NCBI RefSeq assembly: GCF_028771845.1
Contig: NZ_CP118270.1
Location: 4,464,001 to 4,528,000 of the forward strand
Direction: 5' to 3'
Source of the DNA: Paenibacillus marchantiae
GTDB lineage: Bacteria > Bacillota > Bacilli > Paenibacillales > Paenibacillaceae
Length of the DNA stretch: 64,000 nucleotides
Position 1 is the first letter of the stretch. The number at the start of each line of letters is the position of its first letter. Below the pieces are notes generated by a model. That model was not told the DNA's origin. It searched no databases and saw nothing but the letters and a program-made list of their open reading frames with translations. Made by a program: the position numbers and the translations under genes. Below are positions 1 through 64,000 of the stretch, one piece after another.

Positions 1-1
1 C

Positions 2-607
2 AAAAAAACATTGCCAGGTCGCTCCTTTTTCACCTTTTACATCTTTTTGCCTACGATTTTCAGTGCGGGATTCATCCCGTTCTTCATTACACTTCAAAAA
101 CTGCATCTGATTAATAGTTTCTGGGTGTACGTTTTGCCCTTGTTGTTCAACTTCATGCACATCATCATTATTCGGACATTCCTGCAAGGCATACCTGAGG
201 AACTGGAGGAATCGGCGCGTATTGACGGGTATGGAGATTTTCAAATCTTCGTACGAATCATTCTGCCTCTTTCCGGGCCGGTACTTGCAACGATCTCGCT
301 GTTTATTGGGGTAGCCCACTGGAATGACTGGTTCTCGGGCGCTTATTACGTCTCGAACAAAGATTTGATACCGGTGCAGACCCTACTGCAAGAAATGCTG
401 ACAGAAGCAGAGGCATTATCCAATTCGATGCAGCGTGCAGCACAGCAGGGTGGTCAGACGGTTGGTGGAGTCGGTGGAGCAGGAGCAACACCTGAATCAC
501 TTCGAATGGCATTGCTTGTTATTACGGTTTTCCCGATCTTATGTATATATCCGTTTCTACAACGATATTTCGTGAAGGGGGTTATGATTGGTTCGGTTAA
601 AGGGTAG
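2..607 (+). CDS. Carbohydrate ABC transporter permease (LplC/MalG type), 5' end cut off by the window
   Basis: This is the C-terminal two thirds of an inner-membrane permease of the binding-protein-dependent sugar transporters. The reading frame is open to the left edge, so the true start lies outside. Hydrophobic helices alternate with the cytoplasmic EAA loop, seen here as EELEESARIDGYGDFQIF followed by PLSGPVLA, which docks the ATPase. The end, with a YVKGVMIGSVKG-like tail, is typical of the LplC subgroup. A binding lipoprotein follows 62 bases downstream, so this is the last membrane gene of an operon whose first permease lies upstream. The residues between the last helices (GGQTVGGVGGAG) form a Gly-rich loop. 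No ATPase gene is seen, as is usual for these systems, which share MsmX-like ATPases. Confidence 0.9.
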   Translation, partial: KKTLPGRSFFTFYIFLPTIFSAGFIPFFITLQKLHLINSFWVYVLPLLFNFMHIIIIRTFLQGIPEELEESARIDGYGDFQIFVRIILPLSGPVLATISLFIGVAHWNDWFSGAYYVSNKDLIPVQTLLQEMLTEAEALSNSMQRAAQQGGQTVGGVGGAGATPESLRMALLVITVFPILCIYPFLQRYFVKGVMIGSVKG

Positions 608-669
608 ATCATCCTGACCTGAATTTGCTAGAGCTTTACCGAGATCATTTAATCAAGGAGGCGATTGGT

Positions 670-2322
670 TTGAACAGGATTTGGTCGAAAGGCGTATCCA
701 TCTTGCTCGTGTCCATCATGGTTGGAGGTTTGCTGAGCGGTTGCACGAATTCATCAGGAAACGGGGAAGGCGCAGAAGGGGAGAACGGAAGTAAACTCAA
801 AATCTTGCACAATTGGAATGGCTCAGGCGGATCGGATAATGGGATAACCCCTGTCGAGGAAGTCATCAAAGAGAAAACTGGCGTCACCTTGGAGTGGGAA
901 TATACGAAAGGCAGCGAGACGGAGAAAGTAAACCAGATTTTCGCCACACAGGATTTGCCGGATATCTACACCGGACCTGCATGGGGCGGCGAGCTGGACG
1001 GGATCATCAAGGCTGCCAAAGAAGGACAGCTGGTAGATATATCCGATAAATTGGGGGATTACCCAAACCTGGCGAAATCCATCGCGAAAGAGAATGTTCC
1101 GCCAGCATTGTATGAAAAAGCGATAGATGCGTATGACGGCAAGAAATATTTACTTTTACAAAATCAGCCCGCAACGAACGAAGACGGCATGGATTGGCTA
1201 TATGGCTTCTATGTTCGCAAAGACATAGCCGAGAAAGTCGGCGTGGATCCTCAGTCTGTCGTGACGAAGGAAGACTTCTATAACTTCCTCCAAAAAATCA
1301 AAGATGCCAACCTGAAGGAGAGCGGTCAGCCCGTGTTTCCACTGGGCGGATTTAGTAACGGATGGTCCGTAGGTATCGGAAACACGATGTTCTATTCCGG
1401 AGCAGGCTATGTAGACAAAGGTGACGGAACGGTAGAACATAACTTTTTCACCAAAGGATACGAAGAATACACGCTGTTCTATCGTAAACTGGTTGAGGAA
1501 GGGCTGATGGACCCCGAAGCCTTTACTCAGACGGATCCTATTGCCAAAGAAAAAATTAATCAAGGACGCATTGCTATCCTTGCCGCACATTATCCGGCCA
1601 TTTTGGACGCCTCCAAAGAATATGTTACTTCACATCCTGGAAGCGATTACATCCCGATCGGACCATTGGAGCGGGCAGATGTTGACCCGAGCCGGCCTGT
1701 TGATCTTGGCATTCAAGGAAACAACGTAACGGCTATCACCAGTAGCTGCAAGGGCGAGTGTGTAGATGCAGCGCTCAAGTTTCTCGATTACATGGCTTCT
1801 GACGAAGGTTTTATGCTGGCCCGGTACGGAGTTCAAGGGGTTCACTGGGATATGAAGGATGGTAAACCTGTACCGAATCAAGAATGGTTCGATAAGTTTA
1901 CAGCAGATCAATCGGGTAAAGTCCGCAAAAACGAGGGCATTTCCATTGGGCTGGAATCGATCACGGGGCTTGACCGGATCAATTCGGCAGCAGGCGGCGA
2001 CATCTGGGCAGACCAGGAAAGACTCGATGCCATGGAAAATGCCCGGAAAATCTTACGTCCAAACGGTATTCATGTAATCACAGCCTATAACCCGGGCGAT
2101 GTGATCACCAAATCACCGGAATGGGAAATGTTGAAGCCTTCCATGGACCGGATGGGAGATGCCTGGAAGGAAGCTATTTTCGCAAAATCGGATGAAGCAG
2201 CCCTTAGCATTATCAACGACCTCAGGGAACAGCTTCGGAAGACCGGATACGACCAAGCGATGCAGTTCACCAATGAGAACCTGAAAGGAAAAGATATCGT
2301 AACTGTTCAAATGCCGAACTGA
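670..2322 (+). CDS. Extracellular solute-binding lipoprotein of a sugar ABC transporter (LplA type)
   Basis: The product captures a sugar or oligosaccharide outside the membrane and hands it to the permease encoded just upstream. I chose TTG at 670 because AAGGAGG lies eight bases before it; an in-frame TTG at 625 has no such site. The first residues (MNRIWSKGVSILL) lead into the lipobox LLSGC, so the mature protein is lipid-anchored at Cys. The rest, about 525 residues, has the bilobed family pattern, including WEYTKGSETEKVNQIFATQDLPDI (the two halves of which are usual in LplA-like proteins). At 550 residues it is as long as other members of this larger subgroup. The ligand cannot be told from sequence; the two downstream enzymes suggest a plant-type or rhamnose-containing glycan. 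Confidence 0.88.
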   Translation: MNRIWSKGVSILLVSIMVGGLLSGCTNSSGNGEGAEGENGSKLKILHNWNGSGGSDNGITPVEEVIKEKTGVTLEWEYTKGSETEKVNQIFATQDLPDIYTGPAWGGELDGIIKAAKEGQLVDISDKLGDYPNLAKSIAKENVPPALYEKAIDAYDGKKYLLLQNQPATNEDGMDWLYGFYVRKDIAEKVGVDPQSVVTKEDFYNFLQKIKDANLKESGQPVFPLGGFSNGWSVGIGNTMFYSGAGYVDKGDGTVEHNFFTKGYEEYTLFYRKLVEEGLMDPEAFTQTDPIAKEKINQGRIAILAAHYPAILDASKEYVTSHPGSDYIPIGPLERADVDPSRPVDLGIQGNNVTAITSSCKGECVDAALKFLDYMASDEGFMLARYGVQGVHWDMKDGKPVPNQEWFDKFTADQSGKVRKNEGISIGLESITGLDRINSAAGGDIWADQERLDAMENARKILRPNGIHVITAYNPGDVITKSPEWEMLKPSMDRMGDAWKEAIFAKSDEAALSIINDLREQLRKTGYDQAMQFTNENLKGKDIVTVQMPN

Positions 2323-2463
2323 TGCTGAAGAGTTAGGTTAACGATTATCAGGGAAATCAAATAGGCTTTGCAGCGCCTTGGTCAACAAGGCGAGCGAAGC
2401 CTTTCCCTTTTAATCAGGATGTACCGTTTTCGTTGGGAAAATGAATTGAAGGAGATGAAACAA

Positions 2464-4473
2464 ATGACGACATTTAGACCACCATCCGTACCTTTAATTA
2501 CGGTAGACCCTTATTTCAGCGTATGGTCTGCTGCTGACCATCTCTATGATGATCACACCAGGCACTGGACGAATAAAACTCAAGGTATGGTTGGCATGAT
2601 TGTCATTGACGGCAAAATCAGAAGGTTTATGGGGAAAGTAGACGTTCACGAAGCTTCAACCGTTGAGGAGCCTGACGTGCTCACTCAGACGAATCTAACC
2701 GTTGAGCCGGTGACTACCCGTTACACCTTTGAAGGAGAAGGCATCGAACTTGAGGTTCATTTTACCACACCGCTATTGCTCGATGATCTTGAAATGTTAT
2801 CCAGACCTGTGACGTATGTTACGTTCCATGTTCGAGCGATAGATGGTCAAGGCCATCTAGTGAAAATCTATTTTGATGTGACAGGTGAATGGTGTGCACA
2901 TACTCCTGATCAGCAAGTCACCTGGGAGTCTCATATAATTAATGAACAGTTACACGCCATGTCTATAGGAACGGTGGAACAACCTATATTAAAACGTGCC
3001 GGAGATGATACGAGAATAGACTGGGGTTATATGTATCTGGTGGTTCAGCGATCTCATCAATCTCAATCGGTCATCCATGCGGTATCCAAGCGTGAGGAGT
3101 ATGCCCGGTCAGGTCTTTTTAAGACAGGAGATGATTCTATCCAGCCAAAGTCCATATCTGGCGATATGGCTATTATGGCAACTGAAATGGATTTGGGTCT
3201 TATCCATGAAGAGCCAGCATCCCGCTACCTGATGCTCGCCTATGATGATATTCATGCAATTGAATATTTTCACCAACCACTGAATGCGTATTGGAAGAAA
3301 GATGGTGTGACATTTGAGGAAATGCTGGTAAAAGCAGCGGATCAATATGAAGAGGTAGTACAACGATGCGACCGCTTTAATCGGGAACTCTTAACGGAGA
3401 GTCAGGCTACAGGTGGGAACCAATATAGAGACATTCTGGCATTGACCTATCGGCAAGCGATTGCTGCACATAAATTGGTTGCTGATGAAGCAGGAGAAGT
3501 ATTATTTTTCTCCAAAGAGAATTTTAGTAACGGCTGTATCGCGACGGTGGATGTGAGCTACCCCTCGATTCCGTTGTTTCTGAGGTATAACACCGAATTG
3601 GTCAAAGGTATGATGCGTCCAATCTATAAGTATGCCGAAAGCACGGATTGGACGTTTGATTTTGCTCCACATGACGTGGGGACTTACCCCCAAGCTAACG
3701 GCCAGGTTTACGGAGAGAACAAACTCGAATACCAGATGCCCATCGAGGAATGTGGCAATATGCTCCTGATGACAGCAACGGTATGCAAATATGAGAAGCA
3801 TGCGGAATTTGCCCGTGAGCACTGGGGACTTCTAACAACTTGGGCTTCATATTTGTTGCAACATGGTCTGGACCCTGACAATCAACTGTGCACGGACGAC
3901 TTCGCCGGACATCTAGCGCACAATGCGAACTTATCGATTAAAGCGATATTAGGCATTGCCGCCTATGCGTATATGTGTGATGAACTTGGTTTGCCGGATG
4001 GTGCCGTTTATCGTGAAGCGGCTGAAAAAATGGCAGAGGAGTGGTCATCCATGGCGACAGCAGGTGATCACTACAAGCTGACTTTTGACAGCTCGGATGA
4101 GTCATGGAGCATGAAATACAATCTGGTGTGGGATCGTTTGTTGGACTTCAACCTTTTCTCAAAAGAAGTGGCTGCTAAAGAGTTGGCTTATTATCAGCTA
4201 AAACAGAATCGATATGGCATACCGCTGGATAGCCGTGAGACATACACCAAGTCTGATTGGCTCGTATGGTGTGCCTCCATGAGCGAATCGCAGCCTCAGT
4301 TCGAACAGATGATTTCTCCTCTGTGGGACTTTATGAATGAAACATCGAGCCGTGTACCTGTAACAGACTGGTATGACACCATCACCGGAAAGCAGTTGAA
4401 TTTTCAAAATCGGTCGGTTGTCGGTGGATTTTTCATTCCTTTGCTGAGAAAGACATCTGTATCAAAATCATGA
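2464..4473 (+). CDS. DUF4965/DUF1793 protein of the 'glutaminase A' family, probably a glycan-active toroid enzyme
   Basis: The N-terminus (TFRPPSVPLITVDPYFSVWS) and the overall 669-residue length match the GtaA family, which joins a DUF4964/DUF5127 beta-sandwich to a DUF4965/DUF1793 six-hairpin toroid. The toroid fold is shared with many glycosidases. The toroid part runs from about residue 330, with CTDDFAGHLAHNANLSIKAI and FDLFS-like segments visible. I chose ATG 2464 because AAGGAG ends nine bases upstream; the longer reading from 2368 has no site. No signal peptide is seen, so it is probably cytosolic. It overlaps the next gene by four bases and follows a sugar-binding lipoprotein, which argues for carbohydrate rather than glutamine hydrolysis. 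That last point is inference. Confidence 0.8.
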   Translation: MTTFRPPSVPLITVDPYFSVWSAADHLYDDHTRHWTNKTQGMVGMIVIDGKIRRFMGKVDVHEASTVEEPDVLTQTNLTVEPVTTRYTFEGEGIELEVHFTTPLLLDDLEMLSRPVTYVTFHVRAIDGQGHLVKIYFDVTGEWCAHTPDQQVTWESHIINEQLHAMSIGTVEQPILKRAGDDTRIDWGYMYLVVQRSHQSQSVIHAVSKREEYARSGLFKTGDDSIQPKSISGDMAIMATEMDLGLIHEEPASRYLMLAYDDIHAIEYFHQPLNAYWKKDGVTFEEMLVKAADQYEEVVQRCDRFNRELLTESQATGGNQYRDILALTYRQAIAAHKLVADEAGEVLFFSKENFSNGCIATVDVSYPSIPLFLRYNTELVKGMMRPIYKYAESTDWTFDFAPHDVGTYPQANGQVYGENKLEYQMPIEECGNMLLMTATVCKYEKHAEFAREHWGLLTTWASYLLQHGLDPDNQLCTDDFAGHLAHNANLSIKAILGIAAYAYMCDELGLPDGAVYREAAEKMAEEWSSMATAGDHYKLTFDSSDESWSMKYNLVWDRLLDFNLFSKEVAAKELAYYQLKQNRYGIPLDSRETYTKSDWLVWCASMSESQPQFEQMISPLWDFMNETSSRVPVTDWYDTITGKQLNFQNRSVVGGFFIPLLRKTSVSKS

Positions 4474-7400
4474 TGAGATCAGGTGATGAATTGGAGTTGA
4501 AAATCACGGATATTCATAAATTACAACAGCAGTTCAAGAATCCTGAGGCGACGTATCGTCCACAGCCCTTTTGGTTTTTGAACCACAGTTTTAGCAAGCC
4601 TGAGTTAGAAAACCAAATTCAATCCATGGTTGAAGCCGGTGTTGGCGGCGTTGTATTACATGCGCGTCACGGGATGCAGGCCTCATACCTGTCAGAGGAG
4701 TTCATGGATACGGTGGATTTCTGCACAAAAGAGTGCCAGAAGCGTGATATGGTGGTCTGGTTGTATGATGAGGACAATTGGCCGAGCGGAACACTGGGAG
4801 GTAAGCTGACGAGGCAATATCCCGAGTATCGGATGAGATACTTGAGGGTTGAGGAACGAAGATATTTACACGATGCGCAGCAGGAAATGTTATCTCTCGA
4901 TTTTGCCACCTACGCTAACAATGAACTCATCGCAATTCTCGCTTATCGTGCCATCCAGCAAGAAGGGGAATGGCTGATCTATGATCAACCTGAGGATATT
5001 ACAGAGTTATGCGGACAGGAATGGAAGCCTGATAACGACGAGGATTATATTATACTTGCCTGCTGGTCCTGTGAAATTGCTGAAGGGATCACGTTTGCAA
5101 AAGGGTATTATCTGGACACGTTGAACCCGGAAGCCGTGCAGGCTTTCATTCAGTCGGCATACGAGCCGTTTCAGCAATTTCAGTCTCATTTCGGAGTGAC
5201 CATTCAAGGTGTATTCACGGATGAACCCGGGCTCATGATCCATGACGGTTTTTTTGGAGTCGAAGCCATCCGAACGTCGGTTCAGGATGTGAATGCAAAT
5301 CTGCCCGGAATCGTATTCGCTTGGACACATGGGATGGTGGAGCGGTATGAGCAGGAGAACGGATATGATCTGATTCCAAGATTAGGCGCGTTGTTATATG
5401 GTATGGCCGATGGCAGCAGGTCTGCGAGGCAGGACTATTATGATACGATTACCCGTTGGTATGTAGAAGGTTATCATGAAGCTATTCGTTCGTGGTGTGA
5501 ATCACACAGCTTGCTATACATCGGCCATACGCTGGAAGAACCCGTCTGGGGGCAGGCTCGGTCGCAGGGGAATCAAACCCGTGTATTGCAGCAGTTCCAT
5601 TATGCAGGTGTGGACTACCTGACACATGGAATCGGTACAAAGGAGAATCCACATCGTATCGTATCCGTAAAGACGGCCGGGTCTGTCGCACAGTTGGACG
5701 GGAAAAAAAGAGTTATTTGTGAGTCATTTGGTGCAAGCGGTCATGCCTATGCCATGCGACAAAGGCGGCTTGATGCCAATTTTATGGCATTTTTGGGTGT
5801 TAATTTGTTTATCCCGCATGCATTTTACTATTCGTTCGCAGGGTATCGGAAAACAGACTTTCCACCTACGGAATTCAAGCATGCACCGCATTGGCCACAT
5901 TATCGGGCTTTTGCCGATTATCTGGGTCGGTTGAGTGTACTTGGTTCTTTCACGAAGCGTACACCTGAAGTACTTCTGTTGTCACCTATCCACACGGTAT
6001 ATGAGCATATGTTCTTATCCGGTGAATCGAACCAGCATCCAGCTACGGATCAACTGTTTTCGTTATTATCAGACCGCATGCTGCGCAGCTCTATTGATTA
6101 CGATTATGTGGATGAGTATCAGCTCAGAGAGGCAAAGATTACTCATGCTGGAGGATATCAGTTTAACGGAGAACGAAACGAATATTCGATTTTGATTTTG
6201 CCGGAAATTACGGTCATGTCTGTAGATATCGCAAAACAGCTTGTTACCTTTGTAAACTGTGGTGGAAGGCTTATTGCGGTTGGGGCAATTCCTTGTGACA
6301 GTGAGCGACAGCGCCAAGATCCGGAATTACGGAAGTATATGAACGAACTATATGGTTCCAATCCTCAAGACGGGAAATTACAAGCGGTTGGCAAAGGGTA
6401 CAGCTTATTCTATTCCATGAAAAACACAGCTCATAACGACACACTTATGAACTTGTGTGTTCAGTTAAGAGAGTTAACGACATCATCACCAGCGATTGCC
6501 TGGAAACAGATCGAGGGGCAAGCTGAGGATCTCATTAGCGTTGAACGCAAAATTGAAGATCATGTGCACACATGGCTGATGAACTGGTCGGAGCAGCCCG
6601 TGACCATTCAACTCCATCAGAACCCTGTGAAAGAACACATAGAAGAACAGATGGAAGAATGGAACTTGGAAAACGGGAGTATAAACCCGTTGAGTCATGA
6701 TGCTGTTCTAACATTTGTACCGGGAGAGCTTCGTCTTCTATCCGTTAGACTTGATCATTTACCTGATCCGCTTCACACTGAAGATTCGACACATCCCAAA
6801 CCGCAAGAGCCTATAAATCATAAAGTGCAAGATACCTCCGATGTGTTGGTACTAGGTGATCATTGGCAGTTTCAGACCGTCGAACCCAATGTGCTTGTAT
6901 TGGATCAGTGGCAGGTCACATTGAATGACCGTCAGTCCAGAATGAATGCAACGATGCCAGGCCAAGTCAACACGTACCGGACAACATTTGTCGTAACGGA
7001 AGAATGGATCGAGCTTATGAAATCACAGCAAGATGCAGTCCATTTAAACGAACCTGGAAATGAGCAGATCTTCACGATTGAGCTAATTCTTGACGATATC
7101 GAGCAAAAAATCCCATCCCATATTGGTTTCCTCCAACGCAGACGTAATGTTGAAATCTTTATTAATGGAGTACGGATGGAAGCACTCCAGCCTTCAATGT
7201 GGCAAGATATTCATTACGCTGGTGTGGACATTACCAAACATCTTGTTAAAGGGGAGAATGAGCTTGAAGTTCTCACGGTTTCACTGCTGGAACCGATGCC
7301 AGCCATTTCCTTTCCTGCTTATCTGATTGGTTCATTTGCTGTAGAAAATCAGACTACATTAACCGTTGAACCTGAACAAATGACTGGGGTTTGGAATGTT

Positions 7401-7718
7401 GAAGGTTATCCTTTCTATTCGGGAGCAGGAGTGTACTCGCAGCAAGTGGATTTGTCTGGTATCAGCTTGAATACGGCCAATGAAATTTGGCTGGAAGCGG
7501 AAGACTTTAGAGAGACGGCTTGCCTGTACGTGAATGGGGAGCAGGTTAGCATCCGGCTATGGCCACCCTATCATTGGAACGTCACGCCTTACATGGTGCC
7601 AGGTAATAATGTAATCGACATTCATGTGGCTAATACACTGGAGAATCTATACGGAAAGTCTTCACTACCTTCGGGCATGAATGGGCAGGTAAAACTTGTA
7701 ACTAAAATATTGAAATAA
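4470..7718 (+). CDS. Large glycosyl hydrolase related to GH106 alpha-L-rhamnosidases
   Basis: The 1082-residue product begins with RPQPFWFLNHSFSKPELE and GVGGVVLHARHGMQ, then VVWLYDEDNWPSG, the conserved start of the GH106-like TIM-barrel group. VFTDEPGLM (about residue 247) is the expected acidic active-site strand. The C-terminal 250 residues form jelly-roll sandwiches (IWLEAEDFRETACLYVNGEQ; HWNVTPYM) as in GH2-like sugar-binding domains. No signal peptide is visible, so it probably acts on imported oligosaccharides. The ATG at 4470 overlaps the previous stop codon, indicating translational coupling; TTG codons at 4491 and 4497 are alternatives because no strong ribosome site precedes 4470. 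A terminator follows. Family membership is likely; rhamnose specificity is only inferred. Confidence 0.78.
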   Translation: MMRSGDELELKITDIHKLQQQFKNPEATYRPQPFWFLNHSFSKPELENQIQSMVEAGVGGVVLHARHGMQASYLSEEFMDTVDFCTKECQKRDMVVWLYDEDNWPSGTLGGKLTRQYPEYRMRYLRVEERRYLHDAQQEMLSLDFATYANNELIAILAYRAIQQEGEWLIYDQPEDITELCGQEWKPDNDEDYIILACWSCEIAEGITFAKGYYLDTLNPEAVQAFIQSAYEPFQQFQSHFGVTIQGVFTDEPGLMIHDGFFGVEAIRTSVQDVNANLPGIVFAWTHGMVERYEQENGYDLIPRLGALLYGMADGSRSARQDYYDTITRWYVEGYHEAIRSWCESHSLLYIGHTLEEPVWGQARSQGNQTRVLQQFHYAGVDYLTHGIGTKENPHRIVSVKTAGSVAQLDGKKRVICESFGASGHAYAMRQRRLDANFMAFLGVNLFIPHAFYYSFAGYRKTDFPPTEFKHAPHWPHYRAFADYLGRLSVLGSFTKRTPEVLLLSPIHTVYEHMFLSGESNQHPATDQLFSLLSDRMLRSSIDYDYVDEYQLREAKITHAGGYQFNGERNEYSILILPEITVMSVDIAKQLVTFVNCGGRLIAVGAIPCDSERQRQDPELRKYMNELYGSNPQDGKLQAVGKGYSLFYSMKNTAHNDTLMNLCVQLRELTTSSPAIAWKQIEGQAEDLISVERKIEDHVHTWLMNWSEQPVTIQLHQNPVKEHIEEQMEEWNLENGSINPLSHDAVLTFVPGELRLLSVRLDHLPDPLHTEDSTHPKPQEPINHKVQDTSDVLVLGDHWQFQTVEPNVLVLDQWQVTLNDRQSRMNATMPGQVNTYRTTFVVTEEWIELMKSQQDAVHLNEPGNEQIFTIELILDDIEQKIPSHIGFLQRRRNVEIFINGVRMEALQPSMWQDIHYAGVDITKHLVKGENELEVLTVSLLEPMPAISFPAYLIGSFAVENQTTLTVEPEQMTGVWNVEGYPFYSGAGVYSQQVDLSGISLNTANEIWLEAEDFRETACLYVNGEQVSIRLWPPYHWNVTPYMVPGNNVIDIHVANTLENLYGKSSLPSGMNGQVKLVTKILK

Positions 7719-7771
7719 TGCATGATTCAGGTTTAGGTTTTGGATTCGCGGGGGAAGAATATGAACACGAT

Positions 7772-7798
7772 AAAGTCGCCAAACTGGCGGCTTTTTTT
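7772..7798 (+). terminator. Intrinsic terminator of the first ABC/glycosidase operon
   Basis: AAGTCGCC, loop AAACT, GGCGGCTT, then a run of seven T. The stem has one G-U pair. It closes the transcript that enters the window from the left. Confidence 0.85.
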
Positions 7799-7888
7799 GC
7801 ATTGGAACAAAAAGACTGAGCTTTACTTTGCTGGAAATAATTATATTTGAACCGGGTTATTCATCAAATGATTAGACCTCACACGTAA

Positions 7889-7902
7889 TGAAAGCGATTT
7901 AA
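7889..7902 (+). promoter_or_regulatory. Candidate cre site (CcpA) ahead of the PTS gene
   Basis: TGAAAGCGATTTAA fits the cre consensus TGWNANCGNTNWCA at all but one fixed position. It ends seven bases before the -35 box, a place where CcpA could act, most simply as a repressor. Known site class; the binding is inferred. Confidence 0.5.
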
Positions 7903-7909
7903 AATTGTG

Positions 7910-7938
7910 TTGACGAAAACCATTTTCATAATTATTAT
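7910..7938 (+). promoter_or_regulatory. Sigma-A promoter of the PTS-nanE operon
   Basis: TTGACG, a 17-base spacer, then TATTAT. This is a close match to the housekeeping consensus and sits 36 bases before the GTG start at 7975. The -10 box lies inside the loop of the large palindrome at 7916-7956. Confidence 0.7.
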
Positions 7939-7956
7939 GTAAATGAAAATAGTTTT
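7916..7956. promoter_or_regulatory. Large palindromic operator over the PTS promoter
   Basis: Two 14-base arms, AAAACCATTTTCAT and ATGAAAATAGTTTT, match at 13 of 14 positions and flank a 13-base centre. An inner perfect palindrome CATAATTATTATG covers 7927-7939. The element spans the spacer, -10 box and start region, so a bound protein would block transcription. The nearby RpiR-family gene is the natural candidate, because a related sequence precedes it. Confidence 0.55.
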
Positions 7957-7974
7957 AGAGAGGTGGATATCACT

Positions 7975-9549
7975 GTGAAGCAATATTTTGAGAAGGCTCA
8001 GAAGTTTGGTAAATCGTTTATGCTTCCTATTGCTGTTTTACCAGCGGCGGGTCTATTACTGGGGATCGGAGGGGCCTTGTCCAACGCCAATACGATTAAC
8101 TCGTATCCATTTTTGCAGATCACATGGTTGCAGCAAATATTTACGGTGATGAGCAGTGCAGGAAGTATAGTGTTTGATAATCTGGCTTTGATCTTTGCCA
8201 TTGGGGTGGCTGTTGGACTCGCTAGAGCGGACAAAGGTACAGCAGGATTGGCAGCAGGATTGGCTTATCTGGTCATGAATGCATCGATCAATGCGATGCT
8301 GATCAATTCGGGGAAACTTGCCGCAGATCATTTGGCTAGTGTCGGTCAAGGTATGGTACTTGGAATCCAAACCCTGCAAACCGGTGTACTCGGAGGGATC
8401 GTCGTCGGATTGGTTACCGCATGGCTTCATAATCGATACAACAAAATAGAACTTCCTCAATTCTTAGGATTCTTTGGAGGTTCACGTTTCATTCCTATCG
8501 TTTCATCTTTTGCGGCCATCTTTATTGGTATTGCTTTGTTCTTGATCTGGCCAACCATCCAGCTCGGTATAACGCAGCTTGGAGGTTTGGTCGATAGAAC
8601 TGGGTATATCGGAACACTGTTATATGGATTTATTTTACGGATGCTGGGTCCACTTGGGTTGCACCACATCTTTTATCTGCCTTTCTGGCAGACGGGAGTC
8701 GGAGGAACAATGGACGTTGCGGGAAAAGTTTACGAAGGAACACAGAATATTTTCTTTGCTCAACTGGGAGACCCTGCAACCGAGAAGTTCTTCTCGGGTA
8801 CATCCCGATTTATGTCAGGACGTTTTATCACGATGATGTTTGGTTTGCTCGGTGCGGCACTCGCTATTTATCATACGGCCAAGCCTGAACGTAAAAAAGT
8901 AGTTGGCGGATTGATGTTGTCTGCGGCACTCACTTCGTTCTTGACAGGAATTACGGAGCCTCTGGAATTCTCATTTCTGTTTGTTGCTCCAATCCTGTAT
9001 GTCATTCACGCCGTATTTGATGGATTGGCATTTATGCTTTCACATATTTTTGAGATTACAATCGGTCAGACTTTTTCAGGTGGATTAATCGACTTTATCT
9101 TATTCGGGGTACTTCAGGGTAATGCCAAAACGAACTGGATTATCGTTCCCATCATCGGAGTGGTCTGGTTCTTCCTTTATTACTTCACCTTCCGAATCTT
9201 GATTGTGAAGCTCAATTTAAAAACTTCTGGACGTGAGGAAGAAGTAACATCAGAGGCAGACGCCAAAACGCAAAGTCAGCAGTCTAATACACCCGCATCA
9301 ACGAAAGGTGAAGAACGCTCCATCGCTATCCTGAATGGACTTGGCGGTGCAGACAATATTAACGAATTGGATTGCTGTGCAACACGGCTTCGCGTATCTG
9401 TGAAGGATATCGAGAAGGTTCAAAAGGATGCGCTTACAGCTACTGGAGCCAAAGGGGTAGTACTTGTCGGTAACGGAGTGCAGGTTATTTATGGCCCTCA
9501 GGTTACCGTGATCAAAAATGAAATCGAAGAAATTATGGAAACGGAGTAA
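7975..9549 (+). CDS. PTS EIICB sugar permease of the glucose/N-acetylglucosamine superfamily
   Basis: This 524-residue membrane protein takes up and phosphorylates a sugar. The EIIC part (residues 1 to about 400) opens with [16 protein letters not shown], has about ten membrane helices, and carries [12 protein letters not shown], the conserved substrate-site GxTEPxEF motif. A charged, Gln/Ser-rich linker leads to an EIIB domain with [11 protein letters not shown]; Cys467 or Cys468 would be the phosphorylated residue. No EIIA domain is present, so a partner EIIA must be supplied elsewhere. I chose GTG 7975 because AGAGGTGG lies eight bases before it. The neighbour nanE five bases downstream suggests uptake of N-acetylmannosamine or a related amino sugar, yielding ManNAc-6-phosphate. 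Specificity is inferred from context. Confidence 0.88.
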
Positions 9550-9554
9550 TTGCA

Positions 9555-10271
9555 ATGAATTTAGATAAATTAGGTTTACAAGGTGGTCTCGTTGTATCAT
9601 GTCAGGCTTTGGAGCACGAGCCACTTCATAGTTCGCTGATTATGGGACGCATGGCAGTCGCAGCAAAAGAGGGAGGAGCGATCGGTATTCGTGCGAATAC
9701 TGCTGTAGATGTGAAAGAGATCAAAGAACAGGTTGATCTGCCCGTCATAGGTATAGTGAAAAGAAACTACGGAACCAATCCCGTATTTATTACACCAACG
9801 ATCTTGGAAGTAGATGAACTTGCCGAGGTCCAAGCAGAGATTGTTGCGGTTGATGCCACTTTACGTGCACGGCCGGACGGTAAATCACTGGATGAATTCG
9901 TACATGAAATTCGCACCAAACATCCTCAACTTCTATTAATGGGGGATATTGCAACGAAAGAGGAAGCCGTTAATGCAGAACGACTTGGTTTTGACCTGAT
10001 CTCCTCTACATTGGTCGGATATACAGAGGAGACAGCAGGGATTAAACTGTATGATAATCAATTTGCAGCCTTGAAAGAAATTCTAACTAGCGTACAAACG
10101 CCTGTTGTTGCGGAAGGGAATATCATGACCCCGGAGATGGCAGCAACGTGTCTGGAAGCTGGAGTCTATTGTGTTGTTGTTGGTGGAGCCATTACGCGTC
10201 CTCAACAAATTACGGAACGTTTTGTCTCAGAAATTGCTAAAGTGAAAAAGCCTTCTCCTTCTGTCCAATAA
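9555..10271 (+). CDS. nanE: Putative N-acetylmannosamine-6-phosphate 2-epimerase
   Basis: The enzyme converts ManNAc-6-phosphate to GlcNAc-6-phosphate in the cytosol, feeding the nagA/nagB route. The sequence follows the NanE TIM-barrel closely: [18 protein letters not shown] at the N-terminus, [33 protein letters not shown] (with the catalytic Lys region), and the phosphate-binding VAEGNI and [11 protein letters not shown]. At 238 residues it has the family length. It is co-transcribed with the PTS permease, five bases downstream, so the substrate is probably the product of that transporter. A bidirectional terminator follows. Confidence 0.93.
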
Positions 10272-10289
10272 AAAAAGAAGAAATCAACA

Positions 10290-10320
10290 AAACAGCCAAC
10301 GAAATAGATTGGCTGTTTAT
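10290..10320. terminator. Bidirectional terminator between nanE and the RpiR gene
   Basis: AAACAGCCAA and TTGGCTGTTT form a perfect 10-base stem around a nine-base loop. T-rich flanks occur on both strands, so it can end both convergent transcripts. Confidence 0.8.
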
Positions 10321-11124
10321 TTATTCAGCAGAATAAAGAGCTTTTAACGTTTGCTGCCGCGCATGGAGTAAATGTTCATCCTCAAGTAATAGAAGAGAAA
10401 TCACATCCAGGATGTAAATAATGGCTAATTGGCTGTTGATGAAGCTCACATCTCCGGTTCGCCCGATATCCGGTGTGAAAATGCACAAATCCGAGACTTC
10501 AGACAGGGGTGTGTGATCAAAATTAGTAATTCCAACAACTTTGCTTCCTCTTTTTTTGGCTGCGTTTAATGCGTCACTGACTTCTAAGGTTCGTCCTGAA
10601 TTGGATAAACCAATGACCAGATCATCTTCGCCCAAAAGAGAAGCACTCATGATCATCATGTGTGAATCCGTCACCGCATCAATGACGATATCCATCCGCA
10701 TTAGTCTGTATTTGAACTCCAGAGCAGATAAACCTGAACTTCCCAAACCATAAACATAGATTCTGCGAGCTTTTTTTATGTACTGGACCACTTGTTCGAT
10801 TCTGTCGGTATCCAGCATTTCTGCGGTTGCGTTGATGATATCATTGTGGATCTGCTGTGTTCTGATAAAGAAATCCGTTTGATTGCGGGGTTGATCCACT
10901 TCACGGTTAAGTCGAATTTTAAAATCTACAAAGGTAGAACAACCTACTTTTTTACAAAATCGAGTAATGGTTGACATGGAAGCATTGGTGTAAGCAGCCA
11001 AATCCCTAATATTAATATTATTAATGGATGATTTATTACGCATCACATAATCAGCGATTTCCTTTTCTTTCGCTGAAAAACGTTGATATTCAAGCTGCAG
11101 CATGTCGATGACACTGGATGACAT
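10321..11124 (-). CDS. RpiR/MurR-family transcriptional regulator with SIS sensor domain
   Basis: A 267-residue DNA-binding regulator of sugar-phosphate catabolism. The N-terminal helix-turn-helix (FSAKEKEIADYVMRNKSSI, then ASMSTITRFCKKVGCSTF) is the RpiR type. From about residue 110 an SIS domain follows, with IYVYGLGSSGLSALEFKYRL and GLSNSGRT as the sugar-phosphate binding turns. I chose ATG at 11124 because AAGGGG precedes it at the right distance; a longer reading from 11238 lacks a site. It converges on PTS-nanE and very likely controls it, sensing ManNAc-6-P or GlcNAc-6-P. The control is inferred from position and the shared upstream element. Confidence 0.9.
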   Translation of the reverse strand: MSSSVIDMLQLEYQRFSAKEKEIADYVMRNKSSINNINIRDLAAYTNASMSTITRFCKKVGCSTFVDFKIRLNREVDQPRNQTDFFIRTQQIHNDIINATAEMLDTDRIEQVVQYIKKARRIYVYGLGSSGLSALEFKYRLMRMDIVIDAVTDSHMMIMSASLLGEDDLVIGLSNSGRTLEVSDALNAAKKRGSKVVGITNFDHTPLSEVSDLCIFTPDIGRTGDVSFINSQLAIIYILDVISLLLLEDEHLLHARQQTLKALYSAE

Positions 11125-11246
11125 TATGATTCCCCTTTCCCAGAACATGTTAACTTTTGTATAGTCTATCCTCATTAGTCTACTTCCTAAAAGCCAATTC
11201 ATCAAACCTTTAAAAATAGTCTGTATATTTTGATACAAATAGGAGG

Positions 11247-11267
11247 AAAACCATATTAATTATTATG
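11247..11267. promoter_or_regulatory. Operator-like element upstream of the RpiR gene
   Basis: AAAACCAT at 11247-11254 runs into the 16-base near-palindrome CATATTAATTATTATG (14 of 16 symmetrical). Both AAAACCAT and ATTATTATGT also occur in the PTS operator at 7916-7940. This suggests that one protein, probably the RpiR product, binds both places and controls its own gene. Confidence 0.4.
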
Positions 11268-11313
11268 TTAACTAAAAACATTGTCCATATTATAAGTCAA
11301 ATAAATGTAAGAG

Positions 11314-11330
11314 TTTACATAAGTTTTACT
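11314..11330 (+). promoter_or_regulatory. Possible Pho-box-like direct repeat ahead of the phosphoesterase
   Basis: TTTACA, five bases, TTTACT, with a weaker CTAACC at the next 11-base step (11336). PhoP sites in Bacillus are TT(A/T/C)ACA repeats at 11-base spacing. Two good half-sites are few, so the call is tentative; the downstream gene is a phosphoesterase. Confidence 0.25.
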
Positions 11331-11421
11331 TCCCGCTAACCGAATGCTGATCTTCCCTTGTTATGCTAGGCCTGTTTGGATTTACATAAGCCAACCAATC
11401 ATACATACAAAGGAGAGAATT

Positions 11422-14400
11422 ATGATCAGTCACCTCTACAAAAAAGTGTTATCCATCCTGTTATCGATTGCTTTGGTATTCGGATGGCTTGCGGGATTTG
11501 GGGGAGTTAATTCAGCCCAAGCCGCATCATTGTCTGAGCCTGAGATGCTGTTAGAGCGTAATGCCAATTGGCATTATTTCGATCAGGGCCAGGATTTGCA
11601 ATCGGATTGGCGTGCTTCATACGATGATTCGTCCTGGAATTCGGGACAGGCTCCATTTGGTTACAAAGACAACGGTAATGGCGTAAGCACTTCCTATTTT
11701 GGATCACTCAAAACGGAAGTCAGCTACGGTCAGGACAAAAAAAATAAACCCCGCACAACCTATTTCCGGACAAACCTAACCGTTAACAAAGATCAAATTG
11801 ACGATTACGGGCAAATTCTCGGCACATTCGGTATTGATGACGGTGCAGTGATCTATGTGAATGGTGTGGAAGTCATTCGTTTTGGCATGCCGGATGGAGA
11901 GATTGTGTACTCCACCCAAGCAACCTCAAATAAGGACTTGCCGGTAATGTATGAGAATATCGACCTGACTGAGCCAATGAAAGTCAATTTGCATGAAGGC
12001 TCAAACGAAATTGCGGTCGAAGTGCATCAACAGAGCGACAGCAGCTCTGACCTTTATTTTGACATGGAGCTTAAAGCCTTGGCTAATGCGCCATCGCTGG
12101 ATATCAGCAAAATAACGGTTACCTTCTATGGAGATGCAACAAGTAGCAAAGGCTTCACTTGGTATACTCCTCTTGCATCTGCACAGAGCACTGTTCAAGT
12201 GGTGCCGAAACAAGGAGGAGGCGTTGCTGACTTCAGTCAGGCCCAAATTTTCAATGGGCGTGCAACCGTCGCTTCCAACTCCCCGGGAGAAATGGTGCAT
12301 AAGGCGGAAGCGACAGGCCTTTCCCCTGACACTTCTTATTCTTTCCGTGTTGGTGATCAGGATCTGGGTATATGGAGTGAGGTTGGAACGTTCAAAACGG
12401 CTCCGGTTGACGGAGCATTTACCTTTATTGACCTGACGGATACACAAGCGAAGGAAGAGGATGAGGCGATCCTGTCCGGATCTACTCTGTCCAAAGCACT
12501 CGCGACTGTTCCGAATGCTGAATTTGTCGTCCATAACGGAGACGTTGTGGAGAATGGCACTTCAGAGCAAGAATGGAATTGGTTGCTTGGTCATTCGCAA
12601 GCCAGTCTTATGAACACGACCATTGCACCGTCTGCTGGCAATCATGAGAATAAAAATTATGCGTTCTACGAGCATTTTAATGTGAAGCAGCCAGACGGTG
12701 CTACAACGGTAACAGGCGCATATTATTCGTATAATTATAGCAAAGCTCATTTTATCGTATTGAACTCCAACGAGGATTCATCGGATTACGCCAACTTCTC
12801 GAATGAGCAAGTCGCATGGATGAAGCAGGATGTAGCGGAAGCAAAAGCCGCAGGAGCCAAGTGGATTATCGTGAACATCCATAAAGGTCCGTACACGACA
12901 TCGAATCACGCCACGGATAGTGACATTATTGGTGCGAACGGTGAACGAAAAAAAATCGCTCCACTCATGAACGAACTGGGGATTGATCTAGTCCTTCAGG
13001 GACATGACCATATCTATGCACGGACGAAACCAATCAAGAGCGATGGTACTGCTGAAGATGTGTCCAAAATAACGGAGACATTCAATGGACAGAGTATCGA
13101 ATACGCGGTCAAACCGGATGGAACCATTTATATGATTCCTGCTACCGCCGGGGCTAAAGTATATTTCAAAAACCAGAAAACTGAATTAGGAGATGCATAT
13201 TTTAATTTGTTCGAGCGTGCGGAGGAAAACCACGCTCGGCAATATGGCGACACCACGAGCGCAGCCAGAGGGCAGGTTCAGAACTTCGTTTCATTGACTA
13301 TTGACGGAGACAAGCTGTCCGCCATAACGTATGAGATTGACCAAAATAAGAATGCAGAACCATTTGTCGTGGATACTTTCGGGATTATCAAGGAATCGGA
13401 TACAGTTCCTGTTCCAGAACAGGTAAACAAGGTAACGGTAACGTTCCATGGAGATCCTACCAAGAGCAAGGGGTTCACGTGGTACACTTCCGATCAAGTA
13501 ACGAATAGCGACCTTCAGGTTGTGGAGAAAACAGCTGCAACACCTGATTTCACGCAAGCCAAATCGGTTCAAGGGCGCTCTGCACAACCTGCGAATGCTC
13601 CTACAGAACTGATGCACAAAGCAGAAGTGACAGATCTGAAAGCTAATACAACCTATTATTTCCGTGTAGGGGATGCTTCCCAGCAAGTATGGAGCGAGAT
13701 AGGTACCTTCAGTACAGCACCGGAGAAAGGTAAATTCACTTTCATTGATCTGGCGGATACACAAGCGAAGGAAGAGGATGAGGCAATTCTGTCCTCTGAG
13801 ACATTGGCCAAAGCATTGGCTACAGTACCGGATGCACAATTTGTCGTTCATAACGGGGATATCGTGGATAATGGTGTGAAAGAGGAGCAGTGGAACTGGC
13901 TGCTTGGGCATTCGCAGGAAAGCCTCTTAAATACAACCATCGTTCCATCCGCAGGGAACCACGAGGACGAAAATTATGCGTTTATCGATCATTTCAACAT
14001 CCAGTCACCGGTAAATTCCGCTACGGAGACGGGAGCTTACTATTCTTATGATTACAGCAATGCGCATTTTGTTGTGTTGAACTCCAATGAGGATTCGGAT
14101 GAGTATGACAACTTCTCATTAGAGCAAGTCGAGTGGCTGAAGAAAGATGTTCAGGCTGCCAAGAAGAATGGATCCCAGTGGATAATCGTCAACATTCACA
14201 AGGGACCGTACACGACGTCAAATCACGCAACGGATTCCGATATCATGGGAGCAAACGGTGTGCGTACCAAGATTGCACCGATCATGGCGGAGCTTGGCAT
14301 TGATTTTGTACTCCAGGGACATGATCACATCTATGCGCGCACAAAACCGATTGATCAGAAGGGGAAAGCGCGTCAGCCAGAAATGATCACGGAGATGCAA

Positions 14401-15486
14401 AACGGACAGAAAATCGAGTACTCTGTGAATCCGGATGGCACGATCTATCTGATTCCGGCAACAGCTGGTCCAAAAGTGTATTACAAAAATCCGAGCACAA
14501 GTCTCGGTGATGCTTATTACAATCTTTTTGAACTGGCAGAGGAGAATCATGCAGCCAAATATGGCCCTGATCCGAATGACAACCGTCGTCCAATGCGCAG
14601 TCAGGTACAAAATTTTGTGGGCATTACGATTGACGGCAGCAAATTGACAGCTATAACGTATGAAATTGACCAAAATCTGAAGGGAACAGACCCGTTCATT
14701 GTTGATCAGTTCGGTATCGTGAAGAAGACAGAACCTTCGAATCCGGGACCAGGAACCTCCAATCCGGGAACATCGAATCCCGGCTCGGGTTCAGGTTCAG
14801 GTAATGGATCTGGCAGCGGTAATGGCTCCTCAGGAAGCGGTGGCGATACAACTACCGGTAACGGTTCGAACAGCGGTAGTGGTAGCGGAACTGATTCCGG
14901 CAACAAACCGGATACTGGATCAGGCAATAACGGAAACGGAGGCACTGCGCCAGCGTTGAAAGATACAGCCGGACACTGGGCAAAATCTACAATTGATAAA
15001 GCCCTGGCGGCTGGATTCGTCAATGGCTATGGCGATCAGACCTTCCGTCCAAATCAGAAAGTCACACGTGCCGAGTTCATTACGATGCTGGGCCGTGCCT
15101 TGAATCTGAATACCGTAAGCGAGAGTATTCACTATACGGATGATAACAAGATTCCTTCATGGGCGAAGCCTTATATTACAGCAGCTGCATCCGCTGGCAT
15201 TGTCAATGGTTACGAGAATGGCTCGTTCGGCCCTAGCAAGACGCTGAGCCGGGCGGAGATGGTAACTATGATTGCACGCGCTGGCGGAATCCAAACAGAT
15301 TCCAATGCGAAACTGGATTTCAAAGATGCAAAAGATGTCCCAGCATGGGCAGTATCCTATGTAGCTTCTGCTGTGGAAGCAGGTCTGGTGGGCGGTGTAG
15401 GTGGCAATCGATTTGCTCCGATGCAGACAGCTACCCGTGCTGAAGCAGTTACACTTATTGTTGGGCTTCTTGAACAATCGAAATAA
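11422..15486 (+). CDS. SLH-anchored cell-surface phosphoesterase with two tandem purple-acid-phosphatase-type modules
   Basis: This 1354-residue exported protein probably releases phosphate from extracellular esters at the cell wall. A signal peptide ends at AQA/A (residue 34). A jelly-roll-like domain spans about 40-225. Two copies follow of a Fn3-like purple-acid-phosphatase N-domain plus metallophosphoesterase (about 229-655 and 669-1095). Both copies keep the metal motifs: DTQ, NGD, AGNHE, IHKGPY and GHDH. Copy 1 has GDVVENG where copy 2 has GDIVDNG. A Gly/Ser/Asn linker (about 1100-1175) leads to three SLH domains that bind pyruvylated wall polymer. AGGAG sits six bases before ATG 11422. 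It is a single-gene unit with its own terminator. The exact phosphoester (nucleotide, diester, phytate) is unknown. Confidence 0.88.
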   Translation: MISHLYKKVLSILLSIALVFGWLAGFGGVNSAQAASLSEPEMLLERNANWHYFDQGQDLQSDWRASYDDSSWNSGQAPFGYKDNGNGVSTSYFGSLKTEVSYGQDKKNKPRTTYFRTNLTVNKDQIDDYGQILGTFGIDDGAVIYVNGVEVIRFGMPDGEIVYSTQATSNKDLPVMYENIDLTEPMKVNLHEGSNEIAVEVHQQSDSSSDLYFDMELKALANAPSLDISKITVTFYGDATSSKGFTWYTPLASAQSTVQVVPKQGGGVADFSQAQIFNGRATVASNSPGEMVHKAEATGLSPDTSYSFRVGDQDLGIWSEVGTFKTAPVDGAFTFIDLTDTQAKEEDEAILSGSTLSKALATVPNAEFVVHNGDVVENGTSEQEWNWLLGHSQASLMNTTIAPSAGNHENKNYAFYEHFNVKQPDGATTVTGAYYSYNYSKAHFIVLNSNEDSSDYANFSNEQVAWMKQDVAEAKAAGAKWIIVNIHKGPYTTSNHATDSDIIGANGERKKIAPLMNELGIDLVLQGHDHIYARTKPIKSDGTAEDVSKITETFNGQSIEYAVKPDGTIYMIPATAGAKVYFKNQKTELGDAYFNLFERAEENHARQYGDTTSAARGQVQNFVSLTIDGDKLSAITYEIDQNKNAEPFVVDTFGIIKESDTVPVPEQVNKVTVTFHGDPTKSKGFTWYTSDQVTNSDLQVVEKTAATPDFTQAKSVQGRSAQPANAPTELMHKAEVTDLKANTTYYFRVGDASQQVWSEIGTFSTAPEKGKFTFIDLADTQAKEEDEAILSSETLAKALATVPDAQFVVHNGDIVDNGVKEEQWNWLLGHSQESLLNTTIVPSAGNHEDENYAFIDHFNIQSPVNSATETGAYYSYDYSNAHFVVLNSNEDSDEYDNFSLEQVEWLKKDVQAAKKNGSQWIIVNIHKGPYTTSNHATDSDIMGANGVRTKIAPIMAELGIDFVLQGHDHIYARTKPIDQKGKARQPEMITEMQNGQKIEYSVNPDGTIYLIPATAGPKVYYKNPSTSLGDAYYNLFELAEENHAAKYGPDPNDNRRPMRSQVQNFVGITIDGSKLTAITYEIDQNLKGTDPFIVDQFGIVKKTEPSNPGPGTSNPGTSNPGSGSGSGNGSGSGNGSSGSGGDTTTGNGSNSGSGSGTDSGNKPDTGSGNNGNGGTAPALKDTAGHWAKSTIDKALAAGFVNGYGDQTFRPNQKVTRAEFITMLGRALNLNTVSESIHYTDDNKIPSWAKPYITAAASAGIVNGYENGSFGPSKTLSRAEMVTMIARAGGIQTDSNAKLDFKDAKDVPAWAVSYVASAVEAGLVGGVGGNRFAPMQTATRAEAVTLIVGLLEQSK
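12110..14730 (+). repeat. Internal tandem duplication of about 1.32 kb in the phosphoesterase gene
   Basis: The stretches about 12110-13400 and 13430-14730 encode the same two-domain module. Landmarks recur at an offset near 1320 bases: the ACGGTWACSTTC strand, GATACACAAGCGAAGGAAG, and GGACATGA(C/T)CA. DNA identity is high around the metal-site codons and lower in loops, which indicates an old duplication under selection. Confidence 0.85.
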
Positions 15487-15502
15487 CGCTAAACCTAATT
15501 TC

Positions 15503-15547
15503 CAAGAAACCAATGCGGAACGTTCCCGCATTGGTTTCTTGTTTTAT
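15503..15547 (+). terminator. Strong intrinsic terminator after the SLH phosphoesterase
   Basis: A perfect 16-base stem (CAAGAAACCAATGCGG and its complement) with a seven-base loop AACGTTC, followed by TTTTATT. Confidence 0.9.
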
Positions 15548-15647
15548 TCTAGAGACCGGGAAATATTAGAGTTATTGCAAAAGAATCAGAGTCCCTGTAC
15601 AGTGGATGAATCATTAAGCAACAATGACTCCAAGAAGGAGGGTATTT

Positions 15648-16694
15648 ATGAAGTCCCACACCTCTGAGCGTATTAAATTCCCGGCAGGGTTTTGGACAAG
15701 CTTGCATCAATTAGGGATTGCGGCCCACGATGTAGCTCGCAAAGCACAACTGCCGCTCACGATTATAACTGAACCAGCCGTCACGACTGCTCAATATTTC
15801 GCGATCTGGCAGGCATATTCTGATCTCGTCGGTGACACTGCCGAAGGAATCATCAAGCTTACGACCGTCTTTGAAACGGGGAAATACCCGCCGAGTGTCT
15901 TAGCAACCTACCATGCGCGTGACTACCGTGATGCATTACACCGAATGGCTCGCTACAAAAAACTTTGTCCCCCTGAAAGCTTACGTATTACTGAGGAGGG
16001 CGATGATTGTTCAATTGAACTGGAATGGTCTAACGAACAACCAGGTCCGTCATTGCTGGTTGGAGTCACACTGGCATTTCTCCTCGAACTTGGGCGCCGG
16101 GGAACAGGTCAACCTTTGACTGCGCGGCTTGTCGAATTTTCGCGCACCATGGGCGATGTTCGAACCCTTGAGACTTATTTTGGCTGCCCAATTCGGATTG
16201 GTGCAACTTGTAACCGGCTTACCTTACATCGTAAAGATTTGGACCGTCCGTTTCTTTCATACAACGAAGAGTTACTGGAGATCCTTACTCCCGCCCTGGA
16301 CCGATCGCTGGATGAACAGCAGGGCAGTCGTTCTATTACAGACATGGTCAAATGGATTATGAAACGCAGTCTCACAGGAGGTCGCCCCGACATTCAAGTC
16401 GTTGCCAAGGAATTGGGTATGAGCGATCGGACCTTGCAGCGCCGGCTTACAGAAGAGAATACAAGTTTCAAGCATCTATTGACGCAAGCCAGACATGAGC
16501 AGGCACGAGCCTACTTGGCAGACCCTACACTGGATATTAAAGAAGTAGCTTTCTTGATTGGATATGAAGACCAGAATTCGTTCTACCGCGCCTTTCGTTC
16601 ATGGGAAGGGGATACGCCAACGAATTGGCGTACGGTATATTTAGGAACGAATTCGCTATCCGAAGGACCGCCAGAATCATCAACTCTTCATTAA
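15648..16694 (+). CDS. AraC-family transcriptional regulator with N-terminal arabinose_bd-type domain
   Basis: A 348-residue DNA-binding regulator. The first 190 residues resemble the ligand domain of OruR/ArgR-type AraC proteins (GFWTSLHQLGIAAHDVARKA; DTAEGIIKLTTVFE). The C-terminal double helix-turn-helix (about 240-335) has VVAKELGMSDRTLQRRLTEE and DIKEVAFLIGYEDQNSFYRA, followed by FRSWEGDTPTNWR, the family signature. AAGGAGGG five bases before ATG 15648 fixes the start. The SDR gene 167 bases downstream on the same strand is the likely target, as AraC regulators with adjacent oxidoreductases are common; its own effector is unknown. Confidence 0.88.
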   Translation: MKSHTSERIKFPAGFWTSLHQLGIAAHDVARKAQLPLTIITEPAVTTAQYFAIWQAYSDLVGDTAEGIIKLTTVFETGKYPPSVLATYHARDYRDALHRMARYKKLCPPESLRITEEGDDCSIELEWSNEQPGPSLLVGVTLAFLLELGRRGTGQPLTARLVEFSRTMGDVRTLETYFGCPIRIGATCNRLTLHRKDLDRPFLSYNEELLEILTPALDRSLDEQQGSRSITDMVKWIMKRSLTGGRPDIQVVAKELGMSDRTLQRRLTEENTSFKHLLTQARHEQARAYLADPTLDIKEVAFLIGYEDQNSFYRAFRSWEGDTPTNWRTVYLGTNSLSEGPPESSTLH

Positions 16695-16861
16695 CTAAAT
16701 GCTTTGTATCATTTGGCGTGTTATGCAAGAACTTTGGCGCAACACGCTAGTTACTCGACTATGTAGACAAGGTAATATAAATCCTATCCGGAGCACAAGA
16801 CTGTTTATAACATGATAACGATTCAGCTTGCCGCTACAAGAGAATAAAAGGAGTAGTTGAT

Positions 16862-17656
16862 ATGGATATGGGTTTATACGGTAAAACAGCTTTGGTTACA
16901 GGATCAACGAAGGGGATAGGGAAAGCCATTGCTATTGAACTTGCCAAAGAAGGGGTTAATGTGCTCATCAATGGACGAAATGATGCAGAGGTTGAGCGCA
17001 TGGTTCATGAAATGAAGTCCGATTTTCCTGCTACCTCACCTCAAAAAGCTACAGCTGATCTGGCGGACATTGGTCAAAGAGAAGCCTTATTTGAAAAATA
17101 CCCCCAAATTGATATCCTAGTGAACAATATGGGGATTTATGAAATGATGCAATATGAGGATATCAGCGATGAGGTTTGGGAGAAATACTTCCGTACGAAT
17201 GTGCTCGCTGCAAATGCATTGTCCAAATTTTATATGCCAAAAATGTTGCAAAATGATTATGGCCGCATGATCTTTATTGCGAGTGAAGAAGCCATTATGC
17301 CTTCAGGACAAATGCCTCAGTATTGCATGACCAAATCCATGTTATTATCGTTGTCCAAAAGTTTATCGAAAATAACGGTAGGAACAGAAGTTACCGTCAA
17401 TACAATCATGCCAGGACCAACCCTCTCTGAAAATGTGCAACAAATCATTGAGAGCATCTACCCTGATGAATCGATGACTTTTTTAGAAAAAGAGAAGGAT
17501 TTTATGCGCAAAAACCTGCCTCAATCCGAAATCCAACGATTTATCAAGCCTGTTGAGATTGGCAGATTGGCCACATTTGTATGCAGTCCGTATGCATCGG
17601 CATTCAAAGGTTCTCCAATCCGTATGGATGGGGGAATGGTGCCAACCATCTTCTAA
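16862..17656 (+). CDS. Short-chain dehydrogenase/reductase (SDR)
   Basis: A 264-residue Rossmann oxidoreductase, probably cytosolic and NAD(P)-dependent. TGSTKGIGKAIAIEL near residue 12 is the classical TGxxxGxG cofactor motif, and NNMGIYE is a variant of NNAG. The catalytic set is Ser in FIASEEA and Tyr-x-x-x-Lys in YCMTKS. IRMDGGMVPTIF is the usual C-terminus. The inner region 195-225 (IYPDESMTFLEKEKDFMRK) is a longer substrate loop than in short SDRs. ATG 16862 follows AAAGGAGT. The gene lies after the AraC regulator and ends in a strong terminator. The substrate is not predictable. Confidence 0.88.
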   Translation: MDMGLYGKTALVTGSTKGIGKAIAIELAKEGVNVLINGRNDAEVERMVHEMKSDFPATSPQKATADLADIGQREALFEKYPQIDILVNNMGIYEMMQYEDISDEVWEKYFRTNVLAANALSKFYMPKMLQNDYGRMIFIASEEAIMPSGQMPQYCMTKSMLLSLSKSLSKITVGTEVTVNTIMPGPTLSENVQQIIESIYPDESMTFLEKEKDFMRKNLPQSEIQRFIKPVEIGRLATFVCSPYASAFKGSPIRMDGGMVPTIF

Positions 17657-17685
17657 ACTTGTTTTTCACTATACAAGTGAACGTA

Positions 17686-17719
17686 AAGAACCTTGAGCTG
17701 AGCTCAAGGTTCTTTTTTC
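17686..17719 (+). terminator. Intrinsic terminator after the SDR gene
   Basis: AAGAACCTTGAGC, loop TGA, GCTCAAGGTTCTT: a perfect 13-base stem followed by TTTT. Confidence 0.9.
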
Positions 17720-17766
17720 GTTAAGCAGCATGTGGGAGTAAATGGACTCAAACTGTTCGGAATGAC

Positions 17767-18429
17767 TTACAATGAATGATGTTCTTTAACCGTATATATG
17801 CAGTTTCTTCCTCCAGCCAAAATATACTCTCCACGTTCAATATGAACTTGATCCCCCAGAACCGTTTTGAATAAATGCAATTCATTCTTACATAACCCGG
17901 TACATACCGCCGCAGCTTCACAGATTGGACAATGCTTCTCTATAAACAACAGGCTACCATCGCCTTGATCCTTGACCTCGGCCATATAGCCTTCATTTGT
18001 TCGGATTTCAGCCAGTTTCTCCAGCCTTTCCTTCACGCCGGATGTATCGCCAATGTACTGTAGATATTGCTCTTGCATGTTCTTATTCCGAACATTGAGG
18101 AGCTTGTCCAGCCCTTCATTTCCGAAAGCTTCTTTCATGGAATTGATCAGACTGACGGATAACTCCGAATATCCACTAGGGAAAAAACGATCAGCAGCGG
18201 GGGTTAATCTCCATAGCTTGGTTGGTCGACCCATGGGACGAGCTTCTTCTTCGAAAGTAACCAATCCTTCTTCTTTCAGTGCATTTAAATGCTGCCTGAT
18301 AGCCATTCCAGATAACGCAAATTGGGAGGAGAGTGCCACAACATCCATTCCACCTTGCTGTTTAAGCAGGTTAATGATTGCTTTTCGGGTACTGGTTGAG
18401 GCATCCTTTTTCGTTTGATCCCGGCTCAT
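17767..18429 (-). CDS. SufR-like helix-turn-helix regulator with Cys cluster
   Basis: A 220-residue regulator. The N-terminal winged helix (ALSSQFALSGMAIRQHLNAL, then GRPTKLWRLT) is DeoR/ArsR-like, as in SufR. The C-terminal domain has HCP, an internal C-x12-C ending in LCKNEL, and a final Cys in NCIYTV. SufR proteins bind an Fe-S cluster through C-x12-C and a last Cys in the same place; extra Cys residues lie between. AAGGAGG precedes ATG at 18429. It is transcribed away from the MFS gene and likely controls that run, which includes an IscA-like protein. A cluster-sensing role is inferred from the Cys pattern. Confidence 0.78.
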   Translation of the reverse strand: MSRDQTKKDASTSTRKAIINLLKQQGGMDVVALSSQFALSGMAIRQHLNALKEEGLVTFEEEARPMGRPTKLWRLTPAADRFFPSGYSELSVSLINSMKEAFGNEGLDKLLNVRNKNMQEQYLQYIGDTSGVKERLEKLAEIRTNEGYMAEVKDQGDGSLLFIEKHCPICEAAAVCTGLCKNELHLFKTVLGDQVHIERGEYILAGGRNCIYTVKEHHSL

Positions 18430-18473
18430 GGTGAACCTCCTTTTTAAGCAACTGAATCTTCATTATTTCATAC

Positions 18474-18502
18474 ATTTTAAACAAATACATTGACAAAGTC
18501 AA
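18474..18502 (-). promoter_or_regulatory. Promoter of the SufR-like regulator
   Basis: On the minus strand: TTGACT (18497-18502), 17 bases, TAAAAT (18474-18479). It is placed 45 bases before the start codon. Confidence 0.6.
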
Positions 18503-18513
18503 AGGCGAACTGT

Positions 18514-18544
18514 AGTTTAAACTTTGTAAAGTAAAATGTTTACT
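18514..18544. promoter_or_regulatory. Cluster of overlapping palindromes in the divergent intergenic region
   Basis: AGTTTAAACT (18514-18523) is perfect; ACTTT-GT-AAAGT (18521-18532) and AGTAAA-ATG-TTTACT (18530-18544) have perfect arms. Three chained symmetrical elements between a regulator and its divergent target are likely operator half-sites. Confidence 0.45.
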
Positions 18545-18594
18545 AAGTATCCGGATACGATGTATACATAAAATTCTCTTGGAGGTCACATACC

Positions 18595-19998
18595 ATGTCG
18601 TCCCATTCACAAAGTATTTTCAGTCCGCGTTATTTTGCATTATCCATAGGAATTATATTGTCAGTGATGGCTGTTGGATTTGAAGGTTTGTCGGTAACGA
18701 CAATTGCTCCTTCCATTGCTGGAGACCTGAACGGTCTTAACCTGTTTGGCTGGATATTCAGTACATATCTGCTTGCACAGATTATAGGCACCTTGGTTGT
18801 TGGTCGGATTATTGATAGAAGGGGACCCGCAGTACCATTTACGCTCGCACTTCTATTGTTTATTGTCGGACTGGTCGCAGCCGCAACTGCAGGAGATATG
18901 TATACCATGATCGCGTCACGGGCCATGCAGGGTTTGGGTGCCGGAGCTATGATGACTTGCGTGTACACGGCCATTTCCTTAAGTTATCCGGACGAATTAC
19001 GTGCCAAAATACTGGGCGCATTCGGTACAGCCTACGTTCTTCCGTCCATGCTTGGTCCATACATTGCAGGCCTTATTGCAGATCAGTGGTCATGGCGCTT
19101 TGTGTTCTGGGGGATTCTACCGATCTTGTTGATTTCAGCACTCCTTAGCTTACCTGCATTTACGAAATTAAAATCACAGCCTGCACAAGGGGAGAATGGA
19201 GCTGCCGCTACTTGGATGGCACTGCTATTAACGATAGGTACGGGGACTTTATTAGTGGGACTTGGAAAGCTTCCGTCAATTATTGGATTTGTTATCGTCT
19301 TTATTGGGGGAGTACTGATGGTATACCCACTGCGCAAACTGCTGCCGGAGGGAACCCTTGCTTTGCGAAGAGGTATGCCCGCTATACTCGCTACGCGTGG
19401 ACTGTTCTTCGCTGCTTATACCAGTACACAAAATTTCTTGGTATTGGCTTTAATTGAGGTGAAAGGCATTACACCTTCTCAGGCTGGTTTAATTGTAGCA
19501 AGCGCTGCACTGAGCTGGTGTGTCATTGCTTATTTGCAAGGGCGTTGGGACTCGGCAGATCAGGGTCGAGGACGTCATACACGAATTATTATTGGTGTAC
19601 TCCTGCTTGCCATCGGAATTACCATCGTATTTTGGGTTCCTGTTGTGACCGTTACCGTAGCGGTTATAGGCCAAATCGTAGCTGGAATAGGCATTGGATT
19701 GGCACATCCGATTAGTGGTGTTGTTGCGTTTTCCCAAACAGGAGAGGAAGGCGTTGGCAAAACCTCGGCAAATCTGCAATTTGCAGATTCCTTTACACCG
19801 GGCGTAGTCATCGGGATCGGTGGTTCTATCCTGGTGGTGTGTCAAGCTGGCGGGATGTCATTGCAATCAGGATTAATCGTAACGATGGGCTTTCATCTGG
19901 TGTTAATCGTCTTGAGCTTGATTGCCAGTACTCGAATTGCACCAATAACAGACCAAATAAGAACGGGACTGCAATCGTTAGGCTTGAAAAACAAATAA
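18595..19998 (+). CDS. MFS drug/metabolite exporter
   Basis: A 467-residue proton-coupled exporter of the inner membrane. MAVGFEGLSVTTIAPSIAGD in helix 1 and the loop GRIIDRRGP (motif A) are typical of the DHA2-like multidrug branch, as is ASRAMQGLGAGAMMTCVYTA in helix 4. About 12 to 14 helices are visible. GGAGG eight bases before ATG 18595 sets the start. A HxlR-family regulator gene starts 33 bases downstream and a SufR-like gene is divergent, so expression is probably inducible by a thiol- or redox-active compound. The substrate is unknown. Confidence 0.9.
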   Translation: MSSHSQSIFSPRYFALSIGIILSVMAVGFEGLSVTTIAPSIAGDLNGLNLFGWIFSTYLLAQIIGTLVVGRIIDRRGPAVPFTLALLLFIVGLVAAATAGDMYTMIASRAMQGLGAGAMMTCVYTAISLSYPDELRAKILGAFGTAYVLPSMLGPYIAGLIADQWSWRFVFWGILPILLISALLSLPAFTKLKSQPAQGENGAAATWMALLLTIGTGTLLVGLGKLPSIIGFVIVFIGGVLMVYPLRKLLPEGTLALRRGMPAILATRGLFFAAYTSTQNFLVLALIEVKGITPSQAGLIVASAALSWCVIAYLQGRWDSADQGRGRHTRIIIGVLLLAIGITIVFWVPVVTVTVAVIGQIVAGIGIGLAHPISGVVAFSQTGEEGVGKTSANLQFADSFTPGVVIGIGGSILVVCQAGGMSLQSGLIVTMGFHLVLIVLSLIASTRIAPITDQIRTGLQSLGLKNK

Positions 19999-20031
19999 AC
20001 GGGGGTAAGCCAAGGAAGGTGTGTTCATGCG

Positions 20032-20337
20032 ATGTTGACTTCGGATACCGAGAAACTTTTCACAGCCTATCGTATTATCGGAACGAAATGGACGATCCAT
20101 ATCCTATGTACTCTTTCGCAAGGTCCTAAGAAATTCAGCGAAATTTACGAAAATGTGCCTTCCATCTCAGAAGCGATCCTCTCCAAACGATTAAAAGATC
20201 TTCAGAATGATCAGTTGGTGAAGAGAAAAGCCCTAACACATCCCATACAGATCATGTATGAACTTACACCCAAAGGGGCCGCTCTAGCTGCTTTCATACC
20301 TTGCTTGATGGAATGGTTTACTACAAACATGAATTAA
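20032..20337 (+). CDS. HxlR-family winged-helix transcriptional regulator
   Basis: A 101-residue single-domain regulator. YRIIGTKWTIHILCTLSQGP and FSEIYENVPSISEAILSKRL are the recognisable HxlR helices, followed by the wing RKALTHPIQIMYELTPKG. The usual N-terminal CxxC redox motif is absent, but Cys31 lies in the helix after W (IHILCTL). ATG 20032 is used; AAGGAAGG lies 12 bases upstream, so initiation is probably weak. It follows the MFS gene in the same run and may act as a co-regulator. Confidence 0.88.
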   Translation: MLTSDTEKLFTAYRIIGTKWTIHILCTLSQGPKKFSEIYENVPSISEAILSKRLKDLQNDQLVKRKALTHPIQIMYELTPKGAALAAFIPCLMEWFTTNMN

Positions 20338-20387
20338 CGCAAAGGAATATCCTGCGATTGCCATCATTTTATCCGGAGGTTTTCTGA

Positions 20388-20726
20388 ATGAACCATGTGT
20401 TAATCCTATCCGATACGCATCACATTGTTAAAAGTTTAAGTTTGTTGATTCAAACCGAGCCGTCGTTACATGTACTGGAGGCTCCTCGTGATGTGATCGG
20501 CAACATGGATCAACTTCCGGATAATTCTGTGATCATCGTAGATATGAATGTGGACAATATTGAGCTGCTTATAGAACAATTTCCCGAGAAATATCGAGTG
20601 ATATTGTATAGCGGGTCGCTGGAACTTATGGATATTCCTATCCATCTGCAATCAACAGGTTGTCGTTATTTTAATGCATATACGAGTCCTGAAGAAATCA
20701 TTAAGATTTTAATGGGCTGCGTTTGA
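20388..20726 (+). CDS. Small stand-alone receiver-like protein of unknown function
   Basis: I do not recognise a named family for this 112-residue product. Its pattern resembles a receiver domain: VLILSDTHH strand 1, a VIIVDMN strand with the Asp at the phosphoacceptor position, and RVILYSGS strand 4. The usual second acidic pair and the C-terminal Lys are not clear, and there is no output domain. CCGGAGG precedes the ATG. It lies between an HxlR regulator and an IscA-like gene in one run, so it may be a degenerate receiver used as an interaction module. Confidence 0.7.
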   Translation: MNHVLILSDTHHIVKSLSLLIQTEPSLHVLEAPRDVIGNMDQLPDNSVIIVDMNVDNIELLIEQFPEKYRVILYSGSLELMDIPIHLQSTGCRYFNAYTSPEEIIKILMGCV

Positions 20727-20773
20727 AAAACAACCGGCTAGCCAAAAAATACGCTCCAAGGAGGTATAAAACA

Positions 20774-21130
20774 ATGATTCAGGTCAGTGAAGCAGCAGCA
20801 GAAAAAATCGTTGAAATCCTGGCAAGTACGGATACCCAGAATTCTTTCCTTCGGGTCGGGGTCGATGAGGGGGGATGCAGTGGTTTATCCTATAGCCTTA
20901 TCGTAGATGAACAGCAAGCAGAAGGGGATATCTTATTAGATAAAGGTGTATTTCGTATATTGGTTCACACCAATACGGTTCCATATATTGAAGGACTTGA
21001 GATTGATTACGAAGAAAGTGGAATGTTAGGGGGATTCACCATGAATAATCCTAATGCAAAAGTTTCATGTGGATGCGGGGCCAGTTTCCGAATGGCGAAT
21101 TACCGTGGTGAGGTCAAAAAATGTGATTAA
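20774..21130 (+). CDS. A-type iron-sulfur carrier protein (IscA/ErpA family)
   Basis: A 118-residue cytosolic protein that binds an Fe-S cluster or iron and delivers it to target enzymes. The family core is clear: VSEAAAEKIVEIL at the start, GGCSGLSY (first Cys), NPNAKVSCGCGASF (the CGCG pair). The mid region AEGDILLDKGVFRILVH differs from housekeeping copies, so it is a second, specialised member. AAGGAGG lies before ATG 20774; the longer reading from 20723 is not used. The neighbours (SufR-like regulator, Rrf2 regulator) fit an Fe-S or oxidative-stress theme. Confidence 0.9.
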   Translation: MIQVSEAAAEKIVEILASTDTQNSFLRVGVDEGGCSGLSYSLIVDEQQAEGDILLDKGVFRILVHTNTVPYIEGLEIDYEESGMLGGFTMNNPNAKVSCGCGASFRMANYRGEVKKCD

Positions 21131-21197
21131 TTGTCAGGATGACGGAATATTTTCAACCAATATCTCATATTAAACATACAATGAAGGAGCTTTCTAT

Positions 21198-21257
21198 TTG
21201 CTGATCGTGCAATCATGTCTTTTCAACTCAGGGAGAGAATGTCATGAATATTTTTGA
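21198..21257 (+). CDS. Possible short leader ORF overlapping the murB start
   Basis: TTG at 21198, eight bases after AAGGAG, opens a 19-codon frame (MLIVQSCLFNSGRECHEYF) whose stop lies 14 bases inside the next gene. Such overlap can couple translation. It contains two Cys codons. No homology can be claimed and chance is not excluded. Confidence 0.2.
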   Translation: MLIVQSCLFNSGRECHEYF

Positions 21258-22134
21258 GAATCACATACCTTTGGAAAAATTGAAATGGAATGAGCCATTA
21301 AAAGACCACACGTATATAAAGCTGGGTGGTAAAGCAGACATACTTATCCATCCCACAACGAAAGAAGAAATTATTAACGTGGTTAACATTGCAAAAACAC
21401 ATCAAATACCTCTAACGATTATTGGAAAAGGATCAAATGTCATTATCAAAGATCAGGGCGTGCGTGGAATAACGCTCTCTCTGAGCGAATTTGATCAGAT
21501 TAAAGTCTATGGTGACAAGATTGTCGTGCAGAGCGGTTCCAACATTATTGATGTGTCACGTACTGCTTTGCATAACAGCTTAACAGGTCTGGAGTTTGCA
21601 TGTGGAATACCCGGAAGTACAGGTGGCGCCTTATATATGAATGCGGGAGCTTACGGTGGTCAGATGGATGAGGTCGTTGAGCGAGCGCTAGTGGTTACTA
21701 AAAACGGAGAGCTGATAAACATGGTCCGAGATGACATGCAGCTTGGTTATCGAAACAGTATCTTTCGAACGGATCAATACATCATACTTGAAGTGGAATT
21801 TAAGCTTAAACCAGGGAATAAGGATGTCATTTCGAGTATCATGCAGGATTTAACGTTTAAACGGGAATCCAAACAACCGCTTGAATTTCCCTCTTGCGGA
21901 AGTGTATTCAAACGTCCAGAGGGACATTATGTCGGAAAACTCATTCAAGAGTGTAATTTACAAGGCACTCGCATTGGGGGAGCGGAAATTTCCAAGAAGC
22001 ATGCTGGTTTTATCATTAATGCAGATGATGCCACTGCTGAGGATTATTTAGAATTAATCAAATTAATTAAAAAAACAGTACGTAATCAATTTAATATTGA
22101 ATTGGAGACGGAAGTCATTATCTTGGGAGAGTAG
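21244..22134 (+). CDS. murB: UDP-N-acetylenolpyruvoylglucosamine reductase
   Basis: The enzyme reduces enolpyruvyl-UDP-GlcNAc to UDP-MurNAc with NADPH and FAD in cell-wall synthesis. The FAD-binding fold shows TYIKLGGKAD, IIGKGSNVI and FACGIPGSTGGALYMNAGAYG; the catalytic serine/cysteine region reads FPSCGSVFKRP, with a final Glu in ETEVIILGE. It belongs to the type IIb group (296 residues, no extra loop). GGGAGAG precedes ATG. The neighbours (IscA-like, Rrf2, flavin reductase) are not cell-wall genes, so this is probably a duplicate copy under different control. Confidence 0.92.
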   Translation: MNIFENHIPLEKLKWNEPLKDHTYIKLGGKADILIHPTTKEEIINVVNIAKTHQIPLTIIGKGSNVIIKDQGVRGITLSLSEFDQIKVYGDKIVVQSGSNIIDVSRTALHNSLTGLEFACGIPGSTGGALYMNAGAYGGQMDEVVERALVVTKNGELINMVRDDMQLGYRNSIFRTDQYIILEVEFKLKPGNKDVISSIMQDLTFKRESKQPLEFPSCGSVFKRPEGHYVGKLIQECNLQGTRIGGAEISKKHAGFIINADDATAEDYLELIKLIKKTVRNQFNIELETEVIILGE

Positions 22135-22140
22135 GCAGCT

Positions 22141-22569
22141 ATGAACAGTGAGCTAAGTGTTGTCATCTATATTCTGGTTCTCCTTAGTTCACATGAAAAT
22201 GAGAAACTAACCAGTACTCAGATCTCTGAAAGGATTCGGGTGAACCCGGCGAGGATACGCCGAGTCCTTAGCTCGATCAAAAAAGTGGGATACGTTAAGG
22301 CAAAAGAAGGTATTGACGGTGGTTATGTTTTGTCTAAAGACCCGTATGAGATAACCTTGAAGGATGTGTACACCCTGGTGTCTTCCAAACCGCTTCAGAT
22401 TCCCAAACCATCCATTATGAAAAAAGGGAATTTAACTGCAGAGGTAGATATTCAGCTCGCAAACATTTTCATAGAAAGTGAACAACAGTTAATGCAGCAG
22501 TTAGAAAAAATCACCCTAGGCAGTATGCTTCATGTGATGAAGGAATGTGCATTGGAAACCATGGAATAG
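22141..22569 (+). CDS. Rrf2-family transcriptional regulator
   Basis: A 142-residue DNA-binding protein starting seven bases after murB. The helix-turn-helix (LTSTQISERIRVNPARIRRV) is followed by the Rrf2 wing signature GGYVLSKDPYEITLKDVY. The Cys triplet used by IscR-type members is missing; a single Cys lies at the C-terminus (KECALETME), so direct Fe-S sensing is unlikely. It resembles YwnA-like proteins. The flavin reductase downstream is a likely target. Confidence 0.88.
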   Translation: MNSELSVVIYILVLLSSHENEKLTSTQISERIRVNPARIRRVLSSIKKVGYVKAKEGIDGGYVLSKDPYEITLKDVYTLVSSKPLQIPKPSIMKKGNLTAEVDIQLANIFIESEQQLMQQLEKITLGSMLHVMKECALETME

Positions 22570-22606
22570 TTTGATGATGAAGAAGAAATCATAGGAGGTT
22601 AATGTT

Positions 22607-23155
22607 GTGAAATTAATCGGATTATCCGGGTCACTGATTGGATCAAAGACACCAGTGGGTGTGGATGCTGTACTCCAATTCGTAAAAAATAATCATCCAG
22701 AAATTGAAGTGGAACTCATAGATTTAAGAGATTATAAAGGGATCGAATTTTGCGATGGTCGCAAGTTGGAGGAATACAATGAAGACACCCAGTTGGTGGT
22801 CCGAAAATTGATTGATGCTGACTTTTACGTTATCGGCACACCAATATATCAATCCTCTCTGACAGGCGTACTGAAGAATGTATTCGACCTTCTGCCCGTG
22901 CAGAGCATTTACAATAAAGTGATGGGTTTTATAGCAACCGGGGGCACCTATCAGCATTATTTGGTAGTGGAAAATCAATTAAAACCGATTGCTGGCTTTT
23001 TCCGCTCTTATGTCGCCCCAAGCTATGTATATCTGAATAGTGATCATTTTGATGCTGAGAATAACATTAAAGATACTGAAGCACTAAGTCGGCTGGAAAA
23101 GTTGGCTGAGGAACTGGTCTTCATGCAGACTCAACTAAAAGCTTCATCGAGCTGA
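22607..23155 (+). CDS. NADPH-dependent FMN reductase family protein
   Basis: A 182-residue flavodoxin-fold enzyme that reduces FMN, and possibly quinones or nitro compounds, using NADPH. GLSGSLIGSKTP is the FMN phosphate loop and GTPIYQSSLTGVLKNVFDLL the second flavin motif. GFIATGGTYQHY is the third loop. GTG 22607 follows ATAGGAGG. It is the last gene of the run and ends in a terminator. The Rrf2 regulator just upstream is the likely controller. Confidence 0.9.
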   Translation: MKLIGLSGSLIGSKTPVGVDAVLQFVKNNHPEIEVELIDLRDYKGIEFCDGRKLEEYNEDTQLVVRKLIDADFYVIGTPIYQSSLTGVLKNVFDLLPVQSIYNKVMGFIATGGTYQHYLVVENQLKPIAGFFRSYVAPSYVYLNSDHFDAENNIKDTEALSRLEKLAEELVFMQTQLKASSS

Positions 23156-23192
23156 AATAAGCAAGGATTAAATTTATGTTTCATTAAAGAAC

Positions 23193-23230
23193 AAAGGTAG
23201 CCGATCAGTACGATCGGCTGCCTTTGTTTA
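23193..23230 (+). terminator. Intrinsic terminator after the flavin reductase
   Basis: AAAGGTAGCCGATC, loop AGTAC, GATCGGCTGCCTTT (one G-U pair), followed by GTTTATTTT. Confidence 0.85.
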
Positions 23231-23359
23231 TTTTCAACTTCAAAAGTTAGCAGAATTCATATCAAAGAGGTGGGTAGTCAAAAGTTATTTTTCTCATGCG
23301 TGGCTTTTTTGCTTCCTCCGGTGTCTAATTATATGTAAATCAAGAGGAGGTTCCCCACC

Positions 23360-24583
23360 ATGTCAGGAGCTCATGACACGAAACCTGTTTATCCGGATGA
23401 ACAGGAAAGCATCACCATCTTTGAGAACACGTATGAGCAATATCGTCAACGAATCAGCAAATACTTCTCACTGAAATTGAATCCGTTGGTTGCAGACGAT
23501 TTGACCCAACAGGTATTTTTGAAAGCAGTCGAAAATATTCACAGCTTTAAAGGAGGCTCTAATTTATTCACCTGGATCTTTAAGATTGCTCAGAACACGG
23601 TGAAGAACGAATATCGCAGGTTATCGCGACAAAAAGAATCTCCTTATGATTTTACAGATTATGAATCGCAATCGATCTCTCTTGAATTTACGAAACATGT
23701 TGATATTCGAATTGATATTGGCTCCGCGTTACAAAAGCTGGATGAGATTGATCAGGAAATTATTGCATTACGCTTTTTCGTTGACTGCACCTTGCCCGAA
23801 ATATCCAAGATAGTTGGACGACGGGAAAGTGCAGTAAAGAACAGACTATACAGGGCTTTGGAGAAATTAAGAAAAGAACTAAAAGAGTGGGGGGATATTG
23901 CCATCATGTCTATTCAAGACCTGATTTCCATTGTAAATAAAGGTGAAAACCATGATACGAATGATCGTACGAAGAAAGTGCATCAAGATTTGTTCGATGA
24001 ACTCAATAATAGTGTTGAACGAGTGTCGACCAAATATAAACATCATCCATCACAAAAGGTAGTTATTGAAATTTATCCTGATCTACCAACATTCCATCAA
24101 GCCGTCGGCGAAACAGATGCCCCCAATTGGTTTATGGGCACATATGAAGGGCGTACTCTGAAGATTGTTTCTCCATTGAATCCGGGACCGGAGCATACGT
24201 ATCAATCCATTCTGAAAGGCACAGTCCACTTGTTCGCCATGTGGCTAATCAGCGACATTAATCCTGCAGCTCCCAAATGGATAAGACAGGGTATTGGTGG
24301 ATATGAAGCTAAACAGATGTCCCAAGATTTCATTAAAGGATCAACGGAAGATAGCATACGCAATCAGTCGATTCCATCTTTTGATGAATTAAATAACGAT
24401 ACGTGGGATTTTGAAACGATGAAAGGTTTTCAGTTCTCTTATATGATGGTGGAATTTGTGGTTGAGCGATACGGGATAGAGGCATTAAACAAACTGATTC
24501 GCAATCCTCTAGATTTCAAAGGGATCTTTCAATGCAGTGAGACTGAACTGTATGAGCAATGGGTGAAGTATATAGAAATATAA
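23360..24583 (+). CDS. ECF-type sigma factor fused to a degenerate gluzincin (peptidase MA-like) domain
   Basis: The first 180 residues are a sigma-70 family factor: VADDLTQQVFLKAVENIHSF and NLFTWIFKIAQNTVKNEYRR form region 2; LDEIDQEIIALRFF and LPEISKIVGRRESAVKNRLY form region 4. Residues about 205-407 resemble the peptidase MA-like (gluzincin) fold: GTYEGRTLKIVSP, then KGTVHLFA where HExxH is expected (Lys286-Gly287-Thr288-Val289-His290), and KWIRQGIGGY where W-x-x-EG is expected (Gln310). Only one His survives, so the domain cannot be a zinc protease. GAGGAGG precedes the ATG. No anti-sigma gene is adjacent. The fused tail may sense an envelope signal or hold the sigma inactive; that is inference. 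Confidence 0.82.
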   Translation: MSGAHDTKPVYPDEQESITIFENTYEQYRQRISKYFSLKLNPLVADDLTQQVFLKAVENIHSFKGGSNLFTWIFKIAQNTVKNEYRRLSRQKESPYDFTDYESQSISLEFTKHVDIRIDIGSALQKLDEIDQEIIALRFFVDCTLPEISKIVGRRESAVKNRLYRALEKLRKELKEWGDIAIMSIQDLISIVNKGENHDTNDRTKKVHQDLFDELNNSVERVSTKYKHHPSQKVVIEIYPDLPTFHQAVGETDAPNWFMGTYEGRTLKIVSPLNPGPEHTYQSILKGTVHLFAMWLISDINPAAPKWIRQGIGGYEAKQMSQDFIKGSTEDSIRNQSIPSFDELNNDTWDFETMKGFQFSYMMVEFVVERYGIEALNKLIRNPLDFKGIFQCSETELYEQWVKYIEI

Positions 24584-24612
24584 TAGAAATACAACCTTAT
24601 ACTTTTGTTTAT

Positions 24613-24640
24613 AGGCTCGGTGATGAACCGGGCTTTTTTG
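24613..24640 (+). terminator. Intrinsic terminator after the ECF sigma gene
   Basis: GGCTCGGT, loop GATGA, ACCGGGCT, then TTTTTT. G-U pairs are present. It lies in the 166-base gap before the next gene. Confidence 0.7.
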
Positions 24641-24749
24641 TATTAGCAAAGGTTTGGAGCATTGATGTAGGTGAATTCGTTATATTTGACTTAGAGGGCA
24701 CTCTAAGCTGTAAACTTGAAGAAGACACATCTGGAAGGAGATTATTTTG

Positions 24750-25730
24750 ATGAACCAGGATAATAAGCCAAAAACCTCACAACATAAAATCGGTTCCGGA
24801 TTCAACCATCGGACGACAGCTGAGGAAGTATTGAATAACACGGATTTATCCGGAAAACTTGCCATCGTCACGGGTGGATATTCCGGATTGGGACTGGAAA
24901 CTACACGTGCACTCGTTCGTGCTGGAGCCAAGGTTGTTGTGACCGCACGTCGGCCAGCTATCGCCAAAGAGGCTCTTGCAGGGCTCGCTAATGTAGAGAT
25001 TGATGAACTGGACCTCGCAGATCTCACTAGCGTCCGTGTTTTTGCCGAGCGTTTTCTGGCAAGCCACCGGAGTATCGACATGTTGATCCTGAATGCGGGA
25101 ATTATGGCTTGTCCAGAGACTCGCGTAGGCCCGGGTTGGGAAGCTCAATTTGCTACGAACCATCTTGGACACTTCACCCTGACGAACTTATTATGGCCGG
25201 CACTCGTCAGCCATGGAGGAGCACGGGTTGTATCCGTTGCCTCAACAGGGCATCATTTCTCACCAATTCGCTGGGACGATATGCAATTTGAAAATGGCTA
25301 TGAAAAGTTCCCTGCTTATGGGCAGTCCAAAACAGCAACCATTCTGTTTAGCGTCGAACTGGATAGACGCGGTGCAGATCAGGGCGTGCGTGCGTTCTCT
25401 GTACATCCGGGTGGAATTCTGACGCCGTTGCAACGACATATGCCGAAGGAAGAAATGATTGCATTGGGCTGGATTGATGAGTCTGGTCAAGTTGCCAATC
25501 CAAACTTTAAAACACCTGAGCAAGGGGCAGCAACGCAAGTATGGGCAGCGACTTCTCCTCAACTTGAGGGAAAAGGTGGCGTGTACTGCGAGGATTGTGA
25601 CATCAGTGAGCCAGCTCCTGCGGACGGAGCCTTCTTTGGAGTCAAGGACTATGCCATCGACCCTGAGCAAGCCCGTCGTCTATGGGAAGTTTCAGCCCAG
25701 TTGACTCAAACATATCTATCAACCTCTTAA
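24750..25730 (+). CDS. SDR oxidoreductase of the retinol-dehydrogenase-like group
   Basis: A 326-residue NAD(P)-dependent oxidoreductase. LAIVTGGYSGLGLETTRAL is the cofactor motif, LILNAGIMACP the NAG motif, and the active site pairs Ser in VASTGHH with YGQSK. The 35 residues before the Rossmann fold and the C-terminal stretch (GGVYCEDCDISEPA) are typical of the WWOX/retinol-dehydrogenase-like bacterial subgroup. ATG 24750 follows AAGGAGATTATTTT; an in-frame TTG three bases upstream is possible. It is a monocistronic unit with its own terminator. The substrate is unknown. Confidence 0.9.
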   Translation: MNQDNKPKTSQHKIGSGFNHRTTAEEVLNNTDLSGKLAIVTGGYSGLGLETTRALVRAGAKVVVTARRPAIAKEALAGLANVEIDELDLADLTSVRVFAERFLASHRSIDMLILNAGIMACPETRVGPGWEAQFATNHLGHFTLTNLLWPALVSHGGARVVSVASTGHHFSPIRWDDMQFENGYEKFPAYGQSKTATILFSVELDRRGADQGVRAFSVHPGGILTPLQRHMPKEEMIALGWIDESGQVANPNFKTPEQGAATQVWAATSPQLEGKGGVYCEDCDISEPAPADGAFFGVKDYAIDPEQARRLWEVSAQLTQTYLSTS

Positions 25731-25753
25731 GATCTTTTTTTCTGTTCACGAGG

Positions 25754-25781
25754 AAAGTCGCCTGAAATGGCGGCTTTTTTT
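25754..25781 (+). terminator. Intrinsic terminator after the second SDR gene
   Basis: AAAGTCGCC, loop TGAAAT, GGCGGCTTT, then TTTT. The stem is nearly identical to those at 7772, 50972 and 53226. Confidence 0.85.
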
Positions 25782-25912
25782 GTGTTGGAAATGCCCTTCG
25801 TTATGTAAAAGATGTTTTAAAATCGTTTGTTATATACGCCCCCAATGGTCTGTTCTGTATAATTCGTTGTACATCTGGATTCGCTTGCGGATGATGAATG
25901 AGGAGGACAATG

Positions 25913-26932
25913 ATGACTTTTTTTCAAAATGGGACACATGAAGAACTTGAATGTTTGCTCGTTCAGGCGAGAAGTGTATGTCTAAGGGCATTAGATCAGT
26001 ATGAATTAGCATGGGATTGTATACATTTTATTCAGTTGTCAGATAACATCACGTACAAAATCGATACATCTCCATTGAAAAGCTATTTGCTTCGCATTCA
26101 TTCCAATCGGCTAAGTAAAGAGTCTATCCGTTCAGAACTTACTTTGCTTCAATCATTGGGCACATCTGATGATCTCCACGTACCTCAGGGTGTGGCGAGT
26201 CGCGATGGCTCGTATGTTTTGTTCATAGAGGCAGAAGAAGAGGGGATGTACTTTTATGTCACGATGATGAATTGGGTGGACGGAGAGCATATGGATGGAA
26301 ATGAGGTTAATGAACGTTGTGCATACCGTATGGGCTCTATGGCCGCAAAACTCCATGAAGCAATTACCCGTTTTGTACCATCTGTTGATTTTTCTCGTCC
26401 CATATGGGGAGAAGAGAGTTTTAAAGTGGATATGACCAAACTGAGACGTTATTATACAAGGTTTTTATCCGATCAGGCATGGAAGACGTATCAGAGAGCA
26501 TCCCATAAAATATTATCCCAACTTGCAGACTTGAATCAGAATCCACAGCATTACGGAATCATCCACGGAGATTTACATATTGGTAACATCGTATTCAACG
26601 ATGAACAACCTAATCCAATTGATTTTGGACGATGTGGCTACGGATATTATCTTTACGATATAGCAAACACAATATTAGGGCTTTTTCCCGCACAACGTTT
26701 GGAGTTCATCAGAGGTTATGAAAGTGTAAGGACACTGCCAACAGATTATGTTGAGGTTCTGGAAAGTTTCTTTATCATGTGCATAATTGAGAATTACAGC
26801 CACCACTCTTCCGATCCTAGAGAAGCATCACGATTAATTGATGAGCAGCCGTACGCACAAGCGTGTATCAGAGAATATTTAATGAATGCTCCATTTCTTT
26901 TCAATGGGATAGAAGTACAGGAAGTTACTTAA
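25913..26932 (+). CDS. Phosphotransferase family protein (APH/choline-kinase-like)
   Basis: A 339-residue kinase-like protein. The nucleotide loop is poorly conserved (LSDNITYKIDTSPLKSYLLRIH contains the Lys-Arg core). GIIHGDLHIGNIVF (about residue 220) is the catalytic Brenner motif with Asp and Asn, and IDFGRCGYGYYLYDIA supplies the metal-binding DFG Asp. This matches the homoserine-kinase/aminoglycoside-phosphotransferase fold used for sugars, choline or antibiotics. ATG 25913 follows GAGGAGG by six bases. No resistance partner is near; substrate and any link to drug resistance are unproven. Confidence 0.85.
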   Translation: MTFFQNGTHEELECLLVQARSVCLRALDQYELAWDCIHFIQLSDNITYKIDTSPLKSYLLRIHSNRLSKESIRSELTLLQSLGTSDDLHVPQGVASRDGSYVLFIEAEEEGMYFYVTMMNWVDGEHMDGNEVNERCAYRMGSMAAKLHEAITRFVPSVDFSRPIWGEESFKVDMTKLRRYYTRFLSDQAWKTYQRASHKILSQLADLNQNPQHYGIIHGDLHIGNIVFNDEQPNPIDFGRCGYGYYLYDIANTILGLFPAQRLEFIRGYESVRTLPTDYVEVLESFFIMCIIENYSHHSSDPREASRLIDEQPYAQACIREYLMNAPFLFNGIEVQEVT

Positions 26933-27049
26933 ATGAATGTCTTGGAATCAGCTCTACTGCTTTTTATCTTGCTCGCATGGCATCACGTCTTCAGGAAGTT
27001 TCAGAAAAGTTCAAGTTTGAAATATAATCATTTCAAAAGAGAAACGTAA
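26933..27049 (+). CDS. Possible 38-residue membrane peptide
   Basis: This short frame starts directly after the stop of the phosphotransferase and has AGGAAG eight bases before its ATG. The N-terminal half (ESALLLFILLAW) is hydrophobic enough for a short membrane helix and the C-terminal half is strongly basic (RKFQKSSSLKYNHFKR). Terminator hairpin follows at once. No homology can be claimed. Either a real translationally coupled small membrane protein or chance. Confidence 0.35.
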   Translation: MNVLESALLLFILLAWHHVFRKFQKSSSLKYNHFKRET

Positions 27050-27085
27050 AACGCATCGAATCCATAGACGCGATGCGTTTATTTT
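27048..27085. terminator. Bidirectional terminator between convergent genes
   Basis: AAACGCATCG and CGATGCGTTT form a perfect ten-base stem around a 13-base loop; T-rich flank ATTTTAT on the plus strand and a T-rich run on the minus strand. Confidence 0.75.
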
Positions 27086-27102
27086 ATATTGAAGTCACAG
27101 GT

Positions 27103-27729
27103 TTATTTTTTAGTATAAGATCCTAATTGTTTTTGTGAAAAAGGATGAACGGAGTTTTTGTTTCTTAGCCACATATTGCCTTTAACAATTAAAACATAGA
27201 CAGCTACGACAAAGTAAATCATGCTCCAAAGCCAGTCTGTTGGTGTTAACATATTCTGTTCATAGGCACTTTTAATGTACCAGATTCCAATTGGCAAATG
27301 CAGAAATATCGCTGAAAATAATCCGGGATTATATATGCTTTTTGCTTTTATATTAGCGAAGATGCCATGCCAGATAATCTGGAAAAATCCCATTAATATA
27401 GGTGCCAGACCCAGCCATACAACGGAAGGGAAGAATACAGGCGGTAAATAAAACACATAGGCGATAATCAGATTAATAATCATCGCTGACTGCTGATTTA
27501 ACGGATATCTCTCAGGTGTTTTACTTTGGAACAAAACTTTATTAAACAAACCTGCAAAGTAACCCGGCCATCGATATTCTTCAAATTGATGCAGGAGTAT
27601 GGCAATAAAGCTTAACCATAAAATGCTGTTAATGCGCGGAAGTGTTCCCCAATCCAAGATGAGATAAATACATACAAGGCATGCAATGATCGATCCCAAG
27701 TCTTGCCAATGTTTTCTTAACATGTTCAA
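27103..27729 (-). CDS. HXXEE domain-containing membrane protein
   Basis: A polytopic membrane protein of about 208 residues with roughly six hydrophobic helices. LLHQFEEYRWPGYF carries the HxxEE motif that names the family, and WHGIFANIKAKSIYNPG is the second conserved histidine segment. Function is unknown; a metal-dependent membrane enzyme is conceivable. I prefer the TTG at 27729, placed nine bases after GGAGG; a longer reading from 27747 is possible. It follows the TetR gene by about 24 bases and is the probable regulated cargo. Confidence 0.82.
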   Translation of the reverse strand: MNMLRKHWQDLGSIIACLVCIYLILDWGTLPRINSILWLSFIAILLHQFEEYRWPGYFAGLFNKVLFQSKTPERYPLNQQSAMIINLIIAYVFYLPPVFFPSVVWLGLAPILMGFFQIIWHGIFANIKAKSIYNPGLFSAIFLHLPIGIWYIKSAYEQNMLTPTDWLWSMIYFVVAVYVLIVKGNMWLRNKNSVHPFSQKQLGSYTKK

Positions 27730-27753
27730 CTGAATCGCCTCCATCAATGTTGT

Positions 27754-28335
27754 TTAATGAAAGTATCTTTCAAAGAGCAAGTCAATTTGTGCTTCTATCG
27801 GAGCAATCTTCACAGAAGCTCCTTTTTCCAGAATAGGACTCATAAGTGCCGGGAGAAAAAGCGCCCCGAAAACTTGCGTCATCATTGTGGTCAGTCGTTC
27901 CGGTTGTTGCTCTCCGGTTATCTCTTTTAACGTATTTTGAACTTTGGGGAACCCCAATAAATTTAAGAATGAACCGTATTCCTGTTGAGATGAGAAATCT
28001 GCTGAACCCATAAGAATAATTCTGGATAACAATTCGGGATATTCACGGATGACTTGTAAATAATCCATTAAGAATTGCTTTAATCGATCTCGGGCGGGAA
28101 TGGATAATTCATCGAGTATAACAAAGGTATGCTGAAAGCTACTCAGAATCATTTTAATAGATTCACTGATCAAATTTTCTTTGGAGCCGAAGTAATAATT
28201 AACCAGGGATACATTTGTGCCAGAGGCTTCGGCAATTTTTCGTATGGTGATGCCTTCAAATCCACTTTGTTTGGTGAACTCTAGTGTGGCTTGCATAATC
28301 TTTTCTTTTGTTTCACTTTTCTTGTCTGGTTCCAT
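27754..28335 (-). CDS. TetR/AcrR-family transcriptional repressor
   Basis: A 193-residue repressor. KEKIMQATLEFTKQSGFEG and ITIRKIAEASGTNVSLVNYY, then FGSKENLISE, are the standard N-terminal helix-turn-helix. The ligand domain (about 70-193) is helical and has hydrophobic core residues (IREYPELLSRIILMGSAD). ATG 28335 has GGAGG eight bases upstream; the TTG 15 bases before is rejected because it lies in the ribosome site. It heads a two-gene operon with the HXXEE gene, and a 31-base palindrome stands 23 bases before the start. Confidence 0.92.
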   Translation of the reverse strand: MEPDKKSETKEKIMQATLEFTKQSGFEGITIRKIAEASGTNVSLVNYYFGSKENLISESIKMILSSFQHTFVILDELSIPARDRLKQFLMDYLQVIREYPELLSRIILMGSADFSSQQEYGSFLNLLGFPKVQNTLKEITGEQQPERLTTMMTQVFGALFLPALMSPILEKGASVKIAPIEAQIDLLFERYFH

Positions 28336-28357
28336 ATGTAAAACCTCCAATAAAGTT

Positions 28358-28388
28358 ATTCAAACAATGTTTTAAACAGTGTTTGAAT
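28358..28388. promoter_or_regulatory. 31-base palindromic operator upstream of the TetR gene
   Basis: ATTCAAACAATGTTT, central T, AAACAGTGTTTGAAT: 14 of 15 positions are symmetrical. The place and size are right for autoregulation by the TetR product. Confidence 0.7.
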
Positions 28389-28616
28389 TTATATTAGCAC
28401 GTTTTCCTAATTTTGCAAGTCATACATTTGGAGTATTGACCATTAACTAAGAAACATCATTTCGAAGGCTTTTCATGAAGACATGTTCAGTTTTTCGTGG
28501 GTGTTTTATTATGAAATGCGAAAAGGTTGATGTAACAAAAATATCTCTAAACAAAAAGCGTTATACCTGTGGTATGTTTTACGTACGAATACCGCTTTAA
28601 TGTGAGAGGAGATTGT

Positions 28617-29531
28617 ATGCCACAAGTGAAAAGAGTAATTCGGAGCAAGTGGTTTCTATGGATAACAGGTGTTATCGGTATTTTTATCGCTGCATTTTGC
28701 GTATTATCCTTCTTCCTGGTAAATTCGGTATCGGCTACTTTTGAAGCCGGAAGTGTTGAAGAAAAATATGCTCTACCCGGCACGTACGAGGTAGATACGC
28801 TGGAGATCAAGGACGAGCAAGGCGAGAAGCTGTACAGGATTTATTCTCCGCAATCAACGGATGTCTTGCATCCCCTCATCGCTTGGGGCAACGGAACCGG
28901 GGCATTACCTGACAATTATGATCAGTTGTTAAGACACCTGGCCAGTTGGGGATTTATTGTCATTGATACATACAGTCAAACCACGGGTACAGGAAAAGAA
29001 ATTATGGCTGCGATCCAATATATGCTCAGTGAAAATGAAGCGACGGTCAGCCCGTTCTATCACAGGATTCAAAAAGATCAGGTCGGTGCGGCAGGGCATT
29101 CGCAGGGATCAACGGGTGTGATTAACGCTCACACGAATTTTGAGAACGGGGATCTCATCAAAACGGTTGTATCGATTGCTCTGCCTGAGCTGAAATATTG
29201 TGATCCAGAGGACGTGTATGATACATCAGCGCTGAAGGTTCCATTTTTTGTTATAGGAGGAACCCGAGATTTCATCATCTCCCCGTCAGACTCCAACAAA
29301 TTGGCCTTGAACAATACCAGTCCGGATCTTCCGGTCTTGATGGCCATGGCTAAGGGCGCTGCACATACAGCGATAGAGCAGGATGGCGGGCAGCATAGAG
29401 GTTATTTGACAGCTTGGATGAGATATCAATTGATGAATGATTCGGAGGCAAGCATGGCCTTTGTTGGAAAGCATGCTGAAATAGGAACGAATAATCATTG
29501 GAAGAATGTTACTTCCGCAAATTTACAATAG
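28617..29531 (+). CDS. Membrane-anchored alpha/beta hydrolase (dienelactone/PETase-like fold)
   Basis: A 304-residue serine hydrolase. An N-terminal helix (WFLWITGVIGIFIAAFCVLS) acts as anchor or uncleaved signal, so the domain probably faces outside. AAGHSQGSTG is the nucleophile elbow (Ser), VIGGTRDFI carries the likely Asp, and AAHTAI the likely His. PLIAWGNGTGALP is the oxyanion region. The layout is that of chlorophyllase/polyester-hydrolase-like alpha/beta proteins. ATG 28617 follows AGAGGAGA; the longer frame from 28569 is unlikely. The substrate (ester, lipid, polymer) cannot be read from sequence. Confidence 0.85.
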   Translation: MPQVKRVIRSKWFLWITGVIGIFIAAFCVLSFFLVNSVSATFEAGSVEEKYALPGTYEVDTLEIKDEQGEKLYRIYSPQSTDVLHPLIAWGNGTGALPDNYDQLLRHLASWGFIVIDTYSQTTGTGKEIMAAIQYMLSENEATVSPFYHRIQKDQVGAAGHSQGSTGVINAHTNFENGDLIKTVVSIALPELKYCDPEDVYDTSALKVPFFVIGGTRDFIISPSDSNKLALNNTSPDLPVLMAMAKGAAHTAIEQDGGQHRGYLTAWMRYQLMNDSEASMAFVGKHAEIGTNNHWKNVTSANLQ

Positions 29532-29539
29532 TCATGGTT

Positions 29540-29590
29540 CACATAAATCGAAGGACCCTTCTGAAATGGAAGGGTCCTTCGATTTATGTG
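29540..29590. terminator. Very long hairpin without a U-tract after the hydrolase
   Basis: A perfect 22-base stem (CACATAAATCGAAGGACC plus CTTC and its complement) with loop TGAAATG. No T-run follows on either strand, so it may work with Rho or block RNA decay rather than act as a classical terminator. Confidence 0.5.
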
Positions 29591-29681
29591 GAAAACAATT
29601 TGAGGCATTGAAATGGCTTTATCTAATGCCACTATAAACGTTTTCAGAAAATTCATCCTGTTGAACACCAAGTAACGGTAG

Positions 29682-30797
29682 CTATGATTTCGCCTTTGCT
29701 GTTGATTGTCTGGGAATAAGCATCGTAGGTAATTTAACTTGAAGGTACTCACTGTTTGGATTCTCCACTTGTTTCAGGATGACTCTGCCCGCTTCTCGTC
29801 CGAGTTCAAGTTCCTGCTGTACAACAGCCGTGGGCGGAATGATACAGAACTCCGGAAATTCGACATCATCGAAGAACACGACAGATAAATCTTCTGGTAC
29901 AGAGATTCCCATCTGCATCGCCGCTTGAATAACATGAGGGCTGAAATTGGAGGATAGAAGGGCCGTCATCTGCGGATTGGCCTGTAAAAACTTCTGAATC
30001 ATCATGATAACCTCTTCATCGCTGGCACTCATGGCCAGACGTGTCATCTGTATACTGCGATCAATCAGAATATGACGGTCCTCCAAGGCTTTCTCATACC
30101 CATGCAATCTGTCCTCAATACTTGATGTTCCCTCAGCAAGAGTGGAAATAAAGCCAATTCGATTGTGCCCAAGCTCATGAAGATGCTTAACCGCCTGAAT
30201 AGCTGCCTCATGGTTGTCCGAGCTGATGGAGTTGGTCTCCACCCCTTTTAGATTGCGGTCCAGAAGGACAAGGGGAAAGCGATTTAGCGTAAGCGCAAGA
30301 ATCTCATTGTTATAGTGCTCACCCTCAACGGGATAGATAATTAGTCCTCTGACGCCTGCCTGTTTCATTTCCTGAATTTTGAGAATCTCTGTCTCTTGTG
30401 AATCATTCGTCTTGGCAAATAACAATTGATAGCCATTCTCTGAAAGGGTGTCCTCAATTCCGCTCAGCAGATTGGCGGTGAACCTATTGTCAAGACGGGG
30501 GAGAAGGAACCCGATTGTTGGTACTGTGAGCTGCTCTTTTACCGCTGAAGTGATGTTATGAATTTCCTCTGGACTGTGATCGTTAACAAAGGTGCCTTTG
30601 CCTTGAAGTCGGTAGACCACTCCTTTATCAACTAGAGCAGTAAGGGCATTTTTCACCGTGATACGGCTCACACTGAATTGTTCAGCCAGTTCATTTTCGG
30701 AAGGAATTCGGCTGCCCGGTTTCCAATTTCCGCTTCGAATCTGGTCAATGATATAAGTCTCGATTTTCTTGTACATTGGCTTGAAGGTTCTCACCAT
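29682..30797 (-). CDS. GntR-type repressor with LacI-like sugar-sensing domain (AraR architecture)
   Basis: A 371-residue regulator that joins an N-terminal GntR winged helix (SRIPSENELAEQFSVSRITV, then RLQGKGTFV) to a periplasmic-binding-protein-like LacI domain (TVPTIGFLLPRLDNRFTANL; LVLLDRNLKGVETNSISSDN; LSVVFFDDVEFPEF). This is the AraR design: a sugar binds the sensor and releases the operator. ATG 30797 is used; GGAG lies 11 bases upstream. The gene is divergent from the big ABC/glycosidase operon and is its obvious local repressor. Matching 13-base repeats overlap the two divergent -35 boxes. Confidence 0.92.
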   Translation of the reverse strand: MVRTFKPMYKKIETYIIDQIRSGNWKPGSRIPSENELAEQFSVSRITVKNALTALVDKGVVYRLQGKGTFVNDHSPEEIHNITSAVKEQLTVPTIGFLLPRLDNRFTANLLSGIEDTLSENGYQLLFAKTNDSQETEILKIQEMKQAGVRGLIIYPVEGEHYNNEILALTLNRFPLVLLDRNLKGVETNSISSDNHEAAIQAVKHLHELGHNRIGFISTLAEGTSSIEDRLHGYEKALEDRHILIDRSIQMTRLAMSASDEEVIMMIQKFLQANPQMTALLSSNFSPHVIQAAMQMGISVPEDLSVVFFDDVEFPEFCIIPPTAVVQQELELGREAGRVILKQVENPNSEYLQVKLPTMLIPRQSTAKAKS

Positions 30798-30832
30798 CGC
30801 ATTTTATCTCCATTCACTATTAGTTCGTTCTA

Positions 30833-30861
30833 AATATATTATAATAATACAACATATACAA
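30833..30861 (-). promoter_or_regulatory. Promoter of the GntR/LacI repressor gene
   Basis: Minus strand: TTGTAT (30856-30861), 17 bases, TATATT (30833-30838). The -35 box lies inside the repeat at 30851-30863. Confidence 0.6.
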
Positions 30862-30863
30862 GT
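30851..30863. promoter_or_regulatory. Repressor-site candidate A
   Basis: AACATATACAAGT, matching site B at 12 of 13 positions. It covers the -35 box of the repressor gene, which suits autoregulation. Confidence 0.55.
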
Positions 30864-30985
30864 GCTAAAAATCAATAACAAGTGAGTAAGACAAGAAGAT
30901 TGAAATTACGAATAAATATGATAAAAAAACCTTATGAATAAACAATTTATTAGAAATACATTCTGTTAAGTTGTATCTAAAAATA

Positions 30986-30998
30986 AACATTTACAAGT
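30986..30998. promoter_or_regulatory. Repressor-site candidate B
   Basis: AACATTTACAAGT, matching site A at 12 of 13 positions and covering the -35 box (TTTACA) of the catabolic operon. Confidence 0.55.
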
Positions 30999-31018
30999 AA
31001 AAGTATGTTGTTTATATT
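30990..31018 (+). promoter_or_regulatory. Promoter of the catabolic ABC/glycosidase operon
   Basis: TTTACA, 17 bases, TATATT: each box matches five of six consensus bases. It gives a leader of about 180 bases before the first gene. Confidence 0.65.
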
Positions 31019-31033
31019 GTTTTTAAAGTTTGT

Positions 31034-31052
31034 TGGATAAAGCGTTTCCAAC
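31034..31052. promoter_or_regulatory. CcpA/LacI-type palindrome downstream of the promoter
   Basis: TTGGATAAAGCGTTTCCAA has symmetrical ends and a central CG but fits the cre consensus poorly (three mismatches). It lies about 10 bases after the predicted start point, where a roadblock would act. Confidence 0.35.
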
Positions 31053-31205
31053 GAGCCTTCACAATCTTATCTATGCCACAAATTTATTCTCAAGTGTTCC
31101 TTAATTCGAAAAAGGGGGTGCAACGGTTCTTAACACTAATTGGTTGCTGTGGAATATTCATTAAGCTAGGAAAGATCAAAAATTAAAGATAAGGGTGGTT
31201 AAAGG

Positions 31206-32585
31206 ATGAAAAAAAGAGCAGGCATGATCGTTACTTTGATAACTGTTTTCTCACTCATTGTAAGCGCTTGCGGTGATGCGCAGTCCGGGGGGACGGAACC
31301 CAAAGCGAGTAAAGAGCTGACGATGTGGACGTGGAAGGTTGCTTACACGCCAGGGATTGAAGCAGCTGCGAAATTGTATGAAGAGAAAACAGGAATCAAA
31401 GTCAAACTCGAGACCTTTACACCAGATGATACGTATCGCCAAAAATTCCAGGCAGCAGCCAACTCCAAAAATTTGCCGGATATTGTGAACTGGTGGGCAA
31501 CGGCAGGCGATTCCATCGAGAACTCAGTGCTCGAACTGTCAGGTGAAGTCGACGATGATCTGTTGAACAGCTACTACAGTGCTGCAATGGACCCGATCAT
31601 TGTCACACAGAGCCAGGTTGATTCCTGGAAAGAAGACAAGAACGCCACCACCATTCAAAAGTCACTGAAGACTGGCCAGTTCTACGGACTGCCGCTCGAT
31701 ATCGGAGGATTCTTTACTTTCTATGGTAACAAGAAGCTGATCGAAGAAGCAGGGCTGACAGCTGAAGCGCCCAAAACGTGGGAAGAGTTTGTCACCATGA
31801 TGGAGACTGTCAAAGAGAAAACAGGTACTCCTGGGCTTGTGTTTGGTGCAAAGCTGCCTGATCTGTGGGAGAACTGGGCCGGTTCGGCACTGTCCATCAT
31901 GCTGAACGAACCTCAAGGTTATATTGATCTGCTCGAAAGAAAGTCTAAACTAAGCGACCCTTCAAATCTGCCGGTAGTGAAAGCGATGGAGACACTGGCA
32001 AACAAAGATCTGCTTATGCCGGGAATTTTGTCAACGGATATTGATGGAGCAGACCAGGCGTTTGCTGCTGGCAAAGCCGCTTTCGATCTCGGTGGTTCCT
32101 TCACGATGTCTACGTTACTGGCTATGGGAATGAGTCCTGACGATATTTTCACCTTCCCGGTACCACCGCTTGAAGGATCGAAAATTAACAGCTGGACGAC
32201 TGATCCATTCACGTTAACGATGCTGTCAGTGAATAAGGATTCGCAGAACAAGGCTGAAGCGCTTGATTTCATTAAATTTCTAACCGGTGATCCGGATGCA
32301 GCTGTCGCTTTTGCTAATGCGGCGTATACAGTACCTGCGCTGAATCTGGGAGATCGTGCAAATGATCTGGACCCGAACCTGAAATCAATTTCAGATGCAT
32401 TCGCTGCCGAGCCTGGTCCCTACAGTCAAGCTTCACCAGCGATCAATACGTATCGTGGCAAGCACAAAGAATGGGAAGTGTATGCACAGTCCATGCAATC
32501 CATGATCGAGAAAAAGATGACTGCTGAACAAGTCGCCAAGAAGTTCGACGACACCATGGAAAGTCTGAAAGCGAGCGGGAACTAG
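31206..32585 (+). CDS. Extracellular sugar-binding lipoprotein of the catabolic operon
   Basis: A 459-residue family-1 solute-binding protein that delivers oligosaccharide to the permeases downstream. A signal peptide ends in the lipobox LIVSAC. The core motifs LTMWTWKVAYTPGIEAAA and LPDIVNWW are typical of bacterial sugar-binding proteins, and AFAAGKAAFDLGGSF lies in the hinge region. The first gene of the operon, it has the longest leader. ATG 31206 is preceded by AAGGGTGG and AAAGG. Ligand is probably a short mannose-containing oligomer, given the GH38 gene behind it, but this is inferred. Confidence 0.9.
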   Translation: MKKRAGMIVTLITVFSLIVSACGDAQSGGTEPKASKELTMWTWKVAYTPGIEAAAKLYEEKTGIKVKLETFTPDDTYRQKFQAAANSKNLPDIVNWWATAGDSIENSVLELSGEVDDDLLNSYYSAAMDPIIVTQSQVDSWKEDKNATTIQKSLKTGQFYGLPLDIGGFFTFYGNKKLIEEAGLTAEAPKTWEEFVTMMETVKEKTGTPGLVFGAKLPDLWENWAGSALSIMLNEPQGYIDLLERKSKLSDPSNLPVVKAMETLANKDLLMPGILSTDIDGADQAFAAGKAAFDLGGSFTMSTLLAMGMSPDDIFTFPVPPLEGSKINSWTTDPFTLTMLSVNKDSQNKAEALDFIKFLTGDPDAAVAFANAAYTVPALNLGDRANDLDPNLKSISDAFAAEPGPYSQASPAINTYRGKHKEWEVYAQSMQSMIEKKMTAEQVAKKFDDTMESLKASGN

Positions 32586-32594
32586 AACACCAAA

Positions 32595-32629
32595 GCAATC
32601 GGCAAGCCCCGTAAGGGGCTGTCGATTGC
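32595..32629 (+). promoter_or_regulatory. Intra-operon stem-loop between binding protein and permease
   Basis: GCAATCGGCAAGCCCC, loop GTAA, GGGGCTGTCGATTGC: a long stem with one bulge and no T-run. Such hairpins often protect the upstream mRNA from decay, so that binding protein is made in excess over permease. Confidence 0.6.
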
Positions 32630-32656
32630 CAAATTGAGAGCAAAAGGTGATTGATC

Positions 32657-33550
32657 ATGATAAAAAGTCGAAATAAGTGGATGCCGTATCTCTTTTTACT
32701 GCCTGGCGTGCTTTTGTTTCTAGCCATCGGCGTGTATTCGGTCGGATTCTCGATCATGCTCAGCTTTTATAACTGGTCCGGGATTGATTTTTCCACCGCA
32801 AGGTTTGAAGGTCTGGCGAATTTTCGTCAGTTCCTGCTCGGTGATGATCCGATTGTAACCCGGAATTTCTATAATGCCGTTCTGCACAATCTGATTATTG
32901 CCGTTTCACAGGTTGTGGTCGTCGTTCCAATCGCACTTGTGCTGGCTTTTGTGCTGCAAAATACGAAGGCAGCAACGTGGTACCGGACGATTTATTTTCT
33001 GCCGATGATCGCATCTGGCGTAGCTATCTTTTATGTATGGAAAGGCTTGTTTGAACCTAGTGGAGCATTCAACTCACTCTTCCTATGGATGGGCTTGGAT
33101 TTCCTTGCTGTACCTGGTGGAATGTTAGGGAGTTCGTCTACTTCTTTACTCGGTATTATTTTGACATCAATCTGGGGCGGTCTGCCTGGAACACTGATTC
33201 TGTACTACGCTGGTCTGACTTCCATTGATCCGACACTGTATGAAGCAGCAAGTGTGGATGGTGCCAAGAAAACAACTATGATATTGAAAATTACCTGGCC
33301 GTTACTGAAGCCAATCACGCTTATTGCCGTCATTCAGATGGTGAACGGAGCCTTTCAGGCCTTTGAGAATGTGTTCATCATGACAGGCGGCGGACCGGCT
33401 GGCAGTTCGGAGGTTATTGGTACGCTCGTGTACCGTACAGCTTTTCTAAACAATGATTATGGTCTGGCCAGCGCAATCGGGTGGGTATCATTTCTGATTA
33501 CAGGTGCCATTGCCATATTCAGTATTCGCTCATTCAAGGCAGACATCTAA
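32657..33550 (+). CDS. Sugar ABC transporter permease (MalF/UgpA type)
   Basis: A 297-residue inner-membrane permease with six visible helices. YLFLLPGVLLFLAIGVYSV is the first helix and YEAASVDGAKKTTMILKITW the EAA loop that meets the ATPase. FIMTGGGPAGSSEVIGTLVY is the family signature before the last helices. I chose ATG 32657, eight bases after AAGGTG; a TTG six bases upstream is in frame but has a worse site. The second permease follows 12 bases downstream. Confidence 0.92.
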   Translation: MIKSRNKWMPYLFLLPGVLLFLAIGVYSVGFSIMLSFYNWSGIDFSTARFEGLANFRQFLLGDDPIVTRNFYNAVLHNLIIAVSQVVVVVPIALVLAFVLQNTKAATWYRTIYFLPMIASGVAIFYVWKGLFEPSGAFNSLFLWMGLDFLAVPGGMLGSSSTSLLGIILTSIWGGLPGTLILYYAGLTSIDPTLYEAASVDGAKKTTMILKITWPLLKPITLIAVIQMVNGAFQAFENVFIMTGGGPAGSSEVIGTLVYRTAFLNNDYGLASAIGWVSFLITGAIAIFSIRSFKADI

Positions 33551-33562
33551 AAGGAGGAGCAC

Positions 33563-34381
33563 ATGGTCAAATATATTAAGCATATCATTCTAATCTTGTA
33601 CGGATTGACCTGCCTGTATCCTTTTGTCTGGATGATCGGCACTTCGCTGAAGACATCTCAGGATGCATTAGCCAATCCACAAAGTCCGTTTCCACAAGCT
33701 GCACCGTTGTGGTCCACATTTGGTGACGTATGGAACAAATTGAACTTCTATCAGTTTTTCATCAACAGCGTGATCGTAAGTGCAGTCGTGATTATAGGCG
33801 TCATTCTCATCTATACCATGATGGCCTATTCGTTTGCCAAATTTGTTTATCGGGGCAAAAAATTCATCTACTACACGTTTATTGCCTTGCTGCTCGTTCC
33901 AGGGGTAACCACATTGATTCCGCTTTATATCAACATGACCAATCTTGGGCTGCAAAACACGTATATTGGCATGATTCTGCCCATGATTAATGGTGCTGCA
34001 CCCTTCGCCATTTTCCTATTCACCAGTTACTTCCGCACAATCTCACATGAGTTATACGAGAGCGCCGTACTGGATGGATGCAACAATTTCAAAATCTACT
34101 ACAGAATCTATCTGCCATTAGCGTTGCCAGCTATCGGAACCATTGCGATTCTGAACTTTATCGGAAGCTGGAACAATATTTTGTGGCCGATGATCATCGT
34201 GGATAGCCGGGATATGTTTACGTTACCAATGGGACTCATGTATTTGGATTCATCTTCATTTAAGAAATGGAATGAACTCATGGCAGGGGCTTTGATTACG
34301 GTCATTCCAATCCTGCTTGCCTTCCCGTTCATGCAGAAGATGTATGTCAAGGGCATGACGGTAGGTTCAGTGAAAATGTAA
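33563..34381 (+). CDS. Sugar ABC transporter permease (MalG type)
   Basis: A 272-residue permease partner of the preceding gene. LYGLTCLYPFVWMIGTSLKT at the N-terminus and YESAVLDGCNNFKIYYRIYL, the EAA loop, are diagnostic; FMQKMYVKGMTVGSVKM is the conserved tail. Ribosome site AAAAGGAGGAG precedes ATG 33563. No ATPase is encoded in the operon, so a general MsmX-type ATPase must power it. Confidence 0.93.
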   Translation: MVKYIKHIILILYGLTCLYPFVWMIGTSLKTSQDALANPQSPFPQAAPLWSTFGDVWNKLNFYQFFINSVIVSAVVIIGVILIYTMMAYSFAKFVYRGKKFIYYTFIALLLVPGVTTLIPLYINMTNLGLQNTYIGMILPMINGAAPFAIFLFTSYFRTISHELYESAVLDGCNNFKIYYRIYLPLALPAIGTIAILNFIGSWNNILWPMIIVDSRDMFTLPMGLMYLDSSSFKKWNELMAGALITVIPILLAFPFMQKMYVKGMTVGSVKM

Positions 34382-34421
34382 ATACACAACAACTAAATCA
34401 TACAAGATTGGAATGAAATGA

Positions 34422-37181
34422 ATGACTACAAAAACCGCACATATTGTCGCACATTCTCACTGGGACAGGGAGTGGTATCTATCCTTCGAGAAGCACCGAA
34501 TGTTGCTTGTTCAGCTCATAGAGGATTTAATCGAGACGTTTGAAAATGACCCAGAATTTACGAATTTCCATCTGGATGGGCAGTTTATTGTGCTGGAGGA
34601 TTACCTGGAAATCATGCCGCACAGGTCGAATCAGGTTCGCAAGTTAATTGAAGAGGGCAAGCTGATTGTCGGTCCATGGTACATCCTTCAAGATGAATTC
34701 CTCGTCAGCAGTGAAGCCAATGCACGCAATCTTTTAATTGGTATTCAAGCCTCAGAACAAATGGGAGGATATGCGAAAATCGGATATTTCCCGGATTCCT
34801 TCGGCAATATGGGTCAGGCACCACAACTCATTAGCCAAGCAGGCATTGAGGTAGCTGTATATGGACGTGGAGTGAAGCCAGTTGGATTCAATAACGAAAT
34901 TCAGTCTGGCAATGAACATACCTCCAAATACTCGGAGATGTATTGGGAATCACCCGATGGTACTCGTGTACTGGCGATCCTGTTCGCCAATTGGTACAAC
35001 AATGGCATGGAGATTCCGGTGGAACCAGAGAAGGCGAAAGTTTACTGGGCCGAAAAACTGGCTGCAGCAGAAGAGTTTTCTTCAAGTTCCGAACTCCTGT
35101 TCATGAACGGATGTGATCATCAGCCGCTCCAGAAGGATCTGACACAAGCGTTAAAAACAGCCACCGAGATTATGCCAGACGTGACGTTTCGTCATTCCAG
35201 CTTTCCCGAGTACATTCAGGCTTTGCAAAAAGCGAAACCACAATCATTGGACGTCATTCGCGGTGAACTTCGAAGCCAATGGACCGACGGCTGGATCACA
35301 CTTGTAAATACGGCTTCAGCAAGGGTATATATCAAACAGCAAAATGTAAAAAGCCAGACGTTACTGGAGAAAGTGGCTGAGCCGCTGGCAGTCATGGCCT
35401 CTCTGTACACAGGCATTTATCCACGGCATGAGCTGTTATATGCATGGAAGACGTTACTGAAGAATCATCCTCATGACAGCATCTGCGGGTGCAGTGTTGA
35501 CGAGGTTCATAGGGAAATGATGACCCGATTTGCCAAATCGCAAGAAGTGGCTGAAGCCATATCGGTTCAGAGTGCTCGTACAATAGCTGAATCCGTGGAT
35601 ACATCTGGTTTTGACGCAGATTGTGCGTTGCCTTTTGTAGTGTTTAACACTTCGGGACATCGTCGATCCAATGTAATTGTAACTAGGATGGACGTTGAGC
35701 GACGTTACTTTGACCACCAGCCTCCGCATGAAAAGTATCAGGAGTTTAAGCGCGAATATGAAGCCTTTGACTCGAACGATTGGGTTGTATTGAACGCGGA
35801 AGGCAAGCAAGTGGAATCCGTGATCACACCCGTTGGACCGACATTTGGATATGATTTGCCGGATGATCGATTCCGTCAACCTTACTGGGCATATCAAGTG
35901 GATGTAGAGCTTTATGTCCAGAACATCCCTGGTTTTGGATATCATAGTTTTGCTCTTGTGCCTAAGAGTGTTTCTGGAGAGAATGCGCTTAGCGAACTGA
36001 CTACCACTGAACTTGTTACAGAAGAGCAAGTGATGGAGAACGATTATGTGCGGATCGAGATTGCGGGGGATGGATCGTTTACCATGTTGGATAAAGTAAA
36101 CGGTCGTAATTATACAGGGCTTGGTATTTATGAGGATACGGGGGATATCGGAAATGAGTATATGTACAGACAACCGGATCAGGAAGCTCCGTTGACTACG
36201 CAGGGACTGCCTGCCCAGATTAAGCTGGTACATCATACACCACTGAAAGCCGTTTATGAGATCGTGCATAACTGGAATCTCCCGACCTCCGCAGATGAAC
36301 TGCTGGATGAAGAGATCCGCTCCATGGTTCCATTTCGTTATCGGAAATCCCGGCGGCTTGATGAAACTAGAGAAGTGAGGATTCGTACAGAGCTGAGCCT
36401 TGAAAAAACGGGGCGTTCGGTTGGCATTAAAAGTTATATCAATAACACGGTTCAGGATCATCGAATTCGCATGTTGTTCCAAACGGGACTCGAAGCAAGT
36501 CATGTTACCGTTGACTCTATTTACGAACTGGCAAAGCGCCCGATAAAGCCGGAAGCGGAATGGAGAAATCCTAGCAATGCGCAGCATCAAAATGCATTTG
36601 TCAGTATCAGCAATGGTCGTGAAGGGCTAACGATTGCGAATAAAGGTCTTAATGAGTACGAAGTATTGGCTAATCAGAATACCATTGCTGTGACACTGCT
36701 GCGTGGGGTACGCGAGCTTGGGGATTGGGGAGTATTTGCAACGCCGGAGGCCCAATGTCTCGGACAGCACATTCTGGAAATGGAGCTCATCTCACATGAT
36801 CTGGATGTTATTGAGTCCGAGGCTTATGAGCAGGCGTACCAGTTCCCGGTTCCCTGGACCGTTCAACAGACAGGGGTACATGGTGGTACGTTACCCGTTA
36901 CCCACGAGTTTTTGCAATGGGAGGGTGATCATCTCGCTTTTAGTGCGCTTAAACGGGGCGAGGCAAATGATGACATGCTGTTCAGGGTGTTCAATGTATC
37001 ATCGGAGACGACTTCACTGAAGGTAACGCCTTCGTTTGAGGCTAAGGAAGTGTACGAAAGTACAATTGTTGAAGATCAAGGTGAAGCCATGAAGGTAGCG
37101 GATGAGGGAAGTTATGCTTTGACTGTGGGACCAGCAAAAATTCAGACGATCGGCATTCAACCCACAACACGTTTAAAATAA
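34422..37181 (+). CDS. GH38 alpha-mannosidase
   Basis: A 919-residue cytosolic retaining alpha-mannosidase; no signal peptide. HSHWDREW at residues 11-18 holds the zinc-binding His and Asp. GYFPDSFGNMGQAPQL supplies the catalytic nucleophile Asp125. HPHDSICGCSVDEVHREM (about residue 347) is the third metal-site block of bacterial GH38. The C-terminal half forms the beta-sandwich domains. It would remove terminal alpha-mannose from oligomers imported by the ABC system. It lies 40 bases after malG-like and is clearly part of that operon. The linkage preference is unknown. Confidence 0.93.
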   Translation: MTTKTAHIVAHSHWDREWYLSFEKHRMLLVQLIEDLIETFENDPEFTNFHLDGQFIVLEDYLEIMPHRSNQVRKLIEEGKLIVGPWYILQDEFLVSSEANARNLLIGIQASEQMGGYAKIGYFPDSFGNMGQAPQLISQAGIEVAVYGRGVKPVGFNNEIQSGNEHTSKYSEMYWESPDGTRVLAILFANWYNNGMEIPVEPEKAKVYWAEKLAAAEEFSSSSELLFMNGCDHQPLQKDLTQALKTATEIMPDVTFRHSSFPEYIQALQKAKPQSLDVIRGELRSQWTDGWITLVNTASARVYIKQQNVKSQTLLEKVAEPLAVMASLYTGIYPRHELLYAWKTLLKNHPHDSICGCSVDEVHREMMTRFAKSQEVAEAISVQSARTIAESVDTSGFDADCALPFVVFNTSGHRRSNVIVTRMDVERRYFDHQPPHEKYQEFKREYEAFDSNDWVVLNAEGKQVESVITPVGPTFGYDLPDDRFRQPYWAYQVDVELYVQNIPGFGYHSFALVPKSVSGENALSELTTTELVTEEQVMENDYVRIEIAGDGSFTMLDKVNGRNYTGLGIYEDTGDIGNEYMYRQPDQEAPLTTQGLPAQIKLVHHTPLKAVYEIVHNWNLPTSADELLDEEIRSMVPFRYRKSRRLDETREVRIRTELSLEKTGRSVGIKSYINNTVQDHRIRMLFQTGLEASHVTVDSIYELAKRPIKPEAEWRNPSNAQHQNAFVSISNGREGLTIANKGLNEYEVLANQNTIAVTLLRGVRELGDWGVFATPEAQCLGQHILEMELISHDLDVIESEAYEQAYQFPVPWTVQQTGVHGGTLPVTHEFLQWEGDHLAFSALKRGEANDDMLFRVFNVSSETTSLKVTPSFEAKEVYESTIVEDQGEAMKVADEGSYALTVGPAKIQTIGIQPTTRLK

Positions 37182-37304
37182 ACAATTCAGTCTTGGAGTT
37201 CTCTCCACTGCTGCGGATTGAAAACGGATGCATCATGTTCCACATACGACAACCCTGTTTTCGTGCAGCTTGATTACATGATCAAGTTAATGGGAGGTAC
37301 GATT

Positions 37305-40300
37305 GTGAACAAACGATTATGGTTAGGTGCCAGGTGTACCATTTCAGTGCTGTTGACTATTGTCATGTTATGTTCAGGGCTATACATCACACCAGCAACC
37401 ACACACGCGGCAGCAGAGGGGGAAGATGTTACTGAACAGGGAGACGTCCATCTAAATGATGTGTCACCTGACTCGGTAAGTATTACGTTGGGGGAAACTC
37501 CTGTGCAGCAGGGCATAACGGCTCGTCCCGGCGATGGACCTCCAGCAGGTCTTCAAGTGGGGACGTTTGACGGCAAGGATTATTGGAAAACCAATCAGAC
37601 GGTGAATCCAAAAAATCCGGCCGATAACATCCTGTATTTTTACTTTAATGTTGCGGATGAATATTTGTTTGAAAATACCGATCAGGACGTGTTCGTCACT
37701 ATTGAATATTACGATAGCGATAGTGGAGCGTTGTCTCTGCAATACGATTCGAAGCAATCCAATTTCAAGGATGCCCCTTTGTTCCGGTATGAAAATACGG
37801 GAACCTGGAAGACACATACCTTCAAGCTCAGCGATGCCAATTTCGGTAACCGCACCCATGATGCGGATTTCCGAATCGGGGTTAGCGGCGCAGGGGCACC
37901 AGCCAACAATCCGGAACTTCATCTGGCGAAAGTAACCGTCCATAAGCAGCCTCAGCAGCAGTCGGGTACTCAGACCAAGGTCTATGATACGGAATTCCCT
38001 ACATCAGATATCGTCATTGCAGATCGAAGCGTAACCGATTATGGAGCAATAGGGGACGGGGTCTCAGACGATACTCAAGCATTCAAAGAATCGCTGGCAG
38101 TAGCCGGAAATCAAGGTGGGGGAGTTGTGTTCGTACCATCTGGAACCTATAAATTAACCGGAGAGCTGGTTATTCCAACAGGCGTTACGCTTCGCGGCGA
38201 TTGGGGGAATCCCGACGAGCATGGCGGGTTAGTCAAAGGTACGATCCTTGCTGTATACGGCGGCAAAGGTCAAGCTAACGGGAACAGCTTCATAAAGATG
38301 GAGCCTTCTAGTGGGGTAACACATGTGTCGATCTGGTATCCCGAACAGAATATGAATAACCCGGTGGCCTATCCATGGACGATGGAACAGCTTCCAGGTG
38401 ACAGTGCCACGGTGAAAAATGTAACACTCGTCAATGCGTACCAGGGGATTAAGATTGGCCCGGAATGGAACGAACTTCATTATGTGAAGGATGTATACGG
38501 CACCACACTGAAAACCGGTATCTTTCTGGATTTCACAACAGACATTGGGAGACTGGAAGAGCTTCACCTTTCCCCGAATGTATGGGCGAACTCTGGTTTA
38601 CCAGGAGCACCTGAGCAATCTCAATTGCGTGAATATATGATACAGCAATCAGAAGGTATCGTAATGGGGCGCTCGGATTGGGAGTATATGTCGAATATTC
38701 ATATCTCGGGTTATAAGACAGGGATACGAATCACGACAAGAACAGGAAGCCTTGAAACAGCCAATGCGCAGCTGTACAAAATTCAGATCGACGACTGCAA
38801 CGTAGCGCTGAAGATTGAAGGCGTCAATGATTATGGATTGCTGGTGACAGATAGCCAATTCGAAGCGAGTGCTGGTCCGAATCCTGTTGCCATTTATGCA
38901 ACGGAAGGCTTTCACTCCATTGCCCAGTTTAACAGCGTAAGGGTGGGCGGGGAGCCCAAACATGCGGTGGTGAATGAAGGGCGTGGAACGTTGTCCTTTG
39001 AGAGCAGTTCTTTCGATAATTGGGGTGAAGGAAGCGGAGATTACGCCATAGTTGCCAAAAGTGGTTCGCTTATACTGGGTAGTTCTACCTTCGCCAAGCC
39101 GGATCGGCACCTGCTTCTTCAGGGAGATGTGGCAACAATTAATGCCATACATTCCGGACACGAAGGCAACCTTGCAGTGAACGATGAAAGTACCTCGGCG
39201 GAACTGAACATCCATCAGGAAGAAAATTTGGTGTTGGAAACGATCCCTAATGTTCCTTCAGTAGATATTGCTGTGCAGCCCAAGCCGGGTACTCGCGAAT
39301 TGTTTAACGTAGTGAGCCAGCCCTATTTGGCTGATAACACAGGGAATACGGATTCATCCCAAGCCATTCAACAGGCATTGAATGATGCCGAAGCAGCAGG
39401 TGGAGGAACGGTCTATATGCCTGCTGGCATATACCGCGTTGAGCAGGCTTTGGTGGTCCCGACTGCCGTAGAACTGCGGGGCAATTATGATGTACCTCAT
39501 CATACGATCGGGAATGGAACCGTTATTTTTACGAACTATGGCGAAAATGCTCCGGATGCCGATGCCTTCATTCAGCTGAAGCAAGCATCGGGGTTACGCG
39601 GATTATCCGTCTATTACGATCAACAAACATGGTCTGATACCAATCCGGTGAAGCCTTATGCAAGGACTGTGCAAGGTCAAGGTGAAAACGTATACCTTAT
39701 CGATACAACCTTGGTTAACCCTTATCAGGCTGTCGACTTCGGCACCCATGATACAAGTGGTCATTATATCGATTATGTAGCGGGATCACCGCTCAAGGAA
39801 GGCATATATCTTGGTGGCGGGTCAGACGGAGGATACATGCGGAATGTGCAGTTCAATCCGCATTATTATGGTCGGAACAATTATCCGAATCATCCATCGA
39901 ATGATGAAGAATTTAATCAAATTTGGAATTATCAAAAAGAGAATCTGGACGCCTTCCGTATTGGGGATGTCACAAATCAGGTTATTTTCAATACATTTGT
40001 ATACGGTTCAAAGTACGGCATTCATTTTGAAGAACAGAATGGAAGAGGGCCTGAAGCCGTCGTTATTGGTCATGGCACCGATGGCAGCAAAAAGGGAGCC
40101 GTATTACAACATGCGGGAACAGCAGGTCTTTCGTTTATCAACACAGAGCTTGTTTCCATGAGTACAACAGACAAGGTATACGTGGAGGTTGGGCCTGACT
40201 TTGGTTCCAAAGCGGTGTTCTTCAATACGTCCATGTGGGGAGACACAACAAGATCTTTTGATATTCACGGAGGAGATATCCGCATACAGCAAGGAAACTT

Positions 40301-42854
40301 CACGAACGTTGGTGAAATCGGTATTAACGCAATCGGTGGTGATATTACCCTCTACAATTCCTATTTTCAACAGCCACGTACGAATCATGTGGTTGCAGGT
40401 CCAAACGTAGAGAAGATGGTGATATCCAACAACCTGTTTAATGGCGGTTTTCAGATGGAGAATGAAGCCCCACCTGGAAAAGTGACGGGTACCAATCTGT
40501 TTCCTTTGGCACTCAAACTGAACCAGCTTGGGTATGATCCATCCAGACCAGGTGATCCCGGAAGCATGCTGACTTTGACTAATGTTGCAGGTGAGGTTTT
40601 GCTTAAAGGGCAGATCGAACTGATTGAACCGAGTGTGTATCATGGGATGTTTAAGCCAGTACGATTTGAGGGGCTGGGCATTGGGAAAAGCATGGATGTG
40701 GCGCTTCCCTATATATCAAGTGACTTGCTCAAATTCAGAGTAACGCTTGAAAACGGATTCCGTTATGAGACTTCAGTCAAACTGTCACAATCCTTTGCGG
40801 CACAAAAAGATGCTGTTGGAACGCTGCCATTCATTGAGGTTTCCAGTCCGGAGCATTACAACAGTGTCGGTGGAAGCTGGAGAGGTCCGAATGACCTCAG
40901 CATTCAAGCTAAAGCAAGTTGGGATGCGGAAAATTTGGTTCTCAAGGTGGACGTCAAAGACGATATTCACCATCAATCCAATACCAATGGCGATATATGG
41001 CAAGGAGACAGTTTACAGCTCGGTATTGACCTTGGTAAAGAGGATGGTGCGGCCAGCAAACAGGTGAATGAGCTTGGTTTTGCACTGAATCAGGAAGGTG
41101 TCATCACGAAATGGAGATGGCGAGCTCCGGAAGGGGTTTCACCAGGATTACTGGAATCCGCATCAGCAAACATTACCCGGGACGAGACGACTCATATTAC
41201 TCATTATCAAATTACGCTGCCTTTTGCAGCGCTTCATCAGGAAGGATATTCATTCCAACCTGACAAACCTATCGGTTTTGCATTACTTGTCAATGAAAAC
41301 GATGGCGAAGGACGATCAGGATTTATGGAGTTTAATGGAGGGATCGGTACAAGTAAAGATGCACGTTTATTCGGAAACTTGTATCTGCTTACGGGTGATT
41401 ACGTGACATTGTTGGAGCAATCGGCCGAGTCGAGTGTTCGTACTGCGGAGCAAAAGAAAGATGTTACCTCTATAGATACAGCATCCAACTTCGTCACTCT
41501 GCTACCGGGCGGTACGTTGAAGTCCTCATTACTCGTAAGACTCGCTGCTCTTACATCAGGTTCCAATCCGAATCCTGGGGGACCCAATCCACAGCCAGGC
41601 TCGGGTTCGCAGCCAAGTGCTGGAGGGGGCTCTCCGACTGGAGAGGAGAATGAAGCAATACCTGCCGCTCCTGGTGCTACAATGCAGCTTCTGCCCAAGC
41701 TGGATAAAGCTGCTGCATTGGCAACAGCCGAGCTCACCAACAAGATGATGGAGGATGCATTCAACCGCATCACCCCTGATCAGGACGGGAAAAAGAAGCT
41801 GATTGTAGACATCGAATCCGTGGATGGTGCTGAAGGGTATGCTCTGACACTTCCATCCAGCTTTTTGCAGGAAACACCATCTACCCATTGGTTGGAGATT
41901 CGAACAGCATGGGGAGTGCTGCAGGTTCCGAGCAATTTGCTGGCCAATACCCAAGGAACGATTGGAGAGCGTATTACCTTGGTATTAAGTAAGGCTGACC
42001 GAAGCACTTGGAGTGCCAAGATGAAATCAGACTTAGGAGAGCGGCCTGCGATTTCATTATCTGTGATATCGGATGGAAAACCCGTTGCATGGCAAAATTC
42101 CATTACGCCAATCACAGTAAGTTTACCTTATCAGCCTAATGTAACTGAACTACTGGACCCGGAAAAACTTGCAGTACGACGTATCTCGGATGACGGGCAA
42201 ATGATCTCCATTCCCAATGGGAAGTTCAATAAAAAATCGGAACAAATGATTTTCAAAACACGGCAAAACGGAGTTTATGCAATGACTCAGGATAATCGAA
42301 CATTCCAGGATATACAGCAGCTATCATGGGCCCGTCATGCCATCGAAGTTCTAGTGTCCAAAGGGGTTATTCTTGGAATGTCACCAACAGAATATCAGCC
42401 TCAATCCATGATCCGCCGAGCGGATTTCGTAACTCTGCTTACCAATGCCTTAGAATTACAACCTCATCAGGGAAGCAAGGTGGAACGCTTCGCGGATGTA
42501 CCTGAGCATGTTTATTACGAACAGTCCGTGAATACCGCAAGAACGCTGGGCATCATTCAAGGGGAAGGCGCCGATCGATTCTCGCCAGCATCTCCAATTA
42601 CCCGGGAAGAAGCAGCGGTTATGATCTACAGAGCTATGCAAGTTATCGGGATGCAGCCTCTTCCTGAAGGTGAATCCGGTCTGAATGACTATAAAGATAC
42701 TCATTTGATTAAGGCATATGCCCGCGATGCCATTGATTCATTAACCAGATCAACAATGATGGAAGGAAGTAATGGCAGCTTCCATCCGGAAGATACAATG
42801 ACACGTGCTGAGACCGCAGTGCTGCTGTATCGTTTATACAACCGTTTGCCTTAA
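37305..42854 (+). CDS. SLH-anchored surface protein with two pectate-lyase-type beta-helix domains
   Basis: A giant exported wall protein of 1849 residues. The signal peptide (RCTISVLLTIVMLCSGL, cut near HAAA) is followed by a beta-rich domain, then two Pectate_lyase_3-type right-handed helices (about 240-620 and 675-1050). The first has VTDYGAIGDGVSDDTQAFKE, the second TGNTDSSQAIQQALNDAEAA. A CBM9-like domain (about 1175-1365, FIEVSSPEHYNSVGGSWRGP), a Pro/Gly/Ser linker, an unassigned domain and three SLH repeats (from about 1667) follow. GTG 37305 has GGGAGG seven bases upstream. The enzyme activity is unproven: beta-helices may be lyases, hydrolases or binders. Its place in an alpha-mannosidase operon suggests a degrader or binder of the same glycan. 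Confidence 0.85.
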   Translation: MNKRLWLGARCTISVLLTIVMLCSGLYITPATTHAAAEGEDVTEQGDVHLNDVSPDSVSITLGETPVQQGITARPGDGPPAGLQVGTFDGKDYWKTNQTVNPKNPADNILYFYFNVADEYLFENTDQDVFVTIEYYDSDSGALSLQYDSKQSNFKDAPLFRYENTGTWKTHTFKLSDANFGNRTHDADFRIGVSGAGAPANNPELHLAKVTVHKQPQQQSGTQTKVYDTEFPTSDIVIADRSVTDYGAIGDGVSDDTQAFKESLAVAGNQGGGVVFVPSGTYKLTGELVIPTGVTLRGDWGNPDEHGGLVKGTILAVYGGKGQANGNSFIKMEPSSGVTHVSIWYPEQNMNNPVAYPWTMEQLPGDSATVKNVTLVNAYQGIKIGPEWNELHYVKDVYGTTLKTGIFLDFTTDIGRLEELHLSPNVWANSGLPGAPEQSQLREYMIQQSEGIVMGRSDWEYMSNIHISGYKTGIRITTRTGSLETANAQLYKIQIDDCNVALKIEGVNDYGLLVTDSQFEASAGPNPVAIYATEGFHSIAQFNSVRVGGEPKHAVVNEGRGTLSFESSSFDNWGEGSGDYAIVAKSGSLILGSSTFAKPDRHLLLQGDVATINAIHSGHEGNLAVNDESTSAELNIHQEENLVLETIPNVPSVDIAVQPKPGTRELFNVVSQPYLADNTGNTDSSQAIQQALNDAEAAGGGTVYMPAGIYRVEQALVVPTAVELRGNYDVPHHTIGNGTVIFTNYGENAPDADAFIQLKQASGLRGLSVYYDQQTWSDTNPVKPYARTVQGQGENVYLIDTTLVNPYQAVDFGTHDTSGHYIDYVAGSPLKEGIYLGGGSDGGYMRNVQFNPHYYGRNNYPNHPSNDEEFNQIWNYQKENLDAFRIGDVTNQVIFNTFVYGSKYGIHFEEQNGRGPEAVVIGHGTDGSKKGAVLQHAGTAGLSFINTELVSMSTTDKVYVEVGPDFGSKAVFFNTSMWGDTTRSFDIHGGDIRIQQGNFTNVGEIGINAIGGDITLYNSYFQQPRTNHVVAGPNVEKMVISNNLFNGGFQMENEAPPGKVTGTNLFPLALKLNQLGYDPSRPGDPGSMLTLTNVAGEVLLKGQIELIEPSVYHGMFKPVRFEGLGIGKSMDVALPYISSDLLKFRVTLENGFRYETSVKLSQSFAAQKDAVGTLPFIEVSSPEHYNSVGGSWRGPNDLSIQAKASWDAENLVLKVDVKDDIHHQSNTNGDIWQGDSLQLGIDLGKEDGAASKQVNELGFALNQEGVITKWRWRAPEGVSPGLLESASANITRDETTHITHYQITLPFAALHQEGYSFQPDKPIGFALLVNENDGEGRSGFMEFNGGIGTSKDARLFGNLYLLTGDYVTLLEQSAESSVRTAEQKKDVTSIDTASNFVTLLPGGTLKSSLLVRLAALTSGSNPNPGGPNPQPGSGSQPSAGGGSPTGEENEAIPAAPGATMQLLPKLDKAAALATAELTNKMMEDAFNRITPDQDGKKKLIVDIESVDGAEGYALTLPSSFLQETPSTHWLEIRTAWGVLQVPSNLLANTQGTIGERITLVLSKADRSTWSAKMKSDLGERPAISLSVISDGKPVAWQNSITPITVSLPYQPNVTELLDPEKLAVRRISDDGQMISIPNGKFNKKSEQMIFKTRQNGVYAMTQDNRTFQDIQQLSWARHAIEVLVSKGVILGMSPTEYQPQSMIRRADFVTLLTNALELQPHQGSKVERFADVPEHVYYEQSVNTARTLGIIQGEGADRFSPASPITREEAAVMIYRAMQVIGMQPLPEGESGLNDYKDTHLIKAYARDAIDSLTRSTMMEGSNGSFHPEDTMTRAETAVLLYRLYNRLP

Positions 42855-42899
42855 ATCTTCCGATAGGATTGAAATGGAGCAGATGAGGAGAGTGAACAC

Positions 42900-44123
42900 A
42901 TGGCTAAAATTACACGGATAGAATGCATACGTACAAGACACGACGGAAGCTGGACCATTGTGAAGATTTCGACGGATCAGGATGGTCTTTACGGATTGGG
43001 TTCTGCTTCCGATCTTTATAATCCCGAAGCGGTGGTTCAGGTCATCGAACAACTGCTGGCACCATTACTCGTGGGAAGGGATGCATCCCAAATTGAAGAT
43101 TTGTGGCATCTCATGCATATGAGCGGATATTGGAGAAATGGGGCAATATTTCATACGGCCATTGGTGGAATTGACATGGCCCTGTGGGATATCAAGGGCA
43201 AGGAAGCGAATCTACCGGTATATCAATTGTTAGGAGGGGCCTGCCGTTCGGCAGTTCCCTGTTACGGCCATGCCGGTGGTGCTGATATCAGCGAGCTGAA
43301 AGAAGATGTATCTCGTTTTATGGAAGAAGGATACACGGTCATTCGAGTGCAGATGGGAGGTTACGGTGGCGGGGGATTTGTCAGCGGCAAGGACGCGAAT
43401 TTGCCACGCGAGCCCTGGAGCAGCGGTCCTGTATTCGATGAACATGCGTATCTGCATGCCATCCCTGACATGTTCGAGAAGTTGCGCCTGGAATTTGGTA
43501 ATGGGATTCAGTTTACTCACGATGTGCATGAGCATTTATCCCCCATTCATGCCATTCAGCTGTCGAAGCGGCTTGAACCTTATCATCTTTTCTTTCTGGA
43601 AGATGCACTTGCTCCGGAACAGATCGGATGGTATCGACAGCTTCGTCAACAGAGTGCTACGCCGCAGGCAGTGGGAGAATTATTTGTTAATCCTCAGGAG
43701 TGGACGGGTCTGATTCAAGAGAAGTTGATCGATTTTATCAGAGTTCGAGTATCGAAAGCAGGCGGAATCAGCGCTTGTCGCAAGATCGCTACGCTGGGCG
43801 AAGCCTACGGAGTACGAACAGCCTGGCAGGAGGGTGGGGAGAATGATCCTGTTAACCAGGCAGCTGCTGTCCATCTGGATATGGCCCTGTGGAACTTTGG
43901 TATCCAGGAAATCAATCATTTTAAACCTCATGAGTTGCAGGCATTCCCCGGACATATCGTCAGAGAGGGAGGATATCTATACCCTTCCAATAAACCGGGA
44001 CTGGGCATTGAACTGGATGAAGTGAAGGCCAAATCATTACTAAGTGACTCATGGGATCCCAACAAATATCATCGGCCGTATCCTCTGGACCGCAAAGCGG
44101 ATGGAACATTGGTGCGACCCTAA
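42900..44123 (+). CDS. Enolase-superfamily acid sugar dehydratase (mannonate dehydratase/RspA-like)
   Basis: A 407-residue Mg-dependent dehydratase. AIGGIDMALWDIKGKEANLP is the capping-domain signature of the mandelate racemase/ManD subgroup. Metal and acid-base residues are visible in THDVHEHLSP, LFFLEDALAPEQ and GELFVNP, and SKAGGISACRKIA is the barrel strand after. The AWQEGGENDPVN block replaces the common HGP motif of ManD. It probably dehydrates a hexonic or aldaric acid to a keto-deoxy acid. The gene follows the SLH protein by 45 bases with GAGGAGAG before ATG. Exact acid sugar is not decidable. Confidence 0.82.
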   Translation: MAKITRIECIRTRHDGSWTIVKISTDQDGLYGLGSASDLYNPEAVVQVIEQLLAPLLVGRDASQIEDLWHLMHMSGYWRNGAIFHTAIGGIDMALWDIKGKEANLPVYQLLGGACRSAVPCYGHAGGADISELKEDVSRFMEEGYTVIRVQMGGYGGGGFVSGKDANLPREPWSSGPVFDEHAYLHAIPDMFEKLRLEFGNGIQFTHDVHEHLSPIHAIQLSKRLEPYHLFFLEDALAPEQIGWYRQLRQQSATPQAVGELFVNPQEWTGLIQEKLIDFIRVRVSKAGGISACRKIATLGEAYGVRTAWQEGGENDPVNQAAAVHLDMALWNFGIQEINHFKPHELQAFPGHIVREGGYLYPSNKPGLGIELDEVKAKSLLSDSWDPNKYHRPYPLDRKADGTLVRP

Positions 44124-44157
44124 CGAAGTGACAAGAACAGACAGGAGAGATATAGGA

Positions 44158-45000
44158 ATGAAGACGATTGCAGTTACAGGTGGAGGCGGAAAGCTGGGTT
44201 CACAAGTCATTGAGAAGCTGCAATTACAAGGTCATGATGTCGTATCGCTGGATAAACACCTGTCAGACCGGGTGCGTTGCAAACAGATCATTGTCGACCT
44301 GAACGATTATGGTCAAGTCGTGGGAGCGCTTGCCGGAGTAAATGCGATCATCCATCTAGCAGCGATTCCTGCGCCGCTTCACTACCCTCACAGCTATATT
44401 TTCGCTAATAATACACTTTCCGGATACCATGTGCTGGAAGCAGCCTCTTTGCTCGGTATAAAAAAGGTGGTCATGGGCTCCAGTGAATCATCCTACGGGT
44501 TTGCCTGGGCCAACAAACCCTTCGCTCCCGATTATTTCCCGGTGGATGAACAGCATCCGCAACAGCCACAGGAATGTTACGGCCTGTCTAAGATCGTTAA
44601 TGAGGTCACTGCAGAGATGTTTCATCGTAGAAGCGGGATGCAGGTAATTTCCCTCCGTTTTTCAATGATTGTCGGACCAGGAGAGTACAGACATTTGGCT
44701 ATTGCGAAGGCGGAAACGTTCAAGCACATATTGTGGAGCTACATTGATATTAGGGATGCCGTGGATGCTTGTTTGGCTGCTCTGCACGCCGATTATGATG
44801 GGGCTGTTCACGTTAATGTTACCGCTAATGATACGTTAAGTGATCGGCAAACGACAGAATTGCTCGCCACCTTTTATCCCGATGTAAAAGATCTACGGAC
44901 ACCTTTCTCTAGTCGAGAAGCCATTGTTAGTAATGGAATGGTGAAAGAGCTTCTGTCCTGGGGCCCGAAGCATTCGTGGGCGGATGAAGAACAGGAGTAG
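44158..45000 (+). CDS. NAD(P)-dependent epimerase/dehydratase-family SDR, possibly a uronate dehydrogenase
   Basis: A 280-residue extended SDR. TIAVTGGGGKLGSQVIEKLQ is the NAD site; IIHLAAIPAP and the Tyr-x-x-x-Lys motif CYGLSK give the active centre, with Ser in MGSSESS. LRFSMIVGPGEY is the substrate strand. The size and the partner dehydratase gene upstream recall uronate dehydrogenase plus aldarate dehydratase pairs, but sugar epimerases look the same at this level. ATG 44158 has AGGAGAGATA upstream; the reading from 44044 overlaps the previous gene and is rejected. Confidence 0.82.
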   Translation: MKTIAVTGGGGKLGSQVIEKLQLQGHDVVSLDKHLSDRVRCKQIIVDLNDYGQVVGALAGVNAIIHLAAIPAPLHYPHSYIFANNTLSGYHVLEAASLLGIKKVVMGSSESSYGFAWANKPFAPDYFPVDEQHPQQPQECYGLSKIVNEVTAEMFHRRSGMQVISLRFSMIVGPGEYRHLAIAKAETFKHILWSYIDIRDAVDACLAALHADYDGAVHVNVTANDTLSDRQTTELLATFYPDVKDLRTPFSSREAIVSNGMVKELLSWGPKHSWADEEQE

Positions 45001-45033
45001 CTTATGCGCAACTAAAATGAATAGGGGGATAAT

Positions 45034-46725
45034 ATGCTAAATTTCATGCAAAAAAACAAGAAGGTTTTGGCTTTTGCAAGTGCGGCATTATTGATTCTTA
45101 CGTTGTGTTTGTCTATTTCACCTTCCATCGTATCGGCAGCTTCCGCGTTTAATCAAACGCAGGCTTCCAGTTATAACAGTCAATCCGGAGTCCAACTGGA
45201 AAGTTCCAGCGAGGGAGGGCAAAATGTCGCATTTATCGACAACGGCGATTACATTGTATTCAACAATGTGGATTTTGGCAGCGGTGCCAATTCAATCGAC
45301 GTGAGAGTAGCCAGTAATAACAGTGGCGGTACGATTGAGGTCCGTCTGGATAGCCTAAACGGGACACTCGCGGGAACTGTTGCTGTTCCAGCTACGGGCG
45401 GGTGGCAATCCTGGCAAACGAAGTCCGGGTCAATCAATGGTGCCACTGGTGTACACACAGTCTATCTTAAATTCACGGGCGGAACCGGCAATTTATTCAA
45501 TCTACTCTGGTTCAAGTTTAGTGCTTCCGCCGCAGGCAGCGGAGGCGATGTCGTAGGCAAGCTGTATGCCGGGTATCAAGGCTGGTTCAACGCAGCCGGA
45601 GACGGTTCACCGAACGGGGGCTGGGTGCACTGGTCCAAAAATAGCAGTGCGCCATCAGCAAATGGCAACGTGAATTTCGAGTTGTATCCAGACCTCCGCG
45701 AATATTCCAAGCTGTATCAGACAAGTTTGGCGAACCTCGGTAATGGTTCTCCTGCCAAATTGTTCTCCTCTTACGATCAGGAGACGGTCAACAAACATTT
45801 TGAGTGGATGCAAACCTACAATATCGACGGTGCAGCATTGCAACGTTTCGGCGCAGATGAGAGTGACACACCTAACAACTGGAAAAGCAACCGGGACAGC
45901 GTAGCCGTCAAGGTTAAAAATGCCGCGGAATCTTATAATCGCAAGTTCTATGTCATGTATGACATTACGGGCATGAATGCGAGCAATTGGGTACAGGCAG
46001 TTAAGCATGACTGGACGACCAATGTTGTGAACAACATGCACCTGCCATCATCTTCGGCCTATGCGAAGCAGAATGGCAAAATGGTTGTCTGCATCTGGGG
46101 TATTGGCTTCACGGATCGGCCGGGTACTGCAGCAGAGGCGGCCGATTTGATCGGTTGGTTCAAAAACCAGGGGATCTATGTCATCGGTGGCGTGCCTACG
46201 TATTGGAGAACGGGAAATAACGACTCTCGATCTGATTTTATGAACGTCTACAAATCGTTGGATATGATCTCGCCTTGGTCCGTTGCCCGCTTCGGCAATA
46301 TTCAGCAAGCGGACAGCTTCAAAACCAATCAGCTTCAACCTGATCTGGCTTTCACACAGCAAAACGGAATTGACTATCAGCCAGTGATCTGGCCGGGTTC
46401 GGCTTGGTCGAACATGACTGGTGGCCCAAGAAACGAGAATCCGCGTCTGCATGGAGACTTCATGTGGAGGCAGGCCTACAATCTGAAGAGCATCGGTATC
46501 AATACCGGATATATCGCGATGTTTGACGAGTACGATGAAGGTACGGCTATTGCCAAGATGGCAGAGAACAGCTCCATGATTCCAACCAATCAATATTTTC
46601 TAACGCTGGATGCCGACGGTGTTGCCGTATCTTCAGACTTTTATCTCCGACTTGCAGGGGATATCAATCGCATGTTCAAAAACCAGATTCCAGTGACGGC
46701 AAACCATCCAACAAGTCATCAATAG
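45034..46725 (+). CDS. Secreted GH99/GH71-like glycan hydrolase with N-terminal CBM6-like module
   Basis: A 563-residue exported enzyme. The signal peptide ends at VSA (residue 35). A CBM6-like domain (about 40-165) shows NGDYIVFNNVDFGSG and PATGGWQSWQT. The catalytic part (about 178-555) has LYAGYQGWFNAAGDG, DGAALQRFGAD, WSVARFGN and MFDEYDEGTAI; Glu499 and Glu502 have the E-x-x-E spacing of GH99 active sites. GH99 enzymes are endo-alpha-mannosidases/mannanases, which fits the GH38 gene in the same operon. GH71-like enzymes also carry this fold, so alpha-1,3-glucan cannot be excluded. Confidence 0.78.
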   Translation: MLNFMQKNKKVLAFASAALLILTLCLSISPSIVSAASAFNQTQASSYNSQSGVQLESSSEGGQNVAFIDNGDYIVFNNVDFGSGANSIDVRVASNNSGGTIEVRLDSLNGTLAGTVAVPATGGWQSWQTKSGSINGATGVHTVYLKFTGGTGNLFNLLWFKFSASAAGSGGDVVGKLYAGYQGWFNAAGDGSPNGGWVHWSKNSSAPSANGNVNFELYPDLREYSKLYQTSLANLGNGSPAKLFSSYDQETVNKHFEWMQTYNIDGAALQRFGADESDTPNNWKSNRDSVAVKVKNAAESYNRKFYVMYDITGMNASNWVQAVKHDWTTNVVNNMHLPSSSAYAKQNGKMVVCIWGIGFTDRPGTAAEAADLIGWFKNQGIYVIGGVPTYWRTGNNDSRSDFMNVYKSLDMISPWSVARFGNIQQADSFKTNQLQPDLAFTQQNGIDYQPVIWPGSAWSNMTGGPRNENPRLHGDFMWRQAYNLKSIGINTGYIAMFDEYDEGTAIAKMAENSSMIPTNQYFLTLDADGVAVSSDFYLRLAGDINRMFKNQIPVTANHPTSHQ

Positions 46726-46777
46726 AGCCCAAATGGCATGATTATAACAAGTTCGTATACGTTCAGGAGGATTAAAA

Positions 46778-48106
46778 ATGACTACTAATGATATTGGCTT
46801 CGAAACCACACGCCAAAAGACGACATCCATGAATCCAGCAATCACATCTATATATACAGCAGATCCTTCGGCCCATGTATGGAACGACGGTAAAATTTAC
46901 ATTTACGCATCTCATGATATGGACCCAGCCAGAGGTTGCGATCTCATGGACAGATATCATGTTTTCTCCTCGGAGGATATGGTTCACTGGTTGGACGAAG
47001 GGGAAATACTCCGTTCAGACGATGTTTCCTGGGGCAGACCGGAGGGCGGCTTCATGTGGGCGCCTGACTGTGCATACAAGAATGGGACCTATTACTTCTA
47101 TTATCCGCATCCAAGTGATTCGAACTGGAATGATTCCTGGAAGATCGGGGTTGCCACCAGTAGCTATCCAGCACATGGCTTTACGGATCAAGGGTATATC
47201 GAGGGGCTTGGCGGGTTTGCACTGATTGACCCGTGTGTAATTGTAGACGATGACAATAGCGCCTATATCTACTATGGTGGCGGCAGTGTCTGTCTGGGAG
47301 GCAAGCTCAATGAAGATATGATGTCACTGGAGAACGGTATGACAGAAATGCAAGGACTTGAGGATTTTCATGAAGCGGCCTGGGTGTTCAAAAGAAACAA
47401 TCTTTATTATCTTACCTATGCGGACAATCTGGAAGACAACAACCGTATGAGATACGCAACAAGCGAGAATCCGCTTGGCCCATGGACGTACCGAGGCATT
47501 TTTCTGGAGCCGACAGGCTGTTCCACGACCCATGGCTCTGTAGTAGAATTCAAAGGGCAATGGTATCTTTTTTATCACAATCAAGCGATCTCTGGAGAAG
47601 GTACGCTGCGAAGCGTATGTATCGACTATCTGGAGTTCGATGAAGATGGTTCCATCAGACCTGTGGTTCAGACAAGGGAAGGTGTATCGTCCGTTAGTCC
47701 AGTCCCGATTCCTGCACGGCAACAGAAAGTTTATGCAGGTGCAGCTTGTCAGGTTTTTGGAGGAGCTGAAATCAGGACATTGCAATCCGGTCAAACCGTG
47801 GTCGGGAATCTTCAATCCTCAGAAGCGTACGCCTTGTTTAAGAATATAGATGGAGGCGAAGGCGGAAGAACATCGATTGAGCTTCATTATGCGACTGATG
47901 AACAACTAGCCAAATTGCATCTGACGATTAATGACCAGGACTATTCTTTACTGAATGCGCTATCCACTGGCGGTTTCCAGGAGTTCGGCGGAATCACCAA
48001 TATCACCGTTCCTTTGGAGCCGGGTAATGTTAACACAATCCAAATTTCAGGTGGACATGGTGAGATCAATCTTTTAAGTCTCACCGTTACCCCGTTGTTG
48101 GATTAA
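46778..48106 (+). CDS. Intracellular GH43-type beta-propeller glycosidase
   Basis: A 442-residue enzyme without a signal peptide. The five-bladed propeller shows IYTADPSAHVWNDGKIYIY with the base Asp29, ALIDPCVIVDDD with the pKa-modulating Asp, and DFHEAAWVFKR with the acid Glu. CBM6-like sequence fills the last 120 residues (ALFKNIDGGEGGRTSIELHY). GH43 enzymes act on arabinosides, xylosides or galactosides. It ends the operon, before a strong terminator, so pentose side chains may be released after import. Confidence 0.88.
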   Translation: MTTNDIGFETTRQKTTSMNPAITSIYTADPSAHVWNDGKIYIYASHDMDPARGCDLMDRYHVFSSEDMVHWLDEGEILRSDDVSWGRPEGGFMWAPDCAYKNGTYYFYYPHPSDSNWNDSWKIGVATSSYPAHGFTDQGYIEGLGGFALIDPCVIVDDDNSAYIYYGGGSVCLGGKLNEDMMSLENGMTEMQGLEDFHEAAWVFKRNNLYYLTYADNLEDNNRMRYATSENPLGPWTYRGIFLEPTGCSTTHGSVVEFKGQWYLFYHNQAISGEGTLRSVCIDYLEFDEDGSIRPVVQTREGVSSVSPVPIPARQQKVYAGAACQVFGGAEIRTLQSGQTVVGNLQSSEAYALFKNIDGGEGGRTSIELHYATDEQLAKLHLTINDQDYSLLNALSTGGFQEFGGITNITVPLEPGNVNTIQISGGHGEINLLSLTVTPLLD

Positions 48107-48131
48107 TACGTAAGAAACGGAATAGACGTTT

Positions 48132-48166
48132 AAACCTCAGGAGAGTTTTCCTGAGGTTTTTTCTTG
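48132..48166 (+). terminator. Intrinsic terminator of the catabolic operon
   Basis: AAACCTCAGGA, loop GAGTTT, TCCTGAGGTTT, then TTTC. A perfect 11-base stem; it ends the nine-gene transcript that starts near 31.02 kb. Confidence 0.9.
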
Positions 48167-48404
48167 TTTGTATGAACGAGTGAGTTCTAATAAAAGATAA
48201 GCACTTTTTTCCAACAAAATGCTAAATAAATGACAACGAAATGTTATTTCTATTTGTAACTGCTTACTTTATGCTAGATTTCAACACCCGATGAAGAGAC
48301 TGGATTATGTCTGTACATACGGTTATGAGGGTTAGCCGTTGTGCAGAAGAAAACAAGTTCTTCGGATGTAAGACAGAAGTGCAAGTAGAGAACCTTGATG
48401 TATT

Positions 48405-48418
48405 TGTAAGCGGTAACA
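48405..48418 (+). promoter_or_regulatory. Perfect cre site upstream of the secreted GH43 gene
   Basis: TGTAAGCGGTAACA meets every fixed position of TGWNANCGNTNWCA. It lies 25 bases before the GTG start, so CcpA would block transcript elongation or start when a preferred sugar is present. Confidence 0.65.
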
Positions 48419-48442
48419 AAAAACAGACTAGGAGGAAATCAT

Positions 48443-50914
48443 GTGAGGAAGAGTCGTCGATTCATGTTCACGCTGTTGGTCATTTTATTAATGGTTTCGT
48501 CAGTGCCACTCCCTGCCACAGCCTATCAAAATCCGCAAACGTTACCGGATGAATGGGGACAATATGGACTCGGGGACCCCTATGTATTGAAATTTAATGG
48601 ATACTATTACCTTTATGTAAGCACAAGAGATACGGACGACGGTGTCAAAGTCTGGAGCTCCAAAGACCTGGTGAATTGGTCGTACCGTGGCTTAGCTGCA
48701 ACAGATCCCATTACGCACGGAGCTTATGCTCCTGAAGTCGTTTACTGGAATGGCATGTTCTATATGTATACATCACCTGCCGGTAAAGGTCATTACGTGC
48801 TGAGCAGTCCAAGTCCTACCGGACCCTTCAATGTAGTAACGGGCAACCTTGGAAAGTCGATTGACGGTAATGTGTTCATTGACGATGATGGCTCGTTCAG
48901 CTTCTATCATGCCGCACAGGGCCGCATAGACGCAGCACCGATGAGCAGTCCGACTGAGATCGGAGTGAGTGCGTCAACAGGAGTGGGGATGGGAGGCTGG
49001 ACTGAGGGTTCAACCGTCTTCAAACGGAATGGAAAATACTATATGACCTATACAGGTAACCATGTATTTAGCAAAGGATATCGGGTCGATGTGGCTGTTA
49101 GCACCACAGGTCCGAGGTCCGGATATGTTACCGATAGCACAAACCCGGTATTAATTCGTACAGAGGGCCCAACCGTGGGATTGGGACACAACACTGTAGT
49201 AACAGGACCTAATCTGGACACTCACTATATGATGTATCACAACTTGGAAGGTAACGGAATCATTGGACCGCTACGACATCTGAACATGGACCGAATTGTA
49301 TGGAACAACGATAAGATGATCGTGCAAGGTCCGACTTCAACGGATCAACCCAATCCAGAAATGCCTGTTTTCTATGACTACTTCGATCGTTCTGCAATCG
49401 GAAGTAATTGGTCCAACGTGAACGGTGGTAATTGGGGCATCTACAATCAGGAACTCATGTGGCAAAATTCAATGGGCAGCTCAACTTGGTATAAACAAGT
49501 GACGGCTTCGAGCAGCGCATCGGATTATACGGCTGAATTTAACATGAAGGAAATGAATCGGGGAACGTCCACCAATCCGAGATACGGCGCTACATTCTCC
49601 TATACGAATGAGAACAATTACGGTGTTGCGCTGATCAGTTCGAAAAACAAAAGACTTGAGACATTTTTCCGAATTAACGGAGTGGATCAGGCTTGGCAAA
49701 CATTCGATCTGCCTGCCGACTTCAATTATTCGAAATGGCATAACATACGGATAGAAAAATCGGGATCAACGTTTAAATACTACGTAGATGGTATGTTCAA
49801 AGCAACGCGTACCGCCAATGTAGGAGCAGGCAAAATTGGTGTTCTGACAGAGGATACACATGCGGACTTCGGCTATACTGCTTTTAGCAATGATGTGAAC
49901 GGAAGCAGTGCATGGAATGCCTCCAAGCCGATTCCAGGCACAATTGAGGCCGTTCATTATATGAAAGGAGGCGAGGGTGTCGCTTATCACGATACAACGG
50001 CTGGGAACCTGGGCGGGGCTTATCGTACCGATGCCGGGGATATTCGCCTGAATAACGAAGGACTGTACAACTTGGGCTGGAATCAGACGGGAGAATGGTA
50101 TAAATACAAAGTAAACGTGGAGTCAAGTGGATATTACGATATTGATTTTCGCATGGCTACCTCGTTGGACGGGGCTCAGATCCGAGTGTGGGATGGTTCG
50201 ACCGACTTAACGGGTATAGTCAATGTACCTAATACGGGCGGATGGGATAATTGGAAAAATATCTCCAAGAAAAAGGTTTATTTAAATGCTGGACAACGGG
50301 AATTAAAGGTTGAATTCGTAACAGGCGAGGCTGATTTCTCAAGAATGACGTTTCAGAAGAATGTTGATGTGACAAGTGTAAGTGATAATTTTAACGACGG
50401 CGACGATAATGGATGGACACGGTTTGAAGGAACCTGGGCTGTAGAGAATGGTGAATACAGTGCAGCGAGCACCGGACCTGCCAAATCTACATTTGGAGAT
50501 TCAGGATGGGCAGATTATACGGTCGAGGCGGATATTAAGATGATTGACTCAGGGGGAGATGGGGGGTTACTTGTCAGAGTGTCCAATCCATCCCACGGCA
50601 CAGAACGAGGTCAGAACAATTATGATGCTTTACAAGGATATTACGCCTATCTGACCACAAGCGGAGTTAGTCTGGGCAAGATGAATTATAATTGGGCGCT
50701 CCTCAAGAGCAACGCGCAATCATATTCCACCAATACCTGGTATCATATGAAAGTTGCCGTTAATGGTACAAACATCAAAGTTTATGTGGATGATATGGTC
50801 ACTCCGAAGATCGATTATACGGACAACAGCTTGAATCCGTTCACGCATGGCAAAATCGGTGTTAGAACGGCAAACAAGCATACACACTTCGATAACGTAT
50901 CTGTTACTCCCTGA
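48443..50914 (+). CDS. Secreted multidomain GH43 glycosidase with CBM6 and LamG-like domains
   Basis: An exported enzyme of 823 residues. The signal peptide ends at ATA (residue 27). The GH43 propeller (about 36-310) shows YGLGDPYVLKFNGYYYLY with base Asp45, SIDGNVFIDDDGS and GGWTEGSTVFKRNGKYYMTY with the acid Glu. Then come a LamG/concanavalin-like domain (about 325-475), a CBM6-like domain (about 490-640, MKGGEGVAYHDTTAGNLGG) and a second LamG-like domain (about 655-823). GTG 48443 follows TAGGAGGAAATC. It is transcribed separately from the operon, under its own cre site. The probable targets are arabinan or xylan side chains. Confidence 0.86.
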   Translation: MRKSRRFMFTLLVILLMVSSVPLPATAYQNPQTLPDEWGQYGLGDPYVLKFNGYYYLYVSTRDTDDGVKVWSSKDLVNWSYRGLAATDPITHGAYAPEVVYWNGMFYMYTSPAGKGHYVLSSPSPTGPFNVVTGNLGKSIDGNVFIDDDGSFSFYHAAQGRIDAAPMSSPTEIGVSASTGVGMGGWTEGSTVFKRNGKYYMTYTGNHVFSKGYRVDVAVSTTGPRSGYVTDSTNPVLIRTEGPTVGLGHNTVVTGPNLDTHYMMYHNLEGNGIIGPLRHLNMDRIVWNNDKMIVQGPTSTDQPNPEMPVFYDYFDRSAIGSNWSNVNGGNWGIYNQELMWQNSMGSSTWYKQVTASSSASDYTAEFNMKEMNRGTSTNPRYGATFSYTNENNYGVALISSKNKRLETFFRINGVDQAWQTFDLPADFNYSKWHNIRIEKSGSTFKYYVDGMFKATRTANVGAGKIGVLTEDTHADFGYTAFSNDVNGSSAWNASKPIPGTIEAVHYMKGGEGVAYHDTTAGNLGGAYRTDAGDIRLNNEGLYNLGWNQTGEWYKYKVNVESSGYYDIDFRMATSLDGAQIRVWDGSTDLTGIVNVPNTGGWDNWKNISKKKVYLNAGQRELKVEFVTGEADFSRMTFQKNVDVTSVSDNFNDGDDNGWTRFEGTWAVENGEYSAASTGPAKSTFGDSGWADYTVEADIKMIDSGGDGGLLVRVSNPSHGTERGQNNYDALQGYYAYLTTSGVSLGKMNYNWALLKSNAQSYSTNTWYHMKVAVNGTNIKVYVDDMVTPKIDYTDNSLNPFTHGKIGVRTANKHTHFDNVSVTP

Positions 50915-50971
50915 ACCGGAAGCCAAGCGTTGAGAATGAAAATGGTTGTAACGAGAACTGAAATGCATATC

Positions 50972-50997
50972 AAGCCGCCAATTGGCGGCTTTTTTGC
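50972..50997 (+). terminator. Intrinsic terminator after the secreted GH43 gene
   Basis: AAGCCGCCAATTGGCGGCTT is a perfect 20-base palindrome, followed by TTTTGCC. Same stem type as 7772, 25754 and 53226. Confidence 0.85.
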
Positions 50998-51131
50998 CTT
51001 AAACATGTAAGCTATTGCGACCAAATGATGCCTTCCTCTGATCTCCTTCACCACCGTCATTTCCCATTAGCCAATCCAACCCATTTCATTGATAATTGAA
51101 TGATGGTTTCAACAGGAGAGGGTGGTTGGTA

Positions 51132-52052
51132 ATGATGAAAAGTAGTGATCTGCTGATTGGATCGCATGTATCCTTTGGAGGAAAAGAGATGCTTCTCCAG
51201 GCTAGTAAAGAAGCCGCTTCTTACGGTGCATCTACTTTTCTGATGTACACTGGCGCACCGCAGAATTCGAAACGAAAATCTATTTCGCAATATAATATAG
51301 AAGCAGGTCATTTGCACATGAAGCAGCATGGCATTTCCAATATTGTCGTGCATGCTCCATTCCTGATTAATCTGGCGAATAGTTGCAAACGAGAGGTGTT
51401 TGATTTTAGCGTACAATTCCTGCGAGACGAGATCGAACGAACGGCATCACTTGGATCAAATCAGCTTGTTCTTCACCCCGGGGCCCACGTAAATGCTGGA
51501 TTGGACATCGGTATTCGACAAATAATCCGGGGATTAAATGAAGTATTACAAGACGATAATCACCCGGAGGTACAGATTTCGTTGGAGACGATGGCGGGAA
51601 AAGGAACAGAGTGCGGAACAAGCTTTGAAGAACTGGCACAGATTGTCGATGGCGTGCAGCGGAATGAACGGATTTCCATATGTCTGGACACTTGTCATGT
51701 TCATGATGCCGGATACGATATTGTTGATAATTTTGATGGGGTACTTGAGCAGTTTGATAAGGTGCTTGGCCTTGATCGATTAAAAGTACTGCATATCAAT
51801 GACTCCAAGAATGTGCGGGGATCGAGGAAAGATCGCCATGAAAACATTGGGCACGGACATATCGGACTTCAGACTTTGGATTATATCGTACATCATCCCC
51901 AGCTCGTGTCAATTCCGAAACTGCTTGAGACGCCGTCGATTGGCAAAATAAAATATAAAAGTGCACCTTATCGACATGAAATTGCCTTGTTAAGAAGAGA
52001 GTGCTCCGAACCCGTGCAGAAGGAAGAGGATTCTTTAGAAAACAGTAAATAG
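51132..52052 (+). CDS. nfo: Endonuclease IV (AP endonuclease)
   Basis: A 306-residue DNA repair enzyme that cuts 5' of abasic sites with three zinc ions. The TIM-barrel signatures are all present: [68 protein letters not shown] and [14 protein letters not shown]. The start at ATG 51132 follows AGGAGAGGGTGG; the frame from 51096 has no site. It is a housekeeping gene next to yojF-bshB2, without an obvious link to the glycan operon. Confidence 0.93.
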
Positions 52053-52153
52053 AGAGTATTCCAAACATTCGCTCACTCATTCCATGTTTATTCTCACGGG
52101 ACATATGTTAAAATGGATGTAGAACGTTACTTTTTATTAAAAAGGAGGCCGCC

Positions 52154-52498
52154 ATGCAGCCAATAGAGCCTCAAGACATCCAACACCGGATCAATCAACT
52201 TCTCGATCAGGACCTATATTTACACCTCGAACTCACGTCAGGTGCTTACGCCAGTCACTTCGATAGCACAAGGCATCCGGGGTCGGCATTCATTTCCAAT
52301 GCGGTCATACGATATACGCAAGGATCTATCTCGGGCACAGGCCCATACCGAGTTGGTTTAAAAACCACTCACGGCTGGATATACGCTGAAGGACTTACAC
52401 ACATTGACGAGCTGGAACAAGAACGACTCATTCTGGCTGGTCACGATAGTCAAGGAAAGCTGGTTGTAGCTTTACAACTTAGTCGGGAATTGTTCTGA
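52154..52498 (+). CDS. yojF: YojF-family protein (DUF1806)
   Basis: A 114-residue protein of the small family that always sits in front of bshB2. PIEPQDIQHRINQLLDQDLY and HLELTSGAYA are the family's opening. AAAGGAGG precedes the ATG. The stop overlaps the start of bshB2 by one base, so the two are coupled. The biochemical role is not known; a link with bacillithiol synthesis is inferred from the fixed linkage. Confidence 0.88.
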   Translation: MQPIEPQDIQHRINQLLDQDLYLHLELTSGAYASHFDSTRHPGSAFISNAVIRYTQGSISGTGPYRVGLKTTHGWIYAEGLTHIDELEQERLILAGHDSQGKLVVALQLSRELF

Positions 52499-53196
52499 TG
52501 AAAGCGGAGGATCAAATAAGCATGAATAACAAACAGATTGAACATCAGCGCATTTTAGTTGTGTTTCCCCATCCCGATGATGAAGCATTCACTGCTTCGG
52601 GAACGTTGGCGAAGTACATAGAAGGCGGTGCTCAAGTCACTTATGCTTGCCTGACTCTAGGGGAGATGGGACGTAATATGGGCATCCCTCCATTTGCCAA
52701 CCGGGTCACCTTGCCAATAATCCGTAAGGATGAACTCATAGAGTCCTCCAATGCGATTGGTATTCAAGACTTAAGGATGCTCGGTTTTCATGATAAAATG
52801 ATCGAGTTTGAAGACCCTGAGCTGCTAGATGGCCACATCTTAGCCCTGATCAAGGAGCTTAACCCTTCACTGGTCATTACTTTCTATCCGGGGTATAGTG
52901 TGCATCCCGATCATGATGCAACCGGAGCCGCGGTTACGCGAACGATTGGTCTATTGCCCGCAGAGGAGAGACCTATTGTGTACTGCTGCGCATTCTCGAA
53001 CAATCACGAAGAGAGTATCGGGAAAGCGGATGTGATTGAAGACGTGAGCGGATTCCTTGCCAAGAAAATGGCGTCGATTCGAGCTCACCGTTCACAATTC
53101 CAAGCGCCGGAACTTGTCGGCAAGGGGAAATTGGACGATGAACAAATCCGAAATCGGTTTGGACGAGAAGCATTTTGGACCTATAAGTTCAATTAA
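52498..53196 (+). CDS. bshB2: Bacillithiol biosynthesis deacetylase
   Basis: A PIG-L-family zinc deacetylase of 232 residues that removes acetyl from GlcNAc-malate to give GlcN-malate, or that cleaves bacillithiol S-conjugates. VVFPHPDDEAFTASGTLAKY gives the zinc site (His, Asp-Asp), and PGYSVHPDHDATGAAV supplies the second His and general base. ATG 52498 overlaps the yojF stop; ATG 52522 (MNNKQIEHQ) with GCGGAGG further upstream is a good alternative and would remove eight residues. A terminator follows. Confidence 0.93.
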   Translation: MKAEDQISMNNKQIEHQRILVVFPHPDDEAFTASGTLAKYIEGGAQVTYACLTLGEMGRNMGIPPFANRVTLPIIRKDELIESSNAIGIQDLRMLGFHDKMIEFEDPELLDGHILALIKELNPSLVITFYPGYSVHPDHDATGAAVTRTIGLLPAEERPIVYCCAFSNNHEESIGKADVIEDVSGFLAKKMASIRAHRSQFQAPELVGKGKLDDEQIRNRFGREAFWTYKFN

Positions 53197-53225
53197 TTTT
53201 ACAATCTGTACAATCTAAATTACGT

Positions 53226-53254
53226 AAAAAGTCGCCATTATGGCGACTTTTTTT
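53226..53254 (+). terminator. Intrinsic terminator after bshB2
   Basis: AAAAAGTCGCCA, loop TTA, TGGCGACTTTTT, then TT. A perfect 12-base stem. Confidence 0.9.
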
Positions 53255-53375
53255 CGTTTTAAACATAACATATTGTTCAGATGGAGAATGGAGTGAGTAG
53301 GGGCAATCGTATGGTTTCCATGCGCTTCCATGGGTAATAACATATTGACCATTAAACTTGTAAGGAGTGATACAA

Positions 53376-54008
53376 TTGAAAGAACTTCGTTCTGTTTTTA
53401 TTAAAATCCCGATACTCGTTATGTTTGTTGCACTTACAGCTTGCTCTGGAGAAACAGAGCTGCCTGCAACCTCTGAACCATCAGCACCAACAAATGAGTC
53501 GGTTACAGCTCCAACCACAGAAAATGAGGAAACATCTGCAACGACAAGACCGCAAACAGAAAGTTTTGATTTGATGACAGGGGAGGGGAATTCATCACAA
53601 ACGGCCACCTTGCATCAAGGGGAAGGTTTTACATTGTACGTGTTCGAGAAGTTTTCTTTTGATGCTGCCAAAGGCCGCTTGTCGCTGACAAGCAATCCGG
53701 ACTACTATGTGGATATTGAACCACTGCCCTCAGATTATGATCTGGAAAAGCTTAAGACAACTGGTCAAGAGAACTTGGAAAAATTCGGTGCGGTGACTGA
53801 TTATAGTGGCGAGTTGATTGAGCACCCGCTTGGTTTCGCCGAGCTATATCTTCAAGCTTCAGGTGAAAAAGGGATAAACGATTATATGGTCTGGAAATCA
53901 GAAAAAGGTGACGCTTTTTTATTCCGTCTTCACAATCCCAAAGGGGAAGAAGCTTCCGATTTCGCTAGTCCGGTCCTTGTTTCCTTATCTACGGTTCAGG
54001 GCGAATAG
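53376..54008 (+). CDS. Lipoprotein of unknown function
   Basis: I do not recognise the family. The 210-residue product has a signal peptide with lipobox ALTAC (Cys about residue 23) and a Thr/Ser/Glu-rich linker (residues 25-65) before a compact beta-rich domain (GFTLYVFEKFSFDAAKGRLS; YYVDIEPL). It is therefore membrane-anchored outside the cell. TTG 53376, eight bases after AAGGAG, is better placed than GTG 53367. The next gene starts 25 bases downstream and may form a pair with it. Confidence 0.72.
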   Translation: MKELRSVFIKIPILVMFVALTACSGETELPATSEPSAPTNESVTAPTTENEETSATTRPQTESFDLMTGEGNSSQTATLHQGEGFTLYVFEKFSFDAAKGRLSLTSNPDYYVDIEPLPSDYDLEKLKTTGQENLEKFGAVTDYSGELIEHPLGFAELYLQASGEKGINDYMVWKSEKGDAFLFRLHNPKGEEASDFASPVLVSLSTVQGE

Positions 54009-54033
54009 TCGTCATCGTCATCTTAAGGAGTGA

Positions 54034-54747
54034 ATGGACATCGTAATGCCAAAAATGCGAAGAAAACGAATCATTCGAATTACTGCGATAGTCATTTTAC
54101 TTTTGCTCATAACGTGCATCGCATTTGTTTATGTTAATGACAGACCTGGCGGACTAGCCGATCGGCGCATGTCCAAAGCAATGGGAATGAGTGAAACCAT
54201 GCATATTCCTATAGGAAAAACTGCTGAAGAAGCGATCCGAAAGTTTAGAAATAATGATGATTCATTACAAATCATTCATCAAGAACCGGTAGACGGCGGC
54301 ATAATTTTGTTCAAACAAAAAACGGGTCAGGAAAATAACAGCAATCTTCAGATGGAGTATGCTCGGAAAATAATATTCGGATGGAAGTGGGCATGGGGTG
54401 GCGGATATTCCATTGGTGAATCATCTCAATTCACGTCTGCACTGGATTACATGAGCATACCTGAATTGAGTCACATATCGACACCTTTCCCTATGCTGTT
54501 TGGACATATATTAGACCCGGCTATTCAGCGTGTAACAGTCGAGTTTGAGGGAAATGAGAAACCAGTAGTTGCCGAAGCCAAGTTGGTTGAGGTGGGGCCG
54601 GAAAGCATAATCTGGTTTGTATCACTGCCCTCGTCTGTAACAATTCCGTATGAAATGAAGGGATTCAACGATAAAGGAGAACTCGTAACCCATAAACAAA
54701 TTGATGATCCGAATGGCATGGGCGCCATGGTTCTTGGAGAACGTTAA
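54034..54747 (+). CDS. Single-pass membrane protein of unknown function
   Basis: A 237-residue protein with a basic N-terminus (MRRKRIIRIT) and one membrane helix (AIVILLLLITCIAFVYV), so the rest faces outside. GLADRRMSKAMGMSE and the Asp/Glu-rich stretch IPIGKTAEEAIRKFRNND are visible. I cannot name a family. ATG 54034 is only three bases after AAGGAG; ATG 54046 is the alternative. It ends at a bidirectional terminator shared with uppP. Confidence 0.7.
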   Translation: MDIVMPKMRRKRIIRITAIVILLLLITCIAFVYVNDRPGGLADRRMSKAMGMSETMHIPIGKTAEEAIRKFRNNDDSLQIIHQEPVDGGIILFKQKTGQENNSNLQMEYARKIIFGWKWAWGGGYSIGESSQFTSALDYMSIPELSHISTPFPMLFGHILDPAIQRVTVEFEGNEKPVVAEAKLVEVGPESIIWFVSLPSSVTIPYEMKGFNDKGELVTHKQIDDPNGMGAMVLGER

Positions 54748-54806
54748 AGAGTGTTCGTACGGAACCTGCGAGTAGGGCGAGATCGTCAAGTCTGGAAGAC
54801 AATAAA

Positions 54807-54843
54807 AAGGGAACAACCCACTGTTTAGGGTTGTTCCCTTATA
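54807..54843. terminator. Bidirectional terminator between the membrane protein gene and uppP
   Basis: AAGGGAACAACCC and GGGTTGTTCCCTT, a perfect 13-base stem with an eight-base loop, with A/T-rich flanks on both sides. Confidence 0.8.
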
Positions 54844-54864
54844 CGTTACAAGGAAAATTCGGGT

Positions 54865-55677
54865 TTACAAAAAAATAAGTAAAAGAATTCCGACTACGAA
54901 GCAATAGTATGAAAAGTAAATCAAGTTCCCTCTTGCCATAATTCCCATGAACCATCTCATTGAAAAGTAGGTTACGATAAGGGTCGTAATGAACGCTAAA
55001 ATGTAAGGTATAGCTAACTGCGCTCGGTGCGGATCGGTTACAATGTCAGAAGCCCCTAATATTACCCCGCCAATGCTGATCGGAATGTAGAGCATAAAAG
55101 AAAATTTCAACGCCGTTTCTTGTTTCATCCCGACAGCAATAGATGCAATCACTGTTGCACCAGAGCGGCTTATTCCCGGAATAAGAGCCACCGCTTGAGC
55201 CAGACCCACCAGTACTGCGTCTTTCGCAGACAAATCCCCATCTCTTTTGCGCCCGCGAAGGTTTCGAATAAGCCACAGCGCAACCCCTGTGATCAGTAAA
55301 CTAATCGCAACCGTATAGACAGAAGTGAATATTTCTTCAATTTTATCCTTGAATAGCACAGCCCCGATTGCAGCAGGCAGGGTACCAATGATTATGTATA
55401 GACAAAACATAAAATCTGCTCTGTACTCCGCATTGCGAGAGAATAGAAATCGCCAGCCTCCTACAATAAGTTTTTTGATATCTTCCCGAAAAATAAACAT
55501 AATGGCAATCAGTGAGGCTGTGTTTGTCAAAATTTCAAAGGATAATCCGTTCTGCTGCATGCCAAGCAGTCGTTGAACGATAATCAAATGTCCGCTTGAA
55601 GAAACCGGAATAGGCTCTGTAGCCCCTTGTACGATACCTAATAACACATATTTCAACCACAAAATAAAGTCTTCCAT
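54865..55677 (-). CDS. uppP: Undecaprenyl-diphosphate phosphatase
   Basis: An integral membrane enzyme of 270 residues that recycles C55-PP to C55-P for wall synthesis and gives bacitracin tolerance. GATEPIPVSSSGHLIIVQRL holds the catalytic Glu and SSSGH, and LIPGISRSGATVIASI is the second, PGxSRSG phosphate-binding motif. About eight helices are visible. ATG follows AGTAGGAGGATACA. It lies 16 bases after a DUF817 gene, and both are read from the same transcript. Confidence 0.93.
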   Translation of the reverse strand: MEDFILWLKYVLLGIVQGATEPIPVSSSGHLIIVQRLLGMQQNGLSFEILTNTASLIAIMFIFREDIKKLIVGGWRFLFSRNAEYRADFMFCLYIIIGTLPAAIGAVLFKDKIEEIFTSVYTVAISLLITGVALWLIRNLRGRKRDGDLSAKDAVLVGLAQAVALIPGISRSGATVIASIAVGMKQETALKFSFMLYIPISIGGVILGASDIVTDPHRAQLAIPYILAFITTLIVTYFSMRWFMGIMARGNLIYFSYYCFVVGILLLIFL

Positions 55678-55693
55678 TGTATCCTCCTACTCA

Positions 55694-56458
55694 TTATTTT
55701 CGATTAGCTTTGACATATTTCAGTTGGGCCACAATGATGACACTAATAATCACCAAAAGGAACCACGAACTGATCTTGCTAAAACTGACCAGTTGCCAGG
55801 AGTCATGCTGGTCAGGGTATTTCCAGCCGTTAAAAAATGTAGCTATATTTTCAGCAGTCCAGATGAAAAAACCTACGATGACAAAAGCGAGCGTTAACGG
55901 CATTCGATAGGTAGTTAATCGTACCCGATAGATAATCCATGTTTTACGAAAAACAATAAATACCAGCGCGGTCAACCACCAACGAAAATCGGGAATAAAA
56001 TGATGTGTGAAAAAGTTGATATAGATGGCTCCTCCTAACAGAACCGAAGATGCAAACCCAGGCCAGCCTGTCATGTCCATACGCAATCTGCGCCATATTT
56101 GGCACATAAAGCTTGCTACACTTGCATACATAAATCCGCTATAAAGGGGAACGCCAAAGAGCTTGGTATAACCAGGCTCAGGGTATGACCAGGATCCCAT
56201 CCACACCTTATACATCTCCAGTACCAATCCAATCACGTGAAATATACATATGACTTTGATTTCATCACGTGTTTCCAATCCGCTCCGGTACATAAGGTAT
56301 TGTACTGCTAATAAAACAAGCAGAATGGCATCATAGCGATAAAGAAAGGGTATCTGAATTACGCTAGAAAGGGCCAACGTTCCAAAGATCGCCACAGGAA
56401 AAATGCAACTCATCGCCTGATGATAACCAAAATGCAGGAGCTGTACTAAAGGTTTCAA
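55694..56458 (-). CDS. DUF817 family membrane protein (YoaT-like)
   Basis: A 254-residue polytopic membrane protein with about seven helices. GSWSYPEPGYTKLFGVPLYS is the DUF817 core, followed by GFMYASVASFMCQIWRRLR and NFFTHHFIPDFRWW. The function is not known. TTG at 56458 follows AAGGAG. It heads the operon with uppP, which may hint at a membrane lipid or envelope role. Confidence 0.85.
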   Translation of the reverse strand: MKPLVQLLHFGYHQAMSCIFPVAIFGTLALSSVIQIPFLYRYDAILLVLLAVQYLMYRSGLETRDEIKVICIFHVIGLVLEMYKVWMGSWSYPEPGYTKLFGVPLYSGFMYASVASFMCQIWRRLRMDMTGWPGFASSVLLGGAIYINFFTHHFIPDFRWWLTALVFIVFRKTWIIYRVRLTTYRMPLTLAFVIVGFFIWTAENIATFFNGWKYPDQHDSWQLVSFSKISSWFLLVIISVIIVAQLKYVKANRK

Positions 56459-56575
56459 GTTATGTTTATCTCCTTCCTAAGCCTTGTTCATAATAATATA
56501 GATATGGTCCGTTTGTAAAAAGAGAAAAAAAGATCTATATATTTTCTTATTTTCAATTCGAGCTTATTCAAAGAC

Positions 56576-56616
56576 AAAACAGGCCCCTCGTCAACTGGAG
56601 GGACCTTGTTTTTTGG
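56576..56616 (-). terminator. Intrinsic terminator after folD
   Basis: Read on the minus strand, ACAAGGTCCCTC pairs with GAGGGGCCTGTTTT around an eight-base loop, followed by T-rich sequence. One bulge and G-U pairs are present. Confidence 0.6.
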
Positions 56617-56625
56617 CTAATTCAA

Positions 56626-57477
56626 TTATGCATTTTCAGACAGCTTGTAGGCAGATTTAATCGTATGTTCAATGAGCGTCGCAATCGTTACAGGACCAAC
56701 ACCGCCCGGTACAGGTGTAATTGCTGAAGAAGGAACAAAGCAAGCTTCGTAGTCCACATCTCCGACGTTGCCTTTGTTATAACCTGCATCAATAACGACA
56801 GCACCTGGTTTAATCCAGTCTCCTTTAACAAAGAGCGGTTTGCCCACGGCTGCAATTATGATATCGCCAAGCTTCACGATTTCTTCCAGATTCACGGTTT
56901 TGGAGTGGCAAGTCGTCACCGTTGCATTCCGGTTGAGCAGCATGGCTGAGACAGGTTTGCCCAGAATTGGACTTCTTCCGATGACAACTGCATGTTTGCC
57001 CTCGATCTGAATATTGTAGAAATCCAAAATGCGCATAATAGCCTGTGGTGTACAGGAAGGGAATTCTGCGTCTCCAAAAGCATTAAGTGCAAAACCGAGA
57101 GTCGTAACACCGTCAACGTCTTTCTCGATACTAATGGCATCAAAAGCTGCTCTTTCATCGATATGATTCGGGACAGGGTGCTGAAGCAAAATACCGTGTA
57201 CGGAAGGGTCATCATTTAGCTTGTTTATTTCTTGAATTAATTCATCCGTGGTGGTATCCGCAGAAAGAACGACCTTAATGGATTGCACGCCTAAGCGAGC
57301 ACAAGCATTTCCTTTCATACGCACATAAGTCGCTGAAGAAGGATCATCTCCGACGAGAATTGTAGCGAGACAAGGCTGAATGCCTTTTTCCTTAAGAATG
57401 GCAACCTTCGAGGCCATGTCTTCCTTCATAAAATCTGCTACCGTTTGTCCATTCAAGATCAGTTTGTCAGTACTCAT
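56626..57477 (-). CDS. folD: Methylenetetrahydrofolate dehydrogenase/cyclohydrolase
   Basis: A bifunctional cytosolic enzyme of 283 residues that interconverts 5,10-methylene- and 10-formyl-tetrahydrofolate, the one-carbon donor for purines. LATILVGDDPSSATYVRMKG contains the catalytic Tyr-x-x-x-Lys, ILLQHPVPNHID follows, and VIGRSPILGKPVSAMLLNRN plus TVTTCHSKT form the NADP site. PVPGGVGPVTIATL ends the fold. ATG 57477 is chosen, ten bases after AAAGGG; GTG two codons earlier is possible. A ZTP riboswitch and terminator lie in its leader. Confidence 0.96.
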   Translation of the reverse strand: MSTDKLILNGQTVADFMKEDMASKVAILKEKGIQPCLATILVGDDPSSATYVRMKGNACARLGVQSIKVVLSADTTTDELIQEINKLNDDPSVHGILLQHPVPNHIDERAAFDAISIEKDVDGVTTLGFALNAFGDAEFPSCTPQAIMRILDFYNIQIEGKHAVVIGRSPILGKPVSAMLLNRNATVTTCHSKTVNLEEIVKLGDIIIAAVGKPLFVKGDWIKPGAVVIDAGYNKGNVGDVDYEACFVPSSAITPVPGGVGPVTIATLIEHTIKSAYKLSENA

Positions 57478-57499
57478 TTTCACATCGCCCTTTCAACAT

Positions 57500-57535
57500 A
57501 AAAAAGAGGCAAGGAAATAAATATTCCTTACCTCT
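57500..57535 (-). terminator. Riboswitch-controlled terminator in the folD leader
   Basis: Minus strand: AGAGGTAAGGAA pairs with TTCCTTGCCTCT (one G-U) around ATATTTAT, followed by TTTTTT. It begins in the last bases of the ZTP aptamer (GGGCAGAGG), so ligand binding would prevent the stem and allow folD transcription. Confidence 0.8.
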
Positions 57536-57606
57536 GCCCAGGCGTACGGCTTATTACAAAACCATATGCTCCCTCACGGTTCACCGTGTTCGCCAGTTAC
57601 ATATGA
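57536..57606 (-). ncRNA. ZTP (pfl) riboswitch
   Basis: On the minus strand the conserved halves are TAACTGGCGAACACGG at the 5' side and GCCGTACGCCTGGGCAG at the 3' side. The first subdomain closes with GTGAACCGTGAGGGAGC and the purine-sensing loop CGCCTGGGCA is intact. This is the known ZMP/ZTP aptamer, which turns on one-carbon and purine genes such as folD when 10-formyl-THF is low. Confidence 0.9.
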
Positions 57607-57627
57607 TCGTTTAAATTGTTTAGATTG

Positions 57628-57656
57628 ATAGTACTTGAAAAAGCAAAATTGTTCAA
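57628..57656 (-). promoter_or_regulatory. Promoter of the folD transcript
   Basis: Minus strand: TTGAAC (57651-57656), 17 bases, TACTAT (57628-57633). The start would fall some 15 bases before the riboswitch. Confidence 0.55.
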
Positions 57657-57691
57657 TAGTTAATGGATTTCTCTTATAGAGAGAGATGATC

Positions 57692-58504
57692 TTAAGGATT
57701 AAGTATCTCGTCTATTAATGAAAATTCAACACGATCTACTTTCCAGCCCTTATTTGTATAGACGAGTGTGGCACTTCGGTAGAGTGTTTCCTTGTTACCG
57801 TAAACGGAACTAGAACCCGAGTATTGACTTAATCTAGCTGTATTACTGTCAGGGTAAGTCAGGCTGGATTGGCTAATGATTTTGAATTTAAAGTCATATT
57901 CCAGCCCTTTATCCTGAATAATTTGATTGATAAAACGATCTGTAAAATAGGTGCTAAAGTACGTCCGAATTTGCTTAATCGACGACAGATTTGTCGCTTC
58001 ATTTAATTTGTCAACGAAGATTTGCTGTTGTTTGGCCGTTATTCTCTTTGTATTGGGCACTTGCACTTTGGGTTTTGCCATCGTTACCTGTAGTTGCTTA
58101 CCATCAAGAGTAATAGTTGCTTGGCTGGTTTGTTGATTCCATTGCACGTCAGCGCCTAAAGTTTGACTGATAAACCGCGCCGGGACATAGGTGGTGTTAT
58201 CGTTTAATTCCGCAGGAACATCCAGAGAAACTGCCTCTTGGTTAACCAATATCTTTTTAGAGTTAATGGTCAAAAGTATTGTCGTTTCACCTTTGGTCAT
58301 GGTGATATTTTTTAGTTCTTTGTTCCAGTTAACTTCCGCTCCCAAGTTTTCGGACACTGCCCGTAACGGAATTAGAACACGATTATTTTGTAGCATGCCA
58401 GTATCCATTGTGATGTACTGGTTTGCAGCTTCCCCGGTAGCCGCAAAGCTCGGCAGGATGAGCAGAGTCGTTGTCAGCAAGGAAATAGTGATTTTTTTAA
58501 ACAT
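57692..58504 (-). CDS. Exported copper-amine-oxidase N-domain (stalk) protein
   Basis: A 270-residue secreted protein. A signal peptide (ITISLLTTTLLILPSFA) is followed by two copper amine oxidase-like N-domains (about 32-75 and 85-135) with LIPLRAVSENLGAEVNWN and TYVPARFISQTLGADVQWN. The C-terminal 115 residues resemble a small SnoaL/NTF2-like fold (TNLSSIKQIRTYFSTYFTD). Such stalk proteins are abundant in Paenibacillus and sit in or on the wall; their job is not known. ATG 58504 follows GGAGGAG; the GTG five codons earlier is the ribosome site itself. Confidence 0.85.
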   Translation of the reverse strand: MFKKITISLLTTTLLILPSFAATGEAANQYITMDTGMLQNNRVLIPLRAVSENLGAEVNWNKELKNITMTKGETTILLTINSKKILVNQEAVSLDVPAELNDNTTYVPARFISQTLGADVQWNQQTSQATITLDGKQLQVTMAKPKVQVPNTKRITAKQQQIFVDKLNEATNLSSIKQIRTYFSTYFTDRFINQIIQDKGLEYDFKFKIISQSSLTYPDSNTARLSQYSGSSSVYGNKETLYRSATLVYTNKGWKVDRVEFSLIDEILNP

Positions 58505-58640
58505 AGGCTCCTCCACTAAGGATTAATTATTTGAATATGTAGACGTTATCAAAATAGAAAATGTTTCTGTATGTAAGATGCCATTCTCCAAGCAGTAAGG
58601 TAGCCTAGGGCTTAATTCTAATTTTTTTCTTTTACCAGAG

Positions 58641-58696
58641 GAAATAGTTGATAACTGTTCTCACTCGTGATATATTGTTAACAAGTAAACTATTTC
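58641..58696. promoter_or_regulatory. Nested inverted repeats upstream of the MarR gene
   Basis: GAAATAGTT (58641-58649) and AACTATTTC (58688-58696) are perfect arms enclosing a perfect TTGTTAACAA palindrome (58675-58684). MarR proteins bind such AT-rich symmetrical sites; autoregulation is likely. Confidence 0.4.
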
Positions 58697-58771
58697 AGAT
58701 TAATTTCCTGAATTAGCATAATCATTCAAGGTTTTTTTATTGTTTATAAGTAAATAAGGAGCGATTGAAGA

Positions 58772-59254
58772 ATGGATTCAAACGATCGAACAAAACAGTT
58801 ACTGTATGACCAATTTATCCGGTTTTTACATGTATATGAGAATCACAAGGATACGGAAATTGAACATTTTCTAAGTATCGCCCAGCGGGAAAGCATGGAC
58901 AAAATCCCTCAGCATTTGACCGCGGTTCATATGATAGATTGCATTGGCAAGCATGAGCCTATAAACAACACAGGTATTGCTGAGGCGATGAATTTGTCCA
59001 AAGCGAGTATTACCAAGATCGGCAACAAACTGCTGGAGGAAGGATTCGTCAAACGTACGAAAATGAATGACAACAAAAAGGAGAGCTACTTCCGGTTGTC
59101 ACCGCAAGGCAAAAAGATCTTTGAACTGCATGAACGTTTACATGTACTTGAGGCTGAACGGTTCTATCGTTCTTTGGACAAATATTCGGAACCGGAGCTG
59201 AAAATAATACTTCAATTTCTTCAAGACAGCAGCATGGATATGGAATCCAGATAA
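58772..59254 (+). CDS. MarR-family transcriptional regulator
   Basis: A 160-residue dimeric regulator. AVHMIDCIGKHEPINNTGIA and AMNLSKASITKIGNKLLEEG form the winged helix with wing RTKMNDNKKESYFRLSPQGK. Cys55 in HMIDCIG is a possible redox switch, as in OhrR/NemR-type members. ATG 58772 follows AAGGAGCG. Two nitroreductase-like genes start 20 and 612 bases after it and probably form one operon with it. Confidence 0.9.
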   Translation: MDSNDRTKQLLYDQFIRFLHVYENHKDTEIEHFLSIAQRESMDKIPQHLTAVHMIDCIGKHEPINNTGIAEAMNLSKASITKIGNKLLEEGFVKRTKMNDNKKESYFRLSPQGKKIFELHERLHVLEAERFYRSLDKYSEPELKIILQFLQDSSMDMESR

Positions 59255-59274
59255 ACTGAAGGAGAGTGAAACAC

Positions 59275-59850
59275 TTGAGTCTGGCAGAATTGATCAGGGA
59301 ACGCAGAAGTATTCGTAAATGTAATTCTACACCGGTGGAACAGGAGTTGGTTGTTGAATTGCTGCACAAGGCTACACGGCTTCAACCATCTGTTGAATCT
59401 GGCTCATGGCGTGTTGTTTATGCCGGAACTCCCGAAGCACGCAAACGGTTGGTGGACTGCATGCTGGAACAGATGTCGCAGAGCAAGCTCGGCAAGTTGA
59501 TTCCGGGAAAACTGCTGGATGTGTTTAAAAAGAGGTTTACCGATATTCCTGCTCATGTCATTGTTATGTCGACTGTAGGACCGGATCGTCTGACCAATGA
59601 CCGCAATTATGCGGCTGCCTGCGGGATGATGCAGAGCTTCCAACTGCTGGGATGGGAAAAAGGGTTAGGAATGCTGTGGGATACAGAGTCCATGATTCAG
59701 AATGAAGGCTTTTTCAAAGGAATTGGACTGCGTGAGGATGAAAGATTTGTTGGCATTCTTCATATGGGATATTACGACAAAGCGCCAAGAAGCCGGAAAA
59801 GAACACCAGCTGAGCAAAAGTGGACTGTATTTCAGGGTCAGACTACGTAG
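59275..59850 (+). CDS. Nitroreductase-family flavoenzyme
   Basis: A 191-residue FMN-dependent oxidoreductase. LAELIRERRSIRKCNSTPVE is the nitroreductase start with the FMN-phosphate Arg pair, and GSWRVVYAG is the ribityl strand. DRNYAAACGMMQSFQLLGWE and GLGMLWDTE complete the pattern. It would use NAD(P)H to reduce nitro groups, quinones or enoates. TTG 59275 is used; AAGGAG is ten bases upstream, while GTG 59266 is too close to it. A second family member follows 16 bases downstream. Confidence 0.87.
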   Translation: MSLAELIRERRSIRKCNSTPVEQELVVELLHKATRLQPSVESGSWRVVYAGTPEARKRLVDCMLEQMSQSKLGKLIPGKLLDVFKKRFTDIPAHVIVMSTVGPDRLTNDRNYAAACGMMQSFQLLGWEKGLGMLWDTESMIQNEGFFKGIGLREDERFVGILHMGYYDKAPRSRKRTPAEQKWTVFQGQTT

Positions 59851-59866
59851 AAGGGAGGATGTAAAT

Positions 59867-60352
59867 ATGGAATTGTCCGATCTGCAAGGGGGCATACACA
59901 GTCCGAAATATTTTTTGGATCGACCGGTATCACAGGAGCTAATCCTTGAATTGCTCAATCACGCCGTGTGGGCGCCAAATGATGGACTTCGTGAGCCGTG
60001 GCGATTTATTTTTGCCGATAATCGTAATGGGAAACTCATGCAGGGAATGCAGGAGCACGCTCCAGCGTATCTTCTGGTTCTGGTGAAGGAAGAGGCGGAT
60101 CATCATAAGCGGGAAGAGGACTTTGCAGCTGTCTGCTGTCTGATCCAAAATTTTCGTTTGCTTGCCCATGAACAGGGCCTGGGTGTGCGCAGTACGTTGC
60201 ATGACTGGATGTACGACCGGAGTCGTGCTGAAAAGTTTGGCGTGTTAGGCAACGAGCGAATTGCTGCGGTTCTGGAATTGGGATATGGCGCTGTACAGCT
60301 GGAAGGGAAAACTGAGATAACAGAACCTCAGCTTCAGTTCGAACTGCTGTAG
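59867..60352 (+). CDS. Second, shorter nitroreductase-like protein
   Basis: A 161-residue protein of the same fold, with the N-terminal RRSIR-type FMN loop replaced by GGIHSPKYFLDRPVS. LLNHAVWAPNDGLREPWRFI is the matching second helix and ribityl strand; FAAVCCLIQNFRLLAHEQGL the third helix. It lacks the Arg pair that binds FMN phosphate, so it may need a partner to bind flavin. ATG 59867 follows GGGAGG. The upstream frame overlaps the previous gene and is not used. Tandem arrangement suggests a heterodimer; this is inference. Confidence 0.8.
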   Translation: MELSDLQGGIHSPKYFLDRPVSQELILELLNHAVWAPNDGLREPWRFIFADNRNGKLMQGMQEHAPAYLLVLVKEEADHHKREEDFAAVCCLIQNFRLLAHEQGLGVRSTLHDWMYDRSRAEKFGVLGNERIAAVLELGYGAVQLEGKTEITEPQLQFELL

Positions 60353-60389
60353 CGGAGAAGATATAGGAAAGAAAATTTAAATGAATGAG

Positions 60390-60427
60390 GAACGACAAAA
60401 CCTTGATCGGGATTGTCGTTCTTTTTT
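60390..60427 (+). terminator. Intrinsic terminator after the nitroreductase pair
   Basis: GAACGACAA and TTGTCGTTC enclose a 14-base loop with CC/GG pairing, followed by TTTTTT. Confidence 0.8.
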
Positions 60428-60432
60428 GTGCG

Positions 60433-60480
60433 GTGTGTATCCGATTTGTAGATTACAAGTCAGCTATAGCGGATACACAC
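60433..60480. repeat. Nested palindrome downstream of the terminator
   Basis: GTGTGTATCCG and CGGATACACAC are perfect 11-base arms around a 26-base interior that itself contains TTGTAGATTACAA (five-base arms). No T-run follows on either strand. It lies between two convergent transcripts and has no assigned role. Confidence 0.45.
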
Positions 60481-60521
60481 AACTAATCCAGAGATTCACC
60501 TATTTTAGAAAAATGATATTC

Positions 60522-61784
60522 CTATAATGTGTTAATTACCTTGTTATGAGAATTGAATTGTGTTCTATTCTGTAAAGTAGATAAATCACCATCTAAATTC
60601 TTCAGGTTGGGAAGGAAAGCTGCGGCGACCGAACAAAGCAAGGGGAGCAGACCCAAAGACAAGAATAAGAAAGGCAGACCATAGAGTTCTGCAACCGCTG
60701 CACCTGCAAAAGCACCTACAGGCTGTAGTCCGCCACCAATGAGGAACCGTATTGAGTTGACTCGGCCTTGAAGAGGTCCGGGGACAAGTGTACCATGCAA
60801 AGCTGAACTGAGAGAACCAAAGAAAGGTCCTGCTGCACCAGCGGTACATAAGGCAACGAGCGCAAACTGATAACTCGGGAATAGGCCCAGTAAGGCGTTA
60901 AAAAGCCCGATGGCGGCTAGGCTGCACAACATAACTGTCCGTCGTCTTTTGATTTCACCCATCCACGAGATGACCAAAAGTCCTATTAATGTGCCACATG
61001 CTGAAGCAGTGGTGAGTGTACCCATAGCAGCGGCATCCCGATTTAACACTTCACGAACAAAAGGAATCATCATCGTCCAGATCGCTACAGAAGACATGTT
61101 GCTGATCGAAACCATTCCCATAATCGAAAGCATGGCCGGGAAACTACGATAAAAGGAGAAACCTTCATGGATATCTCTGAAATAAGCCTTAATTGAAAAT
61201 GAGGACTTAGCTGCTACTGGCTTCTGCATTGTGGGCAGATAGAGCAACGTGGCAATGGCGGCGGTGTAACAAACGGCGTTGATGCCCAGCGTTGGCAACG
61301 CCCCAGCTACGGCAGTAAGAGCTCCGGCTAAAGCTGGGCCCAACAAAGCAGCTGCATTACGGCAGCCGTCGATTACCGCGAATGCACGCACCAATTTGTG
61401 TTTATCTGCTACTCCGGGAATAATTGCCATTGCGGTGGGCATGAATAGGGCAGAACATGCCCCGCTTAGTCCTGCGGCCAGGAAAAGATGCCATAATTGC
61501 AAGTGTCCTGCGAGTCCCAGACTCAGCGGTAATAAGAGAGCAAGCAACCTAACAGAAGCAAGCACTGCCATGAACCGCCCTCGGTGTAACCGATCGGCTA
61601 ACGGCGAGCCGAGCAACCGAATGGCCACTTCTGGAATGCTAAAGCTTAGTGCCATCGCACCCATGGCCATCTTAGATGCAGTTATTTCATAGACAAGCCA
61701 TTCCATAGCCAGAAGACCAAATACGTCACCAAATGAACTCAGAGTGACAGTCGCTAGTAAACCATAATAACTGCGCTTAAGCAT
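60522..61784 (-). CDS. MFS transporter (MFS_3-type exporter)
   Basis: A 420-residue membrane transporter with about 12 helices. LATVTLSSFGDVFGLLAMEW opens helix 1; SPLADRLHRGRFMAV is the motif-A loop. RAFAVIDGCRNAAALLGPAL in helix 5 is typical of the macrolide-exporter-like branch. The protein is co-transcribed with an ArsR-family repressor that starts 40 bases further upstream on the minus strand, so it is probably an inducible exporter. GGAGG is eight bases before the ATG. Substrate unknown. Confidence 0.9.
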   Translation of the reverse strand: MLKRSYYGLLATVTLSSFGDVFGLLAMEWLVYEITASKMAMGAMALSFSIPEVAIRLLGSPLADRLHRGRFMAVLASVRLLALLLPLSLGLAGHLQLWHLFLAAGLSGACSALFMPTAMAIIPGVADKHKLVRAFAVIDGCRNAAALLGPALAGALTAVAGALPTLGINAVCYTAAIATLLYLPTMQKPVAAKSSFSIKAYFRDIHEGFSFYRSFPAMLSIMGMVSISNMSSVAIWTMMIPFVREVLNRDAAAMGTLTTASACGTLIGLLVISWMGEIKRRRTVMLCSLAAIGLFNALLGLFPSYQFALVALCTAGAAGPFFGSLSSALHGTLVPGPLQGRVNSIRFLIGGGLQPVGAFAGAAVAELYGLPFLFLSLGLLPLLCSVAAAFLPNLKNLDGDLSTLQNRTQFNSHNKVINTL

Positions 61785-61823
61785 GAGTGTTCCTCCGTGT
61801 GCGTAGGTTAAAGGGCATGATCA

Positions 61824-62729
61824 TCATTCTTCAATATAAGCTGAAATCTGTTCCGAAAGCTTGTTGAGAGCTTCTAAACGCAAGCTGTAAGAGGTCGTTT
61901 TCTGGTTATAATGCACGATGACAAGCCCCGCTGCCCTTAATGAAATCAGGTGGTAGTGAACCGTACTTTTAGAAAGTTTAACCTCGCTAACGATCTCAGT
62001 GAATGTTAACTGCCTTCCAGCCAACAGGCGGAGGATATATAATCTGGTCTCGTCGGACAAAGCTCGCGTTAGACGCAACAACCGATGTTCAGGCCGACCC
62101 GTTGCTGGTGGGAGAATATCGGCAGAGTAACTTGTGAAAATCACTTCATCAAAGATGGCTGAGGTGACAAAGGGACGAGCATGATATTGAGGGATTAGAA
62201 TCACTTGTTTGAGCAGAGGGGTGGGGTATAGACGCATACCTTCTGTTGCCTCCTCATAGACCTCTAAGTCATTGGTTCCGTTTAAACTGGACTGTCTGGT
62301 TTCAGCTTCTAAGGCGAGACCTTCGATAATCGCCGAATCAATTTGGCTGAAATAGTGGGTATCCCATTCACGCAGCGCTTCGGATGTCCGGCTGCGCAGT
62401 TCCGGGAGATTGGAGGGAACGGACAACTTCACATTAGCAGCGATGTCATATAGCTGGCCCGTGGTTAGGTCTTCAAGCCAATCCAAAAAACCACTCACTG
62501 AGCGTTCACCGGGACAACTCCAAATATAAGGTGCAAGGCTAAAATCATCTACAAGTTTCATCGTCTCCCGCATTTGTTGTAGTTTGGCAGGTGCGAACCG
62601 ATCTTGTACTTCTCTGACCCATAGTTTTCCAGCATCCAGAGCATTATGATTCTGTTTACTCATGAAAACCGTCAGGCTGCTTACACATTCATAAATGGGC
62701 GCGAAATCAACTTCCACTTTGTAGTTCAT
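61824..62729 (-). CDS. ArsR-family repressor with long N-terminal sensor domain
   Basis: A 301-residue regulator. The C-terminal 80 residues are a winged helix (ALSDETRLYILRLLAGRQLT; SEVKLSKSTVHYHLISLRAA). The first 210 residues (MNYKVEVDFAPIYECVSSL) are a DUF5937-like domain of unknown ligand specificity. The lone Cys15 and Cys85 are not a classical metal site, so a small molecule may be sensed. It heads an operon with the MFS gene, and a perfect palindrome lies just before it. Confidence 0.87.
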   Translation of the reverse strand: MNYKVEVDFAPIYECVSSLTVFMSKQNHNALDAGKLWVREVQDRFAPAKLQQMRETMKLVDDFSLAPYIWSCPGERSVSGFLDWLEDLTTGQLYDIAANVKLSVPSNLPELRSRTSEALREWDTHYFSQIDSAIIEGLALEAETRQSSLNGTNDLEVYEEATEGMRLYPTPLLKQVILIPQYHARPFVTSAIFDEVIFTSYSADILPPATGRPEHRLLRLTRALSDETRLYILRLLAGRQLTFTEIVSEVKLSKSTVHYHLISLRAAGLVIVHYNQKTTSYSLRLEALNKLSEQISAYIEE

Positions 62730-62754
62730 AGCTCGAATTTCCCCCTTGTCTTTC

Positions 62755-62776
62755 TTGTTCTATATTTATAGAACAA
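62755..62776. promoter_or_regulatory. 22-base palindromic operator of the ArsR-MFS operon
   Basis: TTGTTCTATA, central TT, TATAGAACAA: perfect ten-base arms. It covers the start region of the divergent-free promoter at 62789-62817. A further GAACAA/TTGTT pair stands at 62781-62803. Confidence 0.65.
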
Positions 62777-62788
62777 CTAGTTTGTTTT

Positions 62789-62817
62789 ATTGTATACGAA
62801 CAATTATGGGTTTGCAA
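62789..62817 (-). promoter_or_regulatory. Promoter of the ArsR-MFS operon
   Basis: Minus strand: TTGCAA (62812-62817), 17 bases, TACAAT (62789-62794). Operator palindromes overlap or follow it. Confidence 0.55.
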
Positions 62818-62853
62818 CAAAAATGTCCAATGATTTACTTATTCTCTTCAACG

Positions 62854-62899
62854 AAAAAAGACGTTCCCACGGGTGGCGAGCACCTGAAGAAGCGTCTTT
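62854..62899 (-). terminator. Intrinsic terminator after the MBL-fold gene
   Basis: Minus strand: AAAGACG and CGTCTTT form the base of a hairpin with inner AGGTG/CACC pairing, followed by TTT. Confidence 0.6.
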
Positions 62900-62979
62900 A
62901 TGATTTATATTGACAGCAAAATGAGCAGTCTGGTTTTAAAATAACTGAATAATACTTACCGATAGTGTATATTGAAAAT

Positions 62980-63642
62980 TTAATCTTGGTTGAGTGCTGC
63001 TATCTGATCTTTCACATTTACATTACTTAATCCCCCGTGGTAACAAATGACAGATGTAATATCGAAATCTGCATATTTTCTCAACGAGAGCTTTGCTGCG
63101 TTCATATCCGGTGTAGTCGGGGCGTGAATTCCACCAAGTATACCTTCTACACTGTACATGGAATCCCCGGCAATGAGAGTTTTACTTTCCTTCAAATAAA
63201 GACTGATATGACCGGGTGTGTGTCCAGGCGTGTGAATAACGCGAATCCCACCGCAAAACGGCAGTTCCTGACCATCTATTAAAGTATGGTTTACTGTGCC
63301 CTTTGGCGGATTATCCAGGTGACCATCTTTTATCAGAGGCAGTTCCCCTTGGATGTACGGCTTATCCAATTCGTGTGCATATACATAAACAGCGTTGCCA
63401 CGCGTCTGTAAAATCTCCGGTAGATTCCCTATATGATCGACATCCTGATGGGTCAAAATAACTGCATTTAATTGGTCTATTGAAACGCCAGCCTTCTCCA
63501 TTGCCACACGCAAATCCTTAAATTGACCTGGAAAACCAGTGTCTATTAGAATAGTCATTTCTTGATCCTTTAAAAGAATAGGGTGTATCACATTCCCAGG
63601 ATAGTCCAGATGGAGCATTTCGACTCCCTTTGAAATTTCCAT
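62980..63642 (-). CDS. MBL-fold metallo-hydrolase
   Basis: A 220-residue metal-dependent hydrolase (YflN/glyoxalase II-like). LTHQDVDHIGN is the HxHxDH-type metal motif with the second His replaced by Asp, a variant seen in this branch. HTPGHTPGHISLYL holds His for metal 1 and LIAGDSM the bridging Asp; ICYHGGLSN gives the final His. ATG 63642 follows ACGGAGG; 20 upstream codons are excluded. It stands alone, divergent from an ECF sigma gene. Substrate (thioester, lactone) is unknown. Confidence 0.88.
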   Translation of the reverse strand: MEISKGVEMLHLDYPGNVIHPILLKDQEMTILIDTGFPGQFKDLRVAMEKAGVSIDQLNAVILTHQDVDHIGNLPEILQTRGNAVYVYAHELDKPYIQGELPLIKDGHLDNPPKGTVNHTLIDGQELPFCGGIRVIHTPGHTPGHISLYLKESKTLIAGDSMYSVEGILGGIHAPTTPDMNAAKLSLRKYADFDITSVICYHGGLSNVNVKDQIAALNQD

Positions 63643-63816
63643 AATATTAATCCTCCGTAGAAAGAAATTTATAAATAAAGTATCTCTTTGTAAACGAATC
63701 AAGTCATTAAAAAGATACGGGATAGAATTGGAAAAAAGATTATTGTTTTCTCGTGAACCAAACCAAGTATAGGATGATCTAATGAATAGAAGGAATGAAG
63801 GGAAGGGGGAGCATTG

Positions 63817-64000
63817 GTGGATTTATCAGAAAAAGCCGAACTTGCAAGGCAAGGAGATAAGGAAGCTTTTGTATTTTTAATACGTGCTGTTCAACAAAGC
63901 CTATTTGTTATAGGAAGATCAATCGTTAAAACGGATGAAGATTGTGCAGATGCGATACAGGAGACCATTGCTAAAGCTTTTTCTAATGTACATACACTGA
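63817..64000 (+). CDS. ECF sigma-70 factor, 3' end cut off by the window
   Basis: The frame runs off the right edge without a stop; 61 codons are seen. KAELARQGDKEAFVFLIRAV and TDEDCADAIQETIAKAFSNV are region 2 of an extracytoplasmic-function sigma factor. GTG 63817 is seven bases after AAGGGGG; TTG one codon earlier is possible. The gene is divergent from the MBL-fold gene. An anti-sigma gene is to be expected downstream, outside the window. Confidence 0.8.
   Translation, partial: MDLSEKAELARQGDKEAFVFLIRAVQQSLFVIGRSIVKTDEDCADAIQETIAKAFSNVHTL

Follow-up and report, generated by a model that had tools for sequence, protein, structure and literature searches.

According to excerpts of PMC3426412 and PMC8999054, ECF41 sigma factors carry a fused regulatory extension, their promoter is highly conserved and their targets are very few. 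SnoaL-like extensions, the type found in ECF41, also occur in ECF56, ECF205, ECF294 and ECF295, and in ECF42 (TPR extension) and ECF238 CorE (metal-sensing extension) the C-terminal extension replaces the anti-sigma factor, as excerpts of PMC8999054 describe. The same excerpts list ECF264 and ECF115 as groups with extensions, with proteins from Saccharibacillus and Bacillus sp. as examples.

We analyzed a gene encoding a related architecture in a 64,000-nucleotide stretch of the Paenibacillus marchantiae genome (hereafter the window; positions 4464001-4528000 of a 6.98-Mb single-contig genome). Its 407-aa product resembles the ECF41 factors of those excerpts in joining sigma2 and sigma4 regions to an enzyme-like C-terminal fold, in having no anti-sigma gene, and in its conserved promoter-like motif and very few apparent targets. 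It differs in its extension, which is SnoaL-like in ECF41 and a predicted gluzincin here (no SnoaL match by Pfam in the window protein at E up to 1), and in its motif, GTGGCTTTTT-N10-GGTGTCTAAT as against TGTCACA-n16-CGTC, so that the -35 side reads GTGGCTTTTT and not TGTCACA. ECF41 also has a COE partner gene, whereas no partner recurred across 69 fusion loci. ECF42 and ECF238 CorE share the C-terminal extension but use other domain types, and Pfam returned no TPR match in the window protein at E up to 1. The features of the locus are as follows.

23199-23219, scored on the minus strand: terminator-like inverted repeat upstream of the fusion gene
23300-23329, plus strand: putative autoregulatory ECF-type promoter, GTGGCTTTTT-N10-GGTGTCTAAT, conserved upstream of fusion genes
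23345-23350, plus strand: ribosome-binding site AGGAGG, read in the sequence
23360-24583, plus strand: fusion gene, 407 aa, intact ORF with ATG start (Pfam and AlphaFold)
23432-23629, plus strand: sigma region 2, residues 25-90 (Pfam PF04542, Sigma70_r2, 8e-10)
23672-23716, plus strand: sigma2-sigma4 linker with two predicted strands, 105-109 and 114-119 (AlphaFold secondary structure)
23714-23875, plus strand: sigma region 4, residues 119-172 (Pfam PF08281 and PF04545)
23960-24580, plus strand: catalytically dead gluzincin-fold domain, residues 201-407 (sequence homology, AlphaFold, structural matches)
24170-24187, plus strand: SPLNPG motif, residues 271-276, interpreted as lining the edge-strand side of what was the active-site cleft (SPLxPG in 56 of 57 fusion ORFs)
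24227-24241, plus strand: degenerate HExxH, HLFAM, residues 290-294 (Leu291 in 85 of 85 fusions)
24278-24292, plus strand: degenerate WxxEG, WIRQG, residues 307-311 (Glu310 retained in 1 of 85 fusions)
24613-24635, plus strand: terminator-like hairpin and T tail 3' of the fusion gene

A first-pass annotation, made from the sequence alone, had described an ECF sigma factor fused to a peptidase-like domain with no anti-sigma gene alongside, and both parts of this description held. The 407-aa ORF is intact, with sigma regions 2 and 4 lying within about the first 175 residues and the C-terminal domain occupying about 205. Sigma70_r4_2 matched residues 119-170 (E 9.5e-12), TIGR02937 scored over its cut-off (85 vs 42.9 bits), and the only sigma-70 regions detected by Pfam were 2 and 4, a feature of ECF (group 4) factors. 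The own genome contained no second copy of the C-terminal domain, other matches having E values of 0.18 and worse. The gene is flanked by genes for an FMN reductase, an Rrf2 regulator and MurB upstream and for a short-chain dehydrogenase and an APH-type kinase downstream; no anti-sigma gene adjoining it was found in the window, and no neighbor family recurred in more than 6 of the 69 fusion loci (window included; up to 7 kb where the contig allows). Given the hairpin downstream and the inverted repeat upstream, the gene is probably monocistronic. Among the matches listed, which may omit the window's own record, the closest species-labelled locus was that of Paenibacillus taichungensis (98%). 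A sequencing join or a pseudogene was ruled out by the conservation of the fusion across dozens of species.

We then considered the fold of the C-terminal part, about 200 residues that had been thought to resemble a peptidase MA-like fold, with structure prediction proposed as the check. Peptidase_MA_2 (PF13485) matched residues 283-382 weakly (E 0.003, or 0.001 with the C-terminal part alone) and below its curated Pfam cut-off (17.8-19.4 vs 32.4 bits). Across 296 genomes of the order, five free-standing proteins matched this part over about 200 aa at 26-30% identity (E 1.4e-16 to 2.1e-21), a kinship beyond chance. An AlphaFold2 model of the window protein, built on a 51-row alignment (A3), had a mean pLDDT of 77.9; most of the C-terminal domain scored about 90 and takes a gluzincin fold in the model. 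With Foldseek, ECF sigma structures, matching the N-terminal half, had the best E-values and collagenases came next. In the VIA-align comparison, gluzincins headed the 50 matches listed (Z 15.0 to 11.2), led by collagenase 7wss (Z 15.0; 224 residues, 4.1 A) and lugdulysin 7bb8 (Z 13.8), followed at Z of about 12-13 by M1 aminopeptidases and TFIID chains (7edx_B, Z 12.8; 6mzc_B, Z 11.9). We take these two chains to be TAF2, presumably catalytically dead. The collagenases (M9), lugdulysin (M30) and M1 aminopeptidases thus share the predicted gluzincin fold at Z 15 to 11 but are known enzymes, at only about 8-13% identity, and a sequence search of the PDB with the dead domain gave chance matches only. 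Predicted fold and sequence homology together place the C-terminal domain in the gluzincin / peptidase MA clan, as the first reading had it.

Many of the structural alignments to gluzincins start at residues 96-104. The model and these alignments suggest that the sigma2-sigma4 linker hairpin may complete the gluzincin sheet by strand complementation; a sliding-window profile comparison of the linker with the first hairpin of the free-standing domain was negative, its best scores lying elsewhere and all being weak.

The active site was examined in 85 distinct fusion proteins drawn from two locus sets (66 and 19), ten of them triple fusions, with partial proteins left out. The counterpart of HExxH had initially been placed at KGTVH (residues 286-290). 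This register is four residues off, because residues 290, 291 and 294 of the window protein align with the H, E and H of the motif in all nine free-standing relatives of alignment A3 that keep it, so KGTVH was ruled out in favor of HLFAM (290-294). The assignment of WxxEG to WIRQG was correct: Gln310 aligns with the motif Glu in the same nine relatives and occupies the position of the third zinc ligand. None of the 85 fusion proteins has an intact HExxH. Leu replaces the catalytic Glu at 291 in all of them, the second zinc His at 294 is never kept, and Glu310 survives in one, while Gly311 is present in 85 of 85 and His290 in 61. An active gluzincin requires both HExxH and the downstream Glu ligand, and the window protein lacks both; the loss of catalysis first proposed therefore extends to the close fusion homologues, and an active peptidase was ruled out by these motifs.

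The region around SPLNPG is kept in this dead site. SPLxPG occurs in 56 of the 57 distinct fusion ORFs from the protein search, the exception (L125) missing the last Gly. The 51 rows of A3 also agree but were mostly retrieved with that motif, and its invariance in the genome-contig scan is partly by construction, since that set was retrieved with a pattern built on it.

To place the fusion in a wider context, we surveyed its distribution. In the genus sample, 28 of 75 genomes carried the dead domain, 24 of them at full length (G087 in an N-terminally shortened frame) and the other four as fragments only; in the order sample, 52 of 296 genomes had a domain match, free-standing peptidases included. 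A genome-contig scan seeded with SPL[NH]PG, of which the best 80 of 83 relatives were taken, contained at least 68 species-labelled fusion loci: 66 from Paenibacillus, one from Neobacillus mesonae and one from Bacillus sp. By architecture, 61 of the 68 were two-domain (L190 split, L149 short) and seven three-domain. The count of the fusion in Paenibacillus that had been proposed thus gives a full-length domain in 24 of 75 genomes and at least 66 loci.

The free-standing relatives have a homologous domain and differ from the fusions in having leaders (by eye), intact motifs and no sigma part. The five from Paenibacillales have open frames of 263-287 aa with signal- or lipoprotein-type leaders by eye and keep HExxH and WxxE[GS] (WLDEG in four, WLYES in one), with TP in place of SPLxPG in four of five. 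Another 11, among the best 80 of 83 relatives, came from Bacteroidota (eight), a partial Mcinerneyibacteriota MAG (one) and Clostridium (two), all with HExxH and WxxEG, bringing HExxH to 16 of 16. These HExxH-bearing proteins are apparently secreted. Two Bacteroidota proteins of about 780 aa (L194, L196) join an alpha/beta hydrolase-like part (by eye) to an HExxH-bearing member of the family.

A tree built from 51 domain rows put all 42 fusions on the same side of one branch (support 100/98, with a long-branch warning). This fits a single origin of the fusion, with the active site lost before the diversification of the fusions. Across 12 two-domain pairs, NG86 dN/dS, with some dS values saturated, was 0.060-0.248 for the dead domain and 0.060-0.166 for the sigma half, so that purifying selection on the two is about as strong. 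Constraint was weaker in two triple-fusion pairs (sigma 0.23-0.25, dead domain 0.35-0.39, third domain 0.39-0.46). Across 861 non-independent pairs, sequence identities of the sigma half and the dead domain co-varied (Spearman 0.95). The selection is evidence that the dead domain is important, not of sensing.

We next examined the promoter-like motif. GTGGCTTTTT-N10-GGTGTCTAAT was present with at most two mismatches at 58 of 62 two-domain loci, window included (44 exact, nine with one mismatch, five with two); the others were L189 (4 mismatches), L191 (5), L192 (8) and L149 (9, a short frame). At the same 62 loci, control spacers of 8, 9, 11 and 12 gave 4 mismatches at best. The loci carrying the motif are related and hence not independent, but their neighborhoods differ between subgroups. 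In the triple fusions the motif is diverged at the same spacing, with 4-5 mismatches in six of seven, three of which are hardly better than control spacers; upstream of L202 there was none.

Targets were sought with the exact pattern in the own genome and, in 75 genomes, with one mismatch of the pattern and three of a longer one. In the own genome, the site before the fusion gene was the only GTGGCTTTTT-N10-GGTGTCTAAT match with three or fewer mismatches. The longer pattern gave 41 sites in the 75 genomes, 29 with at most two mismatches (18 exact) and 12 with three. Of the 29, 24 precede the gene, two precede a truncated copy, two are in gene-less genomes and one is elsewhere (G076), while ten of the 12 three-mismatch sites were unrelated to the fusion gene. 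Because a backward-read control was as frequent (about 50 matches at three or fewer mismatches vs 41), the weak sites are background and close matches alone are informative; a spacer one base longer gave 19 matches, the best with two mismatches. No target promoter besides its own was found at the stringency used. Since the motif has no close match in the own genome apart from the one at this gene, and ECF factors generally autoregulate (excerpts of PMC3426412), the fusion gene is probably under positive autoregulation through this motif.

Motif sites in three genomes with no domain match are read as fossils on their sequence context: G082 keeps the first codons of the gene, and G083 and G095 similar upstream sequence only. 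Alternatively, they may be captured promoters in continued use. Promoters resembling that of the sigma gene persist in genomes without the gene at L242, L243 and L244, the last of which keeps the first codons too. By eye, they are followed by a secreted-type protein in L243 and L244 and by an alpha/beta hydrolase-like protein in L242.

One branch carries an additional domain. These triple fusions (753-824 aa; seven species-labelled loci, four species) consist of sigma regions, dead gluzincin and SBP_bac_1, and come from P. solanacearum, P. mesophilus, P. ginsengarvi and P. hemerocallicola (L202-L207 and L209). Triple fusions of about 820 aa are also found at L116-L125, loci without a species label. 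SBP_bac_1 matched at E 7e-22 to 5e-21 in the three copies scanned with Pfam, all from loci without a species label, and the best solved sequences for the third domain were Lmo0181 (5f7v, 1.8e-15) and a sugar ABC transporter binding protein (4rk2). In L203, L204 and L205, a gene for a secreted-type binding-protein relative lies 25-28 bp downstream of the fusion; in L202 the binding-protein gene is upstream on the opposite strand, in L207 there are fragments, and in L206 and L209 none was found within the stretch covered. The third domain and the separate nearby binding protein were 40-45% identical at the four loci compared. No strongly hydrophobic stretch was found in the window protein, and hydrophobicity over 19 residues reached at most 1.34 in it and in four triple fusions, so the sensor parts should be cytosolic. 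Values above 1.6 occurred in ten of 85 fusions, mostly in sigma region 4 or over-long N-terminal frames. A model of an 823-aa triple fusion was poor (pLDDT 51, seven sequences).

Taken together, we consider it fairly probable that these proteins are one-component ECF sigma factors that work free of an anti-sigma factor, with the dead gluzincin as a built-in sensor. The first-pass annotation had suggested a built-in regulator or ligand sensor, and we infer the same; the sensor role is strengthened by the purifying selection, the seemingly self-directed motif and the relatives with an added sugar-binding-protein domain. In such a mechanism, the dead cleft would bind a ligand, either a peptide or another small molecule. 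The domain would in one state pack on sigma2/sigma4 and hide a surface for RNA polymerase or the promoter, and ligand binding would alter this packing and release the sigma part. Once released, the factor could activate the promoter lying 30 to 60 bp upstream of its own gene and so set up a positive feedback loop. In the triple fusions of about 820 aa, the sugar-binding-protein domain, predicted to be cytosolic, may supply or refine the ligand input, in some loci with a related secreted binding protein beside the fusion.

Another explanation is structural. The dead domain might be a constitutive part or a protein-docking platform, for instance one serving RNA polymerase or an activator, and be required for activity or stability without ligand sensing; we regard this as possible though unlikely. 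The purifying selection would suit it, and the TFIID chains among the structural matches offer an analogue in TAF2, which we take to be a dead M1-type gluzincin within the transcription initiation complex. Excerpts of PMC3426412 add that part of the ECF41 extension is required for activity. However, the 20 residues of highest conservation are the block with the cleft-edge motif; motif-based retrieval biases this only in part, given SPLxPG in nearly all of the independently found fusions. The extra sugar-binding-protein domain on one branch also points to ligand input.

Beyond these two readings, mobility has to be weighed. Copies of a 412-aa subgroup (G001, G065, G081, G233, G264) share 98.1-99.6% DNA identity over 1239 bp. 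In seven pairs with G233 or G264, the gene is 98.7-99.6% identical over this length as against 77-80% for the rpoB region, which indicates recent horizontal spread between distant species. The copies are no longer similar beyond 433 bp upstream or 223 bp downstream at most, and their flanking genes are different. A segment of 1.3-1.8 kb with the 412-aa paralogue, 93-99% identical, lies in unrelated genomic places of several Paenibacillus species (L168, L169, L170, L171, L173, L174, L176 and L185), and palindromic repeats of a dispersed kind stand close to its edges. Palindromes of the form AACTAWC.T.CCCGTTAG.T.AAT were seen by eye near both ends of several copies. Six of seven genomes contain dispersed copies of a 24-base palindrome (2 to 19; controls 0) and two of seven have an inner hairpin; a search of the window, made with an initial version of the palindrome, showed neither. 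Five loci were examined for direct repeats. Strong ones on both sides (67 and 24 nt) were confined to the P. lautus copy, and the 26-nt pair of L174 is weak (77%). No mobile element with fixed ends was found; the ends vary from pair to pair. PADLOC returned nothing.

Sensing and mobility might be combined in a mobile family of self-activating sensors, with the dead protease cleft (and a cytosolic SBP domain in one branch) as ligand sensor, an own promoter and terminator, hardly any target beyond itself or its own operon, and a cassette of 1.6-1.8 kb spreading between Paenibacillus lineages through dispersed palindromic repeats. We consider this combination rather doubtful.

A simpler version, in which gene, promoter and terminator form a self-activating cassette that persists mainly through horizontal spread and self-expression, with little or no host regulon, seems improbable to us. 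It would account for the near-identical copies in unrelated neighborhoods, the repeat-like palindromes lying close to the ends of several copies, the four of 75 genomes with remnants only, and the concentration of close motif sites at the gene, its truncated copies and fossils, with one exception among the 29. Yet no transposase was seen inside the spreading segment, the edges vary between pairs, and no match was found on plasmids (72,556 records, E 1e-15) or viral contigs. Moreover, both halves of the protein are under purifying selection, and the window's copy lies in a partly syntenic region common to close relatives.

Control by an unlinked anti-sigma protein, in a canonical ECF system with the dead domain as its docking site or a protease adaptor, is very improbable: anti-sigma control is the commonest ECF mechanism, but extensions typically replace a missing anti-sigma factor (both from excerpts of PMC8999054), and the fusion loci hold no recurring linked candidate.

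If the favored reading of a built-in sensor is correct, the gluzincin would be another enzyme-derived fold beside SnoaL among built-in sigma regulators, and a bacterial dead gluzincin in transcription initiation, comparable to what we presume of TAF2. The triple fusion points to reuse of an extracytoplasmic binding-protein fold within the cell, as a gate on a sigma factor, and the family may offer a ligand-gated, orthogonal sigma switch. The literature searched yielded no description of a sigma factor with a gluzincin or SBP extension; an existing group of the 2021 ECF classification (Casas-Pastor et al.) may already contain these proteins, ECF264 and ECF115 being possible candidates. The conserved promoter-like motif, the triple fusions of about 820 aa and the recently spread 412-aa subgroup are newly found here.

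As a minor observation, L187 has a 264-aa methyltransferase-like gene (by eye) that starts 39 bp downstream of the fusion, and the same family is similarly placed in L188 and one more locus.
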